From Psychrobacter lutiphocae DSM 21542 (GTDB lineage Bacteria > Pseudomonadota > Gammaproteobacteria > Pseudomonadales > Moraxellaceae): DNA of 64,000 nt. This document shows, piece after piece, positions 1-64,000 of this stretch. Numbering within the stretch: the stretch's first letter is position 1; each line of letters begins with the position of its first letter. The position numbers and the translations under genes were made by a program. The notes under the pieces are model-generated. The model saw only the letters and a list, made by a program, of their open reading frames with translations. It was not told the origin of the DNA and did not search any database. The stretch is from assembly GCF_000382145.1 (NCBI RefSeq), contig NZ_KB907638.1, positions 1-64,000 on the forward strand, in the 5' to 3' direction.

Positions 1-228
1 CTTACAGTGTTCGCTACACCCTTGTAAGCTATTTGCCATCAAGGGTTCGTTAAGCATTTGGTAGCTGACTTTATCATTGTGAATAAAACGCCATAATGCT
101 TGTGTTTGAGCGAAACTACTTTGATTATTAATGGTAGCTTTCATACCTGTGTGTAGATAACCATTTAGGTGTGTGTGATTACGTACGAGTTGTTGATATC
201 GTTTAATGAGCCTCGTATCTAGCTCCAT
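1..228 (-). CDS. IS4-type transposase, N-terminal part only (cut by window edge)
   Basis: An open frame of 76 codons begins with ATG at 226-228 on the minus strand and runs off the left end without a stop. The protein contains SSFAQTQALWRFIHNDKVS, which resembles the 'aet.AaYRFfdN..Vs' signature of the N-terminal DNA-binding domain of IS4/Tn5-like transposases (Transposase DNA-binding family). The segment covers only this domain; the DDE catalytic core would lie outside the window. No matching terminal inverted repeat can be checked because the other end is missing, so the IS boundary between 229 and about 330 is unknown. Whether the element is intact cannot be judged. Confidence 0.6.
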   Translation of the reverse strand, partial: MELDTRLIKRYQQLVRNHTHLNGYLHTGMKATINNQSSFAQTQALWRFIHNDKVSYQMLNEPLMANSLQGCSEHCK

Positions 229-433
229 TTTCTCTATGCCATACTAATTTATTCTAACAGCTTTATGAGCTGTTACCAATTGTGTAGATACCTATGCTTT
301 GAGAAAGGGGGACTTGCCCTCCGTTTCAACATATTGCAATAAATAAGCTAAAGATACAGCTAATAACTCAGTTATTAATATTCCCAACTATTCATGTTGA
401 GAGTGGGGTTTATATACTGTGAATATATGACTT

Positions 434-455
434 GCTGGGTGTTGTTGCACCCAGC
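434..455 (-). terminator. Hairpin downstream of pepN
   Basis: An 8-bp perfect stem (GCTGGGTG/CACCCAGC) with a 6-base loop lies about 30 bases past the pepN stop. On the minus strand no clear T-run follows, so it is either a weak terminator or an RNA 3'-end protector. The rest of 229-485 shows only AT-rich sequence between the transposase fragment and pepN. Confidence 0.4.
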
Positions 456-485
456 CAGCCTACGCCCATTAATCTGCTCCCCTAT

Positions 486-3095
486 TTAACTTGCACTTAG
501 CAGGGTCTGTAAGCTTTCTATCACGTTTTTGGATTTGACTTGACCACTTAGCTGTTGCAATTGCGCTTGTGCCTCAGTGCGCATCGGCTCAGCAAGGGTG
601 TACCAGCGTGATAATGCCTGCAATAAGCGAGAGGCCAATACAGGGTTGGTCGCATCTAGCTTTTGCACCACAGAGATATAGGTTTGTAGCCCTTCTGTCG
701 TCCACAGCTTGGTTGGCTGTGACGCAAAGCTACCCACCACTGCACGGATTCGATTTGGTGTACCCCAATCAAAGTCCTCACGCTCAATCAACGCCTGAAT
801 ATCTGCCACGCTGGCATTGACATCGCCGGCTTGTACACTGAACCATAAATCCATGACCAAGGCTTGCTTATTAAAGCGCTGATAAAAGTCGGACAACACC
901 TCAGCTTTGGCAGGATGCTGATGATTGACCATAGCGGTCAATGCGCCCAAGCGTTCGGTCATACAGCTGGCCGTGTCATACTGAGATTGCGCCCACTGAT
1001 GCGCCTCCTTGATACCCGCCGTCAGTGCCATATCTAGCACTACATTACGCAAGGCACGTTTGCCACGTGCTTCTGGCGTATCTTCATAGCTATTAATCGG
1101 TAACTGCTGATACACAGTAGCCCAATGTTCAGCTAAAGCTTGCGCCAGCTGCTGCTTTAAGGCCTGCCATTTTTGCTTCATCTGTTCAGGCTGATAGTTT
1201 GAATTGACCGAGCTTGCCAGCTCACGCTCAGCAGGAATGTCCAAAATGCGAGCCGCCAGCATCGCATCGGTTTCGGCCAGTTCAACGAAGGCTTTGCTAA
1301 CGGCTTGTAGATACACTTTTGGATCATGACCTTGTAATAAGATTTGATTGACCAAAGCTTGTGCACTTTGCCACTGGTTAAAGCCGCTGGTTTCATGTGC
1401 CAACAAAAAGGCCAAGTCTTGCTCGCTGTGGTCATATTTTAACTGTACTGGTGCACTAAAGTTACGCAGCAATGACACCACAGGCTCTACACTCTCTACC
1501 GTATTTAATTGTTCAAATACAAAGTCTTGTTGTGCTGTATCTAGCATCAATAAACGCTCTTCAATCAGCTCACCGGTTGTTCTGTCGAACACTGCTGTCG
1601 CAATCGGTATTGGCAAGGCTTTTGGCGCATCACAGCCCTCAACGTGGCGGGTGCGCTGTGATAAGCTGATCGTTAGCCTGCCACTTTCTGGGTCAAACTG
1701 CTGTGAGCCAGTAACCTCTGGCGTACCTGGCTGAGTGTACCAGTCAATAAAGTGCTCGACCGATTTGCCATTAGCACTTAACGCCGATAGCCAGTCTTCA
1801 ACGGTCACCGCTTGCCCATCATAGCGCTCAAAATAGGTATCTGTACCTTTCCGATACTTATCACCTAGGGTATTGGCGAGCATACGCACCACTTCAGCGC
1901 CTTTTTCATAGACGGTTGTGGTATAGAAGTTATTGATTTCAACAAAGCTATTTGGACGTGGTGGATGCGCTAAGGGACCTGCATCTTCAGTAAATTGATA
2001 GGCACGTAGCATAGACACATCATCAATGCGCTGTACCGCAGGTGACTGATGATCGGCCGAAAATGATTGATCACGGAAGACGGTTAACCCCTCTTTTAAA
2101 CACAGCTGAAACCAATCTCGGCAAGTGACTCGGTTACCTGTCCAATTGTGGAAATACTCATGCGCAATGATGGCTTTGACGCTAAAGCTACGGGCATCCG
2201 TGGTGGTCTCTGGGCTAGATAACACGCAAGAGGTGTTAAAAATATTTAAGCCTTTGTTTTCCATCGCCCCCATATTAAACTGCTTCACCGCTACGATCAT
2301 ATAGCGGTCTAAATCATAGGCACGTCCGTAGTTGACCTCATCCCAATGCATTGCGTCTTTTAACGCCTGCATCGCCACATGACACTTATCTATATCATAC
2401 TGCTGCGCATAAATCTCCAGCGTTACCTCTCGACCTTCAATAGTGGTATAGCTGTCGGTTAGCACAGCTAAGTCTGCAAACACACAGGCAAACAAATAGC
2501 TTGGCTTTTTGCTGGCATCATGCCAAATGGCATAATGGCGATTGCTGTCTTCTGCGACATCACCTGATTCAATCAAGTCACCGTTGGCAAGTAAGGTCGG
2601 GAACTTTTTGTCCGCCTCTAAGCGAGTGGTAAACACCGACAGCACATCAGGGCGGTCGGGATAATAGGTAATCTTACGAAAGCCTTCTGGCTCACATTGA
2701 GTAACATACATCACCTCATCACCATCGCCAGCGATATACAAGCCTTCAAGCTCGGTGTTCTTTTGTGGCTCATGGCGGACACTGATTTTCAGTTCAACAG
2801 CATCTGGCGCATCTGGGATGATTAACTGAGTGTCATCTAAGTGATATCGACTGGCATCAAGAGGCTCATTATTCATATTGATACCAGTTAAACTCATGTT
2901 TTGACCAAATAACACCAAATCGCCTGAGTGCTGACGAGTCATCTTCAGTATGCTATCTACGGTCGCATGATCATCAAACATTTTAATATCTAAATGGACA
3001 CTATCGACACCAAAGCTAGGTGGGGTATAGTCTTTTAGATAAATTTTTTGTGCAGGAGTGCAGGTTTTTTGTTGGTCTTCAGCTTCAGTACTCAT
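486..3095 (-). CDS. pepN: Aminopeptidase N (M1 family zinc metallopeptidase)
   Basis: This 869-residue protein matches the length of bacterial PepN (about 870). It shows the M1 exopeptidase motif GAMENKG (residues 276-282) and the zinc site HEYFH (H312, H316) with the third ligand E335 in LKEGLTVF. The N-terminal beta-domain and the long helical C-terminal domain of the E. coli type are both present. It is a cytosolic broad-specificity aminopeptidase that completes degradation of peptides released by ATP-dependent proteases. The ATG start is preceded by a purine-rich AGAGAG site. The gene stands alone on its strand, with an AT-rich divergent spacer upstream that contains a 19-nt tandem repeat. 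Confidence 0.96.
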   Translation of the reverse strand: MSTEAEDQQKTCTPAQKIYLKDYTPPSFGVDSVHLDIKMFDDHATVDSILKMTRQHSGDLVLFGQNMSLTGINMNNEPLDASRYHLDDTQLIIPDAPDAVELKISVRHEPQKNTELEGLYIAGDGDEVMYVTQCEPEGFRKITYYPDRPDVLSVFTTRLEADKKFPTLLANGDLIESGDVAEDSNRHYAIWHDASKKPSYLFACVFADLAVLTDSYTTIEGREVTLEIYAQQYDIDKCHVAMQALKDAMHWDEVNYGRAYDLDRYMIVAVKQFNMGAMENKGLNIFNTSCVLSSPETTTDARSFSVKAIIAHEYFHNWTGNRVTCRDWFQLCLKEGLTVFRDQSFSADHQSPAVQRIDDVSMLRAYQFTEDAGPLAHPPRPNSFVEINNFYTTTVYEKGAEVVRMLANTLGDKYRKGTDTYFERYDGQAVTVEDWLSALSANGKSVEHFIDWYTQPGTPEVTGSQQFDPESGRLTISLSQRTRHVEGCDAPKALPIPIATAVFDRTTGELIEERLLMLDTAQQDFVFEQLNTVESVEPVVSLLRNFSAPVQLKYDHSEQDLAFLLAHETSGFNQWQSAQALVNQILLQGHDPKVYLQAVSKAFVELAETDAMLAARILDIPAERELASSVNSNYQPEQMKQKWQALKQQLAQALAEHWATVYQQLPINSYEDTPEARGKRALRNVVLDMALTAGIKEAHQWAQSQYDTASCMTERLGALTAMVNHQHPAKAEVLSDFYQRFNKQALVMDLWFSVQAGDVNASVADIQALIEREDFDWGTPNRIRAVVGSFASQPTKLWTTEGLQTYISVVQKLDATNPVLASRLLQALSRWYTLAEPMRTEAQAQLQQLSGQVKSKNVIESLQTLLSAS

Positions 3096-3198
3096 GATAT
3101 CTCTCTTGTTTGCCTATTTGCTGTCAGTTATGCTGTATTTTTAACTTTAAATAACTAAGTTTTTCAATGGCTAGGTTTTAATTTGATTTAAATTTTTT

Positions 3199-3255
3199 GT
3201 TTTAAAAGATGTATAGTGTTTTAAAAGATGTATAGTGTTTTAAAAGATGTATAGT
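3199..3255. repeat. Three perfect tandem copies of a 19-nt unit
   Basis: GTTTTAAAAGATGTATAGT occurs three times head to tail with no mismatch, in the spacer between the divergent pepN and the gene at 3340. Each unit ends in TATAGT, which resembles a -10 box, so copy number could affect promoters for either gene. Confidence 0.95.
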
Positions 3256-3339
3256 ATATTGTAGCATCCATTCTTATTTAAAGCCCCTAACCAAAAACCC
3301 ATCTAAAATAAACTAAACTCAGACAGACTAAGCGAAATT

Positions 3340-4011
3340 ATGCCAACTCAGCCTTTATCAACCCAGCAGCCAGCACAAAGACAGCGCTCACCTATTGTCA
3401 ATGCAATGGTACAGCATCTATTACAGGTCATTGATTATTTACAGCAAGACGGGAATGAAGTACCTTTTAGCCTGCTTTTGATCAGTGAACAAGCAGTGCT
3501 AGAGCTAATGCCCATCTTAATTAAAAACAACTATGCTGACTTAGATATAGACATCTATACCCTCACTACTGAGGACTTTATTACAGCTGACTTTAATCAT
3601 CGCTACACCTTAGGCTGCTTTATTGACCCTCAGTTAGTAGCAGTTGCACAACACAATGAACAATGTATGAATGTGACAAACATCACCACTATTCACAGCC
3701 AGCAACAACAGATTGCCACCCGATTAAGAGACTTATTTGCCCAACAAAGCGTGATATTTTTAGCCAATTCTAGCCTATCTACCACACACTCAAACCAAGG
3801 GGCTAATCAGATAAATATGTCAAGAAATCTCAATGATCTAGGTTATATCTTAACGCCCATAGCTGATGGTATCACCAATAAAGACCTAGCCACACAATCC
3901 ACCATTATTAACTGCTGGCAATTTAATTTATATGATTACAAAGCTCGCCCTGATTGGCTCAATGCCAAATACTGGGCCAATCCTGAAAACTATGATAAAT
4001 ATCGCTGGTAA
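3340..4011 (+). CDS. Uncharacterised protein, possibly DUF6231 family
   Basis: This is a 223-residue soluble protein with no signal peptide or membrane segment. The N-terminus is rich in Gln and Ser. Residues about 35-105 look like an alternating beta/alpha fold (SLLLISEQAVLELMP, then LDIDIYTLTTEDF, then YTLGCFIDPQL). The C-terminus ends in a distinctive aromatic block (NLYDYKARPDWLNAKYWANP) that I associate from memory with a small gammaproteobacterial family, DUF6231; the assignment is tentative. No catalytic motif is recognised. The start lacks a strong Shine-Dalgarno site. It is transcribed divergently from pepN and lies upstream of pal, separated by a repeat-rich spacer, so an operon with pal is unlikely. 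Confidence 0.75.
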   Translation: MPTQPLSTQQPAQRQRSPIVNAMVQHLLQVIDYLQQDGNEVPFSLLLISEQAVLELMPILIKNNYADLDIDIYTLTTEDFITADFNHRYTLGCFIDPQLVAVAQHNEQCMNVTNITTIHSQQQQIATRLRDLFAQQSVIFLANSSLSTTHSNQGANQINMSRNLNDLGYILTPIADGITNKDLATQSTIINCWQFNLYDYKARPDWLNAKYWANPENYDKYRW

Positions 4012-4097
4012 CTAATCCCTAAAATATTCCCTAAAATAATCCCTAAAAATAAACCCCTAAAGCAGCCCTAGAATATACCCTAGAATAAGCCCTAAAA
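4012..4097. repeat. Degenerate CCCTAAAAT-like short repeat tract
   Basis: Directly after the stop of the preceding gene, about seven copies of CCCTAAAAT or CCCTAGAAT follow each other at 12-14 base spacing with drift. It looks like a decaying minisatellite. The rest of the spacer to 4397 holds only the pal promoter region. Confidence 0.75.
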
Positions 4098-4275
4098 AAG
4101 TAACTAAAGTAGGCCAAGCTGATGGCAACAAAGATAAATTAACTTGTTATCTGGTCTAAATTTTGTCATGATTTTATCATGCTTCTATACAGCTACTATC
4201 TAGAAAATCGGAAGTCTCAATCCAGTAACACGAATAACACAACACAATATCTATTTTTATTTGTGTAATATTGGT

Positions 4276-4281
4276 TATAAT
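4276..4281 (+). promoter_or_regulatory. Candidate -10 box for pal
   Basis: A consensus TATAAT lies about 115 bases before the pal start, with no good -35 at 17 bases. It implies a 5' leader of about 110 bases. Confidence 0.45.
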
Positions 4282-4397
4282 GCATCTGTAATTATTTTTG
4301 CAAATATTCCAGTGTCCATCTGCGCGCTTGCTTCATCTGAATGTTCGTTGAAACAACACAGCGCTGAAAACACTTTTGAGTAAACTGAGGAACTCAT

Positions 4398-4910
4398 ATG
4401 CTTTCATATCTTAAAGTTTCAGCCATTGCACTTGCTTCTGCTACCCTACTTGCCACAGTCGGCTGTGCCAGCAAATCAAGCTCATCAGATCTTGTGGTTG
4501 CGCCAATGGCAGTGCCAGGTAACGCTGCGCACCAAGTACAACCGCTTATTGCCAACTCAGCTCAAGTTCAGGCTGATGCTCAAAATGTACGTAGCGTGGT
4601 TCATTTTTCCTTTGATAGCTTCGAGATAGATCCTGAAGCCGCCGCCATTTTAAATGAGCAAGTCGACTTTTTAGCCAACAATCCTGAAGCACGTGTGTTA
4701 GTCGCAGGCCACACTGATGAGCGCGGCAGCCGTGAATATAACCATGCGTTAGGTGAACGCCGTGCCCAAGCGGTAAAAGCTTATTTGGCCGCACAAGGTA
4801 TCCCAGATGCCCGTGTTGAAACCATCAGTTATGGTGAAGATCGCCTGCTTGAGATGGGTACGGATGAAGCGTCACACGCTAAAAATCGTCGTGCGGAATT
4901 GACTTACTAG
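4398..4910 (+). CDS. pal: Peptidoglycan-associated lipoprotein (OmpA-like)
   Basis: This is a 170-residue lipoprotein precursor. A hydrophobic signal (residues 4-22) ends in TVGC, a slightly non-canonical lipobox, and is followed by a Ser-rich tether. The OmpA_C domain runs from about residue 65 to the end and carries the peptidoglycan-binding signature GHTDERGSREYNHALGERRA and the late NRRAEL motif. Pal anchors the outer membrane to peptidoglycan and works with TolB and the TolQRA complex. No tol gene lies beside it, and it has its own promoter region and terminator. The start is supported by the GAGGAA site just upstream. Confidence 0.93.
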   Translation: MLSYLKVSAIALASATLLATVGCASKSSSSDLVVAPMAVPGNAAHQVQPLIANSAQVQADAQNVRSVVHFSFDSFEIDPEAAAILNEQVDFLANNPEARVLVAGHTDERGSREYNHALGERRAQAVKAYLAAQGIPDARVETISYGEDRLLEMGTDEASHAKNRRAELTY

Positions 4911-4959
4911 CACTAGCGCATTGCTTATTTGCTAATGACTCGCTCAATTTAATTTGATG

Positions 4960-4998
4960 ACAGCCTGATAACATTCAGTATTAGGCTGTTATTATTTA
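4960..4998 (+). terminator. Terminator of pal
   Basis: An 11-bp stem (ACAGCCTGATA with TATTAGGCTGT, one G-U pair) and 8-base loop are followed by a T-rich tail. Confidence 0.75.
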
Positions 4999-5077
4999 CA
5001 ATCGATCTTAAACCGTCAAACAGCAAACACACAATCTAAGCTTCAGCACACAGCATAAACTGCAAAAAGCCAATGCA

Positions 5078-5836
5078 ATGATAACGCCAAAAACCATCAA
5101 CCTTAGTAATATAAACTTTCTCGCCTTTGATTGTTACGGCAACCAGCAGCCTTTATTTTCTACAAAAGCTAAGATTTGGCTTGCCTCTGCATGCTTTGAG
5201 TCCTTAAACACAACATTAACGCAACAACAAAAACAAAAACTGGCAGTACGTAAGCTTGCCAGTAAATTGATAGCGCAGCTTTCAACACAAATCACTGCTA
5301 TTGAGATTTCTCAGGCAGTGAGTTTAGATGACTCTCACTATCCATATCGATTACAGCCTTTCGGTCATCGAGTCAGTTTTTCGCACTCTCAGCAGCAGGT
5401 GGCCTGCGCCATTACGTCATCACAGATGAATATCGGCATTGATGTAGAGTTAAATGGAGTTTCAGACAAGGTCTGTCAACGTTATTTTCATCGTAACGAG
5501 CTAAGCTGGTTACAGTTTTTGAAGCAACAGGGCACTATTGATGACGACGCCTTATGCCAACAAGCACGCCAGCTACTATGGATGCTTAAAGAAGGCTCTA
5601 TCAAAGCCTTTAACACAGGTCAGCTTATCTCTGGGCTAAAGACGGATGTCAGCTTACCAGCGCAACGCCTATTATTACAATATCAACAACACTTACAAGA
5701 TACCCAATCCTTTAACGCCACTACTGCCTTTTGTTGTACACAAAGTGGCACACCTCCCCTCCTGACAACAGGCTCATCTACTTATATTTATCTACCTTAT
5801 TTGCAGTTGGTAGTTGTGATGGCACAAGGTGACTGA
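5078..5836 (+). CDS. 4'-phosphopantetheinyl transferase superfamily protein
   Basis: A 252-residue protein of the Sfp-like phosphopantetheinyl transferase class. Family motifs are visible: VSFSHS (basic/His loop), the magnesium-binding GIDVE, and LWMLKEGSIKAF, equivalent to W..KEA..K. Such enzymes move 4'-phosphopantetheine from CoA to a serine of carrier proteins. The target is not evident because no polyketide, NRPS or carrier protein gene is nearby; fatty-acid ACP or lysine biosynthesis are possibilities. The ATG has no clear Shine-Dalgarno site. It follows the pal terminator and precedes the riboswitch-controlled ahcY, so it is probably monocistronic. Confidence 0.85.
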   Translation: MITPKTINLSNINFLAFDCYGNQQPLFSTKAKIWLASACFESLNTTLTQQQKQKLAVRKLASKLIAQLSTQITAIEISQAVSLDDSHYPYRLQPFGHRVSFSHSQQQVACAITSSQMNIGIDVELNGVSDKVCQRYFHRNELSWLQFLKQQGTIDDDALCQQARQLLWMLKEGSIKAFNTGQLISGLKTDVSLPAQRLLLQYQQHLQDTQSFNATTAFCCTQSGTPPLLTTGSSTYIYLPYLQLVVVMAQGD

Positions 5837-5987
5837 CAATAAGACGATATCTATTAAACAAGTAACTGTTGAATAAGTAACTATTAAACAAGTAACTGCT
5901 AAATTTTCACCCTTTTTCATCAAAACTTACCTTTAAGCAATCCGTTAAAGATGACTTTAACGAGCACATCCATTACAATATTGCCCT

Positions 5988-6161
5988 GCCGAGAGGTGTT
6001 GCATCAGTTGCTACTGTTCCAGCTATTTGTTAACCAGCTATTTGTTAAATAGCGGATTGGTTTTATTCATAAAACTTATTATCTGCAAATAGATAGAGCA
6101 ACTGTCAGGCTCGGTTAGTCAGAATGAATATGTGCTTTTTTACTGGCAAACAACGACACCT
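5988..6161 (+). promoter_or_regulatory. S-adenosylhomocysteine (SAH) riboswitch upstream of ahcY
   Basis: The leader matches the SAH riboswitch architecture. P1 pairs CCGAG (5989-5993) with CTCGG (6110-6114). The pseudoknot strand AGGTGT (5994-5999) pairs with ACACCT (6156-6161). The conserved TGCA follows at 6000-6003. P2 pairs CAGTTGCT (6005-6012) with AGCAACTG (6097-6104), and the conserved CAGGCTCG follows (6106-6113). P4 pairs TTAGTCAG (6115-6122) with CTGGCAAA (6143-6150), with an A-A mismatch. The pseudoknot bases differ from the usual GAGCGC/GCGCTC yet still pair. P2 carries an 84-base AT-rich insertion. SAH binding is known to raise ahcY expression. Confidence 0.88.
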
Positions 6162-6208
6162 GCGTTTCTTTTCCCCTTAATTTTTTTATGTTCACCAAGG
6201 AGCTCGAG

Positions 6209-7630
6209 ATGGACGCAGTGTCTAATATCGATTCAAAAACCAATTTAGAAAACTTCACAGATTACAAAGTAGCCGACATCAGCCTAGCTGATTATGGCCG
6301 TCGTGAAATCGCATTGGCCGAAGCAGAAATGCCAGCGCTAATGGGATTACGCAAGCGTTATAGTGAACAACAGCCATTAGCCGGTGCTAAGATTTTAGGC
6401 TGTATTCACATGACCATCCAAACCGCAGTACTTATCGAAACCCTAGTCGCTTTGGGCGCTGAAGTACGCTGGACGTCATGTAATATCTTCTCAACCCAAG
6501 ACCATGCTGCCGCTGCTATGGCTGCCAATGGTATTCCTGTATTTGCATGGAAAGGTGAGACTGAAGAAGAGTATGAGTGGTGCTTACGTCAACAGCTGTA
6601 TGTTGGTGGCGAAGAAAGTGGTCAGCTTTGGGATGCCAACCTAATTTTAGATGATGGCGGCGACTTAACCGCACTGATTCACAATGACTATCCTCAAATG
6701 CTAGAGACCATTAATGGTATCTCAGAAGAGACCACCACAGGTGTGCATCGCTTAATTGACATGCTAAACAAAGGGACGCTAAAAGTACCTGCTATTAACG
6801 TCAACGATGCCGTCACCAAGTCTAAAAACGATAACAAATATGGCTGTCGCCACAGTCTAAACGATGCTATCAAGCGTGGTACAGACATGCTACTTGCTGG
6901 TCGTCGTGCCCTAGTTATCGGTTATGGCGATGTGGGTAAAGGCTCAGCGCAAAGTCTGCGTCAAGAAGGCATGATTGTCCGTGTATCTGAAGTCGATCCT
7001 ATTTGTGCGATGCAAGCTTGTATGGATGGCTACGAGTTAGTTTCTCCATATATTGACGGCAACAACACAGACTCAGCCGACAGCATCAATACCCGTTTGC
7101 TACAAGATACGGATCTGATCGTGACTACTACTGGTAACTACCATGTGTGCGATAGACATATGCTGGCCGCCCTGAAACCAGGCGCTCTTGTTTGTAACAT
7201 TGGTCACTTTGATACTGAGATTGACACCCAATTTATGCGTGACAACTGGCGCTGGGAAGAGATCAAGCCACAAGTTCACCAGATTTATCGCTCAGATGAC
7301 AAGGATGACTACCTCATCTTGTTGGCAGAAGGTCGCTTAGTGAACTTAGGTAACGCCACTGGTCACCCATCACGTGTGATGGATGGTTCCTTTGCCAACC
7401 AAGTACTGGCACAGATGTATTTGCACGAGCAAAAGTTCTCTGAGCTATCTGCAGAAGAGCGTGCCAACGGTCTATACGTGAAAGTATTACCGAAAAAACT
7501 GGACGAAGAAGTGGCTGCGGCAATGGTTGCTGGCTTCAATGGTGTTATGACTAAGCTAACACCTGAGCAAGCTGATTATATTGGCGTCTCTGTCGAAGGT
7601 CCATTCAAGCCAGACGATTACAAATACTAA
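6209..7630 (+). CDS. ahcY: Adenosylhomocysteinase (S-adenosyl-L-homocysteine hydrolase)
   Basis: This enzyme splits S-adenosylhomocysteine into adenosine and homocysteine using bound NAD, removing the product inhibitor of methyltransferases. With the chosen start it has 473 residues, the normal length for the Pseudomonas-type protein. Family hallmarks include [13 protein letters not shown], the NAD-binding [13 protein letters not shown], and the C-terminal PFKPDDYKY ending. The ATG at 6209 is preferred over the in-frame ATG at 6188 because AAGGAG lies 6-7 bases before it. It sits under an SAH riboswitch and is followed by a strong terminator and metF, making a methyl-cycle cluster. Confidence 0.97.
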
Positions 7631-7711
7631 TCATCTGATTAGGCTAATAAAAAGTACTAACGTTAAACCATTTTAGTATTTAACAATTTGTGATAAGTGG
7701 TTTACATTATA

Positions 7712-7747
7712 AAGCTGAGAAATTGGATAATTTCTCAGCTTCTTTTT
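7712..7747 (+). terminator. Terminator between ahcY and metF
   Basis: A 13-bp perfect stem (AAGCTGAGAAATT and its complement), 4-base loop and C-T5 tail. metF therefore needs its own promoter or depends on read-through. Confidence 0.9.
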
Positions 7748-7790
7748 AGGGCCCATTTTTAGGATTTATTTTTTATATCAAGGACAGGGT

Positions 7791-8642
7791 ATGACTAAGC
7801 CACAATTTTCTTTTGAATTTTTCCCAACCAAAACCGATGAAGGTGTTGAAAAGCTGTGCAACACCTTTGATACTTTAAACGAGCTGGCACCCAGTTATTT
7901 TTCAGTGACATACGGCGCTGGTGGTACCACACGTAAGCGTACTTTAGGTATTGTCGAAACTCTGCAAGCACGTAGCAACACTCCTATCGCACCGCACATC
8001 TCATGTATTGGTGATGATAAAAGTGAAATTGCTGAGCTACTCGATTTTTATAAATCCATTGACATTAACCGTATGGTTGCGCTACGTGGTGACTTGCCTT
8101 CTGGACAAGTGGGTATGGGTGAATTGCCATTTGCCGTTGATTTAGTACGCTTTATTCGTGAACATTCTGGCGATCATTTTCATATAGAAGTGGCTGCTTA
8201 TCCTGAAATGCACCCGCAAGCCAAAAGCTTTGATGCGGATATCCAAAACTTAGTCAACAAATTTGAAGCCGGTGCAAACTCAGCAATCACTCAGTTTTTT
8301 TATAACGCAGAAAGCTATTTATACCTGCGTGACGCTCTAAATAAGCGTGGTGTTGACTTAGATCAACATAAGTTGGTCGCTGGTATCATGCCGATTACCA
8401 ATTCAAGCAGTCTCATTCGCTTTGCTGACAGCTGTGGCGCTGATATTCCACGCTTTATTCGCAAACAGTTGGCCGATTATGGCGATGATCGCAAAGCCAT
8501 TCGTGAGTTTGGCTTTGAAGTGGTACATCGTTTGTGTGAGGTGCTTATTTCTGAAGGCGTTCCGGCACTACACTTCTACTCAATGAACCGAGTAGAACCC
8601 AATAAGCGCCTGGTTGAATCTTTAGGTTTGAGCAATAGCTAA
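7791..8642 (+). CDS. metF: 5,10-methylenetetrahydrofolate reductase
   Basis: A 283-residue FAD-dependent reductase that makes 5-methyl-THF, the methyl donor for methionine synthesis from homocysteine. The N-terminal SFEFFPTKTDEG, the VTYGAGGTTR strand and NRMVALRGDLP are typical of the MetF TIM barrel; ITQFFYNAESY and AGIMPITN carry active-site segments. Length is close to E. coli MetF (296). An AAGGACAGG site precedes the ATG. It follows ahcY directly, and its product remethylates the homocysteine that AhcY releases. Confidence 0.95.
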   Translation: MTKPQFSFEFFPTKTDEGVEKLCNTFDTLNELAPSYFSVTYGAGGTTRKRTLGIVETLQARSNTPIAPHISCIGDDKSEIAELLDFYKSIDINRMVALRGDLPSGQVGMGELPFAVDLVRFIREHSGDHFHIEVAAYPEMHPQAKSFDADIQNLVNKFEAGANSAITQFFYNAESYLYLRDALNKRGVDLDQHKLVAGIMPITNSSSLIRFADSCGADIPRFIRKQLADYGDDRKAIREFGFEVVHRLCEVLISEGVPALHFYSMNRVEPNKRLVESLGLSNS

Positions 8643-8694
8643 CCTGAACAACAACTAACGCATAATTTTATTGATGACATGAAGGCTTGATAAC

Positions 8695-9567
8695 ATGCGC
8701 CGTTTTTTTTATTCATCCGACACACCCAACTTAAGCTTACAGCAGTTGCCTCTTGATAGTGAACTGCTATTAACAGACGACATTTATCATCACTGGTGCC
8801 GAGTGCTGCGTGCCAAAGTCGGTGAGCAAAGCCTTATCTTTGACGGCTTAGGCGGTAACAGCTTAATTGAACTGATTGAGGTTGATAAAAAAACAGCGAC
8901 TGCCCGTATCTTAGCCCATCATAGCAGTGACAATATTTCAACGTTTTACAGCAGTATTGCGTTGGTCATGAGCCGTGGCGATCGAATGGATTATGCGATT
9001 CAAAAAGCCACCGAGCTGGGTGCCACTGCCATTCAGCTGCTCACCAGCCAGCATGGTGAGGTGCGCTTAAAAGCCAATCAAGTGGACAAAAAACTCAATC
9101 ACTGGCAGCAAGTTGCCTTATCCGCCTGTGAGCAGTGCGGTCTCAATCGCCCACCACTTATCCTATCACCTGTCTCTATCGAAGAGTGGCTGCAAGGTAA
9201 AAAAGGTGATGTGCATGACAGCGTCCAGCTTTTAGTAACGGATGATTTTTATCAAGGCTTATGGCAACAGACTCCTGTCGCTTTAGTACTGGCTGTGCCC
9301 AGTCAGCAAGAAAAACAAACCCTAAATGTGGATGGCAAAATTCGACAGCAATTTAGCCGCTCTGTCACCACACAATCTCAGCACGCCCACCCTCGCTTTG
9401 ACTTACTCATCGGTGCTGAAGGCGGTCTATCTGAGCAAGAATATCAGCTGGCACGTGACGCTGGATACTTGCCTTGGCAGCTTGGCAATCGAGTTTTGCG
9501 TACAGAAACAGCGCCTGTGGTTGCCCTCTCTACTTTGCTGTATATCAGTACAGCTACTCTTGCCTGA
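8695..9567 (+). CDS. rsmE: 16S rRNA (uracil(1498)-N3)-methyltransferase
   Basis: A 290-residue SPOUT-class SAM-dependent enzyme that methylates N3 of U1498 in 16S rRNA. The N-terminal PUA-like part contains HHWCRVLRAKVGE. The SPOUT knot contains KATELGATAIQLL, the SAM-loop LLIGAEGGLSEQE and LGNRVLRTETAPV. Compared with E. coli RsmE (243 residues) it has an insertion of about 45 residues around 180-230, just before the knot. The start follows a GAAGG site. It lies 52 bases after metF and ends in its own terminator, so it may be co-transcribed with metF. Confidence 0.94.
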   Translation: MRRFFYSSDTPNLSLQQLPLDSELLLTDDIYHHWCRVLRAKVGEQSLIFDGLGGNSLIELIEVDKKTATARILAHHSSDNISTFYSSIALVMSRGDRMDYAIQKATELGATAIQLLTSQHGEVRLKANQVDKKLNHWQQVALSACEQCGLNRPPLILSPVSIEEWLQGKKGDVHDSVQLLVTDDFYQGLWQQTPVALVLAVPSQQEKQTLNVDGKIRQQFSRSVTTQSQHAHPRFDLLIGAEGGLSEQEYQLARDAGYLPWQLGNRVLRTETAPVVALSTLLYISTATLA

Positions 9568-9592
9568 AACGGGGGAAATCAGGCGCTTTTTT
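9562..9592 (+). terminator. Terminator overlapping the rsmE stop
   Basis: GCCTGA/TCAGGC stem with an 11-base loop and a T6 tail. The left arm includes the rsmE stop codon. Confidence 0.8.
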
Positions 9593-9814
9593 CACGTTAA
9601 AAAATATAAAATCTACAACTTTTCTCTCAATTCAATATCTTATTTGTGACCCATAAGTCTTTGCAAACTCTTGTAAAATAACGGCTTAACTACTATCTTT
9701 TGATGTGAAATATTATCTTATCACCGCCAATCTCTTCTCTTAATAAAAGGCCTACTTTATTGAGATAAGTTCGGCTGTTTCTTTACTCACAACATATCAT
9801 TTAAGGATAGCCTC

Positions 9815-11608
9815 ATGCAGTATAAAGCCCCTCTTCGTGACATGCAGTTTGTTTTACATGAACTTTTAGACAGTGCAGCACACTACCAAAGCATCCCTCA
9901 GTTCGCTGAAATTGAGCGTGATATTATTGACAGCTATATCGAAGCGGCTGCCAACTTTGCAGAAAATGAAATTGCACCGCTCAACCGCAGTGGTGACGAA
10001 GAAGGCTGTACCTTTAATAACGGTGAAGTCACCACACCAACTGGCTTTAAAGAGGCGTACAAACAATATTGCGAGCTTGGTTTTGCTGCTTTGGCAGCTG
10101 AAGAAGAGTTTGGCGGTCAAGGCATGCCATTCTCACTGGGCACTGTGATTAACGAAATCATGGGCTCAGCCAACTGGTCATTTTCTATGTATCCAGGCTT
10201 ATCACATGGTGCGATTGCTACCCTTGAGCACCACGGCACCGATGAGCAAAAAGCCACTTATTTAGAAAAAATGGTCACTGGCGAATGGTCAGGTACCATG
10301 TGCTTAACCGAAGCGCATGCTGGATCTGACTTAGGTATCATCCGTACCAAAGCTGAGCCCAATGGTGACGGCACTTACAGCATCACAGGTCAAAAAATCT
10401 TCATCTCTGCCGGTGAACATGATATGACAGAGAACATCATTCATATCGTCTTGGCTCGCCTGCCTGGCGCCCCTGCTGGTACCAAAGGCATCTCCTTATT
10501 TATCGTCCCTAAAGTGAATATTAATACTGACGGCAGCTTAGGTGAGCGTAACGGTGTAACCTGTGGTTCAATCGAACACAAGATGGGTATCAAAGCCTCT
10601 GCCACTTGTGTGATGAACTTTGATGGCGCTACGGGTTATCTTATTGGCCCAGAAAATCGTGGTCTAAACTGTATGTTCACCTTTATGAACGTGGCTCGTA
10701 TCGGTACCGCAGTGCAAGGTTTAACTGCATCTGAAGTAGCGTTCCAAGGCTCACTTGAATACGCTAAAGAGCGTCTGGCCATGCGTTCACTATCCGGCGC
10801 CAAAGCACCAGATAAAGTCGCAGATCCTATCATCGTTCACCCAGCGGTTCGCAACATGCTATTGACCGAAAAAGCCTTTGCTGAAGGTGGTCGTGCACTG
10901 GTCTATTATCTGGCAATGTTTGCTGATATCGTGGCCAAAGGCACAGGCGAAGAACAAAAATACGCCGATCAAATGCTGTCATTGTTAACCCCAATTGCCA
11001 AAGCTTTCTTAACAGAAACTGGCTATGAAGCTGCCAACCACGGCGTTCAAGTCTATGGTGGTCACGGCTTTATCTCAGAATGGGGCATGGAGCAAAATGT
11101 CCGTGATACCCGTATCGCTTGTCTATACGAAGGTACCACTGAGATTCAATCTTTAGACCTATTAGGTCGTAAAGTACTGGGCTCACAAGGAAAGATGCTG
11201 GCCAACTTCACTAAAGTCATCCATAAATTCTGTAAAGAGCACGAAGACGATGACTCAATGGGCGAATTTATCCGTCCTCTAGCCAAGCTAAATACCGAAT
11301 GGGCTGATTTAACCGCTCGCATTGGTATGCAAGCTACTCTAGATGCTGACTCAGTTGGCGCTGCAGCCGTTGACTATATGTACTTTAGTGGCTATGTTAC
11401 TTTGGCCTACTTATGGGCACGTATGGCTGCTGTTGCCAAACAAGCCTTGGCCAATGGCACCACTGAAACTGGCTTCTATGATGCCAAAGTCAAAACCGCT
11501 CAGTTTTACTACAGCAAGCTATTGCCACGTACTCGCACTTACTTAGCTCGTATTGACTCAGGCGCTGAGCCTTATATGAGCATGGATGTGGACCAGTTTG
11601 CATTTTAA
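9815..11608 (+). CDS. Acyl-CoA dehydrogenase, DmdC/FadE-like, paralogue 1
   Basis: A 597-residue flavoprotein of the large acyl-CoA dehydrogenase subgroup with an extra C-terminal domain, the group that includes 3-methylmercaptopropionyl-CoA dehydrogenase. Seen motifs: FAD/substrate loops MCLTEAHAGSDLG and GQKIFISAGEHD, and GGHGFISEWGMEQNVRDTRI followed by CLYEGTTEIQ, where the Glu of YEG is the expected catalytic base. It introduces the alpha-beta double bond in acyl-CoA and passes electrons to ETF. It shares most of its length with the next gene, so they are a tandem duplication. AAGGA precedes the ATG. Substrate chain length cannot be read from the sequence. Confidence 0.92.
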   Translation: MQYKAPLRDMQFVLHELLDSAAHYQSIPQFAEIERDIIDSYIEAAANFAENEIAPLNRSGDEEGCTFNNGEVTTPTGFKEAYKQYCELGFAALAAEEEFGGQGMPFSLGTVINEIMGSANWSFSMYPGLSHGAIATLEHHGTDEQKATYLEKMVTGEWSGTMCLTEAHAGSDLGIIRTKAEPNGDGTYSITGQKIFISAGEHDMTENIIHIVLARLPGAPAGTKGISLFIVPKVNINTDGSLGERNGVTCGSIEHKMGIKASATCVMNFDGATGYLIGPENRGLNCMFTFMNVARIGTAVQGLTASEVAFQGSLEYAKERLAMRSLSGAKAPDKVADPIIVHPAVRNMLLTEKAFAEGGRALVYYLAMFADIVAKGTGEEQKYADQMLSLLTPIAKAFLTETGYEAANHGVQVYGGHGFISEWGMEQNVRDTRIACLYEGTTEIQSLDLLGRKVLGSQGKMLANFTKVIHKFCKEHEDDDSMGEFIRPLAKLNTEWADLTARIGMQATLDADSVGAAAVDYMYFSGYVTLAYLWARMAAVAKQALANGTTETGFYDAKVKTAQFYYSKLLPRTRTYLARIDSGAEPYMSMDVDQFAF

Positions 11609-11853
11609 TAAAATTGATTAGTTTATCCGTTTAATTAACTTTGTTAATAAAACAATTATCCCATTAAACTAATACGATTCAAGTCTATTGAGGTTTAGGT
11701 ATAAGTGCTATCATCATGTATCGCACTTATACCGCACAGCTTATATTAATGACAGCAGCTCTTAATGACAGCAATCGCCTCAAATGAATCTCAAATCAAT
11801 CACATCAACACATACAGCAACACATTAAACAATAACTGAATTAAGGACAAAAC

Positions 11854-13638
11854 ATGGCAATTTATAATCCACCGCTAGATGAAATGCGCTTTATGCTAAA
11901 CGACGTTTTTGACGTTGAAAAATTTTGGCAAGCCAACGAAAACCTAGCTCATGTTGATATGGATACGGTCAACATGGTACTGGAAGAAATGGCAAAGCTG
12001 TCTAAAAACGTATTGTTGCCATTGAACCGTTCAGGTGATGAAGAAGGCGCAACTTATCAAGGTGATGGTGTTGTCACGACACCTACTGGCTTTAAAGATG
12101 CATTTAAACAATACGCTGAAGCAGGCTGGATTGGTCTTGGCGGTGATCCTGAATACGGTGGTCAAGGTTTCCCAAAAATGGTCACCATGTTGACCGAAGA
12201 GATGGTTTTCACTACTAACCAAGCTTTTGCACTCTACCCTAACCTAACCGTAGGTGCGACCCTTTGTTTATTAGCCTCAGCATCTGAAGAGCAAAAACAA
12301 ACCTATCTTGAAAAAATGTACTCAGGTGAGTGGGCAGGTACCATGTGCTTAACTGAGCCACATGCAGGTACTGACTTAGGTATTATCAAAACCAAAGCTG
12401 AGCCACAAGATGACGGCAGCTACCTAATCTCAGGTACCAAAATCTTTATCACAGGTGGTGAGCACGACCTAGCGGACAACATCGTTCACCTAGTATTGGC
12501 CAAAACGCCAAATGCACCCGCAGGCTCAAAAGGTATTTCTTTATTCTTAGTACCTAAATTTATGGTCAATGAAGATGGTAGCCTAGGCGAGCGTAACACG
12601 GTCGCTGCTGGCTCTATCGAACACAAAATGGGTATCAAAGGCTCAGCCACTTGTGTGATGAACTTTGATAACGCCAAAGGCTGGATGGTGGGGGAAGAAA
12701 ATACTGGTCTTGCCTCTATGTTCGTCATGATGAACTATGAGCGTGTCACCATGGGTCTGCAAGGTCTGGGTGGTACTGAGCTTGCCTATCAAAATGCAGC
12801 GGCTTATGCACTAGATCGCGTTCAAGGCCGTAGCGACCTTGGCGTACAAAACCCAGATAAAGCCGCTGACAGCATCGTGCATCATGCTGACGTGCGTCGT
12901 ATGCTATTAAACGCCCGTGCCAACGCTGAAGCCTCACGCTGCTTTGCGATGTATGTTGCCAAGCAATTAGACGAGTCTAAGTTTAGCATTGATGAGGACA
13001 ATGCCAAAGCCGCTGCTGCTCGTGTTGCGCTATTAACACCGATTGCTAAAGCCTTCTTAACCGATAAAGCCTTAGAAGCTACTATTGACTGTCAGCAAGT
13101 ATTTGGCGGTCATGGCTATATCCGTGAATGGGGTATGGAGCAAATCGTTCGTGATACCCGCATCTCACAGATTTATGAAGGTGCCAACGGCATTCAAGCC
13201 CTTGACTTGTTAGGCCGTAAGATTGCTCGCAACCAAGGCAAATACCTAGAAAGCTTCCTAGCTGAAATCCGTGACTTTGTGACCAACATGAGCGCAGATC
13301 ATGAGATTAAGCAAGCCACCCTAGATGCTGCGGATGTGATTGAAGAGTTAACCACAACCGTATTGACCAACATCGGCACACGCAAAACTGAAATCAATGG
13401 CTGTGCGGTGGATTACTTACATGCGATGGGCTACTTATGCTATGCCTTTATGTTTGCCATGATGGTTGAAGCAGCGCATGACAAAGAAGGCGAATTTTAT
13501 GCCAATAAGCTAAAACTAGCCACTTACTTTGTTGGCCGTATCCTACCACGTATCAAAGCGCACGCCGCTATGGTTAAAACAGGTAGTGAGCCAATCATGG
13601 ACTTTGATATTACTTACTTTGAACAAAATATCAGCTAA
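11854..13638 (+). CDS. Acyl-CoA dehydrogenase, DmdC/FadE-like, paralogue 2
   Basis: A 594-residue paralogue of the preceding gene with the same domain order: MCLTEPHAGTDLG, GTKIFITGGEHD, FGGHGYIREWGMEQIVRDTRI and QIYEGANGIQALDLLGRK with the catalytic Glu. It is collinear with paralogue 1 apart from small indels (SIDEDNAKAAA around 370 differs most). The two are separated by 245 bases with no clear terminator; an AAGGAC site precedes this ATG. Likely role is beta-oxidation of fatty acyl-CoA, with the pair covering different substrates. It is followed by a strong terminator. Confidence 0.92.
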   Translation: MAIYNPPLDEMRFMLNDVFDVEKFWQANENLAHVDMDTVNMVLEEMAKLSKNVLLPLNRSGDEEGATYQGDGVVTTPTGFKDAFKQYAEAGWIGLGGDPEYGGQGFPKMVTMLTEEMVFTTNQAFALYPNLTVGATLCLLASASEEQKQTYLEKMYSGEWAGTMCLTEPHAGTDLGIIKTKAEPQDDGSYLISGTKIFITGGEHDLADNIVHLVLAKTPNAPAGSKGISLFLVPKFMVNEDGSLGERNTVAAGSIEHKMGIKGSATCVMNFDNAKGWMVGEENTGLASMFVMMNYERVTMGLQGLGGTELAYQNAAAYALDRVQGRSDLGVQNPDKAADSIVHHADVRRMLLNARANAEASRCFAMYVAKQLDESKFSIDEDNAKAAAARVALLTPIAKAFLTDKALEATIDCQQVFGGHGYIREWGMEQIVRDTRISQIYEGANGIQALDLLGRKIARNQGKYLESFLAEIRDFVTNMSADHEIKQATLDAADVIEELTTTVLTNIGTRKTEINGCAVDYLHAMGYLCYAFMFAMMVEAAHDKEGEFYANKLKLATYFVGRILPRIKAHAAMVKTGSEPIMDFDITYFEQNIS

Positions 13639-13775
13639 TTGCTAGTTAATTATTAGCTGTTAGTCATTTCTAGCTAGCTGTTAGTCATTTATTAGTCAGT
13701 GCTAATCACATAATTGATACCAATAATACTTAAATTGACTAACAATTTTCGCTTATAATAGTCTGATAACGTTAC

Positions 13776-13806
13776 AAAAAGACAGCTCTCGTGGCTGTCT
13801 TTTTTG
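13776..13806 (+). terminator. Terminator after the acyl-CoA dehydrogenase pair
   Basis: AAAAAGACAGC/GCTGTCTTTTT stem with a short loop and a T6 run. A direct repeat of TAGCTGTTAGTCATTT lies upstream in the same spacer (about 13654-13690). Confidence 0.85.
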
Positions 13807-13931
13807 TCAAAAAATGCTTATAGTCTTGTTTATCTTAACCACACAAACTTATTAACGATTACAATAATTGAGTTCTTTTTAAGGTTTGAGCCAAATTAGT
13901 TATATTAATCAAATCAATTAAGGGTATATAA

Positions 13932-16406
13932 GTGGCAGAATTAAAAGATATTTTGCAAAAAATAAATGCATTAGGTGACACACCTGAGCCTTATTTACTC
14001 AAAAAGCTGATTGACACTCTACGCGTATCAGAAACTGAGTTTAAGAAAAACCCAGATTGTACCAATGATCAATTACGTACTTTAAATACGCTACTACGTC
14101 AGCATCCTGAGTATGCTAATGGCTTAGCCATCTTTATTCTAACCTTGCTCAATAAATATCACCGTATGTCACTATATACGGATACTGGAATCTTATCAGA
14201 CCATAGCTTTGCCAGTAGCTTATCACGTCTGGTGGGGCATCGTTTTGTGCCTTTATTACCAGATGATAACTCTATTGTGGAGCTAGTTGACTATCTATTT
14301 GACGGCAAACATGATGAAGACTGGCTGGCTAGTATTGATGAGACGCTTTGGTTTGAGCTCATTGATTTGCTCATGGTCGATGATGCCCACGCCAACTTAG
14401 TAGCAACAGCAAAAAACAATATCTTAAATGCCATGGTCATCTTGTCGTATCGAGTCAGTGGTATCGGCTTGCATCCTGATTTGATGAAAGCCTATCCGCA
14501 AATGCTCGATTACTCAGCCGCCTTTGTCGCACAAAACCAAGAAGCTGTGCTCTTTGCCAATGAGTATCGAGAAATCCATGAACTCGATAATTACACCGAT
14601 ATCATACCTGAGCAAGCCACCGACCTTGCGCCCCTTTTTGTGATGCTGGAGCAATGTGACAATATTGTTGATACGGTACGCAAGCGTATTTACAAAACAG
14701 GTATCTCCATTCGCCTAACCAACATGCTACTGCGCTTAGAGCAAAGCATTACCCGTATGCATATCTTGGGTTATCTATTGGGTGATGACAAAAAACAACG
14801 TGATAAAGCCGTCTATGAAATGACACAAGCCATTATCATCAGTGTCAAACGCCGTTATAGCATTGGTTATTTGATTAATAACAACACCAAACTTCTATCA
14901 CGCAAAATCACCGAAAACTCTGGTCGTGTCGGTGAGCACTATATTAGTACCAACAAAGCTGGCTACATTAAGATGTTTAAAAAAGCCGCAGTTGGTGGTT
15001 TTTTGATTGCCTTTATGGCGACCATCAAGATTCTGTCTTATGACCTAGATCTGGCGCCAATGAGCCGTGCTTTTGTCAACAGTATGATTTATGGCTTAGG
15101 TTTTGTATTTATTCATATTATTCATGGCACGGTTGCGACCAAACAGCCAGCAATGACAGCAGCAGCGATTGCCTCGACCATCTCTGATAGCTCTGGCAAA
15201 AAATCGCATCAGTTGGTTAAACTATCTGAATTGATGGTAGATATTATCCGTACTCAATTTATTGCCATTATGGGTAACGTATTTATTGCAATGCCACTGG
15301 CACTGCTGATTTCTGTGGTCTGGTTGCAACAAATAGGGGCCCCGATGATTGACACTAAGCAAGCTGAACACTTATTACACGACTTGCATCCGTTTCATTC
15401 ATTGGCCTTATTCCATGCTGCGATTGCTGGAGTATATTTGTTCTTAGCAGGTTTGATTGCTGGTTATTATGATAACTTAGCCTTGTTTAATAACATCGGT
15501 GAGCGTATCGCCCGTCATAAACTATTATTAAAAATATTGCCCAAAAACTGGCCTGAGCGCTTGGGAGTGTTTGTCGAAAACAACCTAGGTGCTATCATGG
15601 GCAACTTCATCTTTGGTATTTTCTTAGGTAGTACTGCTACTGTCGGATTTTTGTTTGGTCTACCGTTAGACATTCGCCACATTGCCTTCGCTTCAGCCAA
15701 CTTTGCTCATGGTATCTTTAATATTCCAAGCGATGACTTAACTGCTGGGCTAATTCTGGTCTCGCTGCTGGGCGTGGTGTTGATTGGTATTATTAACTTG
15801 CTGGTCAGCTTCTTTTTAGCGATGACCGTTGCACTGCGATCAAAAGGCGTAAAAATACCAGAATGGAAAACCATCAGTAAACTAATGTTTACGCACTTAT
15901 TAACCCAACCAAGAGACTTTTTTTTGCCGCGCCCTGAGCCAATGCAGTATGCTGAAATTGATAGCGATGGATTAATGATCCATGAGGACAGTAATAAAAC
16001 TCAGAAAAATAAGCTATTTCCAAAGCACTTTGCGGTTCGTCGTTTGACCAACACTCATGTTAAGGTCACGCCAGAGGGTGTGGCTATTGATACCAAAGCT
16101 TCAGAAGCAGCAGCGACAACAACAGAGGAAGTAGAACAGCAGCCACAACAGAAGACCTCTACTCTGGCTGCGGATAAGCAACCTAAAGCGGCTGAAGAGC
16201 AAAAAGACAGTGGTAATATGGTGGGCTTAACCAGCTTGCAATATACTTATGTGGGTGATGAGGAAGCAGAAAATGCCAGCGCCGAGCAGCAGGCAAAATC
16301 TGATGCATCCGAAGCCAAAGCAGGTAAAGAGAATAAAAATGACAAAACCAAAAATGCCAAAACACCGCTGCCAAAACCAAAAAACCCGCCAAAACTACCG
16401 GAGTAA
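13932..16406 (+). CDS. Gcr-type 'site-specific recombinase' family protein, multi-pass membrane protein
   Basis: This 824-residue protein starts with GTG, supported by AAGGG upstream. It resembles the SpecificRecomb family named after Neisseria Gcr. Residues about 1-330 are soluble and helical. From about 350 to 650 there are six or so hydrophobic segments (for example GGFLIAFMATIKILSYDL, FIAIMGNVFIAMPLALLISVVW, LLGVVLIGIINLLVSFFLAM). The tail from about 700 is a charged low-complexity extension rich in Ala, Glu, Gln and Lys, ending in Pro-Lys repeats. No integrase, resolvase or DDE catalytic motif is visible, so the recombinase name is doubtful; an inner-membrane role is more consistent with the sequence. 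It is monocistronic, with terminators on both sides. Confidence 0.8.
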   Translation: MAELKDILQKINALGDTPEPYLLKKLIDTLRVSETEFKKNPDCTNDQLRTLNTLLRQHPEYANGLAIFILTLLNKYHRMSLYTDTGILSDHSFASSLSRLVGHRFVPLLPDDNSIVELVDYLFDGKHDEDWLASIDETLWFELIDLLMVDDAHANLVATAKNNILNAMVILSYRVSGIGLHPDLMKAYPQMLDYSAAFVAQNQEAVLFANEYREIHELDNYTDIIPEQATDLAPLFVMLEQCDNIVDTVRKRIYKTGISIRLTNMLLRLEQSITRMHILGYLLGDDKKQRDKAVYEMTQAIIISVKRRYSIGYLINNNTKLLSRKITENSGRVGEHYISTNKAGYIKMFKKAAVGGFLIAFMATIKILSYDLDLAPMSRAFVNSMIYGLGFVFIHIIHGTVATKQPAMTAAAIASTISDSSGKKSHQLVKLSELMVDIIRTQFIAIMGNVFIAMPLALLISVVWLQQIGAPMIDTKQAEHLLHDLHPFHSLALFHAAIAGVYLFLAGLIAGYYDNLALFNNIGERIARHKLLLKILPKNWPERLGVFVENNLGAIMGNFIFGIFLGSTATVGFLFGLPLDIRHIAFASANFAHGIFNIPSDDLTAGLILVSLLGVVLIGIINLLVSFFLAMTVALRSKGVKIPEWKTISKLMFTHLLTQPRDFFLPRPEPMQYAEIDSDGLMIHEDSNKTQKNKLFPKHFAVRRLTNTHVKVTPEGVAIDTKASEAAATTTEEVEQQPQQKTSTLAADKQPKAAEEQKDSGNMVGLTSLQYTYVGDEEAENASAEQQAKSDASEAKAGKENKNDKTKNAKTPLPKPKNPPKLPE

Positions 16407-16455
16407 GCTCACCACTCCTTGCTTTTTTTAACAAAGCATCTACACAAAATAATCT

Positions 16456-16506
16456 AGCCTCAGTTATTATATTAAACACTTGGTTAATATAATAACTGAG
16501 GCTTTA
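16456..16506 (+). terminator. Long perfect hairpin after the Gcr-like gene
   Basis: A 20-bp perfect stem (arms 16456-16475 and 16484-16503) with an 8-base loop, beginning AGCCTCAG and ending CTGAGGCT, followed by a short T stretch. The stem is much longer than a usual terminator. Confidence 0.75.
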
Positions 16507-16579
16507 TGTTAATTAGTAAACTATAAGCAATAAGCAACATGAACCAAAAAAAGTTGGTTTTTTAAAGTAAGTTTTCCGT

Positions 16580-16686
16580 TATAGTTGTAGTCAGATAAAT
16601 GAGTTACAAGGCAACCGAGTGCAAGTACTACTGAAGTAGGCTAAACGAGGTTAACACTGTAACTCTTTTATATGGCTGTGGCTATA
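16580..16686. repeat. Dispersed repeat family B, copy 1
   Basis: A 107-bp segment whose core ACAAGGCAACCGAGTGCAAG (16606-16625) recurs at 54606 with collinear flanks. The ends are imperfect inverted repeats (TATAGTTGTAG versus CTGTGGCTATA). It lies directly upstream of the SDR ribosome-binding site. The core also resembles the centre of family A. Confidence 0.7.
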
Positions 16687-16703
16687 TTTGCAAGGAGTTA
16701 GAA

Positions 16704-17438
16704 ATGTCACGCCTACAAGACAAAGTTATTATCATCACTGGTGCCGCACAAGGTATGGGAGAAACCCACGCCCGCTTATGCCTACAACAGGGGGCAAAAG
16801 TGGTATTGACCGATATCAATGCCGAAAAAGGTGAGGCGTTGGCCACTGAGCTTGGTGAAAATGCCCTATTTATTCAGCATGATGTGACAAACGAAGCGGA
16901 CTGGCTGCGTGTTGTTGAGCAAACTGAAGCCACCTTCGGTCCCGTTAATGTGTTGGTCAACAATGCTGGCATCACTATGGCCAAGTCTTTATTAGACACC
17001 TCAATTGAAGACTACCGCCGCATCTTGGACATTAACCAAGTATCAGTCTTCTTGGGCATGAAGTCGGTCGTACCTTCCATGAAAAAAACCAAAAATGGCT
17101 CTATCATCAATATCTCATCGATAAATGGCTTGGTCGGTGGCGCTATTGGTTATACTGATTCTAAATTTGCGGTGAGAGGTATGACTAAAGCGGCAGCGAT
17201 TGAGTTGGCTAACTACGGTATCCGCGTAAACTCTGTGCATCCAGGCGTCATTGCTACGCCGATGATTATGCAAGGTGACACCAAGGATGCGGTAGAACAG
17301 TTTGCCAAAACCATTCCACTCAAACGTGTGGCGCAACCAAAAGAAGTCAGTGGCATGGTGCTGTTTTTGGCCTCAGATGACTCAAGCTACTCAACCGGTT
17401 CTGAATTTGTTGTCGATGGCGGGTTAACTGCTCAATAA
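16704..17438 (+). CDS. Short-chain dehydrogenase/reductase
   Basis: A 244-residue classical SDR. It has the cofactor motif TGAAQGMG (residues 13-20), VLVNNAGIT, the catalytic Ser in SSINGLVG, and YTDSK as the YxxxK active site. An Asp after the second beta strand (VLTDINAEK) points to NAD(H) rather than NADP(H). The closest general annotation would be 3-oxoacyl-ACP reductase or glucose/hydroxysteroid dehydrogenase; the substrate cannot be assigned. AAGGAG precedes the ATG. It is monocistronic and its 5' region lies inside or next to a family B repeat, which may provide promoter elements. Confidence 0.9.
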   Translation: MSRLQDKVIIITGAAQGMGETHARLCLQQGAKVVLTDINAEKGEALATELGENALFIQHDVTNEADWLRVVEQTEATFGPVNVLVNNAGITMAKSLLDTSIEDYRRILDINQVSVFLGMKSVVPSMKKTKNGSIINISSINGLVGGAIGYTDSKFAVRGMTKAAAIELANYGIRVNSVHPGVIATPMIMQGDTKDAVEQFAKTIPLKRVAQPKEVSGMVLFLASDDSSYSTGSEFVVDGGLTAQ

Positions 17439-17490
17439 ACCTTAGCGCTTAGTTTTAAGTTATCCTCATCAAACAGTTACAGCCAAAAGC

Positions 17491-17529
17491 AAAAAAACCA
17501 CCCTACTCTTTGATGAGGGTGGTTTTTTA
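17491..17529. terminator. Bidirectional terminator between SDR and apaH
   Basis: A-run, AACCACCCT/AGGGTGGTT stem and T-run. It serves the converging SDR and apaH genes. Confidence 0.9.
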
Positions 17530-17596
17530 TTAGAGGCTGTTATTGTTAACATTAAATCTATTATGAAAATTTCATTACAGCCTTAATAGAAAAAAA

Positions 17597-18430
17597 CTAT
17601 TTTGGGCATTTATCAGAAGTAGAGAATACCTTACCATCAGACAAACGATAAGCAAGCAAACTATTGCCCCATACACAGCCTGCATCTAGTGCACGCGCAT
17701 GAGGCAAATCTATCTCTGCTTTTAATGCCGCCCAATGCCCGAACAACACCTTATGATCACGTGGCACATCCCACTCAAACCAAGGTAAAAAGCCGGCTGG
17801 CATCTCATCGGTTAAACTAGATTTAAAGTTTAGCTCTAAAGTACCATCTTGTTGGCACAGACGCATACGGGTGAAATAATTTGTAATGGCACGAATACGT
17901 GTAAAGCCGTGCAAACTTTCCGACCATTCATCGGCTTCTTTGCTATATAAATGCGGCAATACCCTATCGAGCTGCTTTAAGCTACTAGACAATTGCACTT
18001 CAACTTCACGCGCATATTGCTTAGCCTGCTTTATACTCCAATGTGGCGGAATGCCAGCATGTACCAAGACTTTATCTTTCTTAGGCATCAACATTAACGG
18101 CTGCCGACGCAACCAATCCATAAGCTCATAACTGTCTTCTGCATCCAAGATCGACTGGGTCTTATCTTTATCTTTTATTGATGCAAATCCACGCCATACA
18201 GCAATCAAGTTAATATCGTGATTACCCAATACGGTTTCAGCAGCGCCTTGTTGGCATAGTTTTTTGACGTGACGTAGTGTTGCTAAAGAATCTTCTCCGC
18301 GTGCCACCAGATCTCCAACAAACCATAGTTTATCTTGGTTGGGATCAAATTGTATTTTGTCTAAAAGATCTACAAAAGCACCATAACAGCCTTGCAAATC
18401 TCCGATTACATACTCGGCACGATATGTCAT
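17597..18430 (-). CDS. apaH: Diadenosine tetraphosphatase (symmetrical Ap4A hydrolase)
   Basis: A metallophosphoesterase of about 277 residues that hydrolyses Ap4A to two ADP. The motifs are in order: GDLQGC, GDLVARG, GNHD, VHAGIPP, LFGHWAA and LDAGCVWG. The ATG at 18428-18430 gives MTYRAEYVIGDLQGC, which matches the family N-terminus; an in-frame TTG four codons upstream is an alternative. It is last in the minus-strand order pdxA-ksgA-apaH, the same order as in E. coli but without apaG. A 204-base gap separates it from ksgA. Confidence 0.93.
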   Translation of the reverse strand: MTYRAEYVIGDLQGCYGAFVDLLDKIQFDPNQDKLWFVGDLVARGEDSLATLRHVKKLCQQGAAETVLGNHDINLIAVWRGFASIKDKDKTQSILDAEDSYELMDWLRRQPLMLMPKKDKVLVHAGIPPHWSIKQAKQYAREVEVQLSSSLKQLDRVLPHLYSKEADEWSESLHGFTRIRAITNYFTRMRLCQQDGTLELNFKSSLTDEMPAGFLPWFEWDVPRDHKVLFGHWAALKAEIDLPHARALDAGCVWGNSLLAYRLSDGKVFSTSDKCPK

Positions 18431-18634
18431 ATATTCACTCAAGTCTCATTTTAATTGTCGTTTGTTACTACTACTGTTTGCTATATACTGTGTATTACAT
18501 CCACTGTTAGCTATTAGGGTGGGTGCCATCTAGAGGCGTTCTTTAGTTATATCATTAACACCGATGATATCAAAGTCCAATAGGTATCATGACTCATAAC
18601 TTTATTTCACCAATAAGCATTTGACCAATAAACA

Positions 18635-19564
18635 TTACGAATTTAAGCCAGACTCTTGCTTAGCCACTACCAAATTGCTTAACGCTACAAAGTCTTTTAC
18701 ATCCAAAGTTTCGGGGCGTGCGCTCATAGCAATGCCTATGCGATCAAAATCAGCATCGGTTAAGGTCGGCATTAACGATGACTGTTTAAAGATTGCCCGT
18801 AGTGTTTTACGGCGGTGATTGAAGGTCTCGCGCACTACCAACGCAAATACTTTTTCATCCTCAGCAACCACAGGCTTAGTCTGGTGTGGTCGTAAGCGGA
18901 ACACTGCACTGGTCACTTTTGGCGGTGGATTAAATGCGCCTCTTGGCACAGTCAACAAATACTCAGTTTCACAAAAATATTGCATAATCACTGACAAGCG
19001 ACCATATATCTTACTACCAACTTCAGCGGTGATGCGCTCCACCACTTCTTTTTGTAGCATAAAGTGCATGTCTTCGATAATGTCCGAATACTCTAACAAG
19101 GTAAACAATAACGGCGTAGAAATATTATAAGGCAGGTTGCCCACAATACGTAGCTTCTTGCCAGCAGTACTCGATTGAGTGGACGCTTCATCACCGCCAC
19201 TTTCAGCGCTTGGCTGTTGATACAAACTGGCATAATCAAAGTTCAGGGCGTTGGTGTTGATAATGGTAAAATTGGGGTGGCTGTTGGCACCGATGCGAAT
19301 ACGCAAGCTGTTTGCCAAATCACGATCTAATTCGATCACAGTCATGGCATCTACTTGCTCAAGCAAGGGTTCAGTTAATGCCCCCATACCAGGGCCAATT
19401 TCGACCAAATTATCGTCTCTATTGAGTCTAATACTATCTACAATTTGAGAAATTACACTGCTATCGTGCAAAAAATTTTGACCAAATCGTTTGCGTGGTT
19501 GATGTTTGGCTGCTTTTTGTAGCGTGCCATGTAATGGGTGCTTATTTGAAAATGATTGCGTCAT
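18635..19564 (-). CDS. rsmA: 16S rRNA (adenine(1518)-N6/adenine(1519)-N6)-dimethyltransferase
   Basis: RsmA/KsgA dimethylates two adjacent adenines near the 3' end of 16S rRNA using SAM. Motifs: [11 protein letters not shown], the SAM site [24 protein letters not shown], the catalytic NLPYNIS, and the C-terminal [13 protein letters not shown] loop of about 15 residues ([13 protein letters not shown]) precedes the NLPY motif and is longer than in E. coli. The ATG at 19562-19564 gives 310 residues; an in-frame TTG further upstream (19618) lies in a repeat and is unlikely. No clear Shine-Dalgarno site is visible. Confidence 0.94.
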
Positions 19565-19593
19565 AAAAGATTGGTTTTGATTATAAAAAATTA

Positions 19594-19632
19594 GAAGGCT
19601 GTCAGTGAGATGTATCAATGCTATACAGCCTC
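19594..19632. repeat. Short inverted repeat, family D copy 2
   Basis: GAAGGCTGT and ATACAGCCTC face each other between pdxA and ksgA. The interior (TATCAAT near TATACAGCCTC) matches the longer copy at 44328-44385 read in reverse. On the minus strand a T-rich stretch follows, so it may also act as a pdxA terminator. Confidence 0.5.
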
Positions 19633-19813
19633 TAGTTTAGCATAATTAAACGGGTATCAGGCTGTTATCTTATTTTTGTCGTTCAAGCTTATTTTTGTAT
19701 CTAAGTCTCAAAACAGGAGCTAAAATTAATTTTACCTATTTACTTTTTTCCTATTTACTTATTTAATTTACTTATTTATTATCCATTTATTTATCAACTA
19801 TACAAAGACTATC

Positions 19814-20950
19814 TTACTCCTTTCCTACTGTAACAGAGCCTGATGCCATCTGCGCTGCCATCGTCAATGCTCGCCATAAGCTATGACTGCTTGGTTGCAA
19901 GCCACTGTCTTGTACATTACCTGCCAAATCTAGAGCCGTACCATGATCTACCGAGGTACGAATATAAGGCAAACCTAAGGTTAAATTGACCGTATCACCA
20001 AAACCATGCGACTTTAATACTGGCAACCCCTGATCATGATACATGGCAAGTACCGCATCGCAGTGCTGCAAATGATCTGGTGTAAACAAAGTATCTGCTG
20101 GCATTGTCAAAGAGATATCTACTCCCTGCTGTTGAAACTCTTCCAATACTGGGTTGATGACCTCAATCTCTTCTCTTCCTAAATGTCCGTCCTCTCCAGC
20201 ATGTGGATTAAGACCACAGACCAAAACTTTTGGCTGCTTTAAACCAAATTTTTGTTGCAAGTCCGTAATTAAAATCTGTACAGTTTGTCGCACATTGTCT
20301 TTAGTTATTGCCTCTGCTACTTTAACCAAGGGCAAGTGGGTTGTCACCAAAGCAACTTTCATCATGGCATTGGCCAGCATCATCACCACCTTGTCACAGC
20401 CACTTTGTTGCATAAAAAACTCAGTATGACCAGTAAACATACTGCCATCTGCCAAGGTAATACCAGCATCAATTAAAATAGACTTTTGCAGTGGCCCAGT
20501 GACTATGGCAGCAACCGCGCCCAATGTTGCCAGTTGATGTGCTAATTTTAATTGGGTAAACACCATCGCCGCATTTTGTTCATTTAAAATACCTGCTTCA
20601 ACTGGAGCCGCACAGGCAACATGAATCACATAAAAGGCAACCGCTTTGGTTTGTTGCTGCTGAGACTCGGTTAGTCTCTGTTGTAAATAAGCGGCAGCAT
20701 CTGACTGTTGATGTAGTATCTCAGCAGTAGTGATACGTTGCCATAAATGACTGTGATCTTGGTGCATCTGTGTACCATAGATGACAACAGCCCTTTGAGT
20801 TAATGCAATTTCATCACATAGTACAATCACCGGTCGTTGTAATTTTTGTAGTTTATCTTGTTTGGCTAACTGCAATATAATATCCATTCCAATACCAGCA
20901 GGCTCCCCTGTAGTAACCAGTAATGCGTTATTTGCTACGGTTATACCCAT
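19814..20950 (-). CDS. pdxA: 4-hydroxythreonine-4-phosphate dehydrogenase
   Basis: An NAD-dependent, metal-requiring enzyme of the DXP-dependent vitamin B6 pathway. The protein has 378 residues, longer than E. coli PdxA (329), owing to an insertion around residues 60-105 that is rich in Gln. Family motifs: TTGEPAGIGMDI, TGPLQKS, GSMFTGHTEFF, VCGLNPHAGEDGHLGREE, MYHDQGLPVLK and PYIRTSVDHGTALDLAG. The metal-binding His residues are present. It heads the minus-strand group with ksgA and apaH; surA, often upstream in other species, is absent. Confidence 0.94.
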   Translation of the reverse strand: MGITVANNALLVTTGEPAGIGMDIILQLAKQDKLQKLQRPVIVLCDEIALTQRAVVIYGTQMHQDHSHLWQRITTAEILHQQSDAAAYLQQRLTESQQQQTKAVAFYVIHVACAAPVEAGILNEQNAAMVFTQLKLAHQLATLGAVAAIVTGPLQKSILIDAGITLADGSMFTGHTEFFMQQSGCDKVVMMLANAMMKVALVTTHLPLVKVAEAITKDNVRQTVQILITDLQQKFGLKQPKVLVCGLNPHAGEDGHLGREEIEVINPVLEEFQQQGVDISLTMPADTLFTPDHLQHCDAVLAMYHDQGLPVLKSHGFGDTVNLTLGLPYIRTSVDHGTALDLAGNVQDSGLQPSSHSLWRALTMAAQMASGSVTVGKE

Positions 20951-21712
20951 TTATCTTGTCCTATTATTGTCATTCCTTATTATATAACTCTTATCTGATT
21001 TACTAAGTTGAACAGGCTAGAGCCTGTCTTTAATTTGTGTAATGATATTTAAATGAGCTAAAAATAGCTAAATCTTGTTATGCAGCGTCAAATAACGGGT
21101 TAATATCATAATATTATCTGCGTTATTTTCTTAGTCTGACTGCGATTTGTCATATTTTTATCACCATTTTCAAAATGAAGACACACCCTTTTACAAGCAG
21201 CTTATTTGGTTTTAGTTATTTTGGCTTTATGGTAAACTTAGAAGTTGCCAATTTATAATCTCCAGTTATGATACTACTTGCTTATCTAACACTTTTTTGG
21301 CATGTCTGGCGTTAAGCTCTTGAATTTACTAAAATAATCCATATAAATTGTTGTAATACAGTTATGACACACCTAAAAATTTAATTCAAATCTAGTTACT
21401 TAAAATTCTAGTTACTTAAAATACAGTTATCCCAAATCTATAACCTAGATTTAGTAAACATAATACATATTAACATTATACCCTCACTTGCCTATTGTAT
21501 GGTACGGATTGTTGTATGGTATGGCTTAACTATATCACTAACTTTCAAAGTTAAATCATAAGTTGACGTAAAACTATAAGTTAGCACCACAAGCAATAAA
21601 AGCAACAATACAAGTGGTAGTGGCAAATAATTATCCCATTTTTTAGGGCTGATCAACGCAGAGTAAGGCAAATTTAGCCTGATAGCCCCTAATAGACAAA
21701 GACAAGCATCCT
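20951..21712. other. Long AT-rich spacer between divergent pdxA and dnaB
   Basis: 762 bases with no open frame longer than about 20 codons that looks coding. It holds a small hairpin near 21011 (ACAGGCT/AGCCTGT) and a duplicated CTAGTTACTTAAAAT near 21390-21420. No promoter is convincing enough to place. Confidence 0.6.
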
Positions 21713-23152
21713 ATGGCAGACAGTAGCAATAAAAGTAACAAAAAAGACAACAATGATGCTGGATTATCAGACTTACTTAACCAGCAACCTCCGCACAATA
21801 TTGACATTGAAAAAGCACTGATTGCCTCTTTAATGAGTATTGAAGATTCGTTTGACAAAATCTCTGATATTGTCTCAAAAGACGATTTTTATGCTGGTCG
21901 GCATCAGCATATTTTTGCTGCTATTTCTCACTTGGCTCAGGTCGGCGAACCCTATGATACCGTCATGGTGCACGACTGGCTAAGCTCACAAAAGTTGCTA
22001 AAATCTGCTGGTGGTGAAAGCTATCTAGCGGATATTTTAACCCAAAGCCCAGGCACCTTGTTCAATCTCACTGCCTATGCAGAGCGGGTACGTGAGCTAT
22101 CTACACTACGACAATTAATCACCGCAGGAAATGAGATGCTGGCACTGGCTTATGATCCTAGAGAACGCGGTATTGGCGAGATTCTTGATACGGTTGAATC
22201 AAACATTTTTGCTATTAATGAGCAGTACAACAAGCGTGCCTCCCAACGCGGACCAACCGACGTGAGCTCGGTACTTGCCAACGTTATGGAACAGATTGAT
22301 GAGCTAAAAAACAACCCTGACGGAATGATTGGTTTACAGACACCATTTACTGAATTAAACAACAAGACCCAAGGTCTGCAATCTGGAGACTTGATTATTG
22401 TCGCTGCCCGTCCCTCTATGGGTAAAACGACCTTTGCGATGAACTTAGCTGAAGGTGTCTTATTCCATGAAAATTTGCCTGTCGTTGTGTTCTCAATGGA
22501 GATGCCCGCTGAGTCTATTGTGATGCGCTTGCTATCTTCATGGGGGCAAATTAACCAAACCAATCTACGTTCAGGGCAGATGACTGAAGATGAGTGGGCA
22601 CGTTTGATGAATGCGGTAGCTCACTTACAGAAAAAAGCTCTATACATAGATGATAGCACCGCCCTGCCCCCTTCAGAGCTGCGTTCACGCTGTCGCCGTA
22701 TTGCCAAAAACCATGACGGGCAATTGGGCTTAATCGTAGTCGACTATTTGCAGCTGATGAAAGTGCCGAGTTTAAGTGGCAACCGTGTGGAAGAGATTTC
22801 TGAAATCTCGCGTAGCCTTAAAGCATTAGCACGTGAATTAAACTGCCCAGTCATTGCGTTATCGCAGCTTAACCGCAGTCTTGAAAACCGTCCAAGCAAA
22901 CGTCCTATCATGTCTGACTTACGTGAGTCTGGAGCTATTGAGCAAGATGCGGATTTGATTACCTTTATTTATCGTGATGAAGTTTACAACGAAAACTCGG
23001 ACTTAAAAGGCGTAGCAGAAATCATCATTGGCAAACAACGTAATGGGCCGATTGGTACGGTGCGTCTTGCCTTTGAAGGACAATATACCCGCTTTATCAA
23101 CTTAACACCAGATCATTTCATGGCGGATGCCAGCTTTGAAAATGATGAATAA
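21713..23152 (+). CDS. dnaB: Replicative DNA helicase DnaB
   Basis: The hexameric 5'-3' helicase of the replication fork, 479 residues. The N-terminal DnaB domain begins near NIDIEKALIASLM; the RecA-like C-terminal domain has Walker A ARPSMGKTT (residues 232-240), FSMEMPAE, Walker B LIVVDYLQL, and the SQLNRSLENR and DLRESGAIEQDAD motifs. No intein is present. The first 20 residues are Asn/Asp/Lys-rich and probably disordered. It is not beside rplI as in many genomes; it stands after a long spacer and precedes a threonine aldolase. Confidence 0.97.
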   Translation: MADSSNKSNKKDNNDAGLSDLLNQQPPHNIDIEKALIASLMSIEDSFDKISDIVSKDDFYAGRHQHIFAAISHLAQVGEPYDTVMVHDWLSSQKLLKSAGGESYLADILTQSPGTLFNLTAYAERVRELSTLRQLITAGNEMLALAYDPRERGIGEILDTVESNIFAINEQYNKRASQRGPTDVSSVLANVMEQIDELKNNPDGMIGLQTPFTELNNKTQGLQSGDLIIVAARPSMGKTTFAMNLAEGVLFHENLPVVVFSMEMPAESIVMRLLSSWGQINQTNLRSGQMTEDEWARLMNAVAHLQKKALYIDDSTALPPSELRSRCRRIAKNHDGQLGLIVVDYLQLMKVPSLSGNRVEEISEISRSLKALARELNCPVIALSQLNRSLENRPSKRPIMSDLRESGAIEQDADLITFIYRDEVYNENSDLKGVAEIIIGKQRNGPIGTVRLAFEGQYTRFINLTPDHFMADASFENDE

Positions 23153-23234
23153 GGCTAGTTGAACATTCACCACCTGTACTAAATAAACCCTAATCACCCG
23201 CAATAAAATCCAAGTAGAGAGTTAAAACCATACC

Positions 23235-24284
23235 ATGTACCATTTTTTAAATGATTATAGTGAAAGCGCCCATCCAGATATCATTGCCGCCCTACACGAC
23301 AGCCACAAACAACAACATAAAGGCTATGGCTTTGATGAGTTTTCCGAAAAAGTTCGCAACAGTATCAAGCAAAAAATTGGCAATCCGGATATTGCCGTAC
23401 ACTTTGGCATCACAGGTACTCAAGCCAACTTAGTCTGTATCGATGCCATGCTCGCCTCGATTGATGGCATCATAGCTTGCGACACAGGGCATATCGCCGT
23501 TAATGAGGCGGGTGCGATTGAAGCCACAGGTCACAAAGTGATTATTGCACCATCAACCAACGGTAAACTTACCATTGACGCGTTAGAGAAAGTACGCCTG
23601 CGCCATAGCTTTGCCCCACATGTGGTGCGTAGTAGAGCCGTTTATATCTCTAACACCACTGAGCTAGGTACTGTTTATAACTATGATGAATTAAAGGCCA
23701 TCTCTGATTACTGTCGTGAACATGATATGTACTTGTTTATGGATGGTGCGCGCCTTGGTGCTGCCATTGCCAGTAGCCATGACGACCCCAACCAACGCAA
23801 CCTAACACTTGCTGATTTTGCAGAATTGACCGACATATTCTGGTTTGGTGGTACTAAAATGGGTGCTATGTTTGGTGAAATTTTGATCATCCCCAATCAA
23901 AAAATTGCCAAAGATTTTAATATTTATCTCAAGCAACATGGTGGCCTACTTGCCAAAGGCTATTTAATGGCATTACAGTTTGATGTGCTCTTAAAAAACG
24001 ACAAGTACCTTGAATTATGCCGTCATGCAAATACTATGGCGCGCCAAATATCACAGAGTTTGGTTGATGCTGGTCATAAGCTATTTGTTGCCACTGAAAG
24101 TAATCAAGTATTCGCCGTCTTACCACAAACTTTGATTCAATTTTTAAAAACCAAATTTGAATTTTATGAGTGGGAAGTGTTAAACGATGAGTTTAGCATT
24201 GTGCGCTTGGTGACTTCTTGGGCAACAGACCCTAAGCAAGTAACCCGCTTTGTTGAAATGGTTAAAGAGCAAGCCAAGATATAG
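23235..24284 (+). CDS. ltaE: Low-specificity L-threonine aldolase
   Basis: A 349-residue PLP enzyme of the beta-eliminating lyase fold that cleaves L-threonine or allo-threonine to glycine and acetaldehyde. It starts with the typical FLNDYSESAHPDI. HFGITGTQANLVC forms the PLP phosphate and ring site, MDGARLGAA carries the Asp that binds the pyridine nitrogen, and FGGTKMG holds the expected Schiff-base lysine. It lies 82 bases after dnaB without a clear terminator, so read-through is possible. A related beta-eliminating lyase specificity cannot be excluded. Confidence 0.88.
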   Translation: MYHFLNDYSESAHPDIIAALHDSHKQQHKGYGFDEFSEKVRNSIKQKIGNPDIAVHFGITGTQANLVCIDAMLASIDGIIACDTGHIAVNEAGAIEATGHKVIIAPSTNGKLTIDALEKVRLRHSFAPHVVRSRAVYISNTTELGTVYNYDELKAISDYCREHDMYLFMDGARLGAAIASSHDDPNQRNLTLADFAELTDIFWFGGTKMGAMFGEILIIPNQKIAKDFNIYLKQHGGLLAKGYLMALQFDVLLKNDKYLELCRHANTMARQISQSLVDAGHKLFVATESNQVFAVLPQTLIQFLKTKFEFYEWEVLNDEFSIVRLVTSWATDPKQVTRFVEMVKEQAKI

Positions 24285-24424
24285 CCAACTAACCACCTTT
24301 GCTAATCTTTAAATTAATTAGCAAGTGTTAAGTTGTACAACTGAGCATCTTAAAGTTTAATGCTTAAAGACTCACTAAGCCCACTAACCCGTAAACTTTC
24401 CACAAACTTCTTAGGATAACCGTT

Positions 24425-25243
24425 ATGACACAGCCTCAAGCGCCATCAGATGCTCAGCCACTTGTCTTATATCGAGTTGATAATCATATTGCGACCATCA
24501 CGCTCAATGATCCAAAAAGCCTTAACGCCTTTAGTACGCCATTAAAAGATAAAGTACTGGAGGCGTTAAATAGCGCTGAAGCTGACAAAGAGGTTCGTGT
24601 CATTGTGCTGCAAGGCGCTGGCGGTAATTTTTCAAGTGGTGGTGACATCAAAGAAATGCTATCAAATGGGCTTGATAAAGAAAGCTTATCATCTACCTTA
24701 CAAAATATGGTTGCAGGCGCTCGTGAAGTCAGCTTAAAGCTACGTCAAGTACATAAGCCAGTCATTGCCAAACTAGAAGGTGCGGTTGCTGGGGCGGGCA
24801 TGAACTTAGCGTTAACTTGTGATTTTCGTGTGAGCAGTGATACTGCTAAGTTTCTGCAAGCCTTTGTACATATTGGCTTGGTGCCAGATGCTGGTGGCGT
24901 TTATTTATTAAACCATCTCATTGGCCCTGCCAAAACCACTGAGCTGATTATGCTGGGCGAGAAGATTTCAGCGCAAGATATGGCGAATTTAAACCTATTA
25001 AACGAGGTAGTCAGTGCCGACAAGCTCGATGAAACTGTACAAGCGCTTGCCACCCGTTTGGCCGCTTTGCCTGCTGAGGCGCTAGCGACGATGAAGCATA
25101 TGCTCAATACCCATGCCTACTCTGGTCTTAATGAGGCGTTAGACATGGAAGTATTACAGCAAGCCAGACTTGCTAAGACGGATGACTTCGTTGAAGGAGT
25201 AACAGCTTTCGTTGAAAAGCGTAAGCCAGTTTATAATAAATAG
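24425..25243 (+). CDS. Enoyl-CoA hydratase/isomerase family protein
   Basis: A 272-residue crotonase-fold protein. The oxyanion-hole segments are visible: GAGGNFSSGGDIKEM and AVAGAGMNLALTCDFRV, followed by HIGLVPDAGG. The acid residue at the second catalytic position of hydratases (E164 in rat ECH) is replaced in the VPDAGG region, a PaaG/PaaF-like variation, so hydratase and isomerase roles are both possible. AGGATA precedes the ATG. It probably acts in fatty-acid or aromatic acid breakdown alongside the acyl-CoA dehydrogenases at 10-13.6 kb. Confidence 0.87.
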   Translation: MTQPQAPSDAQPLVLYRVDNHIATITLNDPKSLNAFSTPLKDKVLEALNSAEADKEVRVIVLQGAGGNFSSGGDIKEMLSNGLDKESLSSTLQNMVAGAREVSLKLRQVHKPVIAKLEGAVAGAGMNLALTCDFRVSSDTAKFLQAFVHIGLVPDAGGVYLLNHLIGPAKTTELIMLGEKISAQDMANLNLLNEVVSADKLDETVQALATRLAALPAEALATMKHMLNTHAYSGLNEALDMEVLQQARLAKTDDFVEGVTAFVEKRKPVYNK

Positions 25244-25290
25244 TGCTTACTTGAAATAGCCACTTTAATTTATACGATACAGACATGAAT

Positions 25291-25320
25291 AAGCCCCTTT
25301 GCTATAAAGGGGCTTTTTTT
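25291..25320. terminator. Bidirectional terminator
   Basis: AAGCCCCTTT/AAAGGGGCTT stem with a 5-base loop and T7 tail, between the enoyl-CoA hydratase and the converging PACE gene. Confidence 0.93.
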
Positions 25321-25366
25321 ACCCTCACGAACCATACGGTTAAAGTATAAGTAACTATTACTTAAA

Positions 25367-25792
25367 TTACGACTGATTGGGTAACGCAAAAATCTTGTCA
25401 AATATCAGGGTAAACAAAAAGGTGTAAACCAAGAAAAACAACAGCAAAGCTGCCTCCATCATAAACGCTTGATACAGACCAACCTTATACCAAACCATAT
25501 AAAGCGGTAAGCAAATTAATAATAATCCTCCCTCAAATCCTACCGCGTGCAAACAGCGAATTAAAAACGTGCGCTCATGATTTTGGCGTCGTCTCTCCCA
25601 CGCTTCAAACCCAGTATTAAAGATAAAGTTCCAAATTACAGCTGCCAAAGATACCATGACAGCAACGGGCAATGACTGCATTGCCTCCCCACCACTGAGC
25701 CACATTAAGATGTAAGTGGATAAAATAATGGCTACTATCTCAAACACCGTCACATACACTAAGCGACGCTTAAGCGGGGATAAATGGATCAA
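25367..25792 (-). CDS. PACE-family (AceI-like) efflux transporter
   Basis: A 141-residue, four-helix membrane protein of the proteobacterial antimicrobial compound efflux family, whose founding member AceI of Acinetobacter exports chlorhexidine. Conserved features: RRLVYVTVFEIVAI in helix 1 with the essential Glu, WNFIFNTGFEAWERR after helix 2, RCLHAVGFEGGL at helix 3 and IFDKIF at the end. The start is TTG at 25790-25792, supported by AGGAGAG five bases upstream; no better ATG exists. No LysR-type regulator like AceR is adjacent. Natural polyamine-like substrates are known for the family, but the substrate here is unknown. Confidence 0.88.
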   Translation of the reverse strand: MIHLSPLKRRLVYVTVFEIVAIILSTYILMWLSGGEAMQSLPVAVMVSLAAVIWNFIFNTGFEAWERRRQNHERTFLIRCLHAVGFEGGLLLICLPLYMVWYKVGLYQAFMMEAALLLFFLVYTFLFTLIFDKIFALPNQS

Positions 25793-25979
25793 GATACTCT
25801 CCTAAAGACTAGCGCTTAGCTTAATCTGGCTTAATTCATTGCCATTTGACAAATATTTTTATAAAAAATTTTGTTAATTTTGTCCAATAATTTAATCAAA
25901 CAGGTATAGTAGTACCATATTGTAACAAATTAGCAATGTTAACCGCTCTATTTATTTTTTGGAAACATTTATTAACTAA

Positions 25980-26003
25980 GCTGATGGGGATTTCACCATC
26001 AGC
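25980..26003 (+). promoter_or_regulatory. Hairpin in the BCCT transporter leader
   Basis: A perfect 8-bp stem (GCTGATGG/CCATCAGC) with an 8-base loop ends 23 bases before the start codon. It has no T-run, so it is probably not a terminator. It could affect translation or be a protein-binding palindrome. Confidence 0.45.
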
Positions 26004-26026
26004 CTTGGCATTGGGGATCTCACAAG

Positions 26027-27559
26027 ATGAGTCTTAACAATAATGAAACAAAAAGAATAAACTACTTTTTATATACCGCCGTCTTGGTGGGTATCATTGC
26101 TGTGTTAGCAGTGTGGAAGCCCACTATGTTGACAGGCGTCATCATTGCAGCCAGTAACTTTTTTTATCAGGCGTTTGACTGGCTAATTATGTGGCTGCCT
26201 TTATTGGCATTGACTGTCTGTCTGGCCGTTGCCTTTTCTCGCTATGGCAACATTCGCCTTGGTGGCAAACACGCCAAACCTGAATACTCGTTTTTGACTT
26301 GGATGAATATGCTATTTACCGCAGGTATTGGGGTTGGCATCGTCTTTTATGGGCCTATTGAAGGGATTTGGCATTACTATCAATCATCTATCGGTGTCAA
26401 AGACACAAGTTTAGCCGCTTATGAACAAGTCGGTAATGCTATGAGTCTGGCGTTACATGTTTGGGGCTTGCCAGCTTGGGCGCTATACACCTTAGCTGGC
26501 ATAGTGATGGCTTACTTTGCGTATCAGCACAAGATGGAGTTTAGTCCTGCTGCCCCATTACAAAAAGCTTTTCCAAAAAAGCGGTGGGTAAAACCAGTCG
26601 GTGTCATTATCACTGCATTGGCTATTATTTCAATTGCTTTATCCGTATCCTCTTCTGTTGCGATGGCGACTGGACAAATTGGGTCAGGTCTTGAAATTAT
26701 TTCTGGCATCTCTTTTGCTTCATTAGGCTGGAGAACGGTCATTTTAATTGTTATAGCCGCTTTATATACCCTAGGCGCAATTTTACCGATTGCCAAAGGT
26801 ATGACCTTTTTAGGTAATATGACGGTTTATTTATCATTGGCCTTATTAGCCTTTGTCTTTTTAGTCGGCCCTAGCCATTACTTTTTGAGCACCATGACCG
26901 TTGCTGTCGGTAATATCGCTACCCAAACCATACCTCATTCGTTTCAACTGTATTTATTTGAGCCACGTGACTGGATTGTCTGGTACCCCATGGCATATTG
27001 GGTATGGTGGGTAACTTGGGCACCCTTTGTCGGCGTATTCTTAGCCAAGATTTCATACGGCAGAACCATTCGTCAATTTGTACTTGCCAGCATCTTAGTT
27101 CCTACTGGATTTATCGTTATTTGGTTTTCTGTTTTCTCAGGTTTTAGCTTATTAGATACCATTGAAGGTAGCGGTAAATTGGCTGAAATTGCCAACAAAG
27201 GCGATTATGAAGGTACTTTTTATTACTTATTAGAGATGTTACCTGGTTCTGCTGTCACAAAGATTGTGACTGTTATTTTATTTTTGGGATTTGTGGTCAC
27301 TACGGTTACCAGTGCTGCCATTTCATTAGGAATTATGACCAGCCATGATGGCCGCACCGAAAGCCGCTATAAAGCGGTGGTCTGGAGTGTCCTGATTGCT
27401 TTGGTTGCTTATGCTGTTGTTGTAACAGGGAAAATTGAAGGGATTAAAGCGGTGGGATCTTTTGCTGGGTTCCCTTTTGTCTTCTTAACTTACTTATGGA
27501 TGGCTGCCTTATGGAGACAGTTACGCCGTGACTATCCGACGGAGAAAAAAGAACTATGA
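26027..27559 (+). CDS. BCCT family (betaine/carnitine/choline) transporter
   Basis: A 510-residue secondary transporter with about twelve membrane helices. Family signatures: PEYSFLTWMNMLFTAGIGVGIVFYGPIEG (GIG motif) and the tryptophan box YWVWWVTWAPFVGVFLAKISYGRTIRQF. The family imports quaternary ammonium solutes for osmoprotection or catabolism. The family's GIG motif reads AGIGVGIVFYGP here, where classic betaine carriers have a 'W.G.aEP' end, so the substrate may not be betaine. The stop codon overlaps the start of a 43-residue membrane protein by an ATGA junction. Confidence 0.92.
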   Translation: MSLNNNETKRINYFLYTAVLVGIIAVLAVWKPTMLTGVIIAASNFFYQAFDWLIMWLPLLALTVCLAVAFSRYGNIRLGGKHAKPEYSFLTWMNMLFTAGIGVGIVFYGPIEGIWHYYQSSIGVKDTSLAAYEQVGNAMSLALHVWGLPAWALYTLAGIVMAYFAYQHKMEFSPAAPLQKAFPKKRWVKPVGVIITALAIISIALSVSSSVAMATGQIGSGLEIISGISFASLGWRTVILIVIAALYTLGAILPIAKGMTFLGNMTVYLSLALLAFVFLVGPSHYFLSTMTVAVGNIATQTIPHSFQLYLFEPRDWIVWYPMAYWVWWVTWAPFVGVFLAKISYGRTIRQFVLASILVPTGFIVIWFSVFSGFSLLDTIEGSGKLAEIANKGDYEGTFYYLLEMLPGSAVTKIVTVILFLGFVVTTVTSAAISLGIMTSHDGRTESRYKAVVWSVLIALVAYAVVVTGKIEGIKAVGSFAGFPFVFLTYLWMAALWRQLRRDYPTEKKEL

Positions 27560-27687
27560 AACAAACCATGTATTTAAATCAGTCATTAGCTGATAACGCC
27601 ATTGAAACTGTATTACTGGTTTTAGTGCTTGTCTTCTTGGTCTATGTGATTAAGATTGCCTTTTTTGAACAAGATGTTGACAGTTAG
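27556..27687 (+). CDS. 43-residue single-helix membrane microprotein coupled to the BCCT transporter
   Basis: The ATG overlaps the TGA of the transporter (ATGA), the classic arrangement for translational coupling. The protein begins MKQTMYLNQSLADNAIE, then has one hydrophobic segment of about 18 residues (TVLLVLVLVFLVYVIKIAFF, residues 18-37), and ends in an acidic EQDVDS. The layout suggests a small accessory subunit of the carrier, comparable in idea to the short subunits of some NSS-type or other small transporters. I do not recognise the family. Evidence is the junction and composition only. Confidence 0.65.
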   Translation: MKQTMYLNQSLADNAIETVLLVLVLVFLVYVIKIAFFEQDVDS

Positions 27688-27750
27688 ACTGCTTATCAGC
27701 AAATAAACCTTAAGCAACATAAGCACTAAGCACTAAGCACTAAATAAGTA

Positions 27751-27854
27751 ATACCAAATCTGAAAATTAAGATATCGAGGAAAAAGAGTGCAAACGCTAC
27801 AAGTAGTAGGTTTAGCGAGTTTGACAAAGATAGGTTATTTTTCAGAAAAGGTAT
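27751..27854. repeat. Dispersed repeat family A, copy 1 (MITE-like, 104 bp)
   Basis: The ends are near-perfect inverted repeats (ATACCAAATCTGAAAA at the left; complement of TTTTCAGAAAAGGTAT at the right). It is flanked on both sides by the same 8 bases, AATAAGTA (27743-27750 and 27855-27862), as expected for a target-site duplication. Copies of exactly the same length lie at 38977-39080 and 53271-53374. The upstream flank also has a triple AAGCACT tandem repeat. Confidence 0.88.
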
Positions 27855-27870
27855 AATAAGTAATAAATAC

Positions 27871-27906
27871 AAAAACCCCGCATCAAAAAAGATACGGGGT
27901 TTTTTT
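27871..27906. terminator. Bidirectional terminator between the BCCT operon and acnB
   Basis: A-run, ACCCCGCATC/GATACGGGGT stem with a 6-base loop and T7 run. Confidence 0.9.
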
Positions 27907-27973
27907 AGATATTGGATTCTTCAATCAAGACAGAACGATTAAGTGTCGCTCATTACAGATAGCAATTTATCGC

Positions 27974-30577
27974 TTACTGTAACTGTGCCACATTAATCTT
28001 GTCTGCTTCTTCAGAATAAGCTTCCATCTGATCGAAGTTCATGTAGCGATAGACTTCATCACCCATGCTATTTAACATACCAGCATACTGCTGATATTCT
28101 TCGTTAGTTGGAAGTTTACCAAGTACCGCTGCAACAGCAGCAAGCTCAGCTGATGCTAGGTATACGTTAGCCCCTTGACCTAGACGGTTCGGGAAGTTTC
28201 GGGTAGAGGTAGAAACTGCTGTGGACTTCGGTGCAATACGTGCTTGGTTACCCATACATAATGAACAACCTGGCATCTCAGTACGAGCACCTGCTTGTGC
28301 ATAGACGTTATAATAGCCTTCTTCCATTAACTGGCGAGCATCCATCTTAGTAGGTGGTGCGATCCATAGGCGGGTTTTTAAGCTACCAGCTGGCACGTCT
28401 TGTAGCAACTTACCAGCAGCACGGAAGTGACCAATATTGGTCATACATGAGCCGATGAATACTTCATCAATTTTGTCACCAGCAACGTCAGATAGAGTCT
28501 TAGCATCATCTGGATCATTTGGACAGCATAGTACTGGCTCTTTGATTTGACTCATATCGATCGTCATATCAATCGCGTATTCTGCATCTTCATCAGCACG
28601 CATCAGGCTTGGGTTCTCCAACCACTCCTCCATCGCAAGGATACGACGGCTTAGGGTACGAGCATCGCCATAACCCTCAGAAATCATCCACTTAAGAAGT
28701 GTAATATTAGATTCCAAGTACTCTTTTACTGACTCTTCAGACAAGGTGATGGTACAACCAGCAGCACTACGTTCAGCAGATGCGTCAGACAATTCAAAAG
28801 CCTGCTCTACTGTTAGGTTCTCTAAGCCTTCGATCTCTAGAATTCGACCGTTGAACTCGTTGATTTTACCTTTTTTATCAACAGTTAAGTAACCTTCTTT
28901 GATTGCTTGTAACGGAATGGCATGTACTAGGTCACGCAATGTGATACCAGGCTGCATTTCACCAACAAAACGTACACGTACTGATTCAGGCATATCTAGT
29001 GGCATAACGCCAGTCGCTGCTGCGAATGCAACCAGACCAGAACCTGCTGGGAATGAGATACCCATTGGGAAACGCGTATGCGAGTCACCACCTGTACCAA
29101 CGGTATCTGGTAGAAGCATACGGTTTAACCAGCTGTGGATAATACCATCACCTGGACGCAAGCTGACACCACCACGGTTCATGATGAAGTCAGGTAGTGT
29201 GTGCTGAGTCTCAACATCAACTGGTTTTGGATATGCCGCAGTGTGACAGAAAGACTGCATTACTAAGTCGGCTTGGAAACCTAAACAAGCTAAATCTTTT
29301 AGCTCATCACGAGTCATTGGACCAGTCGTGTCCTGAGAGCCAACCGTTGTCATCTTAGGCTCACAATACATACCTGGGCGTACGCCTTCCAGACCACAAG
29401 CTTTACCAACCATTTTTTGAGCCAATGTATAACCTTTATTTGACTCTTCTGGCTGTTCTGGCTTAGCAAATACTTCTGAATGGCCTAATTTTAAGTAATC
29501 ACGGGCACGGTTGGTCAACGCACGACCGATAATTAATGGAATACGACCACCAGCACGCACTTCATCAAGCAAAGTATTTGAGTTTAGCTCAAAGGTTGAC
29601 AATACTTCGTCTGAATCATGCTTAGTGATTTTGCCATCATGTGGATAGATATCAAAGATATCGCCCATGTTGATGTTTTCAACTTTAACGTTTTCAATTG
29701 GCAATGCACCTGAGTCTTCCATAGTGTTATAGAAGATAGGGGCAATTTTACCACCTAGTACAAGACCACCAGCACGTTTGTTTGGTACGTTCGGGATGTC
29801 ATCACCCATTAACCAAAGTACTGAGTTGGTCGCTGACTTACGGCTTGAACCAGTACCAACAACGTCACCAACATAAGCTAGTGGATAACCTTTTTGTTTT
29901 AGCTCCTCAATCAGCTTCATTGGACCACGTACGCCTTCTTCATCGGCTGTGATACCATCACGAGAGTTTTTGTGCATTGCCAAAGCGTGCAATGGGATGT
30001 CTGGACGGCTCCAAGCATCCTGTGCTGGTGACAGGTCATCTGTATTGGTTTCACCAGTTACTTTAAATGCAGTATAAGTAAGCTTTTGTGGCACTTCAGG
30101 GCGCTCTAAGAACCACTCAGCATCAGCCCACGACTGGATAACCTCTTGTGCTTTTTGGTTACCTGCTTCAGCTTTTTCGGTCACATCATTGAACGCATCA
30201 AATACCAATAAGGTCTTTTTTAGTGCTGCTGCCGCATTATCAGCCAGCTCAGCATCGTCCAGTGCTTCAACTAATGGTAATACGTTATAACCGCCTTGCA
30301 TGGTACCTAAAATATCAACCGCTTTCTTCTTATCAATCAGCGGTGAGGTAGCTTCGCCCTTCACGATAGCCGCTAAGAAGGCTGCCTTTACATAAGCAGC
30401 TTGGTCAACCCCTGCAGGAACACGGTTAACCAATAAATCCATTAAAAACTCTTCCTCACCTGCTGGTGGGTTTTTTAATAGCTCAACTAAGTCGGCTGTT
30501 TGGTGCTCAGAAAGTGGTAAAGGTACTGTACCTAGCTCGGCACGTTCTTCGACATGTTTACGATATGCGTCTAACAC
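27974..30577 (-). CDS. acnB: Bifunctional aconitate hydratase 2 / 2-methylisocitrate dehydratase
   Basis: An 867-residue AcnB-type aconitase (E. coli AcnB 865). It opens with the HEAT-like domain ([16 protein letters not shown]), followed by the swivel domain and the [4Fe-4S] core. Cluster cysteines are visible in SFCHTAAYP and in [31 protein letters not shown] and [15 protein letters not shown] are active-site segments. It isomerises citrate to isocitrate in the TCA cycle and can serve the methylcitrate cycle. The N-terminus matches E. coli AcnB exactly in position. It is monocistronic, with a long non-coding region upstream. Confidence 0.97.
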
Positions 30578-30974
30578 AATAAGCGTCCTCTTTGATTATA
30601 TAATGCAGGTTTGGGTAGCTGCCACGGATAATAAGCACATCAGATTAAGTTTTTGCTCAAGGTTTTGAGTTGTCAAATTGACCGAACTATTGCAATCGAT
30701 CACTACATCTATAATTTTACTGATCATCTGTGTTGGCTGATCGTGGTGGCTTCCGACACCTTGCAGGTGGGTTTAATGTTCGCCTCTATAATATCCGTCT
30801 CTAATATAGCCTAAAATCGTCAAAAAGTTAATGACCAAACTGTAAAGCCACTGTGTTTTAGAGCCATATCCAACATTTATTTATGAAATATCTACTATAA
30901 TATAAAGCATAGGACTCATGCCAACCTCTGTTACCACCAAATCTTAATAGCCCTGTATTGCAAGGTATGACTAT

Positions 30975-31060
30975 ACCTTATTACCTTATTACCTTATTAC
31001 CTTATTACCTTATTACCTTGTTACCTTATTACCTTGTTACCTTGTTACCTTACTACCTTG
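30975..31060. repeat. 8-nt tandem repeat, ten units (ACCTTATT)
   Basis: Ten full units plus six bases. The first five are identical (ACCTTATT); later units vary to ACCTTGTT and ACCTTACT. It lies about 400 bases upstream of the acnB start and 440 upstream of lipA. Such octamer arrays can change length by slipped-strand pairing. Confidence 0.95.
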
Positions 31061-31172
31061 TATACCACTACCTTACTACTTTTCATGTCATTACCTGCTT
31101 TTACCTTATTTTAACTTTTCATATTTGATTAGGTCCTGCATCGAATATTATAAGTTGAAAATAGGGTATATT

Positions 31173-31258
31173 TATAATAAATTCGTCAAGTGGCATCTCG
31201 CTGTCCTTTAGTCTTCTTGGTCGAAAACTTGTAGGGTGGTGAGGTGCCATTTTTTTTC
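31173..31258 (+). ncRNA. Candidate small RNA with own -10 and intrinsic terminator
   Basis: A TATAAT (31173-31178) is followed by about 70 bases that end in a strong terminator: TGGCATCTC pairs with GAGGTGCCA (one G-U) and T8 follows at once. No reading frame or gene start lies between. It sits in the 924-base spacer between divergent acnB and lipA, and neither gene needs a terminator there. The -35 region is poor. Identity unknown. Confidence 0.5.
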
Positions 31259-31371
31259 AAGTTCCAAAAGAGTTGAGAGTGGGGTATTAAGTGGGGTATT
31301 AATAGTAACTTATAATCCAAGCCAAGCACTTACCCTTAGCCATTGAGTTATCCGCAATACATCCCTATATC

Positions 31372-31380
31372 TGTTATAAT
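31372..31380 (+). promoter_or_regulatory. Extended -10 promoter of lipA
   Basis: TGTTATAAT, a perfect extended -10, lies about 120 bases before the lipA ATG. It follows a tandem of GTGGGGTATTAA (near 31279-31302). Confidence 0.6.
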
Positions 31381-31501
31381 ATCGGACATAATCTTCGCTC
31401 AAATATTAATTCAAATATAATGGGGAATAAAACTAGGGCGTGTCTTCGATTTTGATATTTTTAAAATTCTTATTATAGAAAGAGTTAGGACAGATATTAC
31501 T

Positions 31502-32545
31502 ATGACAAATACTGTAGAGACTTACATCCCAAAAGCACCGCCAAAACCAAAAAAAGCTGTCAAAGGAGAGAAGTTACGTGGTTACGATAAAGTAGCTCGT
31601 ATCCCAATTAAAGTCATCCCAACAGTTGAAGCGCCAAAAAAGCCTGACTGGATTCGTGTCAGAATGTCATCGCCAGCTGAAGTTGAGCGTATCAAAAAAA
31701 CATTACGCAAACAAAAGCTTTATACTGTCTGTGAAGAAGCAGCTTGCCCCAATCTTCCACAGTGCTTTGGTGACGGTACTGCTACCTTCATGATTATGGG
31801 TGATATTTGTACCCGCCGCTGTCCATTTTGTGATGTCGCACATGGTCGGCCAAACGAACTAGATAAAGATGAGCCCCGTAATACGGCTGAAACTATTTTA
31901 GGCTTAGGTCTTAAATATGCCGTTATCACATCAGTTGACCGTGATGACCTAAAAGATGGCGGTGCCCAACACTTTGTTGATGTGATTAATGAATCAAAAG
32001 CTCTTAGCCCAAACTGTTTGATTGAGATTTTAGTACCTGACTTTCGTGGTCGGATGGAAATTGCCCTAGACTTATTAACTGAAACAGCACCAGATGTGTT
32101 TAATCATAACATCGAAACTGTTCCACGTTTATACAAAGCATTTCGACCAGGCTCTGACTATCAGCATTCTCTTAATCTACTAAAAGAGTATAAAGCCCGT
32201 CGTCCAGACATTGCGACCAAATGTGGCTTTATGGTTGGTCTGGGTGAGACAGAAGAAGAAGTTTACGCCTTGCTAGATGATTTAAAGGCGCACGATGTAG
32301 ATATGATTACTATCGGTCAATACCTACAACCCAGTAAAAACCATGCTCCTGTCGATCGCTATGTTCACCCTGATGAGTTTCAGCGTTATATGGACTATGG
32401 TAAAAAAATTGGCTTCTTTAGTGTCTGGGCAGGACCTATGGTGCGCTCAAGCTACTTTGCCGACCGCCAGTTCTATGGTGAAGATTGCCCTGCTCCGGTT
32501 CGCAGCAAAAAAGCTCTAGAAACAGAGGGCAAGTTAGGTTGTTAG
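31502..32545 (+). CDS. lipA: Lipoyl synthase (radical SAM)
   Basis: LipA inserts two sulfur atoms into octanoyl groups on E2 and H proteins. The 347-residue protein has the auxiliary cluster motif [13 protein letters not shown] (C-x4-C-x5-C) and the radical-SAM motif [13 protein letters not shown], plus the terminal RSSYFAD with the auxiliary-cluster serine. The first 55 residues are Lys/Pro-rich, as in other proteobacterial LipA proteins. lipB is not adjacent, so octanoyl transfer must be encoded elsewhere. It is monocistronic with its own promoter and terminator. Confidence 0.97.
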
Positions 32546-32586
32546 GATATAAATAACGACTTTTGAAAGCTTAAAATCAAGAACTA

Positions 32587-32620
32587 AAAAAAGGAGGTCT
32601 ATTTATTAAACCTCCTTTTC
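32587..32620. terminator. Bidirectional terminator after lipA
   Basis: AAAAGGAGGT/ACCTCCTTTT stem with a 11-base loop, T-rich on both sides; shared by lipA and the converging TRAP permease. Confidence 0.88.
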
Positions 32621-32668
32621 TATTTTAATTTTTCACTTTAATTCAAAGCGTTTAAAAACTTAAAAAGA

Positions 32669-34702
32669 TTATAAATGAGTCACACTTACTGGCTTACCTT
32701 TCGACCTGTTAGCTCTCACATTTAATATCATAATGCCAAGTACAACAACGCCACCAACGATATCCGTCATCATCTCTGGATAAATCAGTAACAAGGCGCC
32801 GATAGCCAATACCACACGAGTAACCACATTCATATTACCTTTAAAGTAACCCTCAACGGCGGCACTTAACCCAATAACACCTGTAACAGAGGTGAAAACG
32901 ACGGTAACAATCTCAATAGTAGGTGGTAATGGAAACTCTTTAGCTGTAACAGCTAATCCCACTGGATCTATCATCAACATGGTTGGGTTATAAATAAACA
33001 TAAATGGCACAATAAATCCTGCTAGCGCCAATCTTAGAGATTGAAATCCAGTTTTCATTGGGTCTCCACCAGCAATACCAGCACCTGCAAACGCTGCCAA
33101 ACACACAGGTGGCGTGATATTGGCAAAAATACCAAAGTAAAACACAAACATATGAGCAGCCAAAATTGGAATATCAAATCCAGCCAGCGCAGGAGCAGCC
33201 ATGGTTGCAGTAATAATATAAGCAGGAATTGATGGCAGTCCCATTCCAAGAACCATTGATGCAAGCATGGTTAATATAAGTGTTAAAAACAATGATCCCG
33301 CACCTAGCGTTACAATAGAGGATGTCATGACACTACCGAAACTGGTTAAGCTTACCACCCCGATGATAATACCAACCACCGCACAAGCTGCCATGACTGC
33401 TAAAGATTGACGTGCGCCATCTTCAAATGCGCCAAGTATATCTTTAAAACCCATACGTGTTTCAGCCCTTAGCATACTCATAACAACAGTAAAGCCAATA
33501 GTATAAGCTGCAGCAAAACCAACAGGAACGGACTTGCCTAATAAAAATACCAAAAAAACAATTGGTAATAGCATATGACCACGCGCTTTCATCACATCCT
33601 TGATACGTGGCAAGCTTTCTTTAGCTATACCTTTTAAATCTCGTCGCCCTGCTCTGAAATGTACTTGAGCTATCACACCAAGATAATACAATACCGCTGG
33701 AAGTAGAGCTGCCAATGCAATTGTACTGTATTTTACGCCAGTAGTTTCTGCCATAATAAAAGCACTGGCTCCCATTATAGGTGGCAATACCTGCCCACCT
33801 ACTGATGCACTGGCCTCAACAGCACCCGCAAAATTTTTGTGATAACCAACCTTTTTCATTAAAGGAATGGTAAATGCGCCAGTTCCGACAACATTTGCGA
33901 CAGCTGCACCATTAATACTGCCCATAAACCCACTGGATATCACAGCTACTTTTGCAGGCCCACCCTGCTTATGACCTGCCAACGCCAATGCTAAATCATT
34001 AAATAACTGCCCCATTCCTGATCGAGATAAGAAAGCACCAAATAGAATAAATAGAAAAATAAAAGTCACCGATGCGCCAATAGCTGTTGAATATAATCCT
34101 TCCGTTTTCAAATACAGCTGACCAAAAATATCTCCAATATCATAAGGTCTAGTTAACAGCCGATCAGGCATAAAATCTAAATGACTAAAAAAAGGATAAG
34201 CTAAAAATATAAGCGCAAATAAGGGCAATATAAATCCAGTAATACGACGTGTCCCCTCAAGCACACATAATACCGTTATCATAGCAAAGACAATATCAAG
34301 CTGACTTGGAATACCACCTCGTACAGTCACAATATTTTGATATTCAATTAGTAAATAAGCAACGCCTGAAAAGGATAAAGCAAACCAAATCCAGTCATAC
34401 CAAGCAATCGTCAGTCTTGAAGATTTTTTGGTTGCGGGATAAATCAAAAATATCAATGCAAATCCAACACCGACATGTGCAGCACGCTGTAATAGCGCAG
34501 GCATTGGATTAAAAGTAATATATAAATGGAAAATAGCATAAATAACTGCTAGTGCAGAAATAAACCAACCTATATGTTTATTCTTTAAATGCCGAGTAAT
34601 AGACTCTCTATCAAACTTCTCTAATATCTGTTGTTGCTTCTCAACTGATGGTGAGTCCGAATCAATCACTGATTCTATCTGTGTGGTTTGGGGTGTAGTC
34701 AT
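32669..34702 (-). CDS. TRAP transporter fused permease (4TM/12TM)
   Basis: A 677-residue fusion of the small (DctQ-like) and large (DctM-like) TRAP membrane subunits, the form that works with TAXI receptors. The first ~130 residues hold the four-helix part after a soluble N-terminal stretch. The large part contains GSGMGQLFNDLALALAG, SGFMGSINGAAVANVVGTGAFTIPLMKK and GLGMGLPSIPAYI-type loops (here LGMGLPSIPAYIITAT). It imports an organic acid, driven by a sodium or proton gradient. AGGAG precedes the ATG. Its first 41 bases overlap the end of the DUF1850 gene, which indicates tight coupling. Ligand unknown. Confidence 0.93.
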   Translation of the reverse strand: MTTPQTTQIESVIDSDSPSVEKQQQILEKFDRESITRHLKNKHIGWFISALAVIYAIFHLYITFNPMPALLQRAAHVGVGFALIFLIYPATKKSSRLTIAWYDWIWFALSFSGVAYLLIEYQNIVTVRGGIPSQLDIVFAMITVLCVLEGTRRITGFILPLFALIFLAYPFFSHLDFMPDRLLTRPYDIGDIFGQLYLKTEGLYSTAIGASVTFIFLFILFGAFLSRSGMGQLFNDLALALAGHKQGGPAKVAVISSGFMGSINGAAVANVVGTGAFTIPLMKKVGYHKNFAGAVEASASVGGQVLPPIMGASAFIMAETTGVKYSTIALAALLPAVLYYLGVIAQVHFRAGRRDLKGIAKESLPRIKDVMKARGHMLLPIVFLVFLLGKSVPVGFAAAYTIGFTVVMSMLRAETRMGFKDILGAFEDGARQSLAVMAACAVVGIIIGVVSLTSFGSVMTSSIVTLGAGSLFLTLILTMLASMVLGMGLPSIPAYIITATMAAPALAGFDIPILAAHMFVFYFGIFANITPPVCLAAFAGAGIAGGDPMKTGFQSLRLALAGFIVPFMFIYNPTMLMIDPVGLAVTAKEFPLPPTIEIVTVVFTSVTGVIGLSAAVEGYFKGNMNVVTRVVLAIGALLLIYPEMMTDIVGGVVVLGIMILNVRANRSKGKPVSVTHL

Positions 34703-35246
34703 GGCATGACTCCTGTAACAACTGCGCCCATATCGTCATTTTTCTGGGTGCAATGTAAATATTAGTATAACCACCACTAACCCATTGATAGATAGGCAGT
34801 ACGTGATTCTGATTAACAATGGTCGCTTTTATATTTGATGACACCATCCAATTCAGATAAGGCAATTGCTGATTGACTTGATAATGAATATATCCACTAT
34901 ATTTTTTATCAAGGTGACTTTGATGAGCTCTTTCTCCAATCGATGAGCCGCTCACTGATACCGATGGTACTCCTGCACCAAAGGTTTCAAAGTATGTGTC
35001 CGTCAACAGCAGCCTATCATTATATAACTCATAGACTTCGACCCATTGTTGCCTTTCAACAGAATGCATCCATTGAAGCTCAAAACCTGTGCCATCTAAC
35101 AAGCATGATTTCTGTTCAAAAACAATCACTATTCGTTGCTGCTGTTGACTTACAACAAATAACACTATGGCTATCAGCCCTATTAAAACAAAAAAACCAG
35201 TAAAGCAACAAAGTTGGCCGTACTGGTTTCTTAATAGCGATATCAT
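34662..35246 (-). CDS. DUF1850 domain protein of the TRAP operon
   Basis: A 194-residue protein with one N-terminal membrane segment (residues 14-34) and a periplasmic domain. The family pattern is seen in FELQWMHSVERQQWVEVYELYNDRLLL and FGAGVPS. DUF1850 genes are commonly found between a TAXI receptor and a fused TRAP permease, as here; the function is unknown. It lies 25 bases after the receptor gene and overlaps the permease start by 41 bases. Confidence 0.85.
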   Translation of the reverse strand: MISLLRNQYGQLCCFTGFFVLIGLIAIVLFVVSQQQQRIVIVFEQKSCLLDGTGFELQWMHSVERQQWVEVYELYNDRLLLTDTYFETFGAGVPSVSVSGSSIGERAHQSHLDKKYSGYIHYQVNQQLPYLNWMVSSNIKATIVNQNHVLPIYQWVSGGYTNIYIAPRKMTIWAQLLQESCHDYTPNHTDRISD

Positions 35247-35271
35247 CTAAATTCAGTAGCGACAAATATAA

Positions 35272-36291
35272 CTATTGCGTTGCTTGCTCATCATAATATT
35301 TTTTGGCACCTGGATGGATAGGTGCAACCATGCCTTGTTGTGCATTTTCTAAACTAATATCCGCTGCCGCCTGATGTGCTGTTTTCAATTTATCCAAACT
35401 CTCAAAAAATGTTTTGGTTAATTTATAAACATCACCTTCAGACAAATCAGAGCTCACAACTAAAGCATTCATGATTGCCGCGGTTGGAATGGCTGTCTCA
35501 TTACCATAAGTGCCTGCTGGAATCTCTTTTGCTGTAAAGTAAGTTTCATTCTGTGCAATTTCAGCAACCTTAGCAGGATCAATGCTTACTAACTGCAAAT
35601 CAAAACCTTGTTGCAACTCCATTAAAGAAGAGTTTGGCAAACCACTAGTTAAGAATGCAGCATCTAACTTACCAGACTTTAGTGCATCTGCGGCTTCTGC
35701 ATAACCTAAATAATCCACTTTGACATCATCATAGGTCATACCAAAGCCTTGAAGTAAATTACGTGCATTTACCTCAACACCTGAGTTTTGCGCACCAACA
35801 GCTATACGTTTACCTCTCAAGTCTTCAAAGTTTTTTATCCCTGACTTTTGTGAAGTAACCACTTGCACATAGTTAGGATATAAAGCTGCTATTTGCTGAA
35901 CTTTTGTAATTGGTGCACTAAAGTTATTTCTACCTAAAACAGCATCATTAACCACATCGCTCATCGCAAATGCCATTTCAACTTTCCCTTGGTCAATCAG
36001 GTTCATATTTTCAACAGAAGCACCTGTTGTTTGCGTTTTAGAGTTGACACCATAGGTTGCATTATAAGCTTCAGTTAGTGATGTTGCGATAATATTATAA
36101 GGACCCGAAGCCCCACCAGTTGCTACTGTGACAAATTTTGTTTCTAGCTTATCCGCTGATACTGTTGTAGCTTCACCAGCAACTTCTTTACTACTATCAC
36201 TTTGATTTGAACATGCTGTTAAAGCAAGAGTGCTTAGTAATACCCCTGATACCAACAAACAACCCTTTGTTTTAAAAGTTTTTTTTATCAT
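35272..36291 (-). CDS. TAXI family TRAP solute-binding protein (predicted lipoprotein)
   Basis: A 339-residue receptor. The domain starts with FVTVATGGASGPYNIIATSL, the TAXI opening motif, and contains TGASVENMNLIDQGKVEMAFAMSD and FEDLRGKRIAVGAQNSGVEVNA. The signal sequence ends in LTAC followed by SNQSDSS, a good lipobox, so the receptor should be tethered to a membrane rather than free in the periplasm as TAXI receptors often are. It delivers the ligand to the fused permease two genes downstream. First gene of the operon; a family C repeat lies about 150 bases upstream. Confidence 0.92.
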   Translation of the reverse strand: MIKKTFKTKGCLLVSGVLLSTLALTACSNQSDSSKEVAGEATTVSADKLETKFVTVATGGASGPYNIIATSLTEAYNATYGVNSKTQTTGASVENMNLIDQGKVEMAFAMSDVVNDAVLGRNNFSAPITKVQQIAALYPNYVQVVTSQKSGIKNFEDLRGKRIAVGAQNSGVEVNARNLLQGFGMTYDDVKVDYLGYAEAADALKSGKLDAAFLTSGLPNSSLMELQQGFDLQLVSIDPAKVAEIAQNETYFTAKEIPAGTYGNETAIPTAAIMNALVVSSDLSEGDVYKLTKTFFESLDKLKTAHQAAADISLENAQQGMVAPIHPGAKKYYDEQATQ

Positions 36292-36443
36292 AGTAATGTC
36301 CTTATCTTTTTTTGATTCTGAGCTATAAACAAGCTTTTTTACAGCTCAATGCGTTTTATACTAGTAATATTTATAACACATATTACAATAAACTAATACT
36401 TTAGCGCTAGAATAACTTACTGACTGGACTAACTTAATATCAA

Positions 36444-36564
36444 AACCTCCACTCTCAATTTATTAGAATTCAATCTAAACTGGTACTGTTAGTCCAGCAA
36501 AATTTAGCTTGTTATTAAAGCTCGGCTAAAGCCCTAACCTACACCAAGAGTTGAGAGCAAGGTT
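36444..36564. repeat. Dispersed repeat family C, copy 1 (diverged)
   Basis: A 121-bp segment with inverted ends (AACCTCCACTCTCAA versus complement of TTGAGAGCAAGGTT). Interior words CTTATTA, CAATCTAAACTGGT and GTCCAG match copies at 42798 and 53788 with several changes. It lies upstream of the TRAP operon. The spacer 36292-36739 otherwise holds a duplicated AATAATTAGTTAAAAA and the promoter of the hydrolase. Confidence 0.65.
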
Positions 36565-36653
36565 ACTAAAATAATTAGTTAAAAAAATAATTAGTTAAAA
36601 AAATAATACTGATAGCCAAAAATTGGCCTATTAATTATCTGATGTCAGTGTTA

Positions 36654-36662
36654 TGTTATAAT
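36654..36662 (+). promoter_or_regulatory. Extended -10 promoter of the alpha/beta hydrolase
   Basis: TGTTATAAT, a perfect extended -10, about 75 bases before the ATG. Confidence 0.6.
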
Positions 36663-36739
36663 GCTTAGAAAATTTCCAGTCGATATAGTAGATGTAAAGC
36701 TAAAATTATTGATATAAAATAAAATGCAAAGGATGCCTT

Positions 36740-37666
36740 ATGGCTAAAACCCTACTTTCTTCCGACAAAACTCATACGTTAAATCACACCTTATTTGAAC
36801 CACAACAACCTGTCAAAGCTACTTTACTTATTTTGCATGGCATGACAGAGCACAGCGGTCGCTACGCAGACTTTGCTCAGTTTTTAGCAGGACATGGTAT
36901 TGCGATTATTACCTACGATCATCTAGGTCATGGACGCAGCATCAATAATGCCAATGAACTGGGGTATTTTGGCGAAAAGCATCCGATGCAAACTCTGTTA
37001 AAAGACGCCATTATCATGGCAGACACACTCAAAGTCCAATATCCTGATGTGCCACACTTTATTATGGGTCACTCGATGGGCTCTTTTATCGTTCGTACCT
37101 TATTGCAAGTGCATAGCAGTCAATTTTCTGGTGCGATTTTGATGGGAAGTAGTGACTATAACCCTTTGGTAAAACTCGCTATTCCATTAGCTACCGCGTT
37201 AAATAAGTTGCAACCAAGACGACCAAACCCAATCTTTACCAATATTGTTAACAAAATATTTAACTCTCGCTTAAAAAATAATCGTATTAAATCAGATCGT
37301 GCTTGGCTATGTGCCAATCCTGAAGCAATTGCATCCTATGAAGATGATCCTTTATGCGGTTTTGATTTTACTAACAATGGATTTTGGACCTTATTTCAAT
37401 TAATGCAAGAAGGTCTTTCCAAAAATTGGGCTGATACCATTGAGCCAGACTTCCCTATGCTATTTATCAGCGGTGAAGATGATCCTGTGGGTGATATGGG
37501 TAAAGGTATTCGCAAGCTGACCATTCGTATGAAAAAACAAGGCTTTAAACAGATTGAACAACTACTATATCCATTAATGCGCCATGAACCCTTGCATGAG
37601 CAGGACAACCAGTTGGTATATCAAGACTTACTACACTGGCTTCAACAACAGCTTACAACCAACTAG
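36740..37666 (+). CDS. Alpha/beta hydrolase, monoacylglycerol lipase/lysophospholipase-like
   Basis: A 308-residue serine hydrolase of the Hydrolase_4 (S33) group. It has HGMTEHSGRYADFAQFL near the oxyanion hole, YDHLGHGRS, the nucleophile elbow GHSMGS, the Asp in SGEDDPVGD, and the late His in MRHEPLHE. This order is typical of PldB/MGL-type lysophospholipases. No signal peptide, so it is cytosolic. AAAGGATG precedes the ATG. Monocistronic; the exact lipid substrate cannot be assigned. Confidence 0.88.
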   Translation: MAKTLLSSDKTHTLNHTLFEPQQPVKATLLILHGMTEHSGRYADFAQFLAGHGIAIITYDHLGHGRSINNANELGYFGEKHPMQTLLKDAIIMADTLKVQYPDVPHFIMGHSMGSFIVRTLLQVHSSQFSGAILMGSSDYNPLVKLAIPLATALNKLQPRRPNPIFTNIVNKIFNSRLKNNRIKSDRAWLCANPEAIASYEDDPLCGFDFTNNGFWTLFQLMQEGLSKNWADTIEPDFPMLFISGEDDPVGDMGKGIRKLTIRMKKQGFKQIEQLLYPLMRHEPLHEQDNQLVYQDLLHWLQQQLTTN

Positions 37667-37798
37667 CTGATGCGGACAGAGTCAACATAATATTCGCTTC
37701 AGCTAAAAGTGACGCGAGAGTATTTAGTTTTTTGTCCCCATCTGGTTTGCTAAACTGTAAAAAATTAGCGACAATAACCAACCCTAATAAACAATTAT

Positions 37799-37840
37799 CC
37801 GATAACCAACTTTATTTAATGCAGTTATCGGCTTATTGTT
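37799..37840 (+). terminator. Terminator of the alpha/beta hydrolase
   Basis: CCGATAAC pairs with GTTATCGG over a 15-base loop, followed by a T-rich stretch. Confidence 0.55.
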
Positions 37841-37863
37841 TGATTGTGATTAACCACAATCAA
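37840..37863. promoter_or_regulatory. Perfect 9-bp palindrome upstream of dapD
   Basis: TTGATTGTG and CACAATCAA are separated by 6 bases. It has no T-run, so it looks more like a regulator-binding site or a structured leader for dapD, whose start is 128 bases downstream. Confidence 0.4.
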
Positions 37864-37990
37864 TGACAAATTAAACTAACTGGCTTATCTAACATATAAT
37901 CCATCAACTTATATCGCTTATATAAATGGCGCAATTAGCTTAATGAAATCAAAACCAATGAACTTAAATTAATACCAAACTGGAAAATCT

Positions 37991-38812
37991 ATGTCATTAG
38001 AACAAATCATTGAACAAGCATTTGAAAAACGTGCTGAATATAGCCCAGCTACTATGCCAAAAGATGTCAAAGATGCTGTAAACAGTGTGCTTGATCAACT
38101 TGATAACGGCAGCCTACGAGTAGCCGAAAAAATAGACGGCGAGTGGATAGTTAACCAATGGGCAAAAAAAGCAGTGTTATTATCTTTTCGCCTAAACGAT
38201 AACTATCCAATGCCTGCATGTGAACATTTGCAATTCTATGACAAGGTTCCCACTAAGTTTTCAAGCTGGACCAAGCAACAATTTGAAGACGCAGGTGTGC
38301 GTGTTGTTCCACCTGCTGTCGCACGCCGTGGCTCATATATTGCTAAAGGCGTGGTGTTAATGCCAAGCTATACTAATATTGGCGCCTATGTGGACGAAGG
38401 TGCTATGGTTGACACATGGGCAACCGTTGGCTCATGCGCACAAATTGGTAAAAACGTGCATCTGTCAGGCGGTGTTGGTATCGGTGGTGTATTAGAGCCG
38501 CTACAAGCCAACCCAACTATTATTGAAGACAACTGCTTTATCGGCGCTCGCTCTGAGATTGTTGAGGGCGTTATTGTTGAAGAAGGCTCGGTAATCTCAA
38601 TGGGTGTTTATATCGGTCAATCTACTAAGATTTTAGACCGTGAAACTGGTGAGATCAGCTACGGCCGCATTCCAGCTGGTTCGGTGGTTGTCTCTGGTAG
38701 CATCCCTGCAAAAGACGGTTCACACAGCTTATATTGTGCTGTCATTGTCAAAAAAGTTGATGCAAAAACACGTGCCAAGACTAGTATTAATGAGCTATTA
38801 CGTTTGGCCTAG
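37991..38812 (+). CDS. dapD: 2,3,4,5-tetrahydropyridine-2,6-dicarboxylate N-succinyltransferase
   Basis: The enzyme uses succinyl-CoA to succinylate tetrahydrodipicolinate in lysine and diaminopimelate synthesis. It has 273 residues (E. coli 274). The left-handed beta-helix hexapeptide region starts at about residue 110 ([40 protein letters not shown]) and includes [17 protein letters not shown]. The N-terminus [15 protein letters not shown] matches the family. Adjacent genes are not part of the pathway. Followed by a strong terminator. Confidence 0.97.
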
Positions 38813-38906
38813 GTTTTTTAATTACACGATGTTGTCTTAGTCTTAATATGATGTTTAAAAGTTTGCCATAACCAACTTTTATTTGTTGACACGCCCTAAA
38901 TACCAG

Positions 38907-38945
38907 AAGGTAAGGATTATTTTAGTCCTTACCTTCACTTTTTTA
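38907..38945 (+). terminator. Terminator of dapD
   Basis: Perfect 10-bp stem (AAGGTAAGGA/TCCTTACCTT) with a 9-base loop and a T6 tail after CAC. Confidence 0.88.
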
Positions 38946-38976
38946 TTCTCATTTTTTAATTCTATTGTTTGTTCTA

Positions 38977-39080
38977 ATACCAAATCTAAAAATTAAGCTA
39001 TCGAGGAAAACGAGTGCAAACGCTACAAGTAGTAGGTTTAGCGAGTTTGACAAAGATAGGTTATTTTTTAGAAAAGGTAT
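38977..39080. repeat. Dispersed repeat family A, copy 2 (104 bp)
   Basis: Same length and ends as copy 1 (ATACCAAATCTAAAAA at left, GAAAAGGTAT at right) and the same core GAGTGCAAACGCTACAAGTA. Differs from copy 1 at only a few positions. No target-site duplication is visible here. It occupies the dapD-queE spacer. Confidence 0.88.
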
Positions 39081-39127
39081 AATATCCAACTCTCACTTTA
39101 ATTCTAATAGTATCATTAGCCAACGTT

Positions 39128-39871
39128 ATGTCAAATTTACGAACCACCAGTATTCCTGTTACTGACCCTGAATCCGGTCTTCGCATGACTGAGATTTTTT
39201 ACTCTTTACAAGGTGAGGCTTTAACTGCTGGCTTGCCTACCATTTTTGTGCGCTTAACCGGCTGCCCATTGCGCTGTGTCTATTGTGATACCACCTACTC
39301 TTTTACTGGTGGTGAGAGGCTGTCACTAGATGCCATCATGGCAGAGATAGCCCAATATCCTTGCAAACGCATCTGCCTAACTGGCGGTGAGCCATTAGCA
39401 CAGCCAAATGCCATTCCCTTAATGCAGCGACTGCTCGATGAAGGCTATGAGATTTCATTAGAGACAGCTGGTGCGTTAAGTGTGGCCAATGTCCCCACCG
39501 CTGTCAGCAAAGTCATGGATATCAAAACGCCCAGCAGTGGTGAAGCGGATAAAAACCTATGGTCTAACCTTGATTATCTCACCAAGCATGATCAATTAAA
39601 ATTTGTGATTATGAACCGTGAAGATTATGACTGGGCAAAACAAAAACTTGATGAATATCAATTAGATAAACTAGTTAATACGGTTTGGTTTTCACCTATG
39701 TTTAATGTTCATGTAGAAGCGCTTGGTGATGCCTATGCTAGCCATTCACCTAGCGTTGATGTGCCCAATTTGGCCCGTGAACTGGCAGAATGGATCTTAG
39801 TAGATGCGCTACCGGTGCGGTTACAATTACAATTGCACAAAATAATTTGGGCAGATGCCAAAGGTAAATAA
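39128..39871 (+). CDS. queE: 7-carboxy-7-deazaguanine synthase
   Basis: A 247-residue radical-SAM enzyme that contracts 6-carboxytetrahydropterin to 7-carboxy-7-deazaguanine in queuosine synthesis. The N-terminus has MTEIFYSLQGEALTAGLPTIFVRLTGCPLRC; the cluster motif is CPLRCVYCDTTYSF, the QueE-type C-x3-C-x2-C. TGGEPLAQ follows. queC and queD are not adjacent. It is followed after 22 bases by an exporter gene, possibly co-transcribed. Confidence 0.95.
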   Translation: MSNLRTTSIPVTDPESGLRMTEIFYSLQGEALTAGLPTIFVRLTGCPLRCVYCDTTYSFTGGERLSLDAIMAEIAQYPCKRICLTGGEPLAQPNAIPLMQRLLDEGYEISLETAGALSVANVPTAVSKVMDIKTPSSGEADKNLWSNLDYLTKHDQLKFVIMNREDYDWAKQKLDEYQLDKLVNTVWFSPMFNVHVEALGDAYASHSPSVDVPNLARELAEWILVDALPVRLQLQLHKIIWADAKGK

Positions 39872-39893
39872 CCCCTATCCACAAGAAGTCTTT

Positions 39894-41048
39894 ATGATAA
39901 AGCTGATTTTTATTACGCTTATTGCCTGTGCTTTTTTTAGCACAACTTATATATTCAATGAGCTCATGAGTGATGCAGGTGGCCACTGGTACTGGTCGGC
40001 TAGCCTACGTTATTTATTCATGTTTATCTTACTGACCATTATTATTGGCTTTCAAGATGGCTGGCAACGCATTAAAGCGCTATGGCATATTTACATTTCC
40101 CATTGGCGCTTTTGGACACTTACAGGCAGTATTGGCTTTGGTATCTTTTATGCAGCCCTATGTTATGCTGGAGATCATGTTAGCGGTTGGGTGGTAGCCG
40201 CCACTTTTATGTTTACCGTAGTGGCCAGTTTGTTTGTGCTCATGGCATTTGGTCATCGATTTGACAGACGTTTTATTGTATATGCTGGCATCATTTTCAT
40301 CGGAGTGGTGATGGCTAATATTAGCGAAGCCATTGCAGGTGCTAACGAATCATTGGTGATAGATATTCCTCTATTAGACATTATTATTTATGGTACCCTG
40401 CCCTCTTTACTTGCCGCGTTCAGCTATCCTATCGGTAGTCAGTTAGTGTGGCAAGCCTCTTACAATGCACGTGTATATAACGTACAGCAAGCAAAACAAC
40501 AGCAGACCCTAAAGAACTTAACATTTTGGACAGTCAACAATGAGTTTCAACCTTTGACCACCTTAGCACCCAGAATTGTATCATTAAAAATGGGGGACTA
40601 CTTTCAGCAACAGTCTGAAAATGTAGCCATCACGCAACTGCCAAAGTCCAAGCTTCAACAGCTAATAGAGCTAATTCCCACCATCCCCACTACTTTATTG
40701 CGCAGCTCTTTTAATAAGGTATGGTTAATGACAGTGGGTAGCATTCCGTTTTGGATTGCCTTAGGCATAGCAGTTCGTCCTGAGGCACCCATGCAAAGCC
40801 AAGTGCATAATACTTTTTTAGTCGCTTTGTTATCTGGAGTGATTGCCACCAGCCTGTATTTATATGCTCGTGAACAAGCACAAACTCCCAGCGAGGTTGC
40901 TGGTGTTGACGCAACTCAGGCTAGTGAAATTATCTTTGCCTTATTAGGTGGCATACTGCTTTTAAACAACCCGCTACCATCTATGCTAGGCATTGGGGGC
41001 ATTGTATTGGTATTAACAGGTTTAATGTTATTTGCAAAAAATGGGTAA
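39894..41048 (+). CDS. EmrE-like putative multidrug resistance efflux transporter (DMT superfamily)
   Basis: A 384-residue membrane protein of the DMT superfamily, in the branch often labelled 'multidrug resistance efflux transporter'. About ten hydrophobic segments are visible, split by a soluble loop of about 90 residues in the middle (roughly 195-280, QQAKQQQTLKNLTFW onward). ATG at 39894 is preferred: it begins MIKLIFITLIACAFFSTTYIF and follows AGAAG, while an in-frame ATG at 39855 would lie inside queE. Substrate unknown; the drug link is a family label only. Confidence 0.82.
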   Translation: MIKLIFITLIACAFFSTTYIFNELMSDAGGHWYWSASLRYLFMFILLTIIIGFQDGWQRIKALWHIYISHWRFWTLTGSIGFGIFYAALCYAGDHVSGWVVAATFMFTVVASLFVLMAFGHRFDRRFIVYAGIIFIGVVMANISEAIAGANESLVIDIPLLDIIIYGTLPSLLAAFSYPIGSQLVWQASYNARVYNVQQAKQQQTLKNLTFWTVNNEFQPLTTLAPRIVSLKMGDYFQQQSENVAITQLPKSKLQQLIELIPTIPTTLLRSSFNKVWLMTVGSIPFWIALGIAVRPEAPMQSQVHNTFLVALLSGVIATSLYLYAREQAQTPSEVAGVDATQASEIIFALLGGILLLNNPLPSMLGIGGIVLVLTGLMLFAKNG

Positions 41049-41077
41049 TTGATTAGGGAGTGATTCATTGCTCAAAT

Positions 41078-41704
41078 TCATTGCTCAAATAATGACAGTA
41101 CATAATCAATATGTCTGGCAACAACTTGATCCGAAAAAGGATCTTTGCCAGATAAGCGCTGATACTGAGGGGCAAAAGTAAATATTGAAGTCACTGCACC
41201 GATAAAAATATAACGAATATGCAGGCTATCACCGTCAGGCATTAAGCCTAATTTTTGTGCCTGATGCAACAAATCAAGCTCTGAGTCTGAATACTGACTT
41301 AAATATTCATCAGTAAACCAGTTTAATAACTCTAAATCACCCCGATTGGCCTGTATCATAAAGCGGTGAAAATCAGGAAATTCAGCACTAAACTCAATGT
41401 AGTGCTTTAATAGTTCACGCACCACGACCTTTTGCTCAACCTCACCCAGCTCTTTTAGTCGCTTTTCTGACTGCTCTGAATAAGTATCAAATATAGCTTT
41501 TGCAGCAGCTTTCCATAAATCTGCTTTGCTACCGAAGTGATGGGTAATTAAGGTATGGTTAACACCAGCATGACTGGCTATCGTACGTGTGGACACCCCT
41601 TCAAATCCAGCTGCCGAAAACTCACTAATCGCTGCATTTAGTATTTTTTCTTTAGTTTTACGTGCGCGTTTTTGTTCAGAGCGTTTGACAACTTTTGTAT
41701 TCAT
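41078..41704 (-). CDS. TetR family transcriptional regulator
   Basis: A 208-residue regulator. The helix-turn-helix domain covers residues about 18-65 (KILNAAISEFSAAGFEGVSTRTIASHAGVNHTLITHHFGSKADLW). The C-terminal ligand domain is of the TetR_C group with DFHRFMIQANRGDLELL. The target is not evident: it converges with the DMT exporter and follows lolA on the same strand after a low-complexity spacer. Self-regulation is likely but no clear operator palindrome was found at its 5' end. Confidence 0.88.
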   Translation of the reverse strand: MNTKVVKRSEQKRARKTKEKILNAAISEFSAAGFEGVSTRTIASHAGVNHTLITHHFGSKADLWKAAAKAIFDTYSEQSEKRLKELGEVEQKVVVRELLKHYIEFSAEFPDFHRFMIQANRGDLELLNWFTDEYLSQYSDSELDLLHQAQKLGLMPDGDSLHIRYIFIGAVTSIFTFAPQYQRLSGKDPFSDQVVARHIDYVLSLFEQ

Positions 41705-41792
41705 TAAATCCTCAAATATTAATAATCAGCGCTTGTTGACTGCCTCTATATTAGGATTAATTATAGCAATTACTAACCATTTTATGTGAGTG

Positions 41793-41847
41793 ACCTTTTA
41801 CCTTTTACCTTTTACCTTTTACCTTTTTTATCTTTTATCTTTTATCT
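41793..41847. repeat. 7-nt tandem repeats between lolA and tetR
   Basis: Five units of ACCTTTT (41793-41827) followed by a related tract of ATCTTTT units. It lies in the 3' flank of lolA. Confidence 0.9.
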
Positions 41848-41854
41848 ATGCTAA

Positions 41855-42598
41855 TTATTGATTAATCACATCGACCCCAGCTGGCGGTGTAAACTTAAAC
41901 TGACTGCTAGCAATACTGGTATTTAGCTTAACATTATTAAAGCGAATAGTCGTTACCTGCCCCAGCGAATCATTTAATACCATCATCACCGGCTTACCAC
42001 CATTAAAACTAACGCTTAAACTTTTAAAGCTAGCATCACCGCTTTTTGGATACAGTACATAGTAGTTCTTCTTGGCATTTGGTTGAGTGATTTTAAAGTT
42101 TTGCGCAATTTTGTTAGGATCTCCTGATAATAACAATGCAGGAGTATTACCCAGCTGCTTTGACGCATCTTGGCGAGTTGCCTGATCAAGGTCTTTGTCA
42201 TACACCCACAGCGCACTACCGTCAGTGACAATCAACTGCTCAAAGGGAGCTGTAATATTCCAGCGAAAATTATTTGGTCGTTGCAGGCTCATCGTACCAG
42301 AAAACGAACCATTTTTAGCGCTCAAACCACTTTGATTTCCATTGGCGCCTTTGGTGGATTGAGTAAAGCTAGCAGTCATACTCTTGGTACCGCTAAGCAA
42401 ACTATTTAGGCGCTTTACTGCCGTCATTTCACTGGCGGCGGTTGCAGCCTGAGCTTGAGTCGCTATCATTGCTGGCATCACTGGTGCCGCTACCATCAAG
42501 GTGGCAATTGCAGTACCCATAAGCTTATTAGTTAAACGTTTCATATATTTTGTCTTTTGCTGTTGTTGCTGTTTGTATTGAATGCTTGAGTAAAACAT
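41855..42598 (-). CDS. lolA: Outer-membrane lipoprotein carrier protein LolA
   Basis: A periplasmic chaperone that takes mature lipoproteins from LolCDE to LolB. The mature part fits LolA: LLSGTKSMTASFTQ, GTMSLQRPNNFRWNITAPFEQLIVTDG, LWVYDKDLDQATRQ. The signal peptide is MKRLTNKLMGTAIATLMVAAP..., ending in AQA. The start is uncertain. ATG at 42596-42598 has a good AAGGA six bases upstream, giving 247 residues with a Gln-rich N-terminal extension; ATG at 42542-42544 gives a standard signal peptide and 229 residues. ftsK, often its neighbour, is absent. Confidence 0.9.
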   Translation of the reverse strand: MFYSSIQYKQQQQQKTKYMKRLTNKLMGTAIATLMVAAPVMPAMIATQAQAATAASEMTAVKRLNSLLSGTKSMTASFTQSTKGANGNQSGLSAKNGSFSGTMSLQRPNNFRWNITAPFEQLIVTDGSALWVYDKDLDQATRQDASKQLGNTPALLLSGDPNKIAQNFKITQPNAKKNYYVLYPKSGDASFKSLSVSFNGGKPVMMVLNDSLGQVTTIRFNNVKLNTSIASSQFKFTPPAGVDVINQ

Positions 42599-42797
42599 AC
42601 GAGTTCCTTTTTTATTTAAAATACAGCTAAAATAACTTGATAAATAGTGTGCCATTTCTTTTCTTACCTGACTAGATGAAAATTGCAAATAAAACTTCTG
42701 CTTTGTTACGCTCTGCTCATTTGTGGCTATTTATTAACAATAACTACTTATTAAAAACGACATTTACTAGGCATGGGGTTATTAGGTATGAGCATTT

Positions 42798-42931
42798 AAG
42801 CTCATTCTCAACTTATTACAACTTGATTTAGACGGGTGTTTTAATCCAGATAAAAGTAACTTTAATCAAATATACTGGAATCAAATATACTGGGCCACAG
42901 CCAACGCTAAGCGCTGAAAATAAAGAGCATT
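42798..42931. repeat. Dispersed repeat family C, copy 2
   Basis: Shares about 90 bases with copy 3 at 53788 (CTCATTCTCAACTTATTA at left, then GATTTAGAC, TTTTAATCCA, AAAGTAACTT). It has an internal duplication of AATCAAATATACTGG. Right-end inversion is weaker than in the other copies. Located in the lolA-rpmA spacer. Confidence 0.75.
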
Positions 42932-42960
42932 TCGTAAATAAATATGAATAAGCAAAATAC

Positions 42961-42995
42961 AAAAACGCTCTGATAGCAGGGCCATCAGAGCGTTT
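42961..42995 (-). terminator. Terminator of the rplU-rpmA operon
   Basis: A 12-bp stem (AAACGCTCTGAT and complement) with a 9-base loop; on the minus strand it is followed by a T5 run. Confidence 0.88.
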
Positions 42996-43031
42996 ACAAG
43001 TAAAAATTCTACTTGTTATAATGCCGAATAA

Positions 43032-43289
43032 TTATGCTTGCTCAACAGATACATAACGACGGTTAAATTTACCCTTGGTATCGAATTTTACAACACCGTC
43101 AGTTAAGGCAAATAACGTATGGTCACGACCCATGCCTACGCCTTCACCAGCGTGGAATTCAGTACCACGTTGACGAACGATGATGTTCCCAGCGACCACA
43201 TCTTGACCACCAAATACTTTTACGCCAAGCATTTTTGGGTTAGAGTCACGACCGTTACGAGTTGAACCTGCGGCTTTTTTATGTGCCAT
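43032..43289 (-). CDS. rpmA: 50S ribosomal protein L27
   Basis: 85 residues beginning [20 protein letters not shown], the usual L27 N-terminus whose tail reaches the peptidyl transferase centre. GGAG lies 6-7 bases before the ATG. Codons further upstream in the same frame are not used. It follows rplU, with an unusually wide gap of 215 bases. Confidence 0.97.
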
Positions 43290-43504
43290 GAGAAATCTCC
43301 TTACTGAGACTAATTTATAAACTTGATGATGATATAGGATGATGTAAAGAATCATTGATAATAAGCATTAGCATCTAAAATGAACTGTTATTTATCTTTA
43401 TCAGCCCTACTCAATATTATCTATACCATCGATAAAAAAGGATTACCAGCTATTGGTCTGTTTGATAACAATAAACAATCAAGACCATTTAGCTTGAAAG
43501 GCTA

Positions 43505-43819
43505 TTAAGCGTTAATCGCTTTAATTTTAAGAAGCGTGTACCACTGACGATGACCTTGCTCTTTGTGATAATGCTTACGACGTTTGTGCTTAACGATACG
43601 AATTTTTTTGCCACGTCCGTGCTCAACGACTTCAGCTTCTACGCTTGCGCCTTCAACAACTGGCTGACCGATTTTATAATCATCGCCATTAACAACCATT
43701 AATACATCTTCAATTTTAATGGTTTCGCCTTGCTCAGCTTCTTTTAAAAGCTCAACTTTTAGTAGTTCATCAACGCTTACACGGTGCTGTTTGCCACCAC
43801 TTTTGATAACTGCGTACAT
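43505..43819 (-). CDS. rplU: 50S ribosomal protein L21
   Basis: 104 residues starting [14 protein letters not shown], the standard L21 start, and containing [16 protein letters not shown], which contacts 23S rRNA. It heads the rplU-rpmA pair. obgE, frequently third in this operon, is not present; a terminator follows rpmA. Confidence 0.97.
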
Positions 43820-43877
43820 CTTACGACTCCGTTTAACCCGTGTGCCGTGGTTATCGTATGCAACATCATCGTTAACT

Positions 43878-43883
43878 ATTATA
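43878..43883 (-). promoter_or_regulatory. Candidate -10 box of rplU
   Basis: TATAAT on the minus strand about 60 bases before the rplU start. The -35 is weak. Confidence 0.35.
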
Positions 43884-44081
43884 ATAAATAGCCATAAAGA
43901 CGCACACTTAATAACACTTCAGCAGTTTGCCTGATCTACGGTCACGACAGGGAAAGTTACAGAAAAAATAGCGAGCAATCATGCCAATTCAAACTGGTAT
44001 TGATTACAAGCCTTGAATATGAAAACGAAATTTTACGCATTTCATTCATAAATTGCAAGGGATGAATGCAAATTAGGGCTA

Positions 44082-44090
44082 TGTTATGAT
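44082..44090 (+). promoter_or_regulatory. Candidate extended -10 for ispB
   Basis: TGTTATGAT, an extended -10, would give a leader of about 350 bases containing the family D hairpin. The spacer 43820-44444 between divergent rplU and ispB shows nothing else recognisable. Confidence 0.4.
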
Positions 44091-44327
44091 GCTTTTTTGT
44101 TGTTGAAGGTAAATTTTAGCTAATTTTGGTTCAAACCCTCTATTTTTCAGCTGTAATGTTAGCCTTAATATGGGATGGGGCAATAAAAGCAAAAGCCTTT
44201 TTGTTTTTTACAATCACAAACCTTATTTAGGCTACGATTAAAACTAGCTTACGATAAAAGAACCCTAAACTAACTTTTTTCACGTAAAATACACTTGACA
44301 AAAAACACCAAACAATAAGATCTATTC

Positions 44328-44385
44328 GAGGCTGTATAAAATTGATAGATGCGTACCGCTGATCAACTCTATACAATACAGCCTC
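44328..44385. repeat. Short inverted-repeat element, family D copy 1 (58 bp)
   Basis: GAGGCTGTAT at one end and ATACAGCCTC at the other form a perfect 10-bp terminal inverted repeat. The reverse reading shares TATCAAT and TATACAGCCTC with the shorter copy at 19594-19632. It lies in the ispB leader, 60 bases before the start codon. Confidence 0.7.
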
Positions 44386-44444
44386 TAAATCCACCTCATT
44401 ACTTTTTTCTTCCTCTTAATTACTTTATTGCAGTTGGTAGTAAT

Positions 44445-45476
44445 ATGAATAAAACAAACACCGCTACAAATATGCTAGACAGTATTCCTACTCCAAGCTT
44501 AGACTATGCTGACATTCAGCAAATCATCGCCGATGATTTTGCTATTATGGATAAGCAGGTTTTTGGTAGCTTAAACTCCAAAGTTCAATTGGTAATGAAT
44601 GTATCACAGCATGTCATCAATGCTGGTGGCAAACGGATGCGTCCACTTATTACCCTGCTTTGCTCACGTTTGTGCAAAGATGAGCAGTCAAAAGAGGCGA
44701 TGCATTTGGCTGCCATTACTGAAATGCTACATACTGCAACCTTGGTACATGATGATGTGATTGATGAGTCAGGATTGCGCCGTGGCCGTCCGACTGCCAA
44801 TGCTACTTGGGATAATGCGACCGCAGTGTTGGTTGGTGATTATTTGATTGCGCGCGCCTTTAATTTATTAGTTGGCTTTCAAAGTTTACCTTTGCTCAAG
44901 TTGTTTTCAGATGGTACTTGTGATATAGCAGAGGGCGAAGTATTGCAACTTCAACATCAGCACAATCCAGCAGCGACCGAAACCGACTACATGAACATCA
45001 TTGATGGCAAAACATCACGCCTATTTATGATGGCGACCTGTGGGGTTGCTATTTTGCAAAATCGCCCCGAATTTATGCAACCCTTTCGTGATTTTGGTCA
45101 GCACTTTGGTAATGCCTTTCAAATCATAGATGATGTGCTCGATTATACTGGTGACGCTGAAGTTATGGGTAAAAACTTAGGCGATGATTTGGCCGAAGGC
45201 AAACCTACCTTGCCGACTATTGTTGCGCTGCGCATACTAAAACAAACTGCTGAAGAAAAATACAACATCTTGCGCATTGCTGTACAAACTGGCAAAGTTG
45301 ATGATGCACAAAAAGTTATTGACATCGTGCAACAATCTGGCGCATTAGATTACTGTCGTAGCCGTGCACTAGAAGAGACTCGATTAGCGCAGCAAGCGCT
45401 GAGTCACTTACCAGACAATGAATATCGTCATGGATTATGGCAGTTGACTGAGCTTGCAAGCTCACGTCTAGCGTAA
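44445..45476 (+). CDS. ispB: Octaprenyl diphosphate synthase (polyprenyl synthetase)
   Basis: A 343-residue trans-prenyltransferase that builds the ubiquinone side chain. It has both Asp-rich motifs: LVHDDVIDESGLRRG (first, DDxxD) and FQIIDDVLDYTGD (second), plus INAGGKRMRPLI. The ATG at 44445 matches the usual N-terminus; an in-frame upstream ATG at 44349 lies inside the family D repeat and is rejected. It is oriented opposite to rplU, which is the common ispB/rplU divergent arrangement in gammaproteobacteria. Chain length is inferred from the family. Confidence 0.94.
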   Translation: MNKTNTATNMLDSIPTPSLDYADIQQIIADDFAIMDKQVFGSLNSKVQLVMNVSQHVINAGGKRMRPLITLLCSRLCKDEQSKEAMHLAAITEMLHTATLVHDDVIDESGLRRGRPTANATWDNATAVLVGDYLIARAFNLLVGFQSLPLLKLFSDGTCDIAEGEVLQLQHQHNPAATETDYMNIIDGKTSRLFMMATCGVAILQNRPEFMQPFRDFGQHFGNAFQIIDDVLDYTGDAEVMGKNLGDDLAEGKPTLPTIVALRILKQTAEEKYNILRIAVQTGKVDDAQKVIDIVQQSGALDYCRSRALEETRLAQQALSHLPDNEYRHGLWQLTELASSRLA

Positions 45477-45615
45477 GTGATGACTAGAGCCTATTGGACA
45501 CTGTCGTACAGACCCTACTTTCACATAGGTTACACTTTGCAAGCTTAGTGTCAGATTCTGATACATAAGAAACGACTTAATAATGCAAATAGGATAACGC
45601 ACAGACACTAATTTT

Positions 45616-45958
45616 TGTTATACTTTACGCTTGTAATGTTTAATGGACGCCATAACTACAACATAGCTACATTGTTTGGTTAACAGAATATAGTTTGGTT
45701 AACAGAATATTGTTTGGTGAACAGAATATAATATAGTTTAGTGAGCAAAATGATAGATAGATTAGCGAGACAATAATACAACAGCTTGCCCTAGTTATGT
45801 GAGTTTAAGCTACGTGAGTTTAAGTTGTATGGGCTTACCTCATATTCACTATCCATATTTATCGAACCATATTTATCGAAGCTATCTAGAAAAGAGCAAT
45901 CAAAAATAGTATCTAGCTCTAAACAATAAAAGACCACATTTTGTGGTTTTTTATTGTT
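45616..45958 (+). ncRNA. Candidate non-coding transcript (promoter to terminator)
   Basis: An extended -10 (TGTTATACT, 45616-45624) is followed about 330 bases later by a strong terminator (45922-45958, ACAATAAAAGACCACA pairing with TGTGGTTTTTTATTGT). Between them no frame longer than 26 codons starts with ATG. The interval carries 19-nt tandem repeats and a doubled CATATTTATCGAA. It could be a small RNA gene or a decayed one. Confidence 0.4.
45674..45730. repeat. 19-nt tandem repeat, three units
   Basis: GTTTGGTTAACAGAATATA, then two copies with one change each (final T; GGTGAAC). A fourth, more diverged unit follows. Confidence 0.9.
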
Positions 45959-46611
45959 ATAGCTTCAACAGTAGCCAAGCTCAACGACAAGCATAAATCT
46001 GTCTAAAACAAAGCTAACCTTATAACTTTAGCTAAGTTTACAAAAGTAACACATCTGTGCCTGTCATCATTGCTAAAGTAATACTATTTGTGTCCGTATT
46101 GTTTGTATCTGTCTTAGGGCTGTGCTGTATAAATGAGTTGATACATGAGTAGTGCTGACAGTCAACTTTAGCTCAGGCTAGGTCAGAATAAAAGTCAAGA
46201 TCATGTTTACAAGGCTTTTAACTCTATCTAAGGAAACTGTGGCAAAGGACTAAAGAGACAGGGCTGCTTATTAATTCTATACATTTATATAGTCCCTATT
46301 AGAATCAAACTTAAAAAATTTAGCTGCATCTTTAGCCAAAAGCATATTGAGTTTCTGGGGTTAATTTATTAACTTATCGCCCTATTGAATAAAGCCGTCC
46401 TATAAAATAAAGATGCTTTATTAAGTTTGGCTACTATACAGGCAACTTAAATGATTGAGATTAAAATAATTGAACGAACTGATAAGTTATTTTGTTCATT
46501 TGATTAATTTAATATATTCAATTTATTTAACTTGCTTTATTTTATATTTTTCGTCTTTTACTTTATTAACTTATTACTTACTTGTGATGACCCAAATTAA
46601 GGTTTTTTTAC
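45959..46611. other. AT-rich spacer upstream of the RND operon
   Basis: About 650 bases with no plausible reading frame and no recognisable regulator gene. Presumably contains the RND operon promoter, but none is clear. The last 150 bases are strongly AT-rich. Confidence 0.5.
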
Positions 46612-48048
46612 ATGAAACGATCACATCTTTATCTTGCCATTAGTTTAGCCGTATCTGGCCTATTTATTGCTGGATGCAACTCTAAACAAGACGAAGCAGA
46701 CGCTGCTGCCCAGCAACAAATGCCCCCTGCAACCGTAGATGTTATGCCTGTACAGTTTCAAACTGTACCAATTATCAAAGAGTTTTCTGGTCGTATCGTA
46801 GCCTATGAAGTGGCAGACATCCGACCTCAAATTACTGGGGTAATTGATGAAATATTATACCGTGAAGGTGGTATGGTTGAAAAAGGTCAACCTTTGTACC
46901 GTTTAAGTGGCGAAAACTATGAGTCATCACAAGCAGCCAATCAAGCCGCAGTACAACAAGCCTTGGCCAATGTTGAAACAGCAAAAGCAAGTTATAACAA
47001 TAGCGTAGCAAATATTGAATCACGTAAGGCTGAGTTTGAACAGGCCATAGCTGATATGGAAAGGTTGCGCCCCTTAGTATCCAAGCAAGCCATCTCAGAG
47101 CAACAATATCAACAAACAGAAACTCGGGCTAAAACCGCCAAAGCAGCTTATGAAAGTGCAATAGCATCTGCCCAACAAGCACAAGCCAATATTGCGAGTG
47201 CAGAGGCCGCTGTTGCTACTGCTCAAGCACAACTCTCTGGTAGTCAGTTAAGCGTTGACCGCACGACTGTTATTGCTCCTATCTCTGGCGTTACCGAGCG
47301 CTCTGGCCTCACCGTTGGTGCTTTAGTCAATGCCAACCAAGCCCAACCCTTGGTGACTATCTCCAAAATTAGCCCCATTTATGTCGATATCAGTCAGTCT
47401 TCAGCTGACTTATTAAGGCTAAAACACCAGCAAATGCAAGGTGAGCTACAAGGTGGTAGTGCACGTGTTGAATTAATACTTGAAGATGGGACACCTTATG
47501 CAGAGCCTGGGCAACTATTGCTTGCAGAAGCCAAAGTTGACCAAGATTCAGGAGCAGTAACCTTACGCGCTATCTTTAATAATGAGCAATATATGTTATT
47601 GCCTGGGATGTACGTCAAAGCTCGACTGTTACAAGGACTTATTAATAATGCGGTCTTATTACCGCAAAGTGCCTTAAAGCGGACACCTAGAGGTGAAGCT
47701 CAAGTATATATAGTCGATAACGAAGACAAATTACAAGTGCGTACTGTTACGACTGAAGGTACCTATCAAGGCAACTGGATTGTCTCTGATGGCTTACACT
47801 CTGGTGATCGTGTCGTAATAGTTGGTGGTGCCAACTTACAGCCTGAACAAAAGGTGATCACCAAAGCTTATCAGCCAGAGTCTAATCCAGCTGCTCCAGC
47901 ACAGGGACAAGGGCCAGTTGCACCTCAAAACCAAAGCAATCAAGGCCCTGTTGCAGCTCCTAATACTAATGCAGTACAGGAACAAAACAGACAAGGTCCA
48001 GTGGCGCCTGAAGTGAATAATAACAGTGCTGCGACAGACGCTAATTAA
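46612..48048 (+). CDS. RND efflux periplasmic adaptor subunit (AcrA-like lipoprotein)
   Basis: A 478-residue membrane fusion protein. The signal ends in FIAGCNS, a lipobox, so it is anchored in the inner membrane. Lipoyl halves flank a long helical hairpin (residues about 100-210, Ala/Gln-rich). GAEVADIRPQITGVI-type (here YEVADIRPQITGVIDEILYREGG), RTTVIAPISGVTERS and GMYVKARL are typical of AcrA/AdeA. The C-terminal 60 residues are a Pro/Gln/Asn-rich tail with three QGPVA repeats, longer than in E. coli AcrA. First gene of a three-gene operon with the pump (29-base gap) and outer-membrane factor. No AcrR- or two-component regulator is adjacent. Confidence 0.94.
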   Translation: MKRSHLYLAISLAVSGLFIAGCNSKQDEADAAAQQQMPPATVDVMPVQFQTVPIIKEFSGRIVAYEVADIRPQITGVIDEILYREGGMVEKGQPLYRLSGENYESSQAANQAAVQQALANVETAKASYNNSVANIESRKAEFEQAIADMERLRPLVSKQAISEQQYQQTETRAKTAKAAYESAIASAQQAQANIASAEAAVATAQAQLSGSQLSVDRTTVIAPISGVTERSGLTVGALVNANQAQPLVTISKISPIYVDISQSSADLLRLKHQQMQGELQGGSARVELILEDGTPYAEPGQLLLAEAKVDQDSGAVTLRAIFNNEQYMLLPGMYVKARLLQGLINNAVLLPQSALKRTPRGEAQVYIVDNEDKLQVRTVTTEGTYQGNWIVSDGLHSGDRVVIVGGANLQPEQKVITKAYQPESNPAAPAQGQGPVAPQNQSNQGPVAAPNTNAVQEQNRQGPVAPEVNNNSAATDAN

Positions 48049-48077
48049 TACAAAAATAGGCAGACTAGGAATAAATC

Positions 48078-51000
48078 ATGTCACGATATTTTATTAACCG
48101 CCCTATTTTTGCATGGGTGATTGCCATTTTAATCATGTTAGTGGGTGTCATATCGACAGTGAATCTGCCGATAGAACAGTACCCACGTATTGCGCCACCT
48201 GAAATTCGTGTCAGTACTACTTATCCAGGTGCCAACGCTCAAACTGTTGAAGACTCAGTGGTACAAGTTATTGAGCAGCGCATGAAAGGACTTGATGGGC
48301 TGATGTACATGTCCTCTGAAAGTGCATCTTCTGGCCGAGGAGTTGTCACCTTAACTTTTGAAAGCGGGACAGATCCAGATACAGCACAAGTACAAGTACA
48401 AAACAAGTTACAAGCAGCGATGAGTACGCTACCTGAGCCAGTACAGCGCCAAGGGGTAAACGTTAACAAATCATCAAGTAGCTTTTTGATGGTACAAGCT
48501 TTTGTCGCTGAAGATGATAGCATGGATCGCGCTGATATCGCTGATTATGTTAGCTCCAATATTGTTGATCCTATCAGCCGTGTTGATGGGGTTGGTGAAG
48601 TACAGCTATTTGGATCATCTTATGCAATGCGCATCTGGTTAGACCCATCACGCCTACGTAGCTATCAACTGATGCCAGAAGATGTCGTCAATGCCATTCG
48701 TGCTCAAAATACGCAGGTTTCTGCTGGTCAACTGGGACAAGCGCCTTCTAACGTTGAAGAACAAGTCATCAATGCCACAGTGACGGTGCAAAGCTACCTA
48801 CAAACCCCTGAAGATTTTGACAATATCTTATTAAAAACTGACGCTGGCGGTGCTCAAGTTAAGCTAAAGGATGTAGCAAAGGTTGAGATTGGCAATGAAA
48901 ATTACAGCTCTAACTCTTTGTTTAATGGTAAAGCATCTGCTGGTATTGGCATTTCATTAGCGCCAGGGGCAAACGCATTAGAAACACGCGTTGCAGTTGA
49001 AGATCGCATGGCAGAGCTTGAGGCCAACTTCCCTACTGGACTAACTTCGGTTGTGCCTTATGATACAACCCCCTTTATTAAGCTATCTATTAACCAAGTA
49101 GTACAAACCCTAATCGAAGCCATTATCTTGGTCTTTATTGTGATGTATATCTTCTTACAAAACTGGCGTGCTACTGTTATTCCAACATTGGCCGTGCCTG
49201 TTGTATTACTTGGAACATTGGCTGTCTTATATGTAGCAGGCTTTACCATCAACGTATTAACCATGTTTGCGATGGTCTTATCTATTGGTCTTTTAGTGGA
49301 TGATGCTATTGTAGTGGTCGAAAACGTTGAGCGAATTTTGGAAGAACAACCCGATATATCTATATATGATGCTACCACCCAATCTATGGGTGAAATCAGT
49401 AAAGTCGTTATCGGTATGTCATTAATCTTATCTGCAGTATTCGTACCAATGGCCTTCTTTGGTGGCTCGACTGGGGTTATTTACCGTCAGTTCTCCATTA
49501 CTCTAATCACCAGTTTAATGCTATCAGCTTTTGTGGCATTATTCTTTACACCTGCGCTGTGCGTTACCATGCTAAAACGTACCAAAGCGCATGATAAGAC
49601 GCAAGAGCGCAAAGGTTTCTTTGGTTGGTTTAACCGTGTATTTAACAAGCTTAGCCGCTCATACGAAGGTTTTGTTGGTAAAAGTATCAAAGTTAAATGG
49701 CTATATCTTGTCGGCTATGCGGCCATTATTGGTTTAATGGCAGCTATCTTTATGCGCATTCCAGGCTCATTCTTACCTGATGAAGACCAGGGCGTTATGA
49801 TGACTTTGGTACAACTACCTTCAGGGGCATCACTTGATGATACTCAGGAAGTGTTAGACAAAGTTCGTGGTTACTACGAAAACGAAGAAACTGATAACGT
49901 AGCCTCTGTATTTACCATTGCCGGCTTTAGCTTTGCAGGGCAAGGACAAAATATGGGGCTGTCTTTTATTCGCCTATCAGACTGGGATGACCGTGGTGGT
50001 AAAGACAATATTGCTCAATCTATTGCCCAACGTGCCAACCAGTATTTTGCTACACAAATCAATGAAGCGACTGTGTTCGCCATTGTGCCACCTGCTATTA
50101 TTGAGCTTGGTAACGCCAGTGGTTTTGACTTAATGTTACAAGATGTCGGTAATATTGGTCATGAAAAACTAGTTGAAGCACGCAACCAACTACTTGGTAT
50201 GTCTGCACAAAACTCAGTTGTTGCTGGTGTCCGTCCCAACGGGCAAGAAGATGCTCCTCAATTAAAAGTAAATATAGATCATGAGCAAGCTTCAGCCTAT
50301 GGACTGTCGATTGCTTCTATTAATAATACTATTTCTACCGCTTGGGGGTCAGCATACGTTAATGACTTTATGGATCGCGGTCGTATTAAACGAGTATTCG
50401 TGCAAGGTGAACCAGACAGCCGTACCAATCCAGAAGACATAAATAAATGGTATGTGCGTAACAATCAAGGTAACATGATCTCGTTTGATGCCTTCTCAAA
50501 TAGTGAGTGGCAGTATGGATCTCCTCGCTTAACTCGTTACAATAGCTACCCTTCTATGAACATCCAAGGCTCCGCTGCACCAGGTCAAAGTACTGGTGAA
50601 GCGATGGATGCAATGGAAGAGATGATTGAACAGCTACCAGAAGGCGTGGGCTTTGAATGGACAGGTATTTCTTTAGAAGAGAAAAAGTCTGGTGCACAAG
50701 CACCTATGCTATATGCTCTTTCTATCTTAGTTGTCTTCTTATGTCTAGCTGCCCTATATGAAAGCTGGTCTATACCATTTGCAGTAATCTTAGTTGCACC
50801 ATTAGGTGTCTTGGGTGCTGCTTTATTTACCATGTTTAGAGACTTTGCAAATGATATTTACCTACAAGTGGGGTTATTAACTGTTGTGGGGCTATCTGCA
50901 CGTAACGCCATCTTAATTATTGAGTTTGCTAAAGACCATCAAGAGGAAGGTTACTCATTACGTGAGTCTGTTATGACAGCAGCGCGGCAACGTTTTCGTC

Positions 51001-51311
51001 CGATTATGATGACTGCGATCTCATTTGGTGCTGGTGTTGCGCCACTATATTTTTCAACCGGTGCGGGTGCGGGTAGCCAAAATGCTATTGGCACCAGTGT
51101 TATCGGTGGTGTAATAACAGGTACTTTTTTGGGTATCTTCTTTATACCTATGTTTTATGTTTGGGTGCGCTCTATTTTTAAATATAAAGGTGGTAACAAC
51201 AAAGGTGGCAATGATCCTGAATCAGGCTCAAAGCCAACAGCACCTATACAATCGCCTGATGGAACTTTAGCTGTATCTGCTGCTCCCACCAACCTTGGAG
51301 ACAATACTTAA
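48078..51311 (+). CDS. RND multidrug efflux pump, HAE1 family (AcrB-like)
   Basis: A 1077-residue inner-membrane proton/drug antiporter. It begins MSRYFINRPIFAWVIAILIM, the HAE1 start, and has twelve helices with two large periplasmic loops. The proton-relay aspartates are in LLVDDAIVVVENVERIL; GSFLPDEDQG and MTAISFGAGVAPL are further conserved blocks. Residues after 1040 form a Gly/Asn/Pro-rich cytoplasmic tail. HAE1 pumps export hydrophobic and amphiphilic drugs, bile salts or dyes. Its stop overlaps the next ATG by one base (TAATG). Confidence 0.97.
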   Translation: MSRYFINRPIFAWVIAILIMLVGVISTVNLPIEQYPRIAPPEIRVSTTYPGANAQTVEDSVVQVIEQRMKGLDGLMYMSSESASSGRGVVTLTFESGTDPDTAQVQVQNKLQAAMSTLPEPVQRQGVNVNKSSSSFLMVQAFVAEDDSMDRADIADYVSSNIVDPISRVDGVGEVQLFGSSYAMRIWLDPSRLRSYQLMPEDVVNAIRAQNTQVSAGQLGQAPSNVEEQVINATVTVQSYLQTPEDFDNILLKTDAGGAQVKLKDVAKVEIGNENYSSNSLFNGKASAGIGISLAPGANALETRVAVEDRMAELEANFPTGLTSVVPYDTTPFIKLSINQVVQTLIEAIILVFIVMYIFLQNWRATVIPTLAVPVVLLGTLAVLYVAGFTINVLTMFAMVLSIGLLVDDAIVVVENVERILEEQPDISIYDATTQSMGEISKVVIGMSLILSAVFVPMAFFGGSTGVIYRQFSITLITSLMLSAFVALFFTPALCVTMLKRTKAHDKTQERKGFFGWFNRVFNKLSRSYEGFVGKSIKVKWLYLVGYAAIIGLMAAIFMRIPGSFLPDEDQGVMMTLVQLPSGASLDDTQEVLDKVRGYYENEETDNVASVFTIAGFSFAGQGQNMGLSFIRLSDWDDRGGKDNIAQSIAQRANQYFATQINEATVFAIVPPAIIELGNASGFDLMLQDVGNIGHEKLVEARNQLLGMSAQNSVVAGVRPNGQEDAPQLKVNIDHEQASAYGLSIASINNTISTAWGSAYVNDFMDRGRIKRVFVQGEPDSRTNPEDINKWYVRNNQGNMISFDAFSNSEWQYGSPRLTRYNSYPSMNIQGSAAPGQSTGEAMDAMEEMIEQLPEGVGFEWTGISLEEKKSGAQAPMLYALSILVVFLCLAALYESWSIPFAVILVAPLGVLGAALFTMFRDFANDIYLQVGLLTVVGLSARNAILIIEFAKDHQEEGYSLRESVMTAARQRFRPIMMTAISFGAGVAPLYFSTGAGAGSQNAIGTSVIGGVITGTFLGIFFIPMFYVWVRSIFKYKGGNNKGGNDPESGSKPTAPIQSPDGTLAVSAAPTNLGDNT

Positions 51312-53164
51312 TGACGATCTCTACCTACATAAATAACGAAAAAAATATGACTGGCTTCGTTGTTACTATTGATAATAGTAGCAACACTGGTGGTCACAAA
51401 ACTGGTAGCCGCAAAGCCTGGTCTCGTCTGTTTGGTTTATCTACACTCGTCGTTGCGCTTAGTGCCTGTCAAAGTATTCCGAAGGCAGAACTAGAACCTG
51501 TGGTAGCACGTCCAAACTTACCTTTAGCAGGTGAAGGTTATGAGCTAGAAGACCCAAATCAACAAAATCTGAGTCATGCTGCTGTACGCTGGCAAAGCTT
51601 TTATACAGATCCTAAGCTACAACAGTTAATTCAGCTAGGTCTTGAAAATAATAAAGATATCAGACAAGCCATCTTAGCAATTCAAAGAGCACAGGCACAA
51701 TACCGAATCACCGACAATCGTGACTTACCAACGCTTGATGGCAACGCCTCTTATGCCCGCAGTAGTCAAGCTGGCTATAATAATGATAGCAATGTATTTC
51801 AGGTTGGACTCGGTATGGCCAGCTATGAGCTTGATTTTTGGGGTAGAATTGGCAGCTTGAAAGAACAAGCCTTACAAGAATACCTATCAACAGCAGCGGC
51901 TAAAGAAACTGCTCAGGTTAGTTTAATTGCCAATATTGCTCGTAGCTATGTCAACCTTAGTTATCAATTAAAACAGCTAGAGCTAGCCCAAAGCACTCTA
52001 GAAAGTCGTGAGCGCTCTTTGTTTATTACCCAAGCCCGTCTTGAAGCTGGCATTGATTCTAAAGCACCCTCTTTGCAAGCTGCTGCTTCTGCAGAGGCGG
52101 CTCGCATTGCCGCTTATAATGCCCAAAGTAATATCTTAAAAGCTAGAAACGCATTAAAATACTTAGTCGGTGCGCCGATTACCGATGAGATGCTTCCAGA
52201 GCCTGCAGTAGCCTCCATTACATCAAGCGAGGTATTAAGTGCTGGTCTGCCAAGCGAACTATTACAGCTACGTCCAGATATACTGCAAGCTGAGCACAGG
52301 TTGAAGGCAGCTGGTGCCAATATTGATGTGGCTCGTGCTGCTTACTACCCAACGATTAGCTTAACTGGTAATTTGGGCTATCGCAGTGATAGCTTATCAG
52401 ATCTATTTAATAGTAGTGCCGCAAGCTGGTCGTTTGGCCCATCAATAAATTTACCTATCTTTGATGCTGGTCAACGTGATGCCAACTATGAAGTAGCTCA
52501 AATTGAGCGAGATCAAGCCTTGGCTAACTACGAAAGTACCATTGAGACCGCCTTTAGAGAGGTGAATGACGTCCTTGCTGAACGTGCTACATTACAACAA
52601 AGAACAGCATCGCAATATCGCGTTCAAGACAGTTTTGCTCAAATTTTAGAGGTATCTCAGGCACGCTTTGAGGCACAAGTTGATGATTACTTGGGCGTTT
52701 TGGATGCAGAGCGCTCACTGTTCTCAGCACAGCAAAACATCTTAAATCTAGAGCAAGAGCGCTTAACCAATCAAATAGACTTATATCAAGCCTTAGGTGG
52801 TGGTGCTAACTTAGATCCTGTTACCGTACCTGTGTCACGTTATCGCAACTTGGTTAACGTGTTTGATGCTAATAATAAGCAGCAAAAGAAAGCAGAAGTT
52901 ATCAAAGCCAGCAGTGGACCTGCTGTTATTTCTGCACAGCAAGCAGATGCTATTGAAGCTGCAAAACCTGCGCCAGTTTATTATAAACAGCAACAAGTAC
53001 TACCTGTAACAAGCCACTCCAATCAGGCACCTGCACAACCGTTAGCAAATCAACAACCCAGTACTTCAGCAGAGACTAGCTTATCCTCTACTGAAGCTGA
53101 TGTATATATTACGCCAGTTGTGCCCGTCAGTCCTGAACAATCCAGTCCTAACCAAGCCAACTAA
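51311..53164 (+). CDS. RND outer-membrane factor (OprM/AdeK-like lipoprotein)
   Basis: A 617-residue TolC-superfamily channel protein of the NodT type. Two OEP repeats are visible; landmarks are WQSFYTDPKLQQLIQLGLENNKDIRQA, YELDFWGRIGSLKEQALQEYL and LRPDILQAEHRLKAAGANIDVARAAYYPTISL. The lipobox is LSAC at Cys53, so the signal has an unusually long n-region of about 37 residues; no later Met would shorten it well. The last ~110 residues are a low-complexity Gln/Ala/Ser-rich extension beyond the OprM end. Completes the tripartite pump and is coupled to the pump gene. Confidence 0.94.
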   Translation: MTISTYINNEKNMTGFVVTIDNSSNTGGHKTGSRKAWSRLFGLSTLVVALSACQSIPKAELEPVVARPNLPLAGEGYELEDPNQQNLSHAAVRWQSFYTDPKLQQLIQLGLENNKDIRQAILAIQRAQAQYRITDNRDLPTLDGNASYARSSQAGYNNDSNVFQVGLGMASYELDFWGRIGSLKEQALQEYLSTAAAKETAQVSLIANIARSYVNLSYQLKQLELAQSTLESRERSLFITQARLEAGIDSKAPSLQAAASAEAARIAAYNAQSNILKARNALKYLVGAPITDEMLPEPAVASITSSEVLSAGLPSELLQLRPDILQAEHRLKAAGANIDVARAAYYPTISLTGNLGYRSDSLSDLFNSSAASWSFGPSINLPIFDAGQRDANYEVAQIERDQALANYESTIETAFREVNDVLAERATLQQRTASQYRVQDSFAQILEVSQARFEAQVDDYLGVLDAERSLFSAQQNILNLEQERLTNQIDLYQALGGGANLDPVTVPVSRYRNLVNVFDANNKQQKKAEVIKASSGPAVISAQQADAIEAAKPAPVYYKQQQVLPVTSHSNQAPAQPLANQQPSTSAETSLSSTEADVYITPVVPVSPEQSSPNQAN

Positions 53165-53213
53165 TCTAACTAATCGCTAAGTTTTCTTGATTAAGACTAT
53201 GATTGTTAGGTTA

Positions 53214-53248
53214 AAAAAACCGCCTTATTAAGTTAAGGCGGTTTTTTT
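53214..53248 (+). terminator. Terminator of the RND operon
   Basis: A-run, ACCGCCTTA/TTAAGGCGGT stem with a short loop and T7 run. Confidence 0.92.
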
Positions 53249-53270
53249 GTCTTTAGATTTTTTTGTTTTT

Positions 53271-53374
53271 ATAACAAATCTAAAAGTTAAGATCTCGAAG
53301 AAAACGAGTGCAAACGCTACAAGCAGTAGGTTTAGCGAGTTTGATAAAGATAGGTTATTTTTCAGAAAAGGTGT
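53271..53374. repeat. Dispersed repeat family A, copy 3 (104 bp)
   Basis: Same length and core as copies 1 and 2 but slightly more diverged: left end ATAACAAATCTAAAAG, right end TTTTCAGAAAAGGTGT. It follows the RND terminator directly. No target-site duplication seen. Confidence 0.85.
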
Positions 53375-53392
53375 TAGATACAAACTTGCTTT

Positions 53393-53698
53393 TTAATCTG
53401 GCAGGTCATGGCGAATGTGATCTGGGCTTAATCCAAACGAAAATACAAAAGTTGCTACCACACTATTAACGATAATAAACGCCCAATCAAAGCCTTGGTG
53501 ATCAAGCACAAAGCGACCTAACAACGCAGAAACCACCAGCATTAATCCTAAAAAAAGACCTAAGATCTGGACAACCTTAGGATGTTGCAAACTATAACCT
53601 TGCTCAGGTCGAGGTCCTTTTTCAAGTACATAGATGCGCACTGCCCAGCCTGCTGCATACGCTAAAGCGCCCAATAATAAGTAATTTAAAAACCCCAT
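53393..53698 (-). CDS. Small membrane protein of unknown function
   Basis: A 101-residue protein with three predicted helices (residues about 3-24, 45-65 and 72-90) and a conserved-looking cytoplasmic segment LEKGPRPEQGYSLQHPKVVQ between helices 1 and 2. The C-terminus is SPDHIRHDLPD. I do not recognise the family. It is convergent with the RND operon and separated from it by repeat A copy 3. Confidence 0.72.
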   Translation of the reverse strand: MGFLNYLLLGALAYAAGWAVRIYVLEKGPRPEQGYSLQHPKVVQILGLFLGLMLVVSALLGRFVLDHQGFDWAFIIVNSVVATFVFSFGLSPDHIRHDLPD

Positions 53699-53787
53699 AT
53701 TTTTATCCTGTTACTTGTGCCTGTGACTTGCTTAATACGATTACTTACTAGATATGATTGTCGATATCTTTCTTATTTATTCTTACT

Positions 53788-53907
53788 TACCTCATTCTCA
53801 ACTTATTAAAACTCAATTTAGACTGGTGCTTTTAATCCAAAAAAAGTAACTTCAATCAAATATTCTGGGCTAAAGTTACAGCCTTGCTAAGTGTTGAAAG
53901 AGAGGTA
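53788..53907. repeat. Dispersed repeat family C, copy 3
   Basis: A 120-bp element with inverted ends (TACCTCATTCTCAAC versus complement of GTTGAAAGAGAGGTA). Interior shared with copy 2: ATTTAGAC, TTTTAATCCA, AAAGTAACTT, AATCAAATAT. It lies between two minus-strand genes. Confidence 0.8.
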
Positions 53908-53918
53908 CTTATTTATAC

Positions 53919-54509
53919 TTACTGAACCTCAACTTTACCGATTGGCTTAACCGTGATATTACTCATATCTTCACTATCAATTAAATCCATATTCACCGCA
54001 TCGTCACAACTGACTTTATAAATCGTATTAGCACCTTGTAAGATAAAACCCAAATACTCACTGTCTAACATTGGATTGATATTGGCATAAGCTGGCTTGA
54101 TGTTTGCCAAGACAAATACCCGATCTGGTCGTCCTATTATGGCTGTTAAATTATTCTTATTAATAGAGAAATAATTTTTTGTTTGGCTAAGATCTATCGG
54201 CTCTAATGGCTCAGGATCGTCCCATACTCTACCAGCAGATTTTGGCTCTTTCATTTGCATCACCAACCTATCGTTCTGCTGGCTGACTTTAATTTGTGCT
54301 GGCTCATCATGGCTAACTGTATAACATCCAGAAAATTGCTTAGCATATTGCCCAATATCCACTGTGCTTGAACTGCTTTCTGCCGCTGTTTTAGCTGTTT
54401 GAGTCGTGGCTTCTGAATTGTCTTGGTTGTTATTACATGCAGTAAGCAGCAGTGCCGCACTGCTCAAGACTAGGCTACTGCCTATTTTTGATATGCTAAG
54501 TTGCTTCAA
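53919..54509 (-). CDS. Predicted lipoprotein of unknown function
   Basis: A 196-residue protein with a signal sequence ending in the canonical lipobox LLTAC, followed by a Asn/Ser/Thr-rich tether. The mature domain (about 55-196) contains a two-Cys pattern, FSGCYTVSHDEPAQIKV and YKVSCDDAVNMD, which could form a disulfide, and looks mainly beta-stranded. I do not recognise the family. Gene starts near the divergent RNase HI-DnaQ gene, with a family B repeat between. Confidence 0.75.
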   Translation of the reverse strand: MKQLSISKIGSSLVLSSAALLLTACNNNQDNSEATTQTAKTAAESSSSTVDIGQYAKQFSGCYTVSHDEPAQIKVSQQNDRLVMQMKEPKSAGRVWDDPEPLEPIDLSQTKNYFSINKNNLTAIIGRPDRVFVLANIKPAYANINPMLDSEYLGFILQGANTIYKVSCDDAVNMDLIDSEDMSNITVKPIGKVEVQ

Positions 54510-54579
54510 GGTTATCTTCCATCAACAAGGTTTGGGTCGGTAGATTTGCGTACATTGCTCTGATTCACAGCCATGCAGC

Positions 54580-54677
54580 TATAGTCAAAGAAATCTAAAA
54601 TGGCTACAAGGCAACCGAGCGCAAGTACTACAAATGTAGGCTTAACGAGACACCGCATTTCGTATTGCTCTAGCTAT
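54580..54677. repeat. Dispersed repeat family B, copy 2
   Basis: Collinear with copy 1 at 16580: TATAG at the left end, 21 bases on to ACAAGGCAACCGAGCGCAAG (54606-54625), then TACTAC and TAGGC and ACGAG. About nine bases shorter than copy 1 in the right half. It lies in the 413-base spacer between the divergent lipoprotein and RNase HI-DnaQ genes. Confidence 0.7.
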
Positions 54678-54840
54678 TATTGGCATATTTTAACAAACTT
54701 AGCTTTATAAAGGGCATGTAATTGCATTAAGGCAGTGATAGTACATCGACAGCGCTAAACGGATTGTGTTCTCTTAGGTTATCTATAATCACAGCAAATC
54801 ACTGCAGCAGCCCAATCAGCCTAAAAACAAATCAATTATT

Positions 54841-54849
54841 TGTTATACT
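54841..54849 (+). promoter_or_regulatory. Extended -10 promoter of the RNase HI-DnaQ gene
   Basis: TGTTATACT, an extended -10, about 75 bases before the ATG. Confidence 0.55.
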
Positions 54850-54922
54850 AGGGCGTATTGCGAATCCATAGTGAAATACGCATTTACTTCCTGAAAATCA
54901 AAACTTGTTACTGTGAGTCCTT

Positions 54923-56683
54923 ATGTCTGTGTTAACCCCAAAACCAAATACCACAATCGCCTTCACTGATGGTGCCTGTAAAGGTAATCCAGGTCCTGGT
55001 GGCTGGGGTGCATTTTTGGTGATGAGCGACGGTCAGCAGATTGAACACTTTGGCGGAGATGCCCATACCACCAATAATCAGATGGAACTGATGGGCGCTA
55101 TTGTGGCGCTTGAAAAAAGCCCACATGATCAAAAACTAGAAATATGGACTGATTCAAGTTATGTCAAAAATGGAATTACCCAATGGATTGATAACTGGAA
55201 GAAAAAAGGCTGGAAAACATCCGCCAATAAACCAGTTAAAAATCAACAGCTTTGGCAACGCTTGGATGCACTGCAACAAGATCGTGATGTCAGCTGGCAC
55301 TGGGTAAAAGGTCATGCCGGCCATGAAGGTAATGAAAGAGCAGATGAGTTGGCTAATCGAGGAATTTTGTCCTCATCTGAAACATTGCCCTCCTCTGACA
55401 CACTGACCTCCTCTGATGCACTGCCTTACTCTGAAGCAGAAAATGAGCAACCGTCAGCTGCTAAAAAAAAACTAAATAGTAGCAACCCGCCAGACGATGC
55501 AGACTGGCTGCTAGATGATCCACTTGGCTTTAATGATGACTTTATCGATGCCGACCTAGTTGATGCCGACATAGAAGAAACTGACGCTTTAGATGAGACA
55601 AGCCCTCTAAATATAGCAGACGATATGGTTGATTTTAATGACATACATGATAACACCAGCGCAATGAATCAAAATACAAATAACCAAGATACGCCTGTCT
55701 TTGAAAATAATGTGCCGCCACTGGAAACTGTCGGTGCAGAAGTTGACAACGCCCACTCTCAGTTTGCAAGCGGCATGAGCAACGAAGTGGTCGAAAAGGT
55801 TGAGTTTGACGGTGATACCAGCCGTGCCAACCCACATTTTAAGCCGTTATTGCCCGATCCCATCCATCGCGGTGAGTCAGGTCGTCAGCTTATTATGGAT
55901 ACCGAAACCACAGGTCTGGATGCGCTTAAAGGCGATCGCATCATTGAGGTGGGTATTATTGAATTGGTAGATCGCAAATTTACCGGCGAAAAACTCCACG
56001 TCTATATCAATCCGCAACGAGGTATGGACGAAGAAGTTATCAGAGTTCACGGTATCTCCGAAGCATTCTTGGCAGACAAACCCACTTTTGATAAAGTAGC
56101 ACAAAAGCTATATGACTTCATGCTAGGTGCAGAAGTCATCGCTCACAACGCACCCTTTGATATCAGCTTCTTATCAATGGAATTTGATAAAGTTGGGCTA
56201 ACTGACTTTGCTGAGAAGATTCGAGTTACTGACTCGTTAGTGCTTGCCAAACAGCAGTATCCTGGCCAAAAAAACACCTTGGATGCCTTGGTACGCCGAT
56301 TAAACGTTGGTAAGATGGATCGTACGTTCCACGGCGCTTTACTTGACTCTGAGATTTTAGCAGAAGTTTATTTGGCGATGACAGGTGGTCAGGTTGCGCT
56401 TGCCATTGATGAAGATATTCAAACCAAGGGCGCTGGCTCTCATGCTGATTTTAGCCATCTAGCCGACAAGCTATTAACCGCTACCGCAAACTTTAGTGCG
56501 CATCTAAGCTGGGTGGCAAAATTGATAAAAAAACATCCAGATTTGGCAAAAACTCAAGGCGTAACCTGCTTTTATCACGTTACAGATACTCAAACTGTGC
56601 CCAATCTACTACTACAAAAGCCAGCTTTTGGTCAACATCAGGCCGCCAATACATTAGCAAACTATCTGTATCTAGCCAGTTAA
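54923..56683 (+). CDS. rnhA-dnaQ: Ribonuclease HI / DNA polymerase III epsilon (DnaQ) fusion protein
   Basis: A single 586-residue frame joins two replication enzymes. Residues 10-148 are RNase HI, with the four acidic catalytic residues D16 (FTDGACKG), E55 (MELMG), D77 (WTDSSY) and D141 (ERADELA) and H131. Residues about 150-320 are an acidic, Ser/Asp-rich linker that begins with SSD.L. repeats. Residues 321-490 are the DnaQ 3'-5' exonuclease with ExoI DTETTGLD (D326, E328), Exo[11 protein letters not shown] (D413) and ExoIII H470/D475. A C-terminal segment of about 95 residues, where epsilon binds alpha, follows. rnhA and dnaQ are separate neighbours in E. coli; fusion is known in relatives such as Acinetobacter. 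Confidence 0.94.
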
Positions 56684-56753
56684 TGATAGCAACCGTTAAT
56701 AATAGCAACAGTTAACTCAGATATAATGAACTTATTTATCAATCGGTAACTTT

Positions 56754-58553
56754 ATGACAGCAGCAACCTCGCAAGTAGTCACTCAAGCCTTCAGTGTTAC
56801 AAATTTTGATCTTAACGCTTTGCATCTACTGCGTTCTGAAATAAAAACCATCCTAAAAAATGCTGAGAAAAATCTGACTGAGTTTTATGATAACCCTGAA
56901 CAAGCACCTTTATTACTTAACTCTATTGCCATGCTCAATCAGTTGGCCGCTGTGTTCAGATTGATCCAATTATCAGGTGCCTGTGAGTTAACCGAGGGCG
57001 TTGCAAACGCTATGCAGCAACTATATCAACATGCAGAGCAAAAAAGCGAATCCCTTATTTTATCTGTATCACAAGCGGTAATAATTTTAGCACGTTACAT
57101 TGAGTTTGTTCTATTACAACAGACGGTAGAGCCAAGCTTATTATTACCGACAATTAACCAACTACGCCAGCTAACAGGACAAACATTGCTGTCTAAGCAA
57201 GATCTGCTATCAACAGATTTTCATCAAATAACCTTGGCCAACCCAGCCAGAAACTTTCAACCGCTATCTGAGCTTAATTTAGACTTGTCCGTGCTTACCA
57301 CAGCCTACCGCTCAGGGCTTGCAGTGGCTTTAGCAGCTTCCGATAATAAGCCACTCACAGAGACCCAAAAGCAGCAGCTCAATGCCATGTACCAAGTCTG
57401 TCATTTGATTGCCAGTCATACGGACAGTTTGTTTTGGCAAGCAGCGCAAACGGCAACCAAAGACATAGTGACACAGCTGCCACTGACCGATGCACAAAAA
57501 CGTATTTTTATCTTTTTAGATCAGCAGTTCCACAGTTATCTGCCCGCTGATGACAGCCGTTTTGCCGACTTGGTAAGCTATGCCTGCTCACAACAAAATG
57601 AGCTGGCTGCCAAGTTAAAACAGCAACTACAAAGCAATCAGCTAGACACTGAGCAGCTAAAAGAGTTTGCCCGCTTTATAATAGGTCCAGACCAAGCTAT
57701 CGCAACCCAGCTCAATGAGCTGTTGCAGCAGGAAGTGGATACCATTAAAGCGCAGATTCATGAGCTGGTGACTGAAAGCACGCCCAGTGATGATTCAATC
57801 GCACCTGAAGTAATGGCTGAATTACGCTATGAGCCAGTTAGTCAGCAGTTATCCGCACTGGCCTCTCGCTTCCGGCTGCTACAAATGCCGCAAGTCAGTG
57901 AGCGCTTACAGCAGTGTGCTGAACAGTTACTCCACTGGCAACACCCAACTGATGCCGATTTGGATAAACTGTTGGCTGATCTGATGCTGGCTGAGAATGC
58001 AGCCATTACTCTTTCTAAGTCGCATACGCCAGGCGCACAAGCGTGGCAATTAAATAATCCAGATATTTCTATTTATCAGTTAGAATCTGCATATCGGCAG
58101 TTAACCAAAGCGTGTCGTCATATATTACTGCGCTTAGAACGTAGTATCAGTGATTATTTAGATCCTATTAATCCAGCACATTTTGACGCCAAGACTGATG
58201 ACGCTGCCATCAGTAATGAATCAGCGGCAACCACCGAGCACTATCCAGATGAGATGCTGCACCACATCCCTGAGACCTTGCAGCAAATTGCAGGAGCGAT
58301 TCGCTTTTTGGATTTAACGGATGCTGCCACTATCTTAAATAACTTAGCCTTATATCTGGATAACACTTTTTATCGGCAAGGCAAAACCCTTATCAAACGT
58401 GACGCCAAAAGCTATGCCCAGTTTGCCAAAGTTGCCGATGTCTTATTGGCTGTAGACCATCAGCTTAGCTCACGTGAGCAGCAACATCCACTGGACAAAC
58501 ATGCGTTACAAGTAGGCAATACCAGTCTATATCAACTGATCTCTGTTGCCTAA
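56754..58553 (+). CDS. fimL: FimL-like protein (ChpA N-terminal homologue)
   Basis: A 599-residue soluble helical protein. Its pattern resembles FimL and the N-terminal Hpt-like part of ChpA: LHLLRSEIKTILKNAEKNLTEFYDNPEQAPLL, LNQLAAVFRLIQLSGACELTEGV and, late, LHHIPETLQQIAGAIRFLDLTDAATILNNLALYLD. FimL lacks phosphoacceptor histidines and in Pseudomonas aeruginosa regulates type IV pilus function and cAMP. There is no pilus gene next to it here. It lies 70 bases after the RNase HI-DnaQ gene. The assignment rests on pattern and length (FimL about 560) rather than a motif. Confidence 0.55.
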   Translation: MTAATSQVVTQAFSVTNFDLNALHLLRSEIKTILKNAEKNLTEFYDNPEQAPLLLNSIAMLNQLAAVFRLIQLSGACELTEGVANAMQQLYQHAEQKSESLILSVSQAVIILARYIEFVLLQQTVEPSLLLPTINQLRQLTGQTLLSKQDLLSTDFHQITLANPARNFQPLSELNLDLSVLTTAYRSGLAVALAASDNKPLTETQKQQLNAMYQVCHLIASHTDSLFWQAAQTATKDIVTQLPLTDAQKRIFIFLDQQFHSYLPADDSRFADLVSYACSQQNELAAKLKQQLQSNQLDTEQLKEFARFIIGPDQAIATQLNELLQQEVDTIKAQIHELVTESTPSDDSIAPEVMAELRYEPVSQQLSALASRFRLLQMPQVSERLQQCAEQLLHWQHPTDADLDKLLADLMLAENAAITLSKSHTPGAQAWQLNNPDISIYQLESAYRQLTKACRHILLRLERSISDYLDPINPAHFDAKTDDAAISNESAATTEHYPDEMLHHIPETLQQIAGAIRFLDLTDAATILNNLALYLDNTFYRQGKTLIKRDAKSYAQFAKVADVLLAVDHQLSSREQQHPLDKHALQVGNTSLYQLISVA

Positions 58554-58681
58554 TACTGGTCTACTGCCTTATACAAGCTGATATTAACTGAGCAATAACC
58601 AGTGGTCATCACTGGTTAGGGTAATAAGGATATCAGCAGCAAGCGTTAAATTCTATCAACTTAGCCACATGTGAGGTTTTA

Positions 58682-59506
58682 GTGACTACCGAACGATTAA
58701 ACGACCTACCTATTTTATTTAATCGCCTGCATTTACAAAGCCTTAGCCCACAGCAGCAACAACAAGTTGCTGCTGTTGATGCCTGCCTGCCACAAACTCA
58801 ATGCGGCCTGTGTGATCATCCTGAAGGCTGTTTGCCATACGCAGTGTCTATCGTGGTAGAAGAAGAACCTCACAACAAATGTGTGCCTGGTGGACAGCCC
58901 GTAAGCGATGCTATTGCTAAAATCATGGCACGTGATCCATTAAGTGCACGCCCTTCAACTTGGCCAGTAGATCCCAACACGCAACGTCCGACTGAGGTAC
59001 GAGCAGTGATACGTGAAGATGATTGTATTGGCTGTACTAAATGTATTCCAGCCTGCCCAGTCGATGCCATCGTCGGTACTGGCAAGCACATGCACACCAT
59101 CATTTCTGATCTATGTACTGGCTGTGAGCTGTGCTTACCGCCCTGTCCTGTGGACTGTATCGATCTGGTTCAAGTTCCTCGCTCAGTTGCGTTAGAAACG
59201 GCTGAATATAGAGCCAAAGAACAAGCACATCTACGTGGACGCTATCACACTCACCTCAATCGAGTGGCGCAACAAGTAGCAGATAAAAGCAATACAAAAC
59301 CAGTAACCAGTATGGTTGAAACCCTACTTGACAATGCCTCACATCAAAATATAAACATTGATGCGAAAACCGCAAAAAATACCATCGCAGCTGCCAAAAT
59401 CCGTACAAAAATCAAAAAACTAGAAAGGCAGCTTAGCATACGTCAAAATGACAACAAGCAGGCTGAACTAGCCGATTTAAAACAACAGCTTGCACAATTA
59501 AATTAA
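58682..59506 (+). CDS. rnfB: RnfB-like 4Fe-4S ferredoxin protein (orphan)
   Basis: A 274-residue iron-sulfur protein starting with GTG. It has the RnfB Fe-S domain (VDACLPQTQCGLCDHPEGC) and two 4Fe-4S ferredoxin motifs, CIGCTKCIPACP and CTGCELCLPPCP. The N-terminal membrane helix of RnfB is missing; the protein opens with a soluble segment. The C-terminal ~90 residues are a Lys/Gln-rich helical tail. In E. coli the rnf/rsx genes rsxABCDGE precede nth; here only the B-like gene remains beside nth, so it may act as a soluble electron carrier. Confidence 0.88.
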   Translation: MTTERLNDLPILFNRLHLQSLSPQQQQQVAAVDACLPQTQCGLCDHPEGCLPYAVSIVVEEEPHNKCVPGGQPVSDAIAKIMARDPLSARPSTWPVDPNTQRPTEVRAVIREDDCIGCTKCIPACPVDAIVGTGKHMHTIISDLCTGCELCLPPCPVDCIDLVQVPRSVALETAEYRAKEQAHLRGRYHTHLNRVAQQVADKSNTKPVTSMVETLLDNASHQNINIDAKTAKNTIAAAKIRTKIKKLERQLSIRQNDNKQAELADLKQQLAQLN

Positions 59507-59617
59507 ACAAAAGCACCGCATTTAAGCCAAGCAAAATACCGCCTTGAGCAGTTCGCTGACAACAGTTACTGCCAACCGTTAAATTTGTTAACTTGCTAGG
59601 AATAATAACGACATACC

Positions 59618-60313
59618 ATGAGCAAACTTGTTAAGCACAAAACCGCAGATACCCCACCATCCAGACGTTTGCCCAACCGTAATGTGATGGTTTTTTTTGA
59701 CAAGCTGGCCGCTACCATCGACGAGCCAGTGACTGAGCTTGAATATAGCAGTAACTTTGAGCTGCTCATTGCCGTCATCTTATCAGCACAGGCGACAGAC
59801 ATCAGTGTCAATATCGCCACTCGCAAGCTTTTTGCCGTTGCCAACACCCCTGAAGCTATCTATGCGCTTGGCGAGGATGGCTTAAAAGAGTACATCAAGA
59901 CCATTGGCTTATTTAACTCTAAAGCTAAAAATGTGATTAAAACCTGTAAAGACTTGATTGATAAACATAACAGCCAAGTACCAGATAACCGTAAAGATTT
60001 GGAAGCCTTAGCTGGCGTTGGTCGCAAAACTGCTAACGTGGTCTTGAATACGGCCTTCGGACACCCCACTATGGCAGTAGATACCCACATTTTTCGAGTA
60101 AGCAATCGTACTGGATTAGCAACTGGTAGAACCGTATTGGCAGTTGAAAAAAAGCTACTTGAACGTGTTCCAGAAAAGTATATCTTGGATGCGCATCACT
60201 ACCTTATCTTACATGGGCGTTATACTTGCCAAGCACGCACGCCAAAATGCGGCGAATGCCCAGTCTATGAAGAGTGCATGTTTAAGGACAAACAAAAGTT
60301 TGCCGAGCTATAA
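59618..60313 (+). CDS. nth: Endonuclease III (DNA glycosylase/AP lyase)
   Basis: A 231-residue base-excision repair enzyme that removes oxidised pyrimidines. The helix-hairpin-helix LAGVGRKTANVVLN contains the catalytic Lys; AVDTHIFR contains the catalytic Asp. The 4Fe-4S cluster cysteines are in TCQARTPKCGECPVYEEC with the C-x6-C-x2-C-x5-C spacing. It follows the rnfB-like gene by 112 bases. The C-terminus extends by about 10 residues past the last cysteine. Confidence 0.96.
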   Translation: MSKLVKHKTADTPPSRRLPNRNVMVFFDKLAATIDEPVTELEYSSNFELLIAVILSAQATDISVNIATRKLFAVANTPEAIYALGEDGLKEYIKTIGLFNSKAKNVIKTCKDLIDKHNSQVPDNRKDLEALAGVGRKTANVVLNTAFGHPTMAVDTHIFRVSNRTGLATGRTVLAVEKKLLERVPEKYILDAHHYLILHGRYTCQARTPKCGECPVYEECMFKDKQKFAEL

Positions 60314-60405
60314 CCTTAACACCTTATCGCTAATCCTTGTCTCAGACCTATCAAATTATAGTATTTGCCTATAATAGAAGTACTATCACGCTATAACAGA
60401 TAACG

Positions 60406-60551
60406 ATAAATAGACACAGGGCAAACGCAATATTCTAAAAAATATTAATATTATCAACAAGTTACAGCAAGTAGAGTTGAAAGCTTAAATTTATAACTAT
60501 TTGTTTTTAAAAGGAATATATTAAAGTATGCGTTTGCCCTATAAATAGACA
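60406..60551. mobile_element. Small MITE-like insertion with target-site duplication
   Basis: Inverted ends AGGGCAAACGCA (60418-60429) and TGCGTTTGCCCT (60529-60540) are a perfect 12-bp match. Directly outside are identical 11-base direct repeats, ATAAATAGACA (60406-60416 and 60541-60551), as expected for a target-site duplication; one extra C lies at 60417. The roughly 124-bp interior is AT-rich and non-coding. It occupies the nth-metK spacer (60314-60726), which holds nothing else recognisable. Confidence 0.82.
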
Positions 60552-60726
60552 TAAGATGAAACATATTAACCCTGAGCATACGCTTGCTTGCTAGAGTTTT
60601 AGCGCCATTCAGGGTAAAATAGGCACATTTAACGCCCCCATTACTCAGTAACACAAATTATAAAACTTCAAGATTATCAAAATCTTAACTTCTACCCTAA
60701 ATACTGACTATAAGTGATTCCTAATT

Positions 60727-61893
60727 ATGCATAACTACCAACTTTTTACTTCAGAATCTGTAAGTGAAGGTCATCCAGATAAAATGGCTGACCAAATATC
60801 AGACGCCATACTTGATGCCATCATGAAAGAAGATCTTCACGCCCGCGTTGCCTGCGAAACCTTAGTCAAAACAGGTGCGGTAGTGTTGGCAGGTGAAATC
60901 TCAACCACTGCCAATGTCGACATTGAGCGCATCGTTCGTGATACCGTTAAGGGCATCGGCTATCACCACTCAGACCTTGGCTTTGACGGTGAGACATGTG
61001 CCGTTATCAATATGATTGGCAAACAATCGCCAGAGATTGCCCAAGGTGTCGATCGCAACAACCCAGAAGAGCAAGGTGCAGGTGACCAAGGCCTAATGTT
61101 TGGCTACGCCAGCAACGAAACTGAAGTCTTAATGCCTGCTCCTATCGAGTTCGCTCACCGCTTAATGGAACGTCAATCTGAACTGCGCCGTGCTGGCAGC
61201 CTACCTTGGTTGCGCCCTGACGCCAAAGCTCAGGTTACCTTAAAATATGCCAATGGTGTCCCATCAGCTATTGATGCCGTGGTCTTATCTACTCAGCATG
61301 ATCCAAGCATCTCACAAACCGACCTAAAAGAAGCTGTGATGGAAGAGATTATTAAACACGTACTGCCAACTCACCTACTACACAAAGACACCCGTTACCA
61401 TATCAACCCTACTGGCAAGTTTGTCATTGGTGGACCCGTCGGTGATGCAGGCTTAACAGGTCGTAAAATCATTGTCGATACTTATGGTGGTATGGCACGT
61501 CATGGTGGCGGTGCTTTTAGTGGAAAAGACCCCTCAAAAGTTGACCGCAGTGCCGCTTATGCAGGCCGCTATGTTGCCAAAAACTTAGTCGCTGCTGGTC
61601 TTGCTGAACGCTGTGAGGTCCAAATCAGTTATGCGATTGGCGTGGCAGAACCGACTTCTATCTCAGTTAATACCTTTGGTACTGCAAAAGTTAGTAACGA
61701 AGTTATCATTGATCTGATCCGTACTCACTTTGACCTACGTCCATATGGTATTACCAATATGCTGAATCTGTTACAGCCTATGTATCAGCAAACCGCAACC
61801 TTCGGTCACTTCGGTCGCCCTGGCTCTGACACTGCCTTTACTTGGGAAAAAACCGACAAAGCTGAGCTACTAAGAGCCGACGCCAGCCTTTAA
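60727..61893 (+). CDS. metK: S-adenosylmethionine synthetase
   Basis: Makes SAM from methionine and ATP. 388 residues (E. coli 384). The start [27 protein letters not shown] is diagnostic; [12 protein letters not shown] is the ATP-binding motif and [16 protein letters not shown] is the phosphate-binding GGGAFSGKD signature. Together with ahcY and metF in this window it covers the methyl cycle. It stands 35 bases before a DUF3144 gene, likely in one operon. No SAM riboswitch is apparent upstream. Confidence 0.98.
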
Positions 61894-61928
61894 TCCACAC
61901 CTTACCCCTTAACAGATAAGACAAGACT

Positions 61929-62276
61929 ATGACTGATAAAACCAACAATCAAAATGCAGCAGAAAACCAAAAACCGCTATCACAAGACATCGAAGCCTTT
62001 TACAAGCGTGCCGATGCCATTATTGAGCTGGCCAACAGCCAATTAAGCCCACAGTCACATTCTGGGCAAGTTGGCGCCTCATTATTGTACGCCGCAGCCC
62101 GCTACACCGCCTCTGTCGCCTCTATCGGCTTCGTTAAAGGCAGTGACTTGGCAAAAGAAAAAGAAGACATCATCGAGTTTTATGCCAAACAATATCGTCA
62201 AATGCTAAGTGATAACTTAGATGATTATGCTGAAAACTTTGATAAATATGTTCAAATTAATACCGACAAAGACTAG
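61929..62276 (+). CDS. DUF3144 family protein
   Basis: A 115-residue cytosolic protein. The family pattern is visible: IEAFYKRADAIIELANSQL, VGASLLYAAARYTASVAS and FYAKQYRQMLSDNLDDYAENF. Helical throughout, with an Asn/Gln-rich N-terminal tail. Function unknown; small size and position after metK suggest co-transcription. Followed by a strong terminator. Confidence 0.85.
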   Translation: MTDKTNNQNAAENQKPLSQDIEAFYKRADAIIELANSQLSPQSHSGQVGASLLYAAARYTASVASIGFVKGSDLAKEKEDIIEFYAKQYRQMLSDNLDDYAENFDKYVQINTDKD

Positions 62277-62321
62277 TTTTTGTTTACGTTGAGGATTAAT
62301 AGCCTAACCTGTTAATCCAAT

Positions 62322-62357
62322 AAAAAAGCAGGAAGCCTTAGTGTTCCTGCTTTTTTT
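62322..62357 (+). terminator. Terminator of metK-DUF3144
   Basis: A-run, AGCAGGAA/TTCCTGCT stem with a 9-base loop and T7 tail. Confidence 0.92.
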
Positions 62358-62414
62358 GTTTTTATCATTTTTGTTTTTATTGTTTATTTGGCACAGATTG
62401 CCGTAGAACCCTAT

Positions 62415-62446
62415 AAAAAAAGCCAGCTGAGCAGCTGGCTTTTTTA
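62415..62446 (-). terminator. Terminator of the second BCCT gene
   Basis: AAAAAAGCCAGCT/AGCTGGCTTTTTT stem with a 4-base loop; works in both directions, but its position fits the minus-strand gene. Confidence 0.88.
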
Positions 62447-62488
62447 TTGGCTTTATTAAATTATTAACCTTTGTTAGAGGCTTGAAGG

Positions 62489-64000
62489 TTACTCACCAGA
62501 GGCAATCTTTGGTGGTCCTTTTAACAACTCTTCATCAACAAACTCATCAGCAGTATTATGCTCAGCAGACTCTTCGGTAATGAACCACTGCTGGGCACGA
62601 TATAAGATAAGTCGGTCACGGCTCAAGCCACGCATTAAAGAATACATCATTACCAAGACCACAATGGCAAACGGAAAGCCTGCTACAATCGCCGCCGCTT
62701 GCAACGCACCAAGACCACCAGCAGCCAACAAAATAGCCGCAACTAGCCCTTGGGTGACTGCCCAAAATAGACGTTGAATTTTAGGTGGATTAGTATCGCC
62801 ACCTGAGGTCAACATATCAATTACAAAACTGGCCGAGTCCGATGAGGTAACAAACCACAATACAATCATGATAACGATAAGTAAAGTAGTGGCTTGGGTG
62901 AAGGGATAAAACTCCATCAATTTAAAAATGGCGTTGCCATAATCATTTTGTACCACTTCGATAAAGCCTGGGCTAACTCCTTCTAGCGCGCCTTGTAGCT
63001 CCATATCTACTGCCACTCCACCAAAGGTGGTAAACCAGAAGAATAAAATCGCCATAGGCACAAATAAGACACCCAATAAAAACTCACGGATGGTACGGCC
63101 TCGACTAATACGGGCGATAAATACACCAACAAAGGGTGACCAGCTGACCCACCATGCCCAATAGAAAATGGTCCAAGATGACTGCCAATCTGTCTTGCTG
63201 TATGCTTCATTCCAAAATGACATTGGTATGATATTATGAATATAGTTGCCAATATTTTCGACAAAACTATCCATAATATACTGGGTTGGGCCCAATATAA
63301 ATGCAAACGCCAATAAGACGAAAGTTAACAAAATATTAAGATCACTGAGGCGTTTAATACCTTTATCTAACCCCATCATTAACGAACCACAGGCCAATAA
63401 AGTAATAAATGCAATCAACACAACTTGTACTGAGATATTGTTAGCCAGTCCAAATAAGCCTTCCAGACCTGAGTTAATCTGCAATACACCCAAGCCTAAG
63501 GTAGTCACCACCCCAAACATGGTGCCAAATACGGCCAATACATCAACTGTATGACCCCAGCCACCATTAATTTTTTTACCTAGAATCGGATATAACGCAG
63601 ATCGAATAGCAAGGGGCAGACCACGACGAAAATGGAAATACGCCAAGGCTAATGCCACAAAAGCATACATCGCCCAAGCATGAATGCCATAGTGTAAAAA
63701 GGAGATATTCATCGCCTGCTTAGCAGCTTCAACTGTCTCTTTGTCACCCATAGGTGGCGCCATAAAGTGATACACTGGCTCAGCAGTACCCCAATACATG
63801 ATACCAATACCGATACCTGCAGAGAACAGCATACCAATCCAAGACAGTAGATTGTATTCTGGTGTTTCGGTTTGATGCCCTAAACGAATGTCGCCATAGC
63901 GACTAAAAATTAAATACAAACAAATAAAGACGGCGGCGTTCATCACCACGATAAACAACCAACCAAATCTGTGGGTGATCAAGCTTTGTGCTTCAGTAAA
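62489..64000 (-). CDS. BCCT family transporter, N-terminus cut by window edge
   Basis: The frame stays open to base 64000 (FTEAQS precedes the TTG at 63982), so the true start is outside; 504 residues are visible and probably the first 15-40 are missing. Signatures: PEYNLLSWIGMLFSAGIGIGIMYWGTAEPV and FYWAWWVSWSPFVGVFIARISRGRTIREF, with the classic W.G.AEP end of the GIG motif, which the first BCCT protein here lacks. That suggests a betaine or choline carrier. The C-terminal tail is acidic and about 45 residues long, compatible with osmosensing. Unlike the gene at 26027, no microprotein follows it. Confidence 0.93.
   Translation of the reverse strand, partial: FTEAQSLITHRFGWLFIVVMNAAVFICLYLIFSRYGDIRLGHQTETPEYNLLSWIGMLFSAGIGIGIMYWGTAEPVYHFMAPPMGDKETVEAAKQAMNISFLHYGIHAWAMYAFVALALAYFHFRRGLPLAIRSALYPILGKKINGGWGHTVDVLAVFGTMFGVVTTLGLGVLQINSGLEGLFGLANNISVQVVLIAFITLLACGSLMMGLDKGIKRLSDLNILLTFVLLAFAFILGPTQYIMDSFVENIGNYIHNIIPMSFWNEAYSKTDWQSSWTIFYWAWWVSWSPFVGVFIARISRGRTIREFLLGVLFVPMAILFFWFTTFGGVAVDMELQGALEGVSPGFIEVVQNDYGNAIFKLMEFYPFTQATTLLIVIMIVLWFVTSSDSASFVIDMLTSGGDTNPPKIQRLFWAVTQGLVAAILLAAGGLGALQAAAIVAGFPFAIVVLVMMYSLMRGLSRDRLILYRAQQWFITEESAEHNTADEFVDEELLKGPPKIASGE

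Follow-up and report, generated by a model that had tools for sequence, protein, structure and literature searches.

Analysis of the window, the whole stretch of 64,000 nucleotides of Psychrobacter lutiphocae DNA studied here, revealed an SAH (S-adenosylhomocysteine) riboswitch before ahcY, of a known type that senses this by-product of methylation and induces the enzyme that recycles it; its expression platform appears to lie within the gene that it controls. On balance, we find it probable that in some Moraxellaceae genera the expression platform of the SAH riboswitch is the coding sequence of the controlled gene, the 3′ strand of the pseudoknot serving both in the ligand-bound pseudoknot and in a stem formed with codons 2-5; the pseudoknot letters, the synonymous codons and the position of the start codon would then have co-evolved, and the peripheral arms, left unconstrained, could lengthen the leader to about 400 nt, which would keep this lineage out of sight of Rfam. 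This codon-pairing platform, which the first-pass annotation missed, is a better-supported new feature than the large P2 insertion to which that annotation drew attention; the insertion is also the less interesting of the two, and the platform is the testable part.

The aptamer, comprising P1, P2, a linker and the pseudoknot, occupies positions 5989-6161 of the forward strand, on which all features described here lie, and was delimited by a lineage covariance model and by conservation; its 3′ end lies 47 nt upstream of the ahcY start codon. P1 pairs CCGAG (5989-5993) with CTCGG (6110-6114) and shows compensatory changes in relatives, and the pseudoknot joins AGGTGT (5994-5999) to ACACCT (6156-6161) in six pairs, its 3′ strand being marked by both conservation and covariation. 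Between these strands lie the conserved TGCA (6000-6003), of which TGC is invariant in a 28-sequence alignment; the P2 5′ strand CAGTTGCT (6005-6012) and 3′ strand AGCAACTG (6097-6104), which covary; the variable P2 arm that separates them (6013-6096; 84 nt, 70% AT); CAGGCTCGG (6106-6114), conserved in the alignment of relatives, which includes the P1 3′ strand; and the linker from P1 to the pseudoknot (6115-6151), with a P4-like hairpin, which measures 37 nt here and 21-241 nt across the genus. The core letters GAG, TGC, AGGCTC and AAC, invariant in the 28-sequence alignment, are all found in the window, although the P1 of many Moraxella-like relatives departs from them (AAG/CTT). The P1 and P2 helices follow the order of the SAH riboswitch, with 100% and 91.3% of cells paired, respectively, across the 28 relatives.

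The aptamer lies upstream of ahcY and linked SAM-cycle genes, a feature of the SAH riboswitch class. The genes that follow the aptamer are ahcY itself (6209-7630), encoding adenosylhomocysteinase (TIGR00936 over cut-off); metF (7791-8642), encoding methylenetetrahydrofolate reductase (TIGR00676 over cut-off); and rsmE (8695-9567), encoding the 16S rRNA (uracil-1498-N3)-methyltransferase (NF008692 and TIGR00046 over cut-off). We place the true start of ahcY at the ATG at 6209 because this ATG, followed by G or A and then ACGCAGTGTC, recurs in every one of the 104 upstream stretches compared; by sequence, its Shine-Dalgarno element is AAGGAG at 6197-6202. The list of open reading frames begins ahcY at the ATG at 6188, 21 nt too early, and gene callers may annotate it likewise. 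Upstream, a consensus scan picked out a candidate σ70-like promoter, ATGACT-N17-TACAAT (5951-5979), that would start transcription close to P1; the scan found one such site where 1.6 were expected in shuffles, and TACAAT also stands just upstream of P1 in relatives. Pairing of the Shine-Dalgarno element with P1 or with the pseudoknot 5′ strand was discarded as a candidate, as it looked unconserved when inspected by eye.

Conservation across the genus was followed in 105 Psychrobacter genomes, of which 104 carry ahcY and one (G032, 89% complete) gave no match. Upstream DNA was taken from 103 genomes, which supplied 104 stretches because G102 contributed two, and then from G050, making 105 stretches from 104 genomes. 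The core and all six pseudoknot pairs were found before ahcY in every one of the 105 stretches, and so in each of the 104 ahcY-bearing genomes. Among the 104 stretches the pseudoknot takes the form AGGTGT/GCACCT in 79, AGGTGT/ACACCT in 23 and GGGTGT/GCACCT in two; G050 has AGGTGT/GCACCT. When the core pattern with a short P2 was scanned over a genome collection of 84,980 species, the seven matching stretches were all from Psychrobacter.

Comparison with other genera revealed covariation in the same helices. In the 28-sequence alignment 97.3% of cells pair, and the covariation score for P1, P2 and the pseudoknot was 0.471 as against 0.203 (sd 0.017) after shuffling, a value reached by none of 500 shuffles; structures slid along the same alignment scored 0.04-0.14. 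Double-sided pair changes numbered 9 as against 6.8 in shuffles, 2 of 500 of which attained that number; for further pair types, the weakest measure, 34 of 500 shuffles did as well as the alignment. P1 varies among CCGAG/CTCGG, CTGAG/CTCAG, TCGAG/CTCGA, CCAAG/CTTGG and GCAAG/CTTGC, with five standard pairs in 159 of 163 elements and four in the other four. The pseudoknot variants of the family include GAGCGC/GCGCTC, GGGCGC/GCGCCC, GAGCGT/ACGCTC, GGACGC/GCGTCC, GGATGC/GCATCC and AGATGT/ACATCT, and among 40 non-Psychrobacter elements (from the 86 non-Psychrobacter genomes with a match to the Rfam SAH riboswitch model, RF01057) six pseudoknot pairs form in 36 and five in four (g5 and g12). The first-pass annotation had described a pseudoknot changed on both sides yet still able to pair, and such compensated changes do occur family-wide. 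Because the family pseudoknot takes so many compensated forms, the recoded pseudoknot of the window can be regarded as ordinary evolution of the SAH riboswitch.

In these comparisons g1 denotes Psychrobacter, and the labels Moraxella-like and Acinetobacter-like, applied to g7-g16, were inferred from AhcY similarity. One Moraxella-like genome (G176, locus L222) carries ahcY, but no SAH aptamer could be recognised in the upstream DNA fetched. Six family genomes at least 99% complete (G148, G151, G177, G179, G203 and G209; five of g15 and one of g10) had no AhcY match at E 1e-60, so that some relatives seem to recycle SAH otherwise.

Detection of the element depended strongly on the covariance model used. 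RF01057 aligns to the whole element of the window with 18.8 bits (E 0.34), below the curated cut-off of 37 bits, and Rfam applied to the window at its gathering threshold gave no match. A search of the window's own genome with RF01057 returned nothing up to E 10 among the 150 of 217 candidates scored, the element probably having been lost at the first look. None of 100 Psychrobacter genomes exceeded the cut-off (best 34.5 bits), and 27 of 199 family genomes did. Matches at E up to 10 occurred in 47 of the 100 genus genomes and also in 9 of 14 control genomes; since such weak matches appear in controls, we relied instead on the DNA upstream of ahcY. A lineage covariance model was built without the window's nine-genome AhcY clade, on 28 sequences of which 16 came from Psychrobacter and 12 from relatives in other genera, and it scored the window element at 63.6 bits (E 1e-16), the next-best match in the whole genome reaching 17.0 bits (E 0.13).

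The proposal of the first-pass annotation that an SAH riboswitch precedes ahcY is thus borne out by the lineage model, with every element in the position then assigned to it. That annotation had also held that a covariance-model score below threshold would count against the riboswitch, and the RF01057 score does fall below; the same is true of all 100 Psychrobacter genomes searched, which indicates that the cut-off is unsuited to this lineage. A verdict from Rfam alone, which would be refutation, was rejected, as relatives share the core and the independent model scores high. We therefore read the low RF01057 score as a failure of model coverage and, from the sequence comparisons, take the element to represent a genuine and conserved lineage of a known riboswitch, one that scores below threshold. 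Both the low score and the variable arms could also be expected of a decayed, non-functional riboswitch remnant, but all helices are intact in the window, the six pseudoknot pairs persist in 105 of 105 genus stretches and relatives change letters with compensation, which makes decay extremely unlikely.

Comparison of the element with published descriptions placed it within the SAH riboswitch class. It resembles RF01057 in the order P1, pseudoknot, TGCA, P2, CAGGCTCGG, P1′, linker, AACG and pseudoknot, in its position before ahcY and in the link to metF; it differs in its pseudoknot (AGGTGT/ACACCT in the window as against the consensus GAGCGC/GCGCTC of the RF01057 alignment), in the long and variable P2 and linker of Psychrobacter and in its score below the curated cut-off, in the window as in the genus. 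SAH riboswitches are described as raising ahcY expression and as binding SAH about 1000-fold better than SAM (PMC7057144). Leyn et al. (2014; PMC4239095) predicted an SAH riboswitch in two of four Moraxellaceae genomes, the genes under its predicted control including ahcY, metF and rsmE, and the window likewise places ahcY-metF and RsmE (COG1385) under one Moraxellaceae SAH riboswitch; the two elements are very probably the same. The word Psychrobacter is absent from the main text of PMC4239095, and the recoded pseudoknot, the long arms and the expression platform are absent from the sections and passages of that paper compared. Among the papers searched, none pairs "SAH riboswitch" with "Psychrobacter". 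The SAM/SAH riboswitch RF01727 also has a pseudoknot and responds to SAH, but it is described from Rhodobacterales, almost always with metK (PMC7367207), and it gave no match in the window at the gathering threshold, nor up to E 10 in 5840-6300.

Folding of the DNA between the aptamer and ahcY revealed a stem that competes with the pseudoknot. Its 5′ arm, GACACCTGCGTT (6155-6166), includes the entire pseudoknot 3′ strand, and its 3′ arm, GGACGCAGTGTC (6211-6222), runs from the final base of the start codon through codons 2-4 of ahcY into codon 5, of which it takes two bases. Pairing of codons 2-5 with the pseudoknot 3′ strand and the GCGTT that follows it gives a stem of 11 bp that contains a single bulged C. 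Because this stem takes nearly the whole pseudoknot 3′ strand, the two structures are mutually exclusive. When the segment bounded by the pseudoknot strand and codon 6 is folded, the stem is present in the lowest-energy structure of all 104 stretches and of G050, with 7-8 of 9 positions paired in the 104; when the full leader was folded for 12 genomes, the stem formed in every one. The window duplex is predicted at −15.9 kcal/mol, a value reached by none of 644 upstream 13-mers (best −10.3).

Four lines of sequence evidence suggest that this stem is under selection. First, among 30 genomes with the whole ahcY sequence at hand, codons 3 (GCA) and 4 (GTG) are the only columns with a single codon among 119 invariant Ala, Val, Gly, Pro and Thr columns, and the third base of Ser 5, which lies outside the stem, varies. 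For amino acids with two codons, 5 of 119 ahcY columns use one codon, and in the control gene metF (14 of the 30 genomes, at most 250 codons) none of 53 columns does so.

Second, the pseudoknot 3′ strand agrees in its last base with the wobble base of the Ala codon. A last base T goes with wobble A in 104 of 104 Psychrobacter stretches, two of which have G as the pseudoknot partner (a G-U pair), and in 10 of 15 records of g7 and g10; a last base C goes with wobble G in all 24 records from g8, g9, g11 and g14-g16. The other five g7 and g10 records comprise four without the Ala codon, in which the stem is built differently, and G186, scored T/T through an upstream match, in which the codon is GCA. 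Third, arms pair better with their own partners than when exchanged between the T/A and C/G types: own pairing amounts to −15.4 kcal/mol in g1, −14.8 in g10 and −12.1 in g15, as against −9.9 and −8.7 for arms swapped between g1 and g15 and −7.1 and −9.0 for g10 and g15. This advantage is absent among the C/G-type genera, in which, for example, the g8 strand with the g11 start reaches −16.4 against its own −14.2.

Fourth, the 3′ arm survives in genomes that probably do not translate it, and in others a different sequence takes its place. In 10 of 20 Moraxella-like genomes of g7, g8 and g10, GGACGCAGTGTC stands between the Shine-Dalgarno element and a better-spaced GTG, 5′ of which it would probably not be translated, yet it is kept. 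In four of the 20 the stem is instead made of GACATCTG and CAGATGTC, with the ATG within the stem. The 20 genomes are drawn from the 27 of g7, g8 and g10 with ahcY, and 19 of them have the aptamer; start codons were assigned from Shine-Dalgarno spacing, and the sequences of G182, G163 and G166 were read by eye. In one Moraxella-like genome (G113, locus L224) the pseudoknot 3′ strand lies 227 nt from the ahcY start, with the arms still complementary; the distance is 46-95 nt in the other Moraxella-like records in which both were found.

Conservation at codons 2-5 could also reflect a constraint of translation initiation or of the protein, with the aptamer using another platform. Start regions are often conserved, two genomes (G031 and G100) carry TGCT in place of TGCG, an uncompensated mismatch in the stem, and the pseudoknot of the energy model opens neither the AUG nor the Shine-Dalgarno element. 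Against this, selection at starts usually favours weak structure, whereas the ahcY start builds a stem with z from −2.5 (window) to −4.4 in the six stretches tested; the only two fixed codons among the 119 columns both fall within the stem; and the motif persists where it is probably untranslated or gives way to another complementary pair. A constraint unrelated to pairing is therefore unlikely, and we favour selection on the stem itself. Both arms are almost invariant within Psychrobacter, so that covariation of the stem rests on differences between a few genera. The duplex is weak in G186 (−2.5 kcal/mol) and in g2-g6, g12 and g13 (−4.4 to −8.6), with the exception of G154 of g2 (−11.9).

In g4, g6 and g13 (loci L160 of g4, L173 of g6, and L157 and L177 of g13) an alternative downstream hairpin, GCTCGC..GCGAGC, also uses the pseudoknot 3′ strand, so that by these predicted folds the principle of a shared strand would extend beyond a codon partner. 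The folds of g13 and g6 contain another hairpin as well, whose 3′ end falls at the start codon or immediately before it.

We propose, with good confidence, that the element is a Moraxellaceae-type SAH riboswitch acting as an ON switch for translation of ahcY. Without SAH, the presumed ligand, the pseudoknot 3′ strand and GCGTT would pair with codons 2-5 of ahcY, closing a loop that contains the Shine-Dalgarno element and the AUG and hindering loading of the 30S subunit. Binding of SAH to the core of P1, P2 and pseudoknot would allow AGGTGT to capture the 3′ strand, barring the codon stem and permitting ahcY to be translated, and the 84-nt P2 arm and the linker would be peripheral, free to grow or shrink. 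The competing stem, as modelled, predicts that SAH raises expression of the downstream gene.

The energy model bears on this mechanism in part. With P1 and the pseudoknot held formed, the unpaired value for codons 2-5 rose from 0.01-0.17 to 0.36-0.54 in 12 of 12 genomes; the AUG became less open in 11 of the 12, and the Shine-Dalgarno element changed little, falling in three. In the free fold of the window leader the AUG is about half open (0.55). As the AUG is not opened in the model, release of the start would need the ribosome to open weak local structure, or else the model is incomplete.

Control of transcription by intrinsic or Rho-dependent termination, rather than of translation, would use the same aptamer. 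Most of the 104 stretches have a T-rich tract 3′ of the pseudoknot 3′ strand, and the GC-rich hairpin of g4, g6 and g13 on that strand could be a terminator stem. However, no terminator-like site was found in 5830-6250, the T-rich tract lies within the loop of the predicted stem and not after it, and the partner strand belongs to the coding sequence or reaches the start codon. Termination thus seems rather improbable, and we retain translational control as the preferred reading.

The proposed platform can be compared with that of the add adenine riboswitch, a translational ON switch with a hairpin that sequesters the ribosome binding site and AUG (PMC10907184), as both would form a sequestering stem in the absence of ligand that the ligand releases. 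The difference is that in the window sequestering would fall to the pseudoknot strand of the aptamer itself, with its partner in codons 2-5. A codon-pairing platform of this kind was not found in the literature passages compared, from PMC4239095, PMC2864571, PMC3766115, PMC10907184, PMC7057144 and PMC7367207. A switch whose switching strand is made of the regulated gene's own codons would be directly and cheaply testable by synonymous codon changes and their compensation. In addition, annotation by the Rfam cut-off misses a conserved regulator of SAH recycling, as it detects none in 100 Psychrobacter genomes when the element is present in 104 of 104 with ahcY.

Finally, the large P2 described in the first-pass annotation as unusual does depart from the Rfam consensus, although within its own lineage such a P2 is common. 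The segment from TGC to AGG ranges from 21 to 110 nt (median 57) in the 104 stretches, in which the window, at 103 nt, ranks second, and the linker from P1 to AACG is stretched further in relatives, ranging from 21 to 241 nt against 37 nt in the window. The 84 nt at 6013-6096 called an insertion are indeed there, but may reflect either gain in the window or loss in its nearest relative: in the closest genome of the AhcY tree (G035; support 91/88, 95% AhcY identity) nearly the same P2 stem has a 4-nt loop and the segment is 21 nt, and in the seven other genomes of the clade it is 64-100 nt. The natural length series of P2 and linker shows that these aptamer parts are extendable, which is useful for engineering.

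The arm could instead be a functional addition, such as a second sensor or a processing or protein site, that alters the switch. The minimum-energy fold does contain an extended arm, and its segment is the second largest of the 104, but the almost identical stem of G035 bears a loop of 4 nt, BLAST detected no similarity between the arm and those of 11 relatives, no second copy was found in the genome (best other match 31.9 bits) and its sole match to an RNA family, of 7 bits and on the opposite strand, is attributable to chance. Such a function is very unlikely, and the arm is most likely a passive, fast-evolving periphery. An origin from a mobile element was rejected, as the genome holds just short matches to the arm, none above that best score. 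Among the 12 genomes compared, G005, G056, G023 and G092 share arms, and the arm of the window has no alignable relative.

Within the arm lies a perfect tandem duplication of 15 nt, CCAGCTATTTGTTAA twice, at 6019-6048. A different repeat with a 15-nt period, 3.3 copies of TTAAACAAGTAACTG, lies upstream of the candidate promoter at 5854-5903. In G173 (locus L225) the linker between P1 and the pseudoknot reaches 258 nt and contains a GC-rich, repeat-like hairpin, perhaps a repeat element within the aptamer linker.
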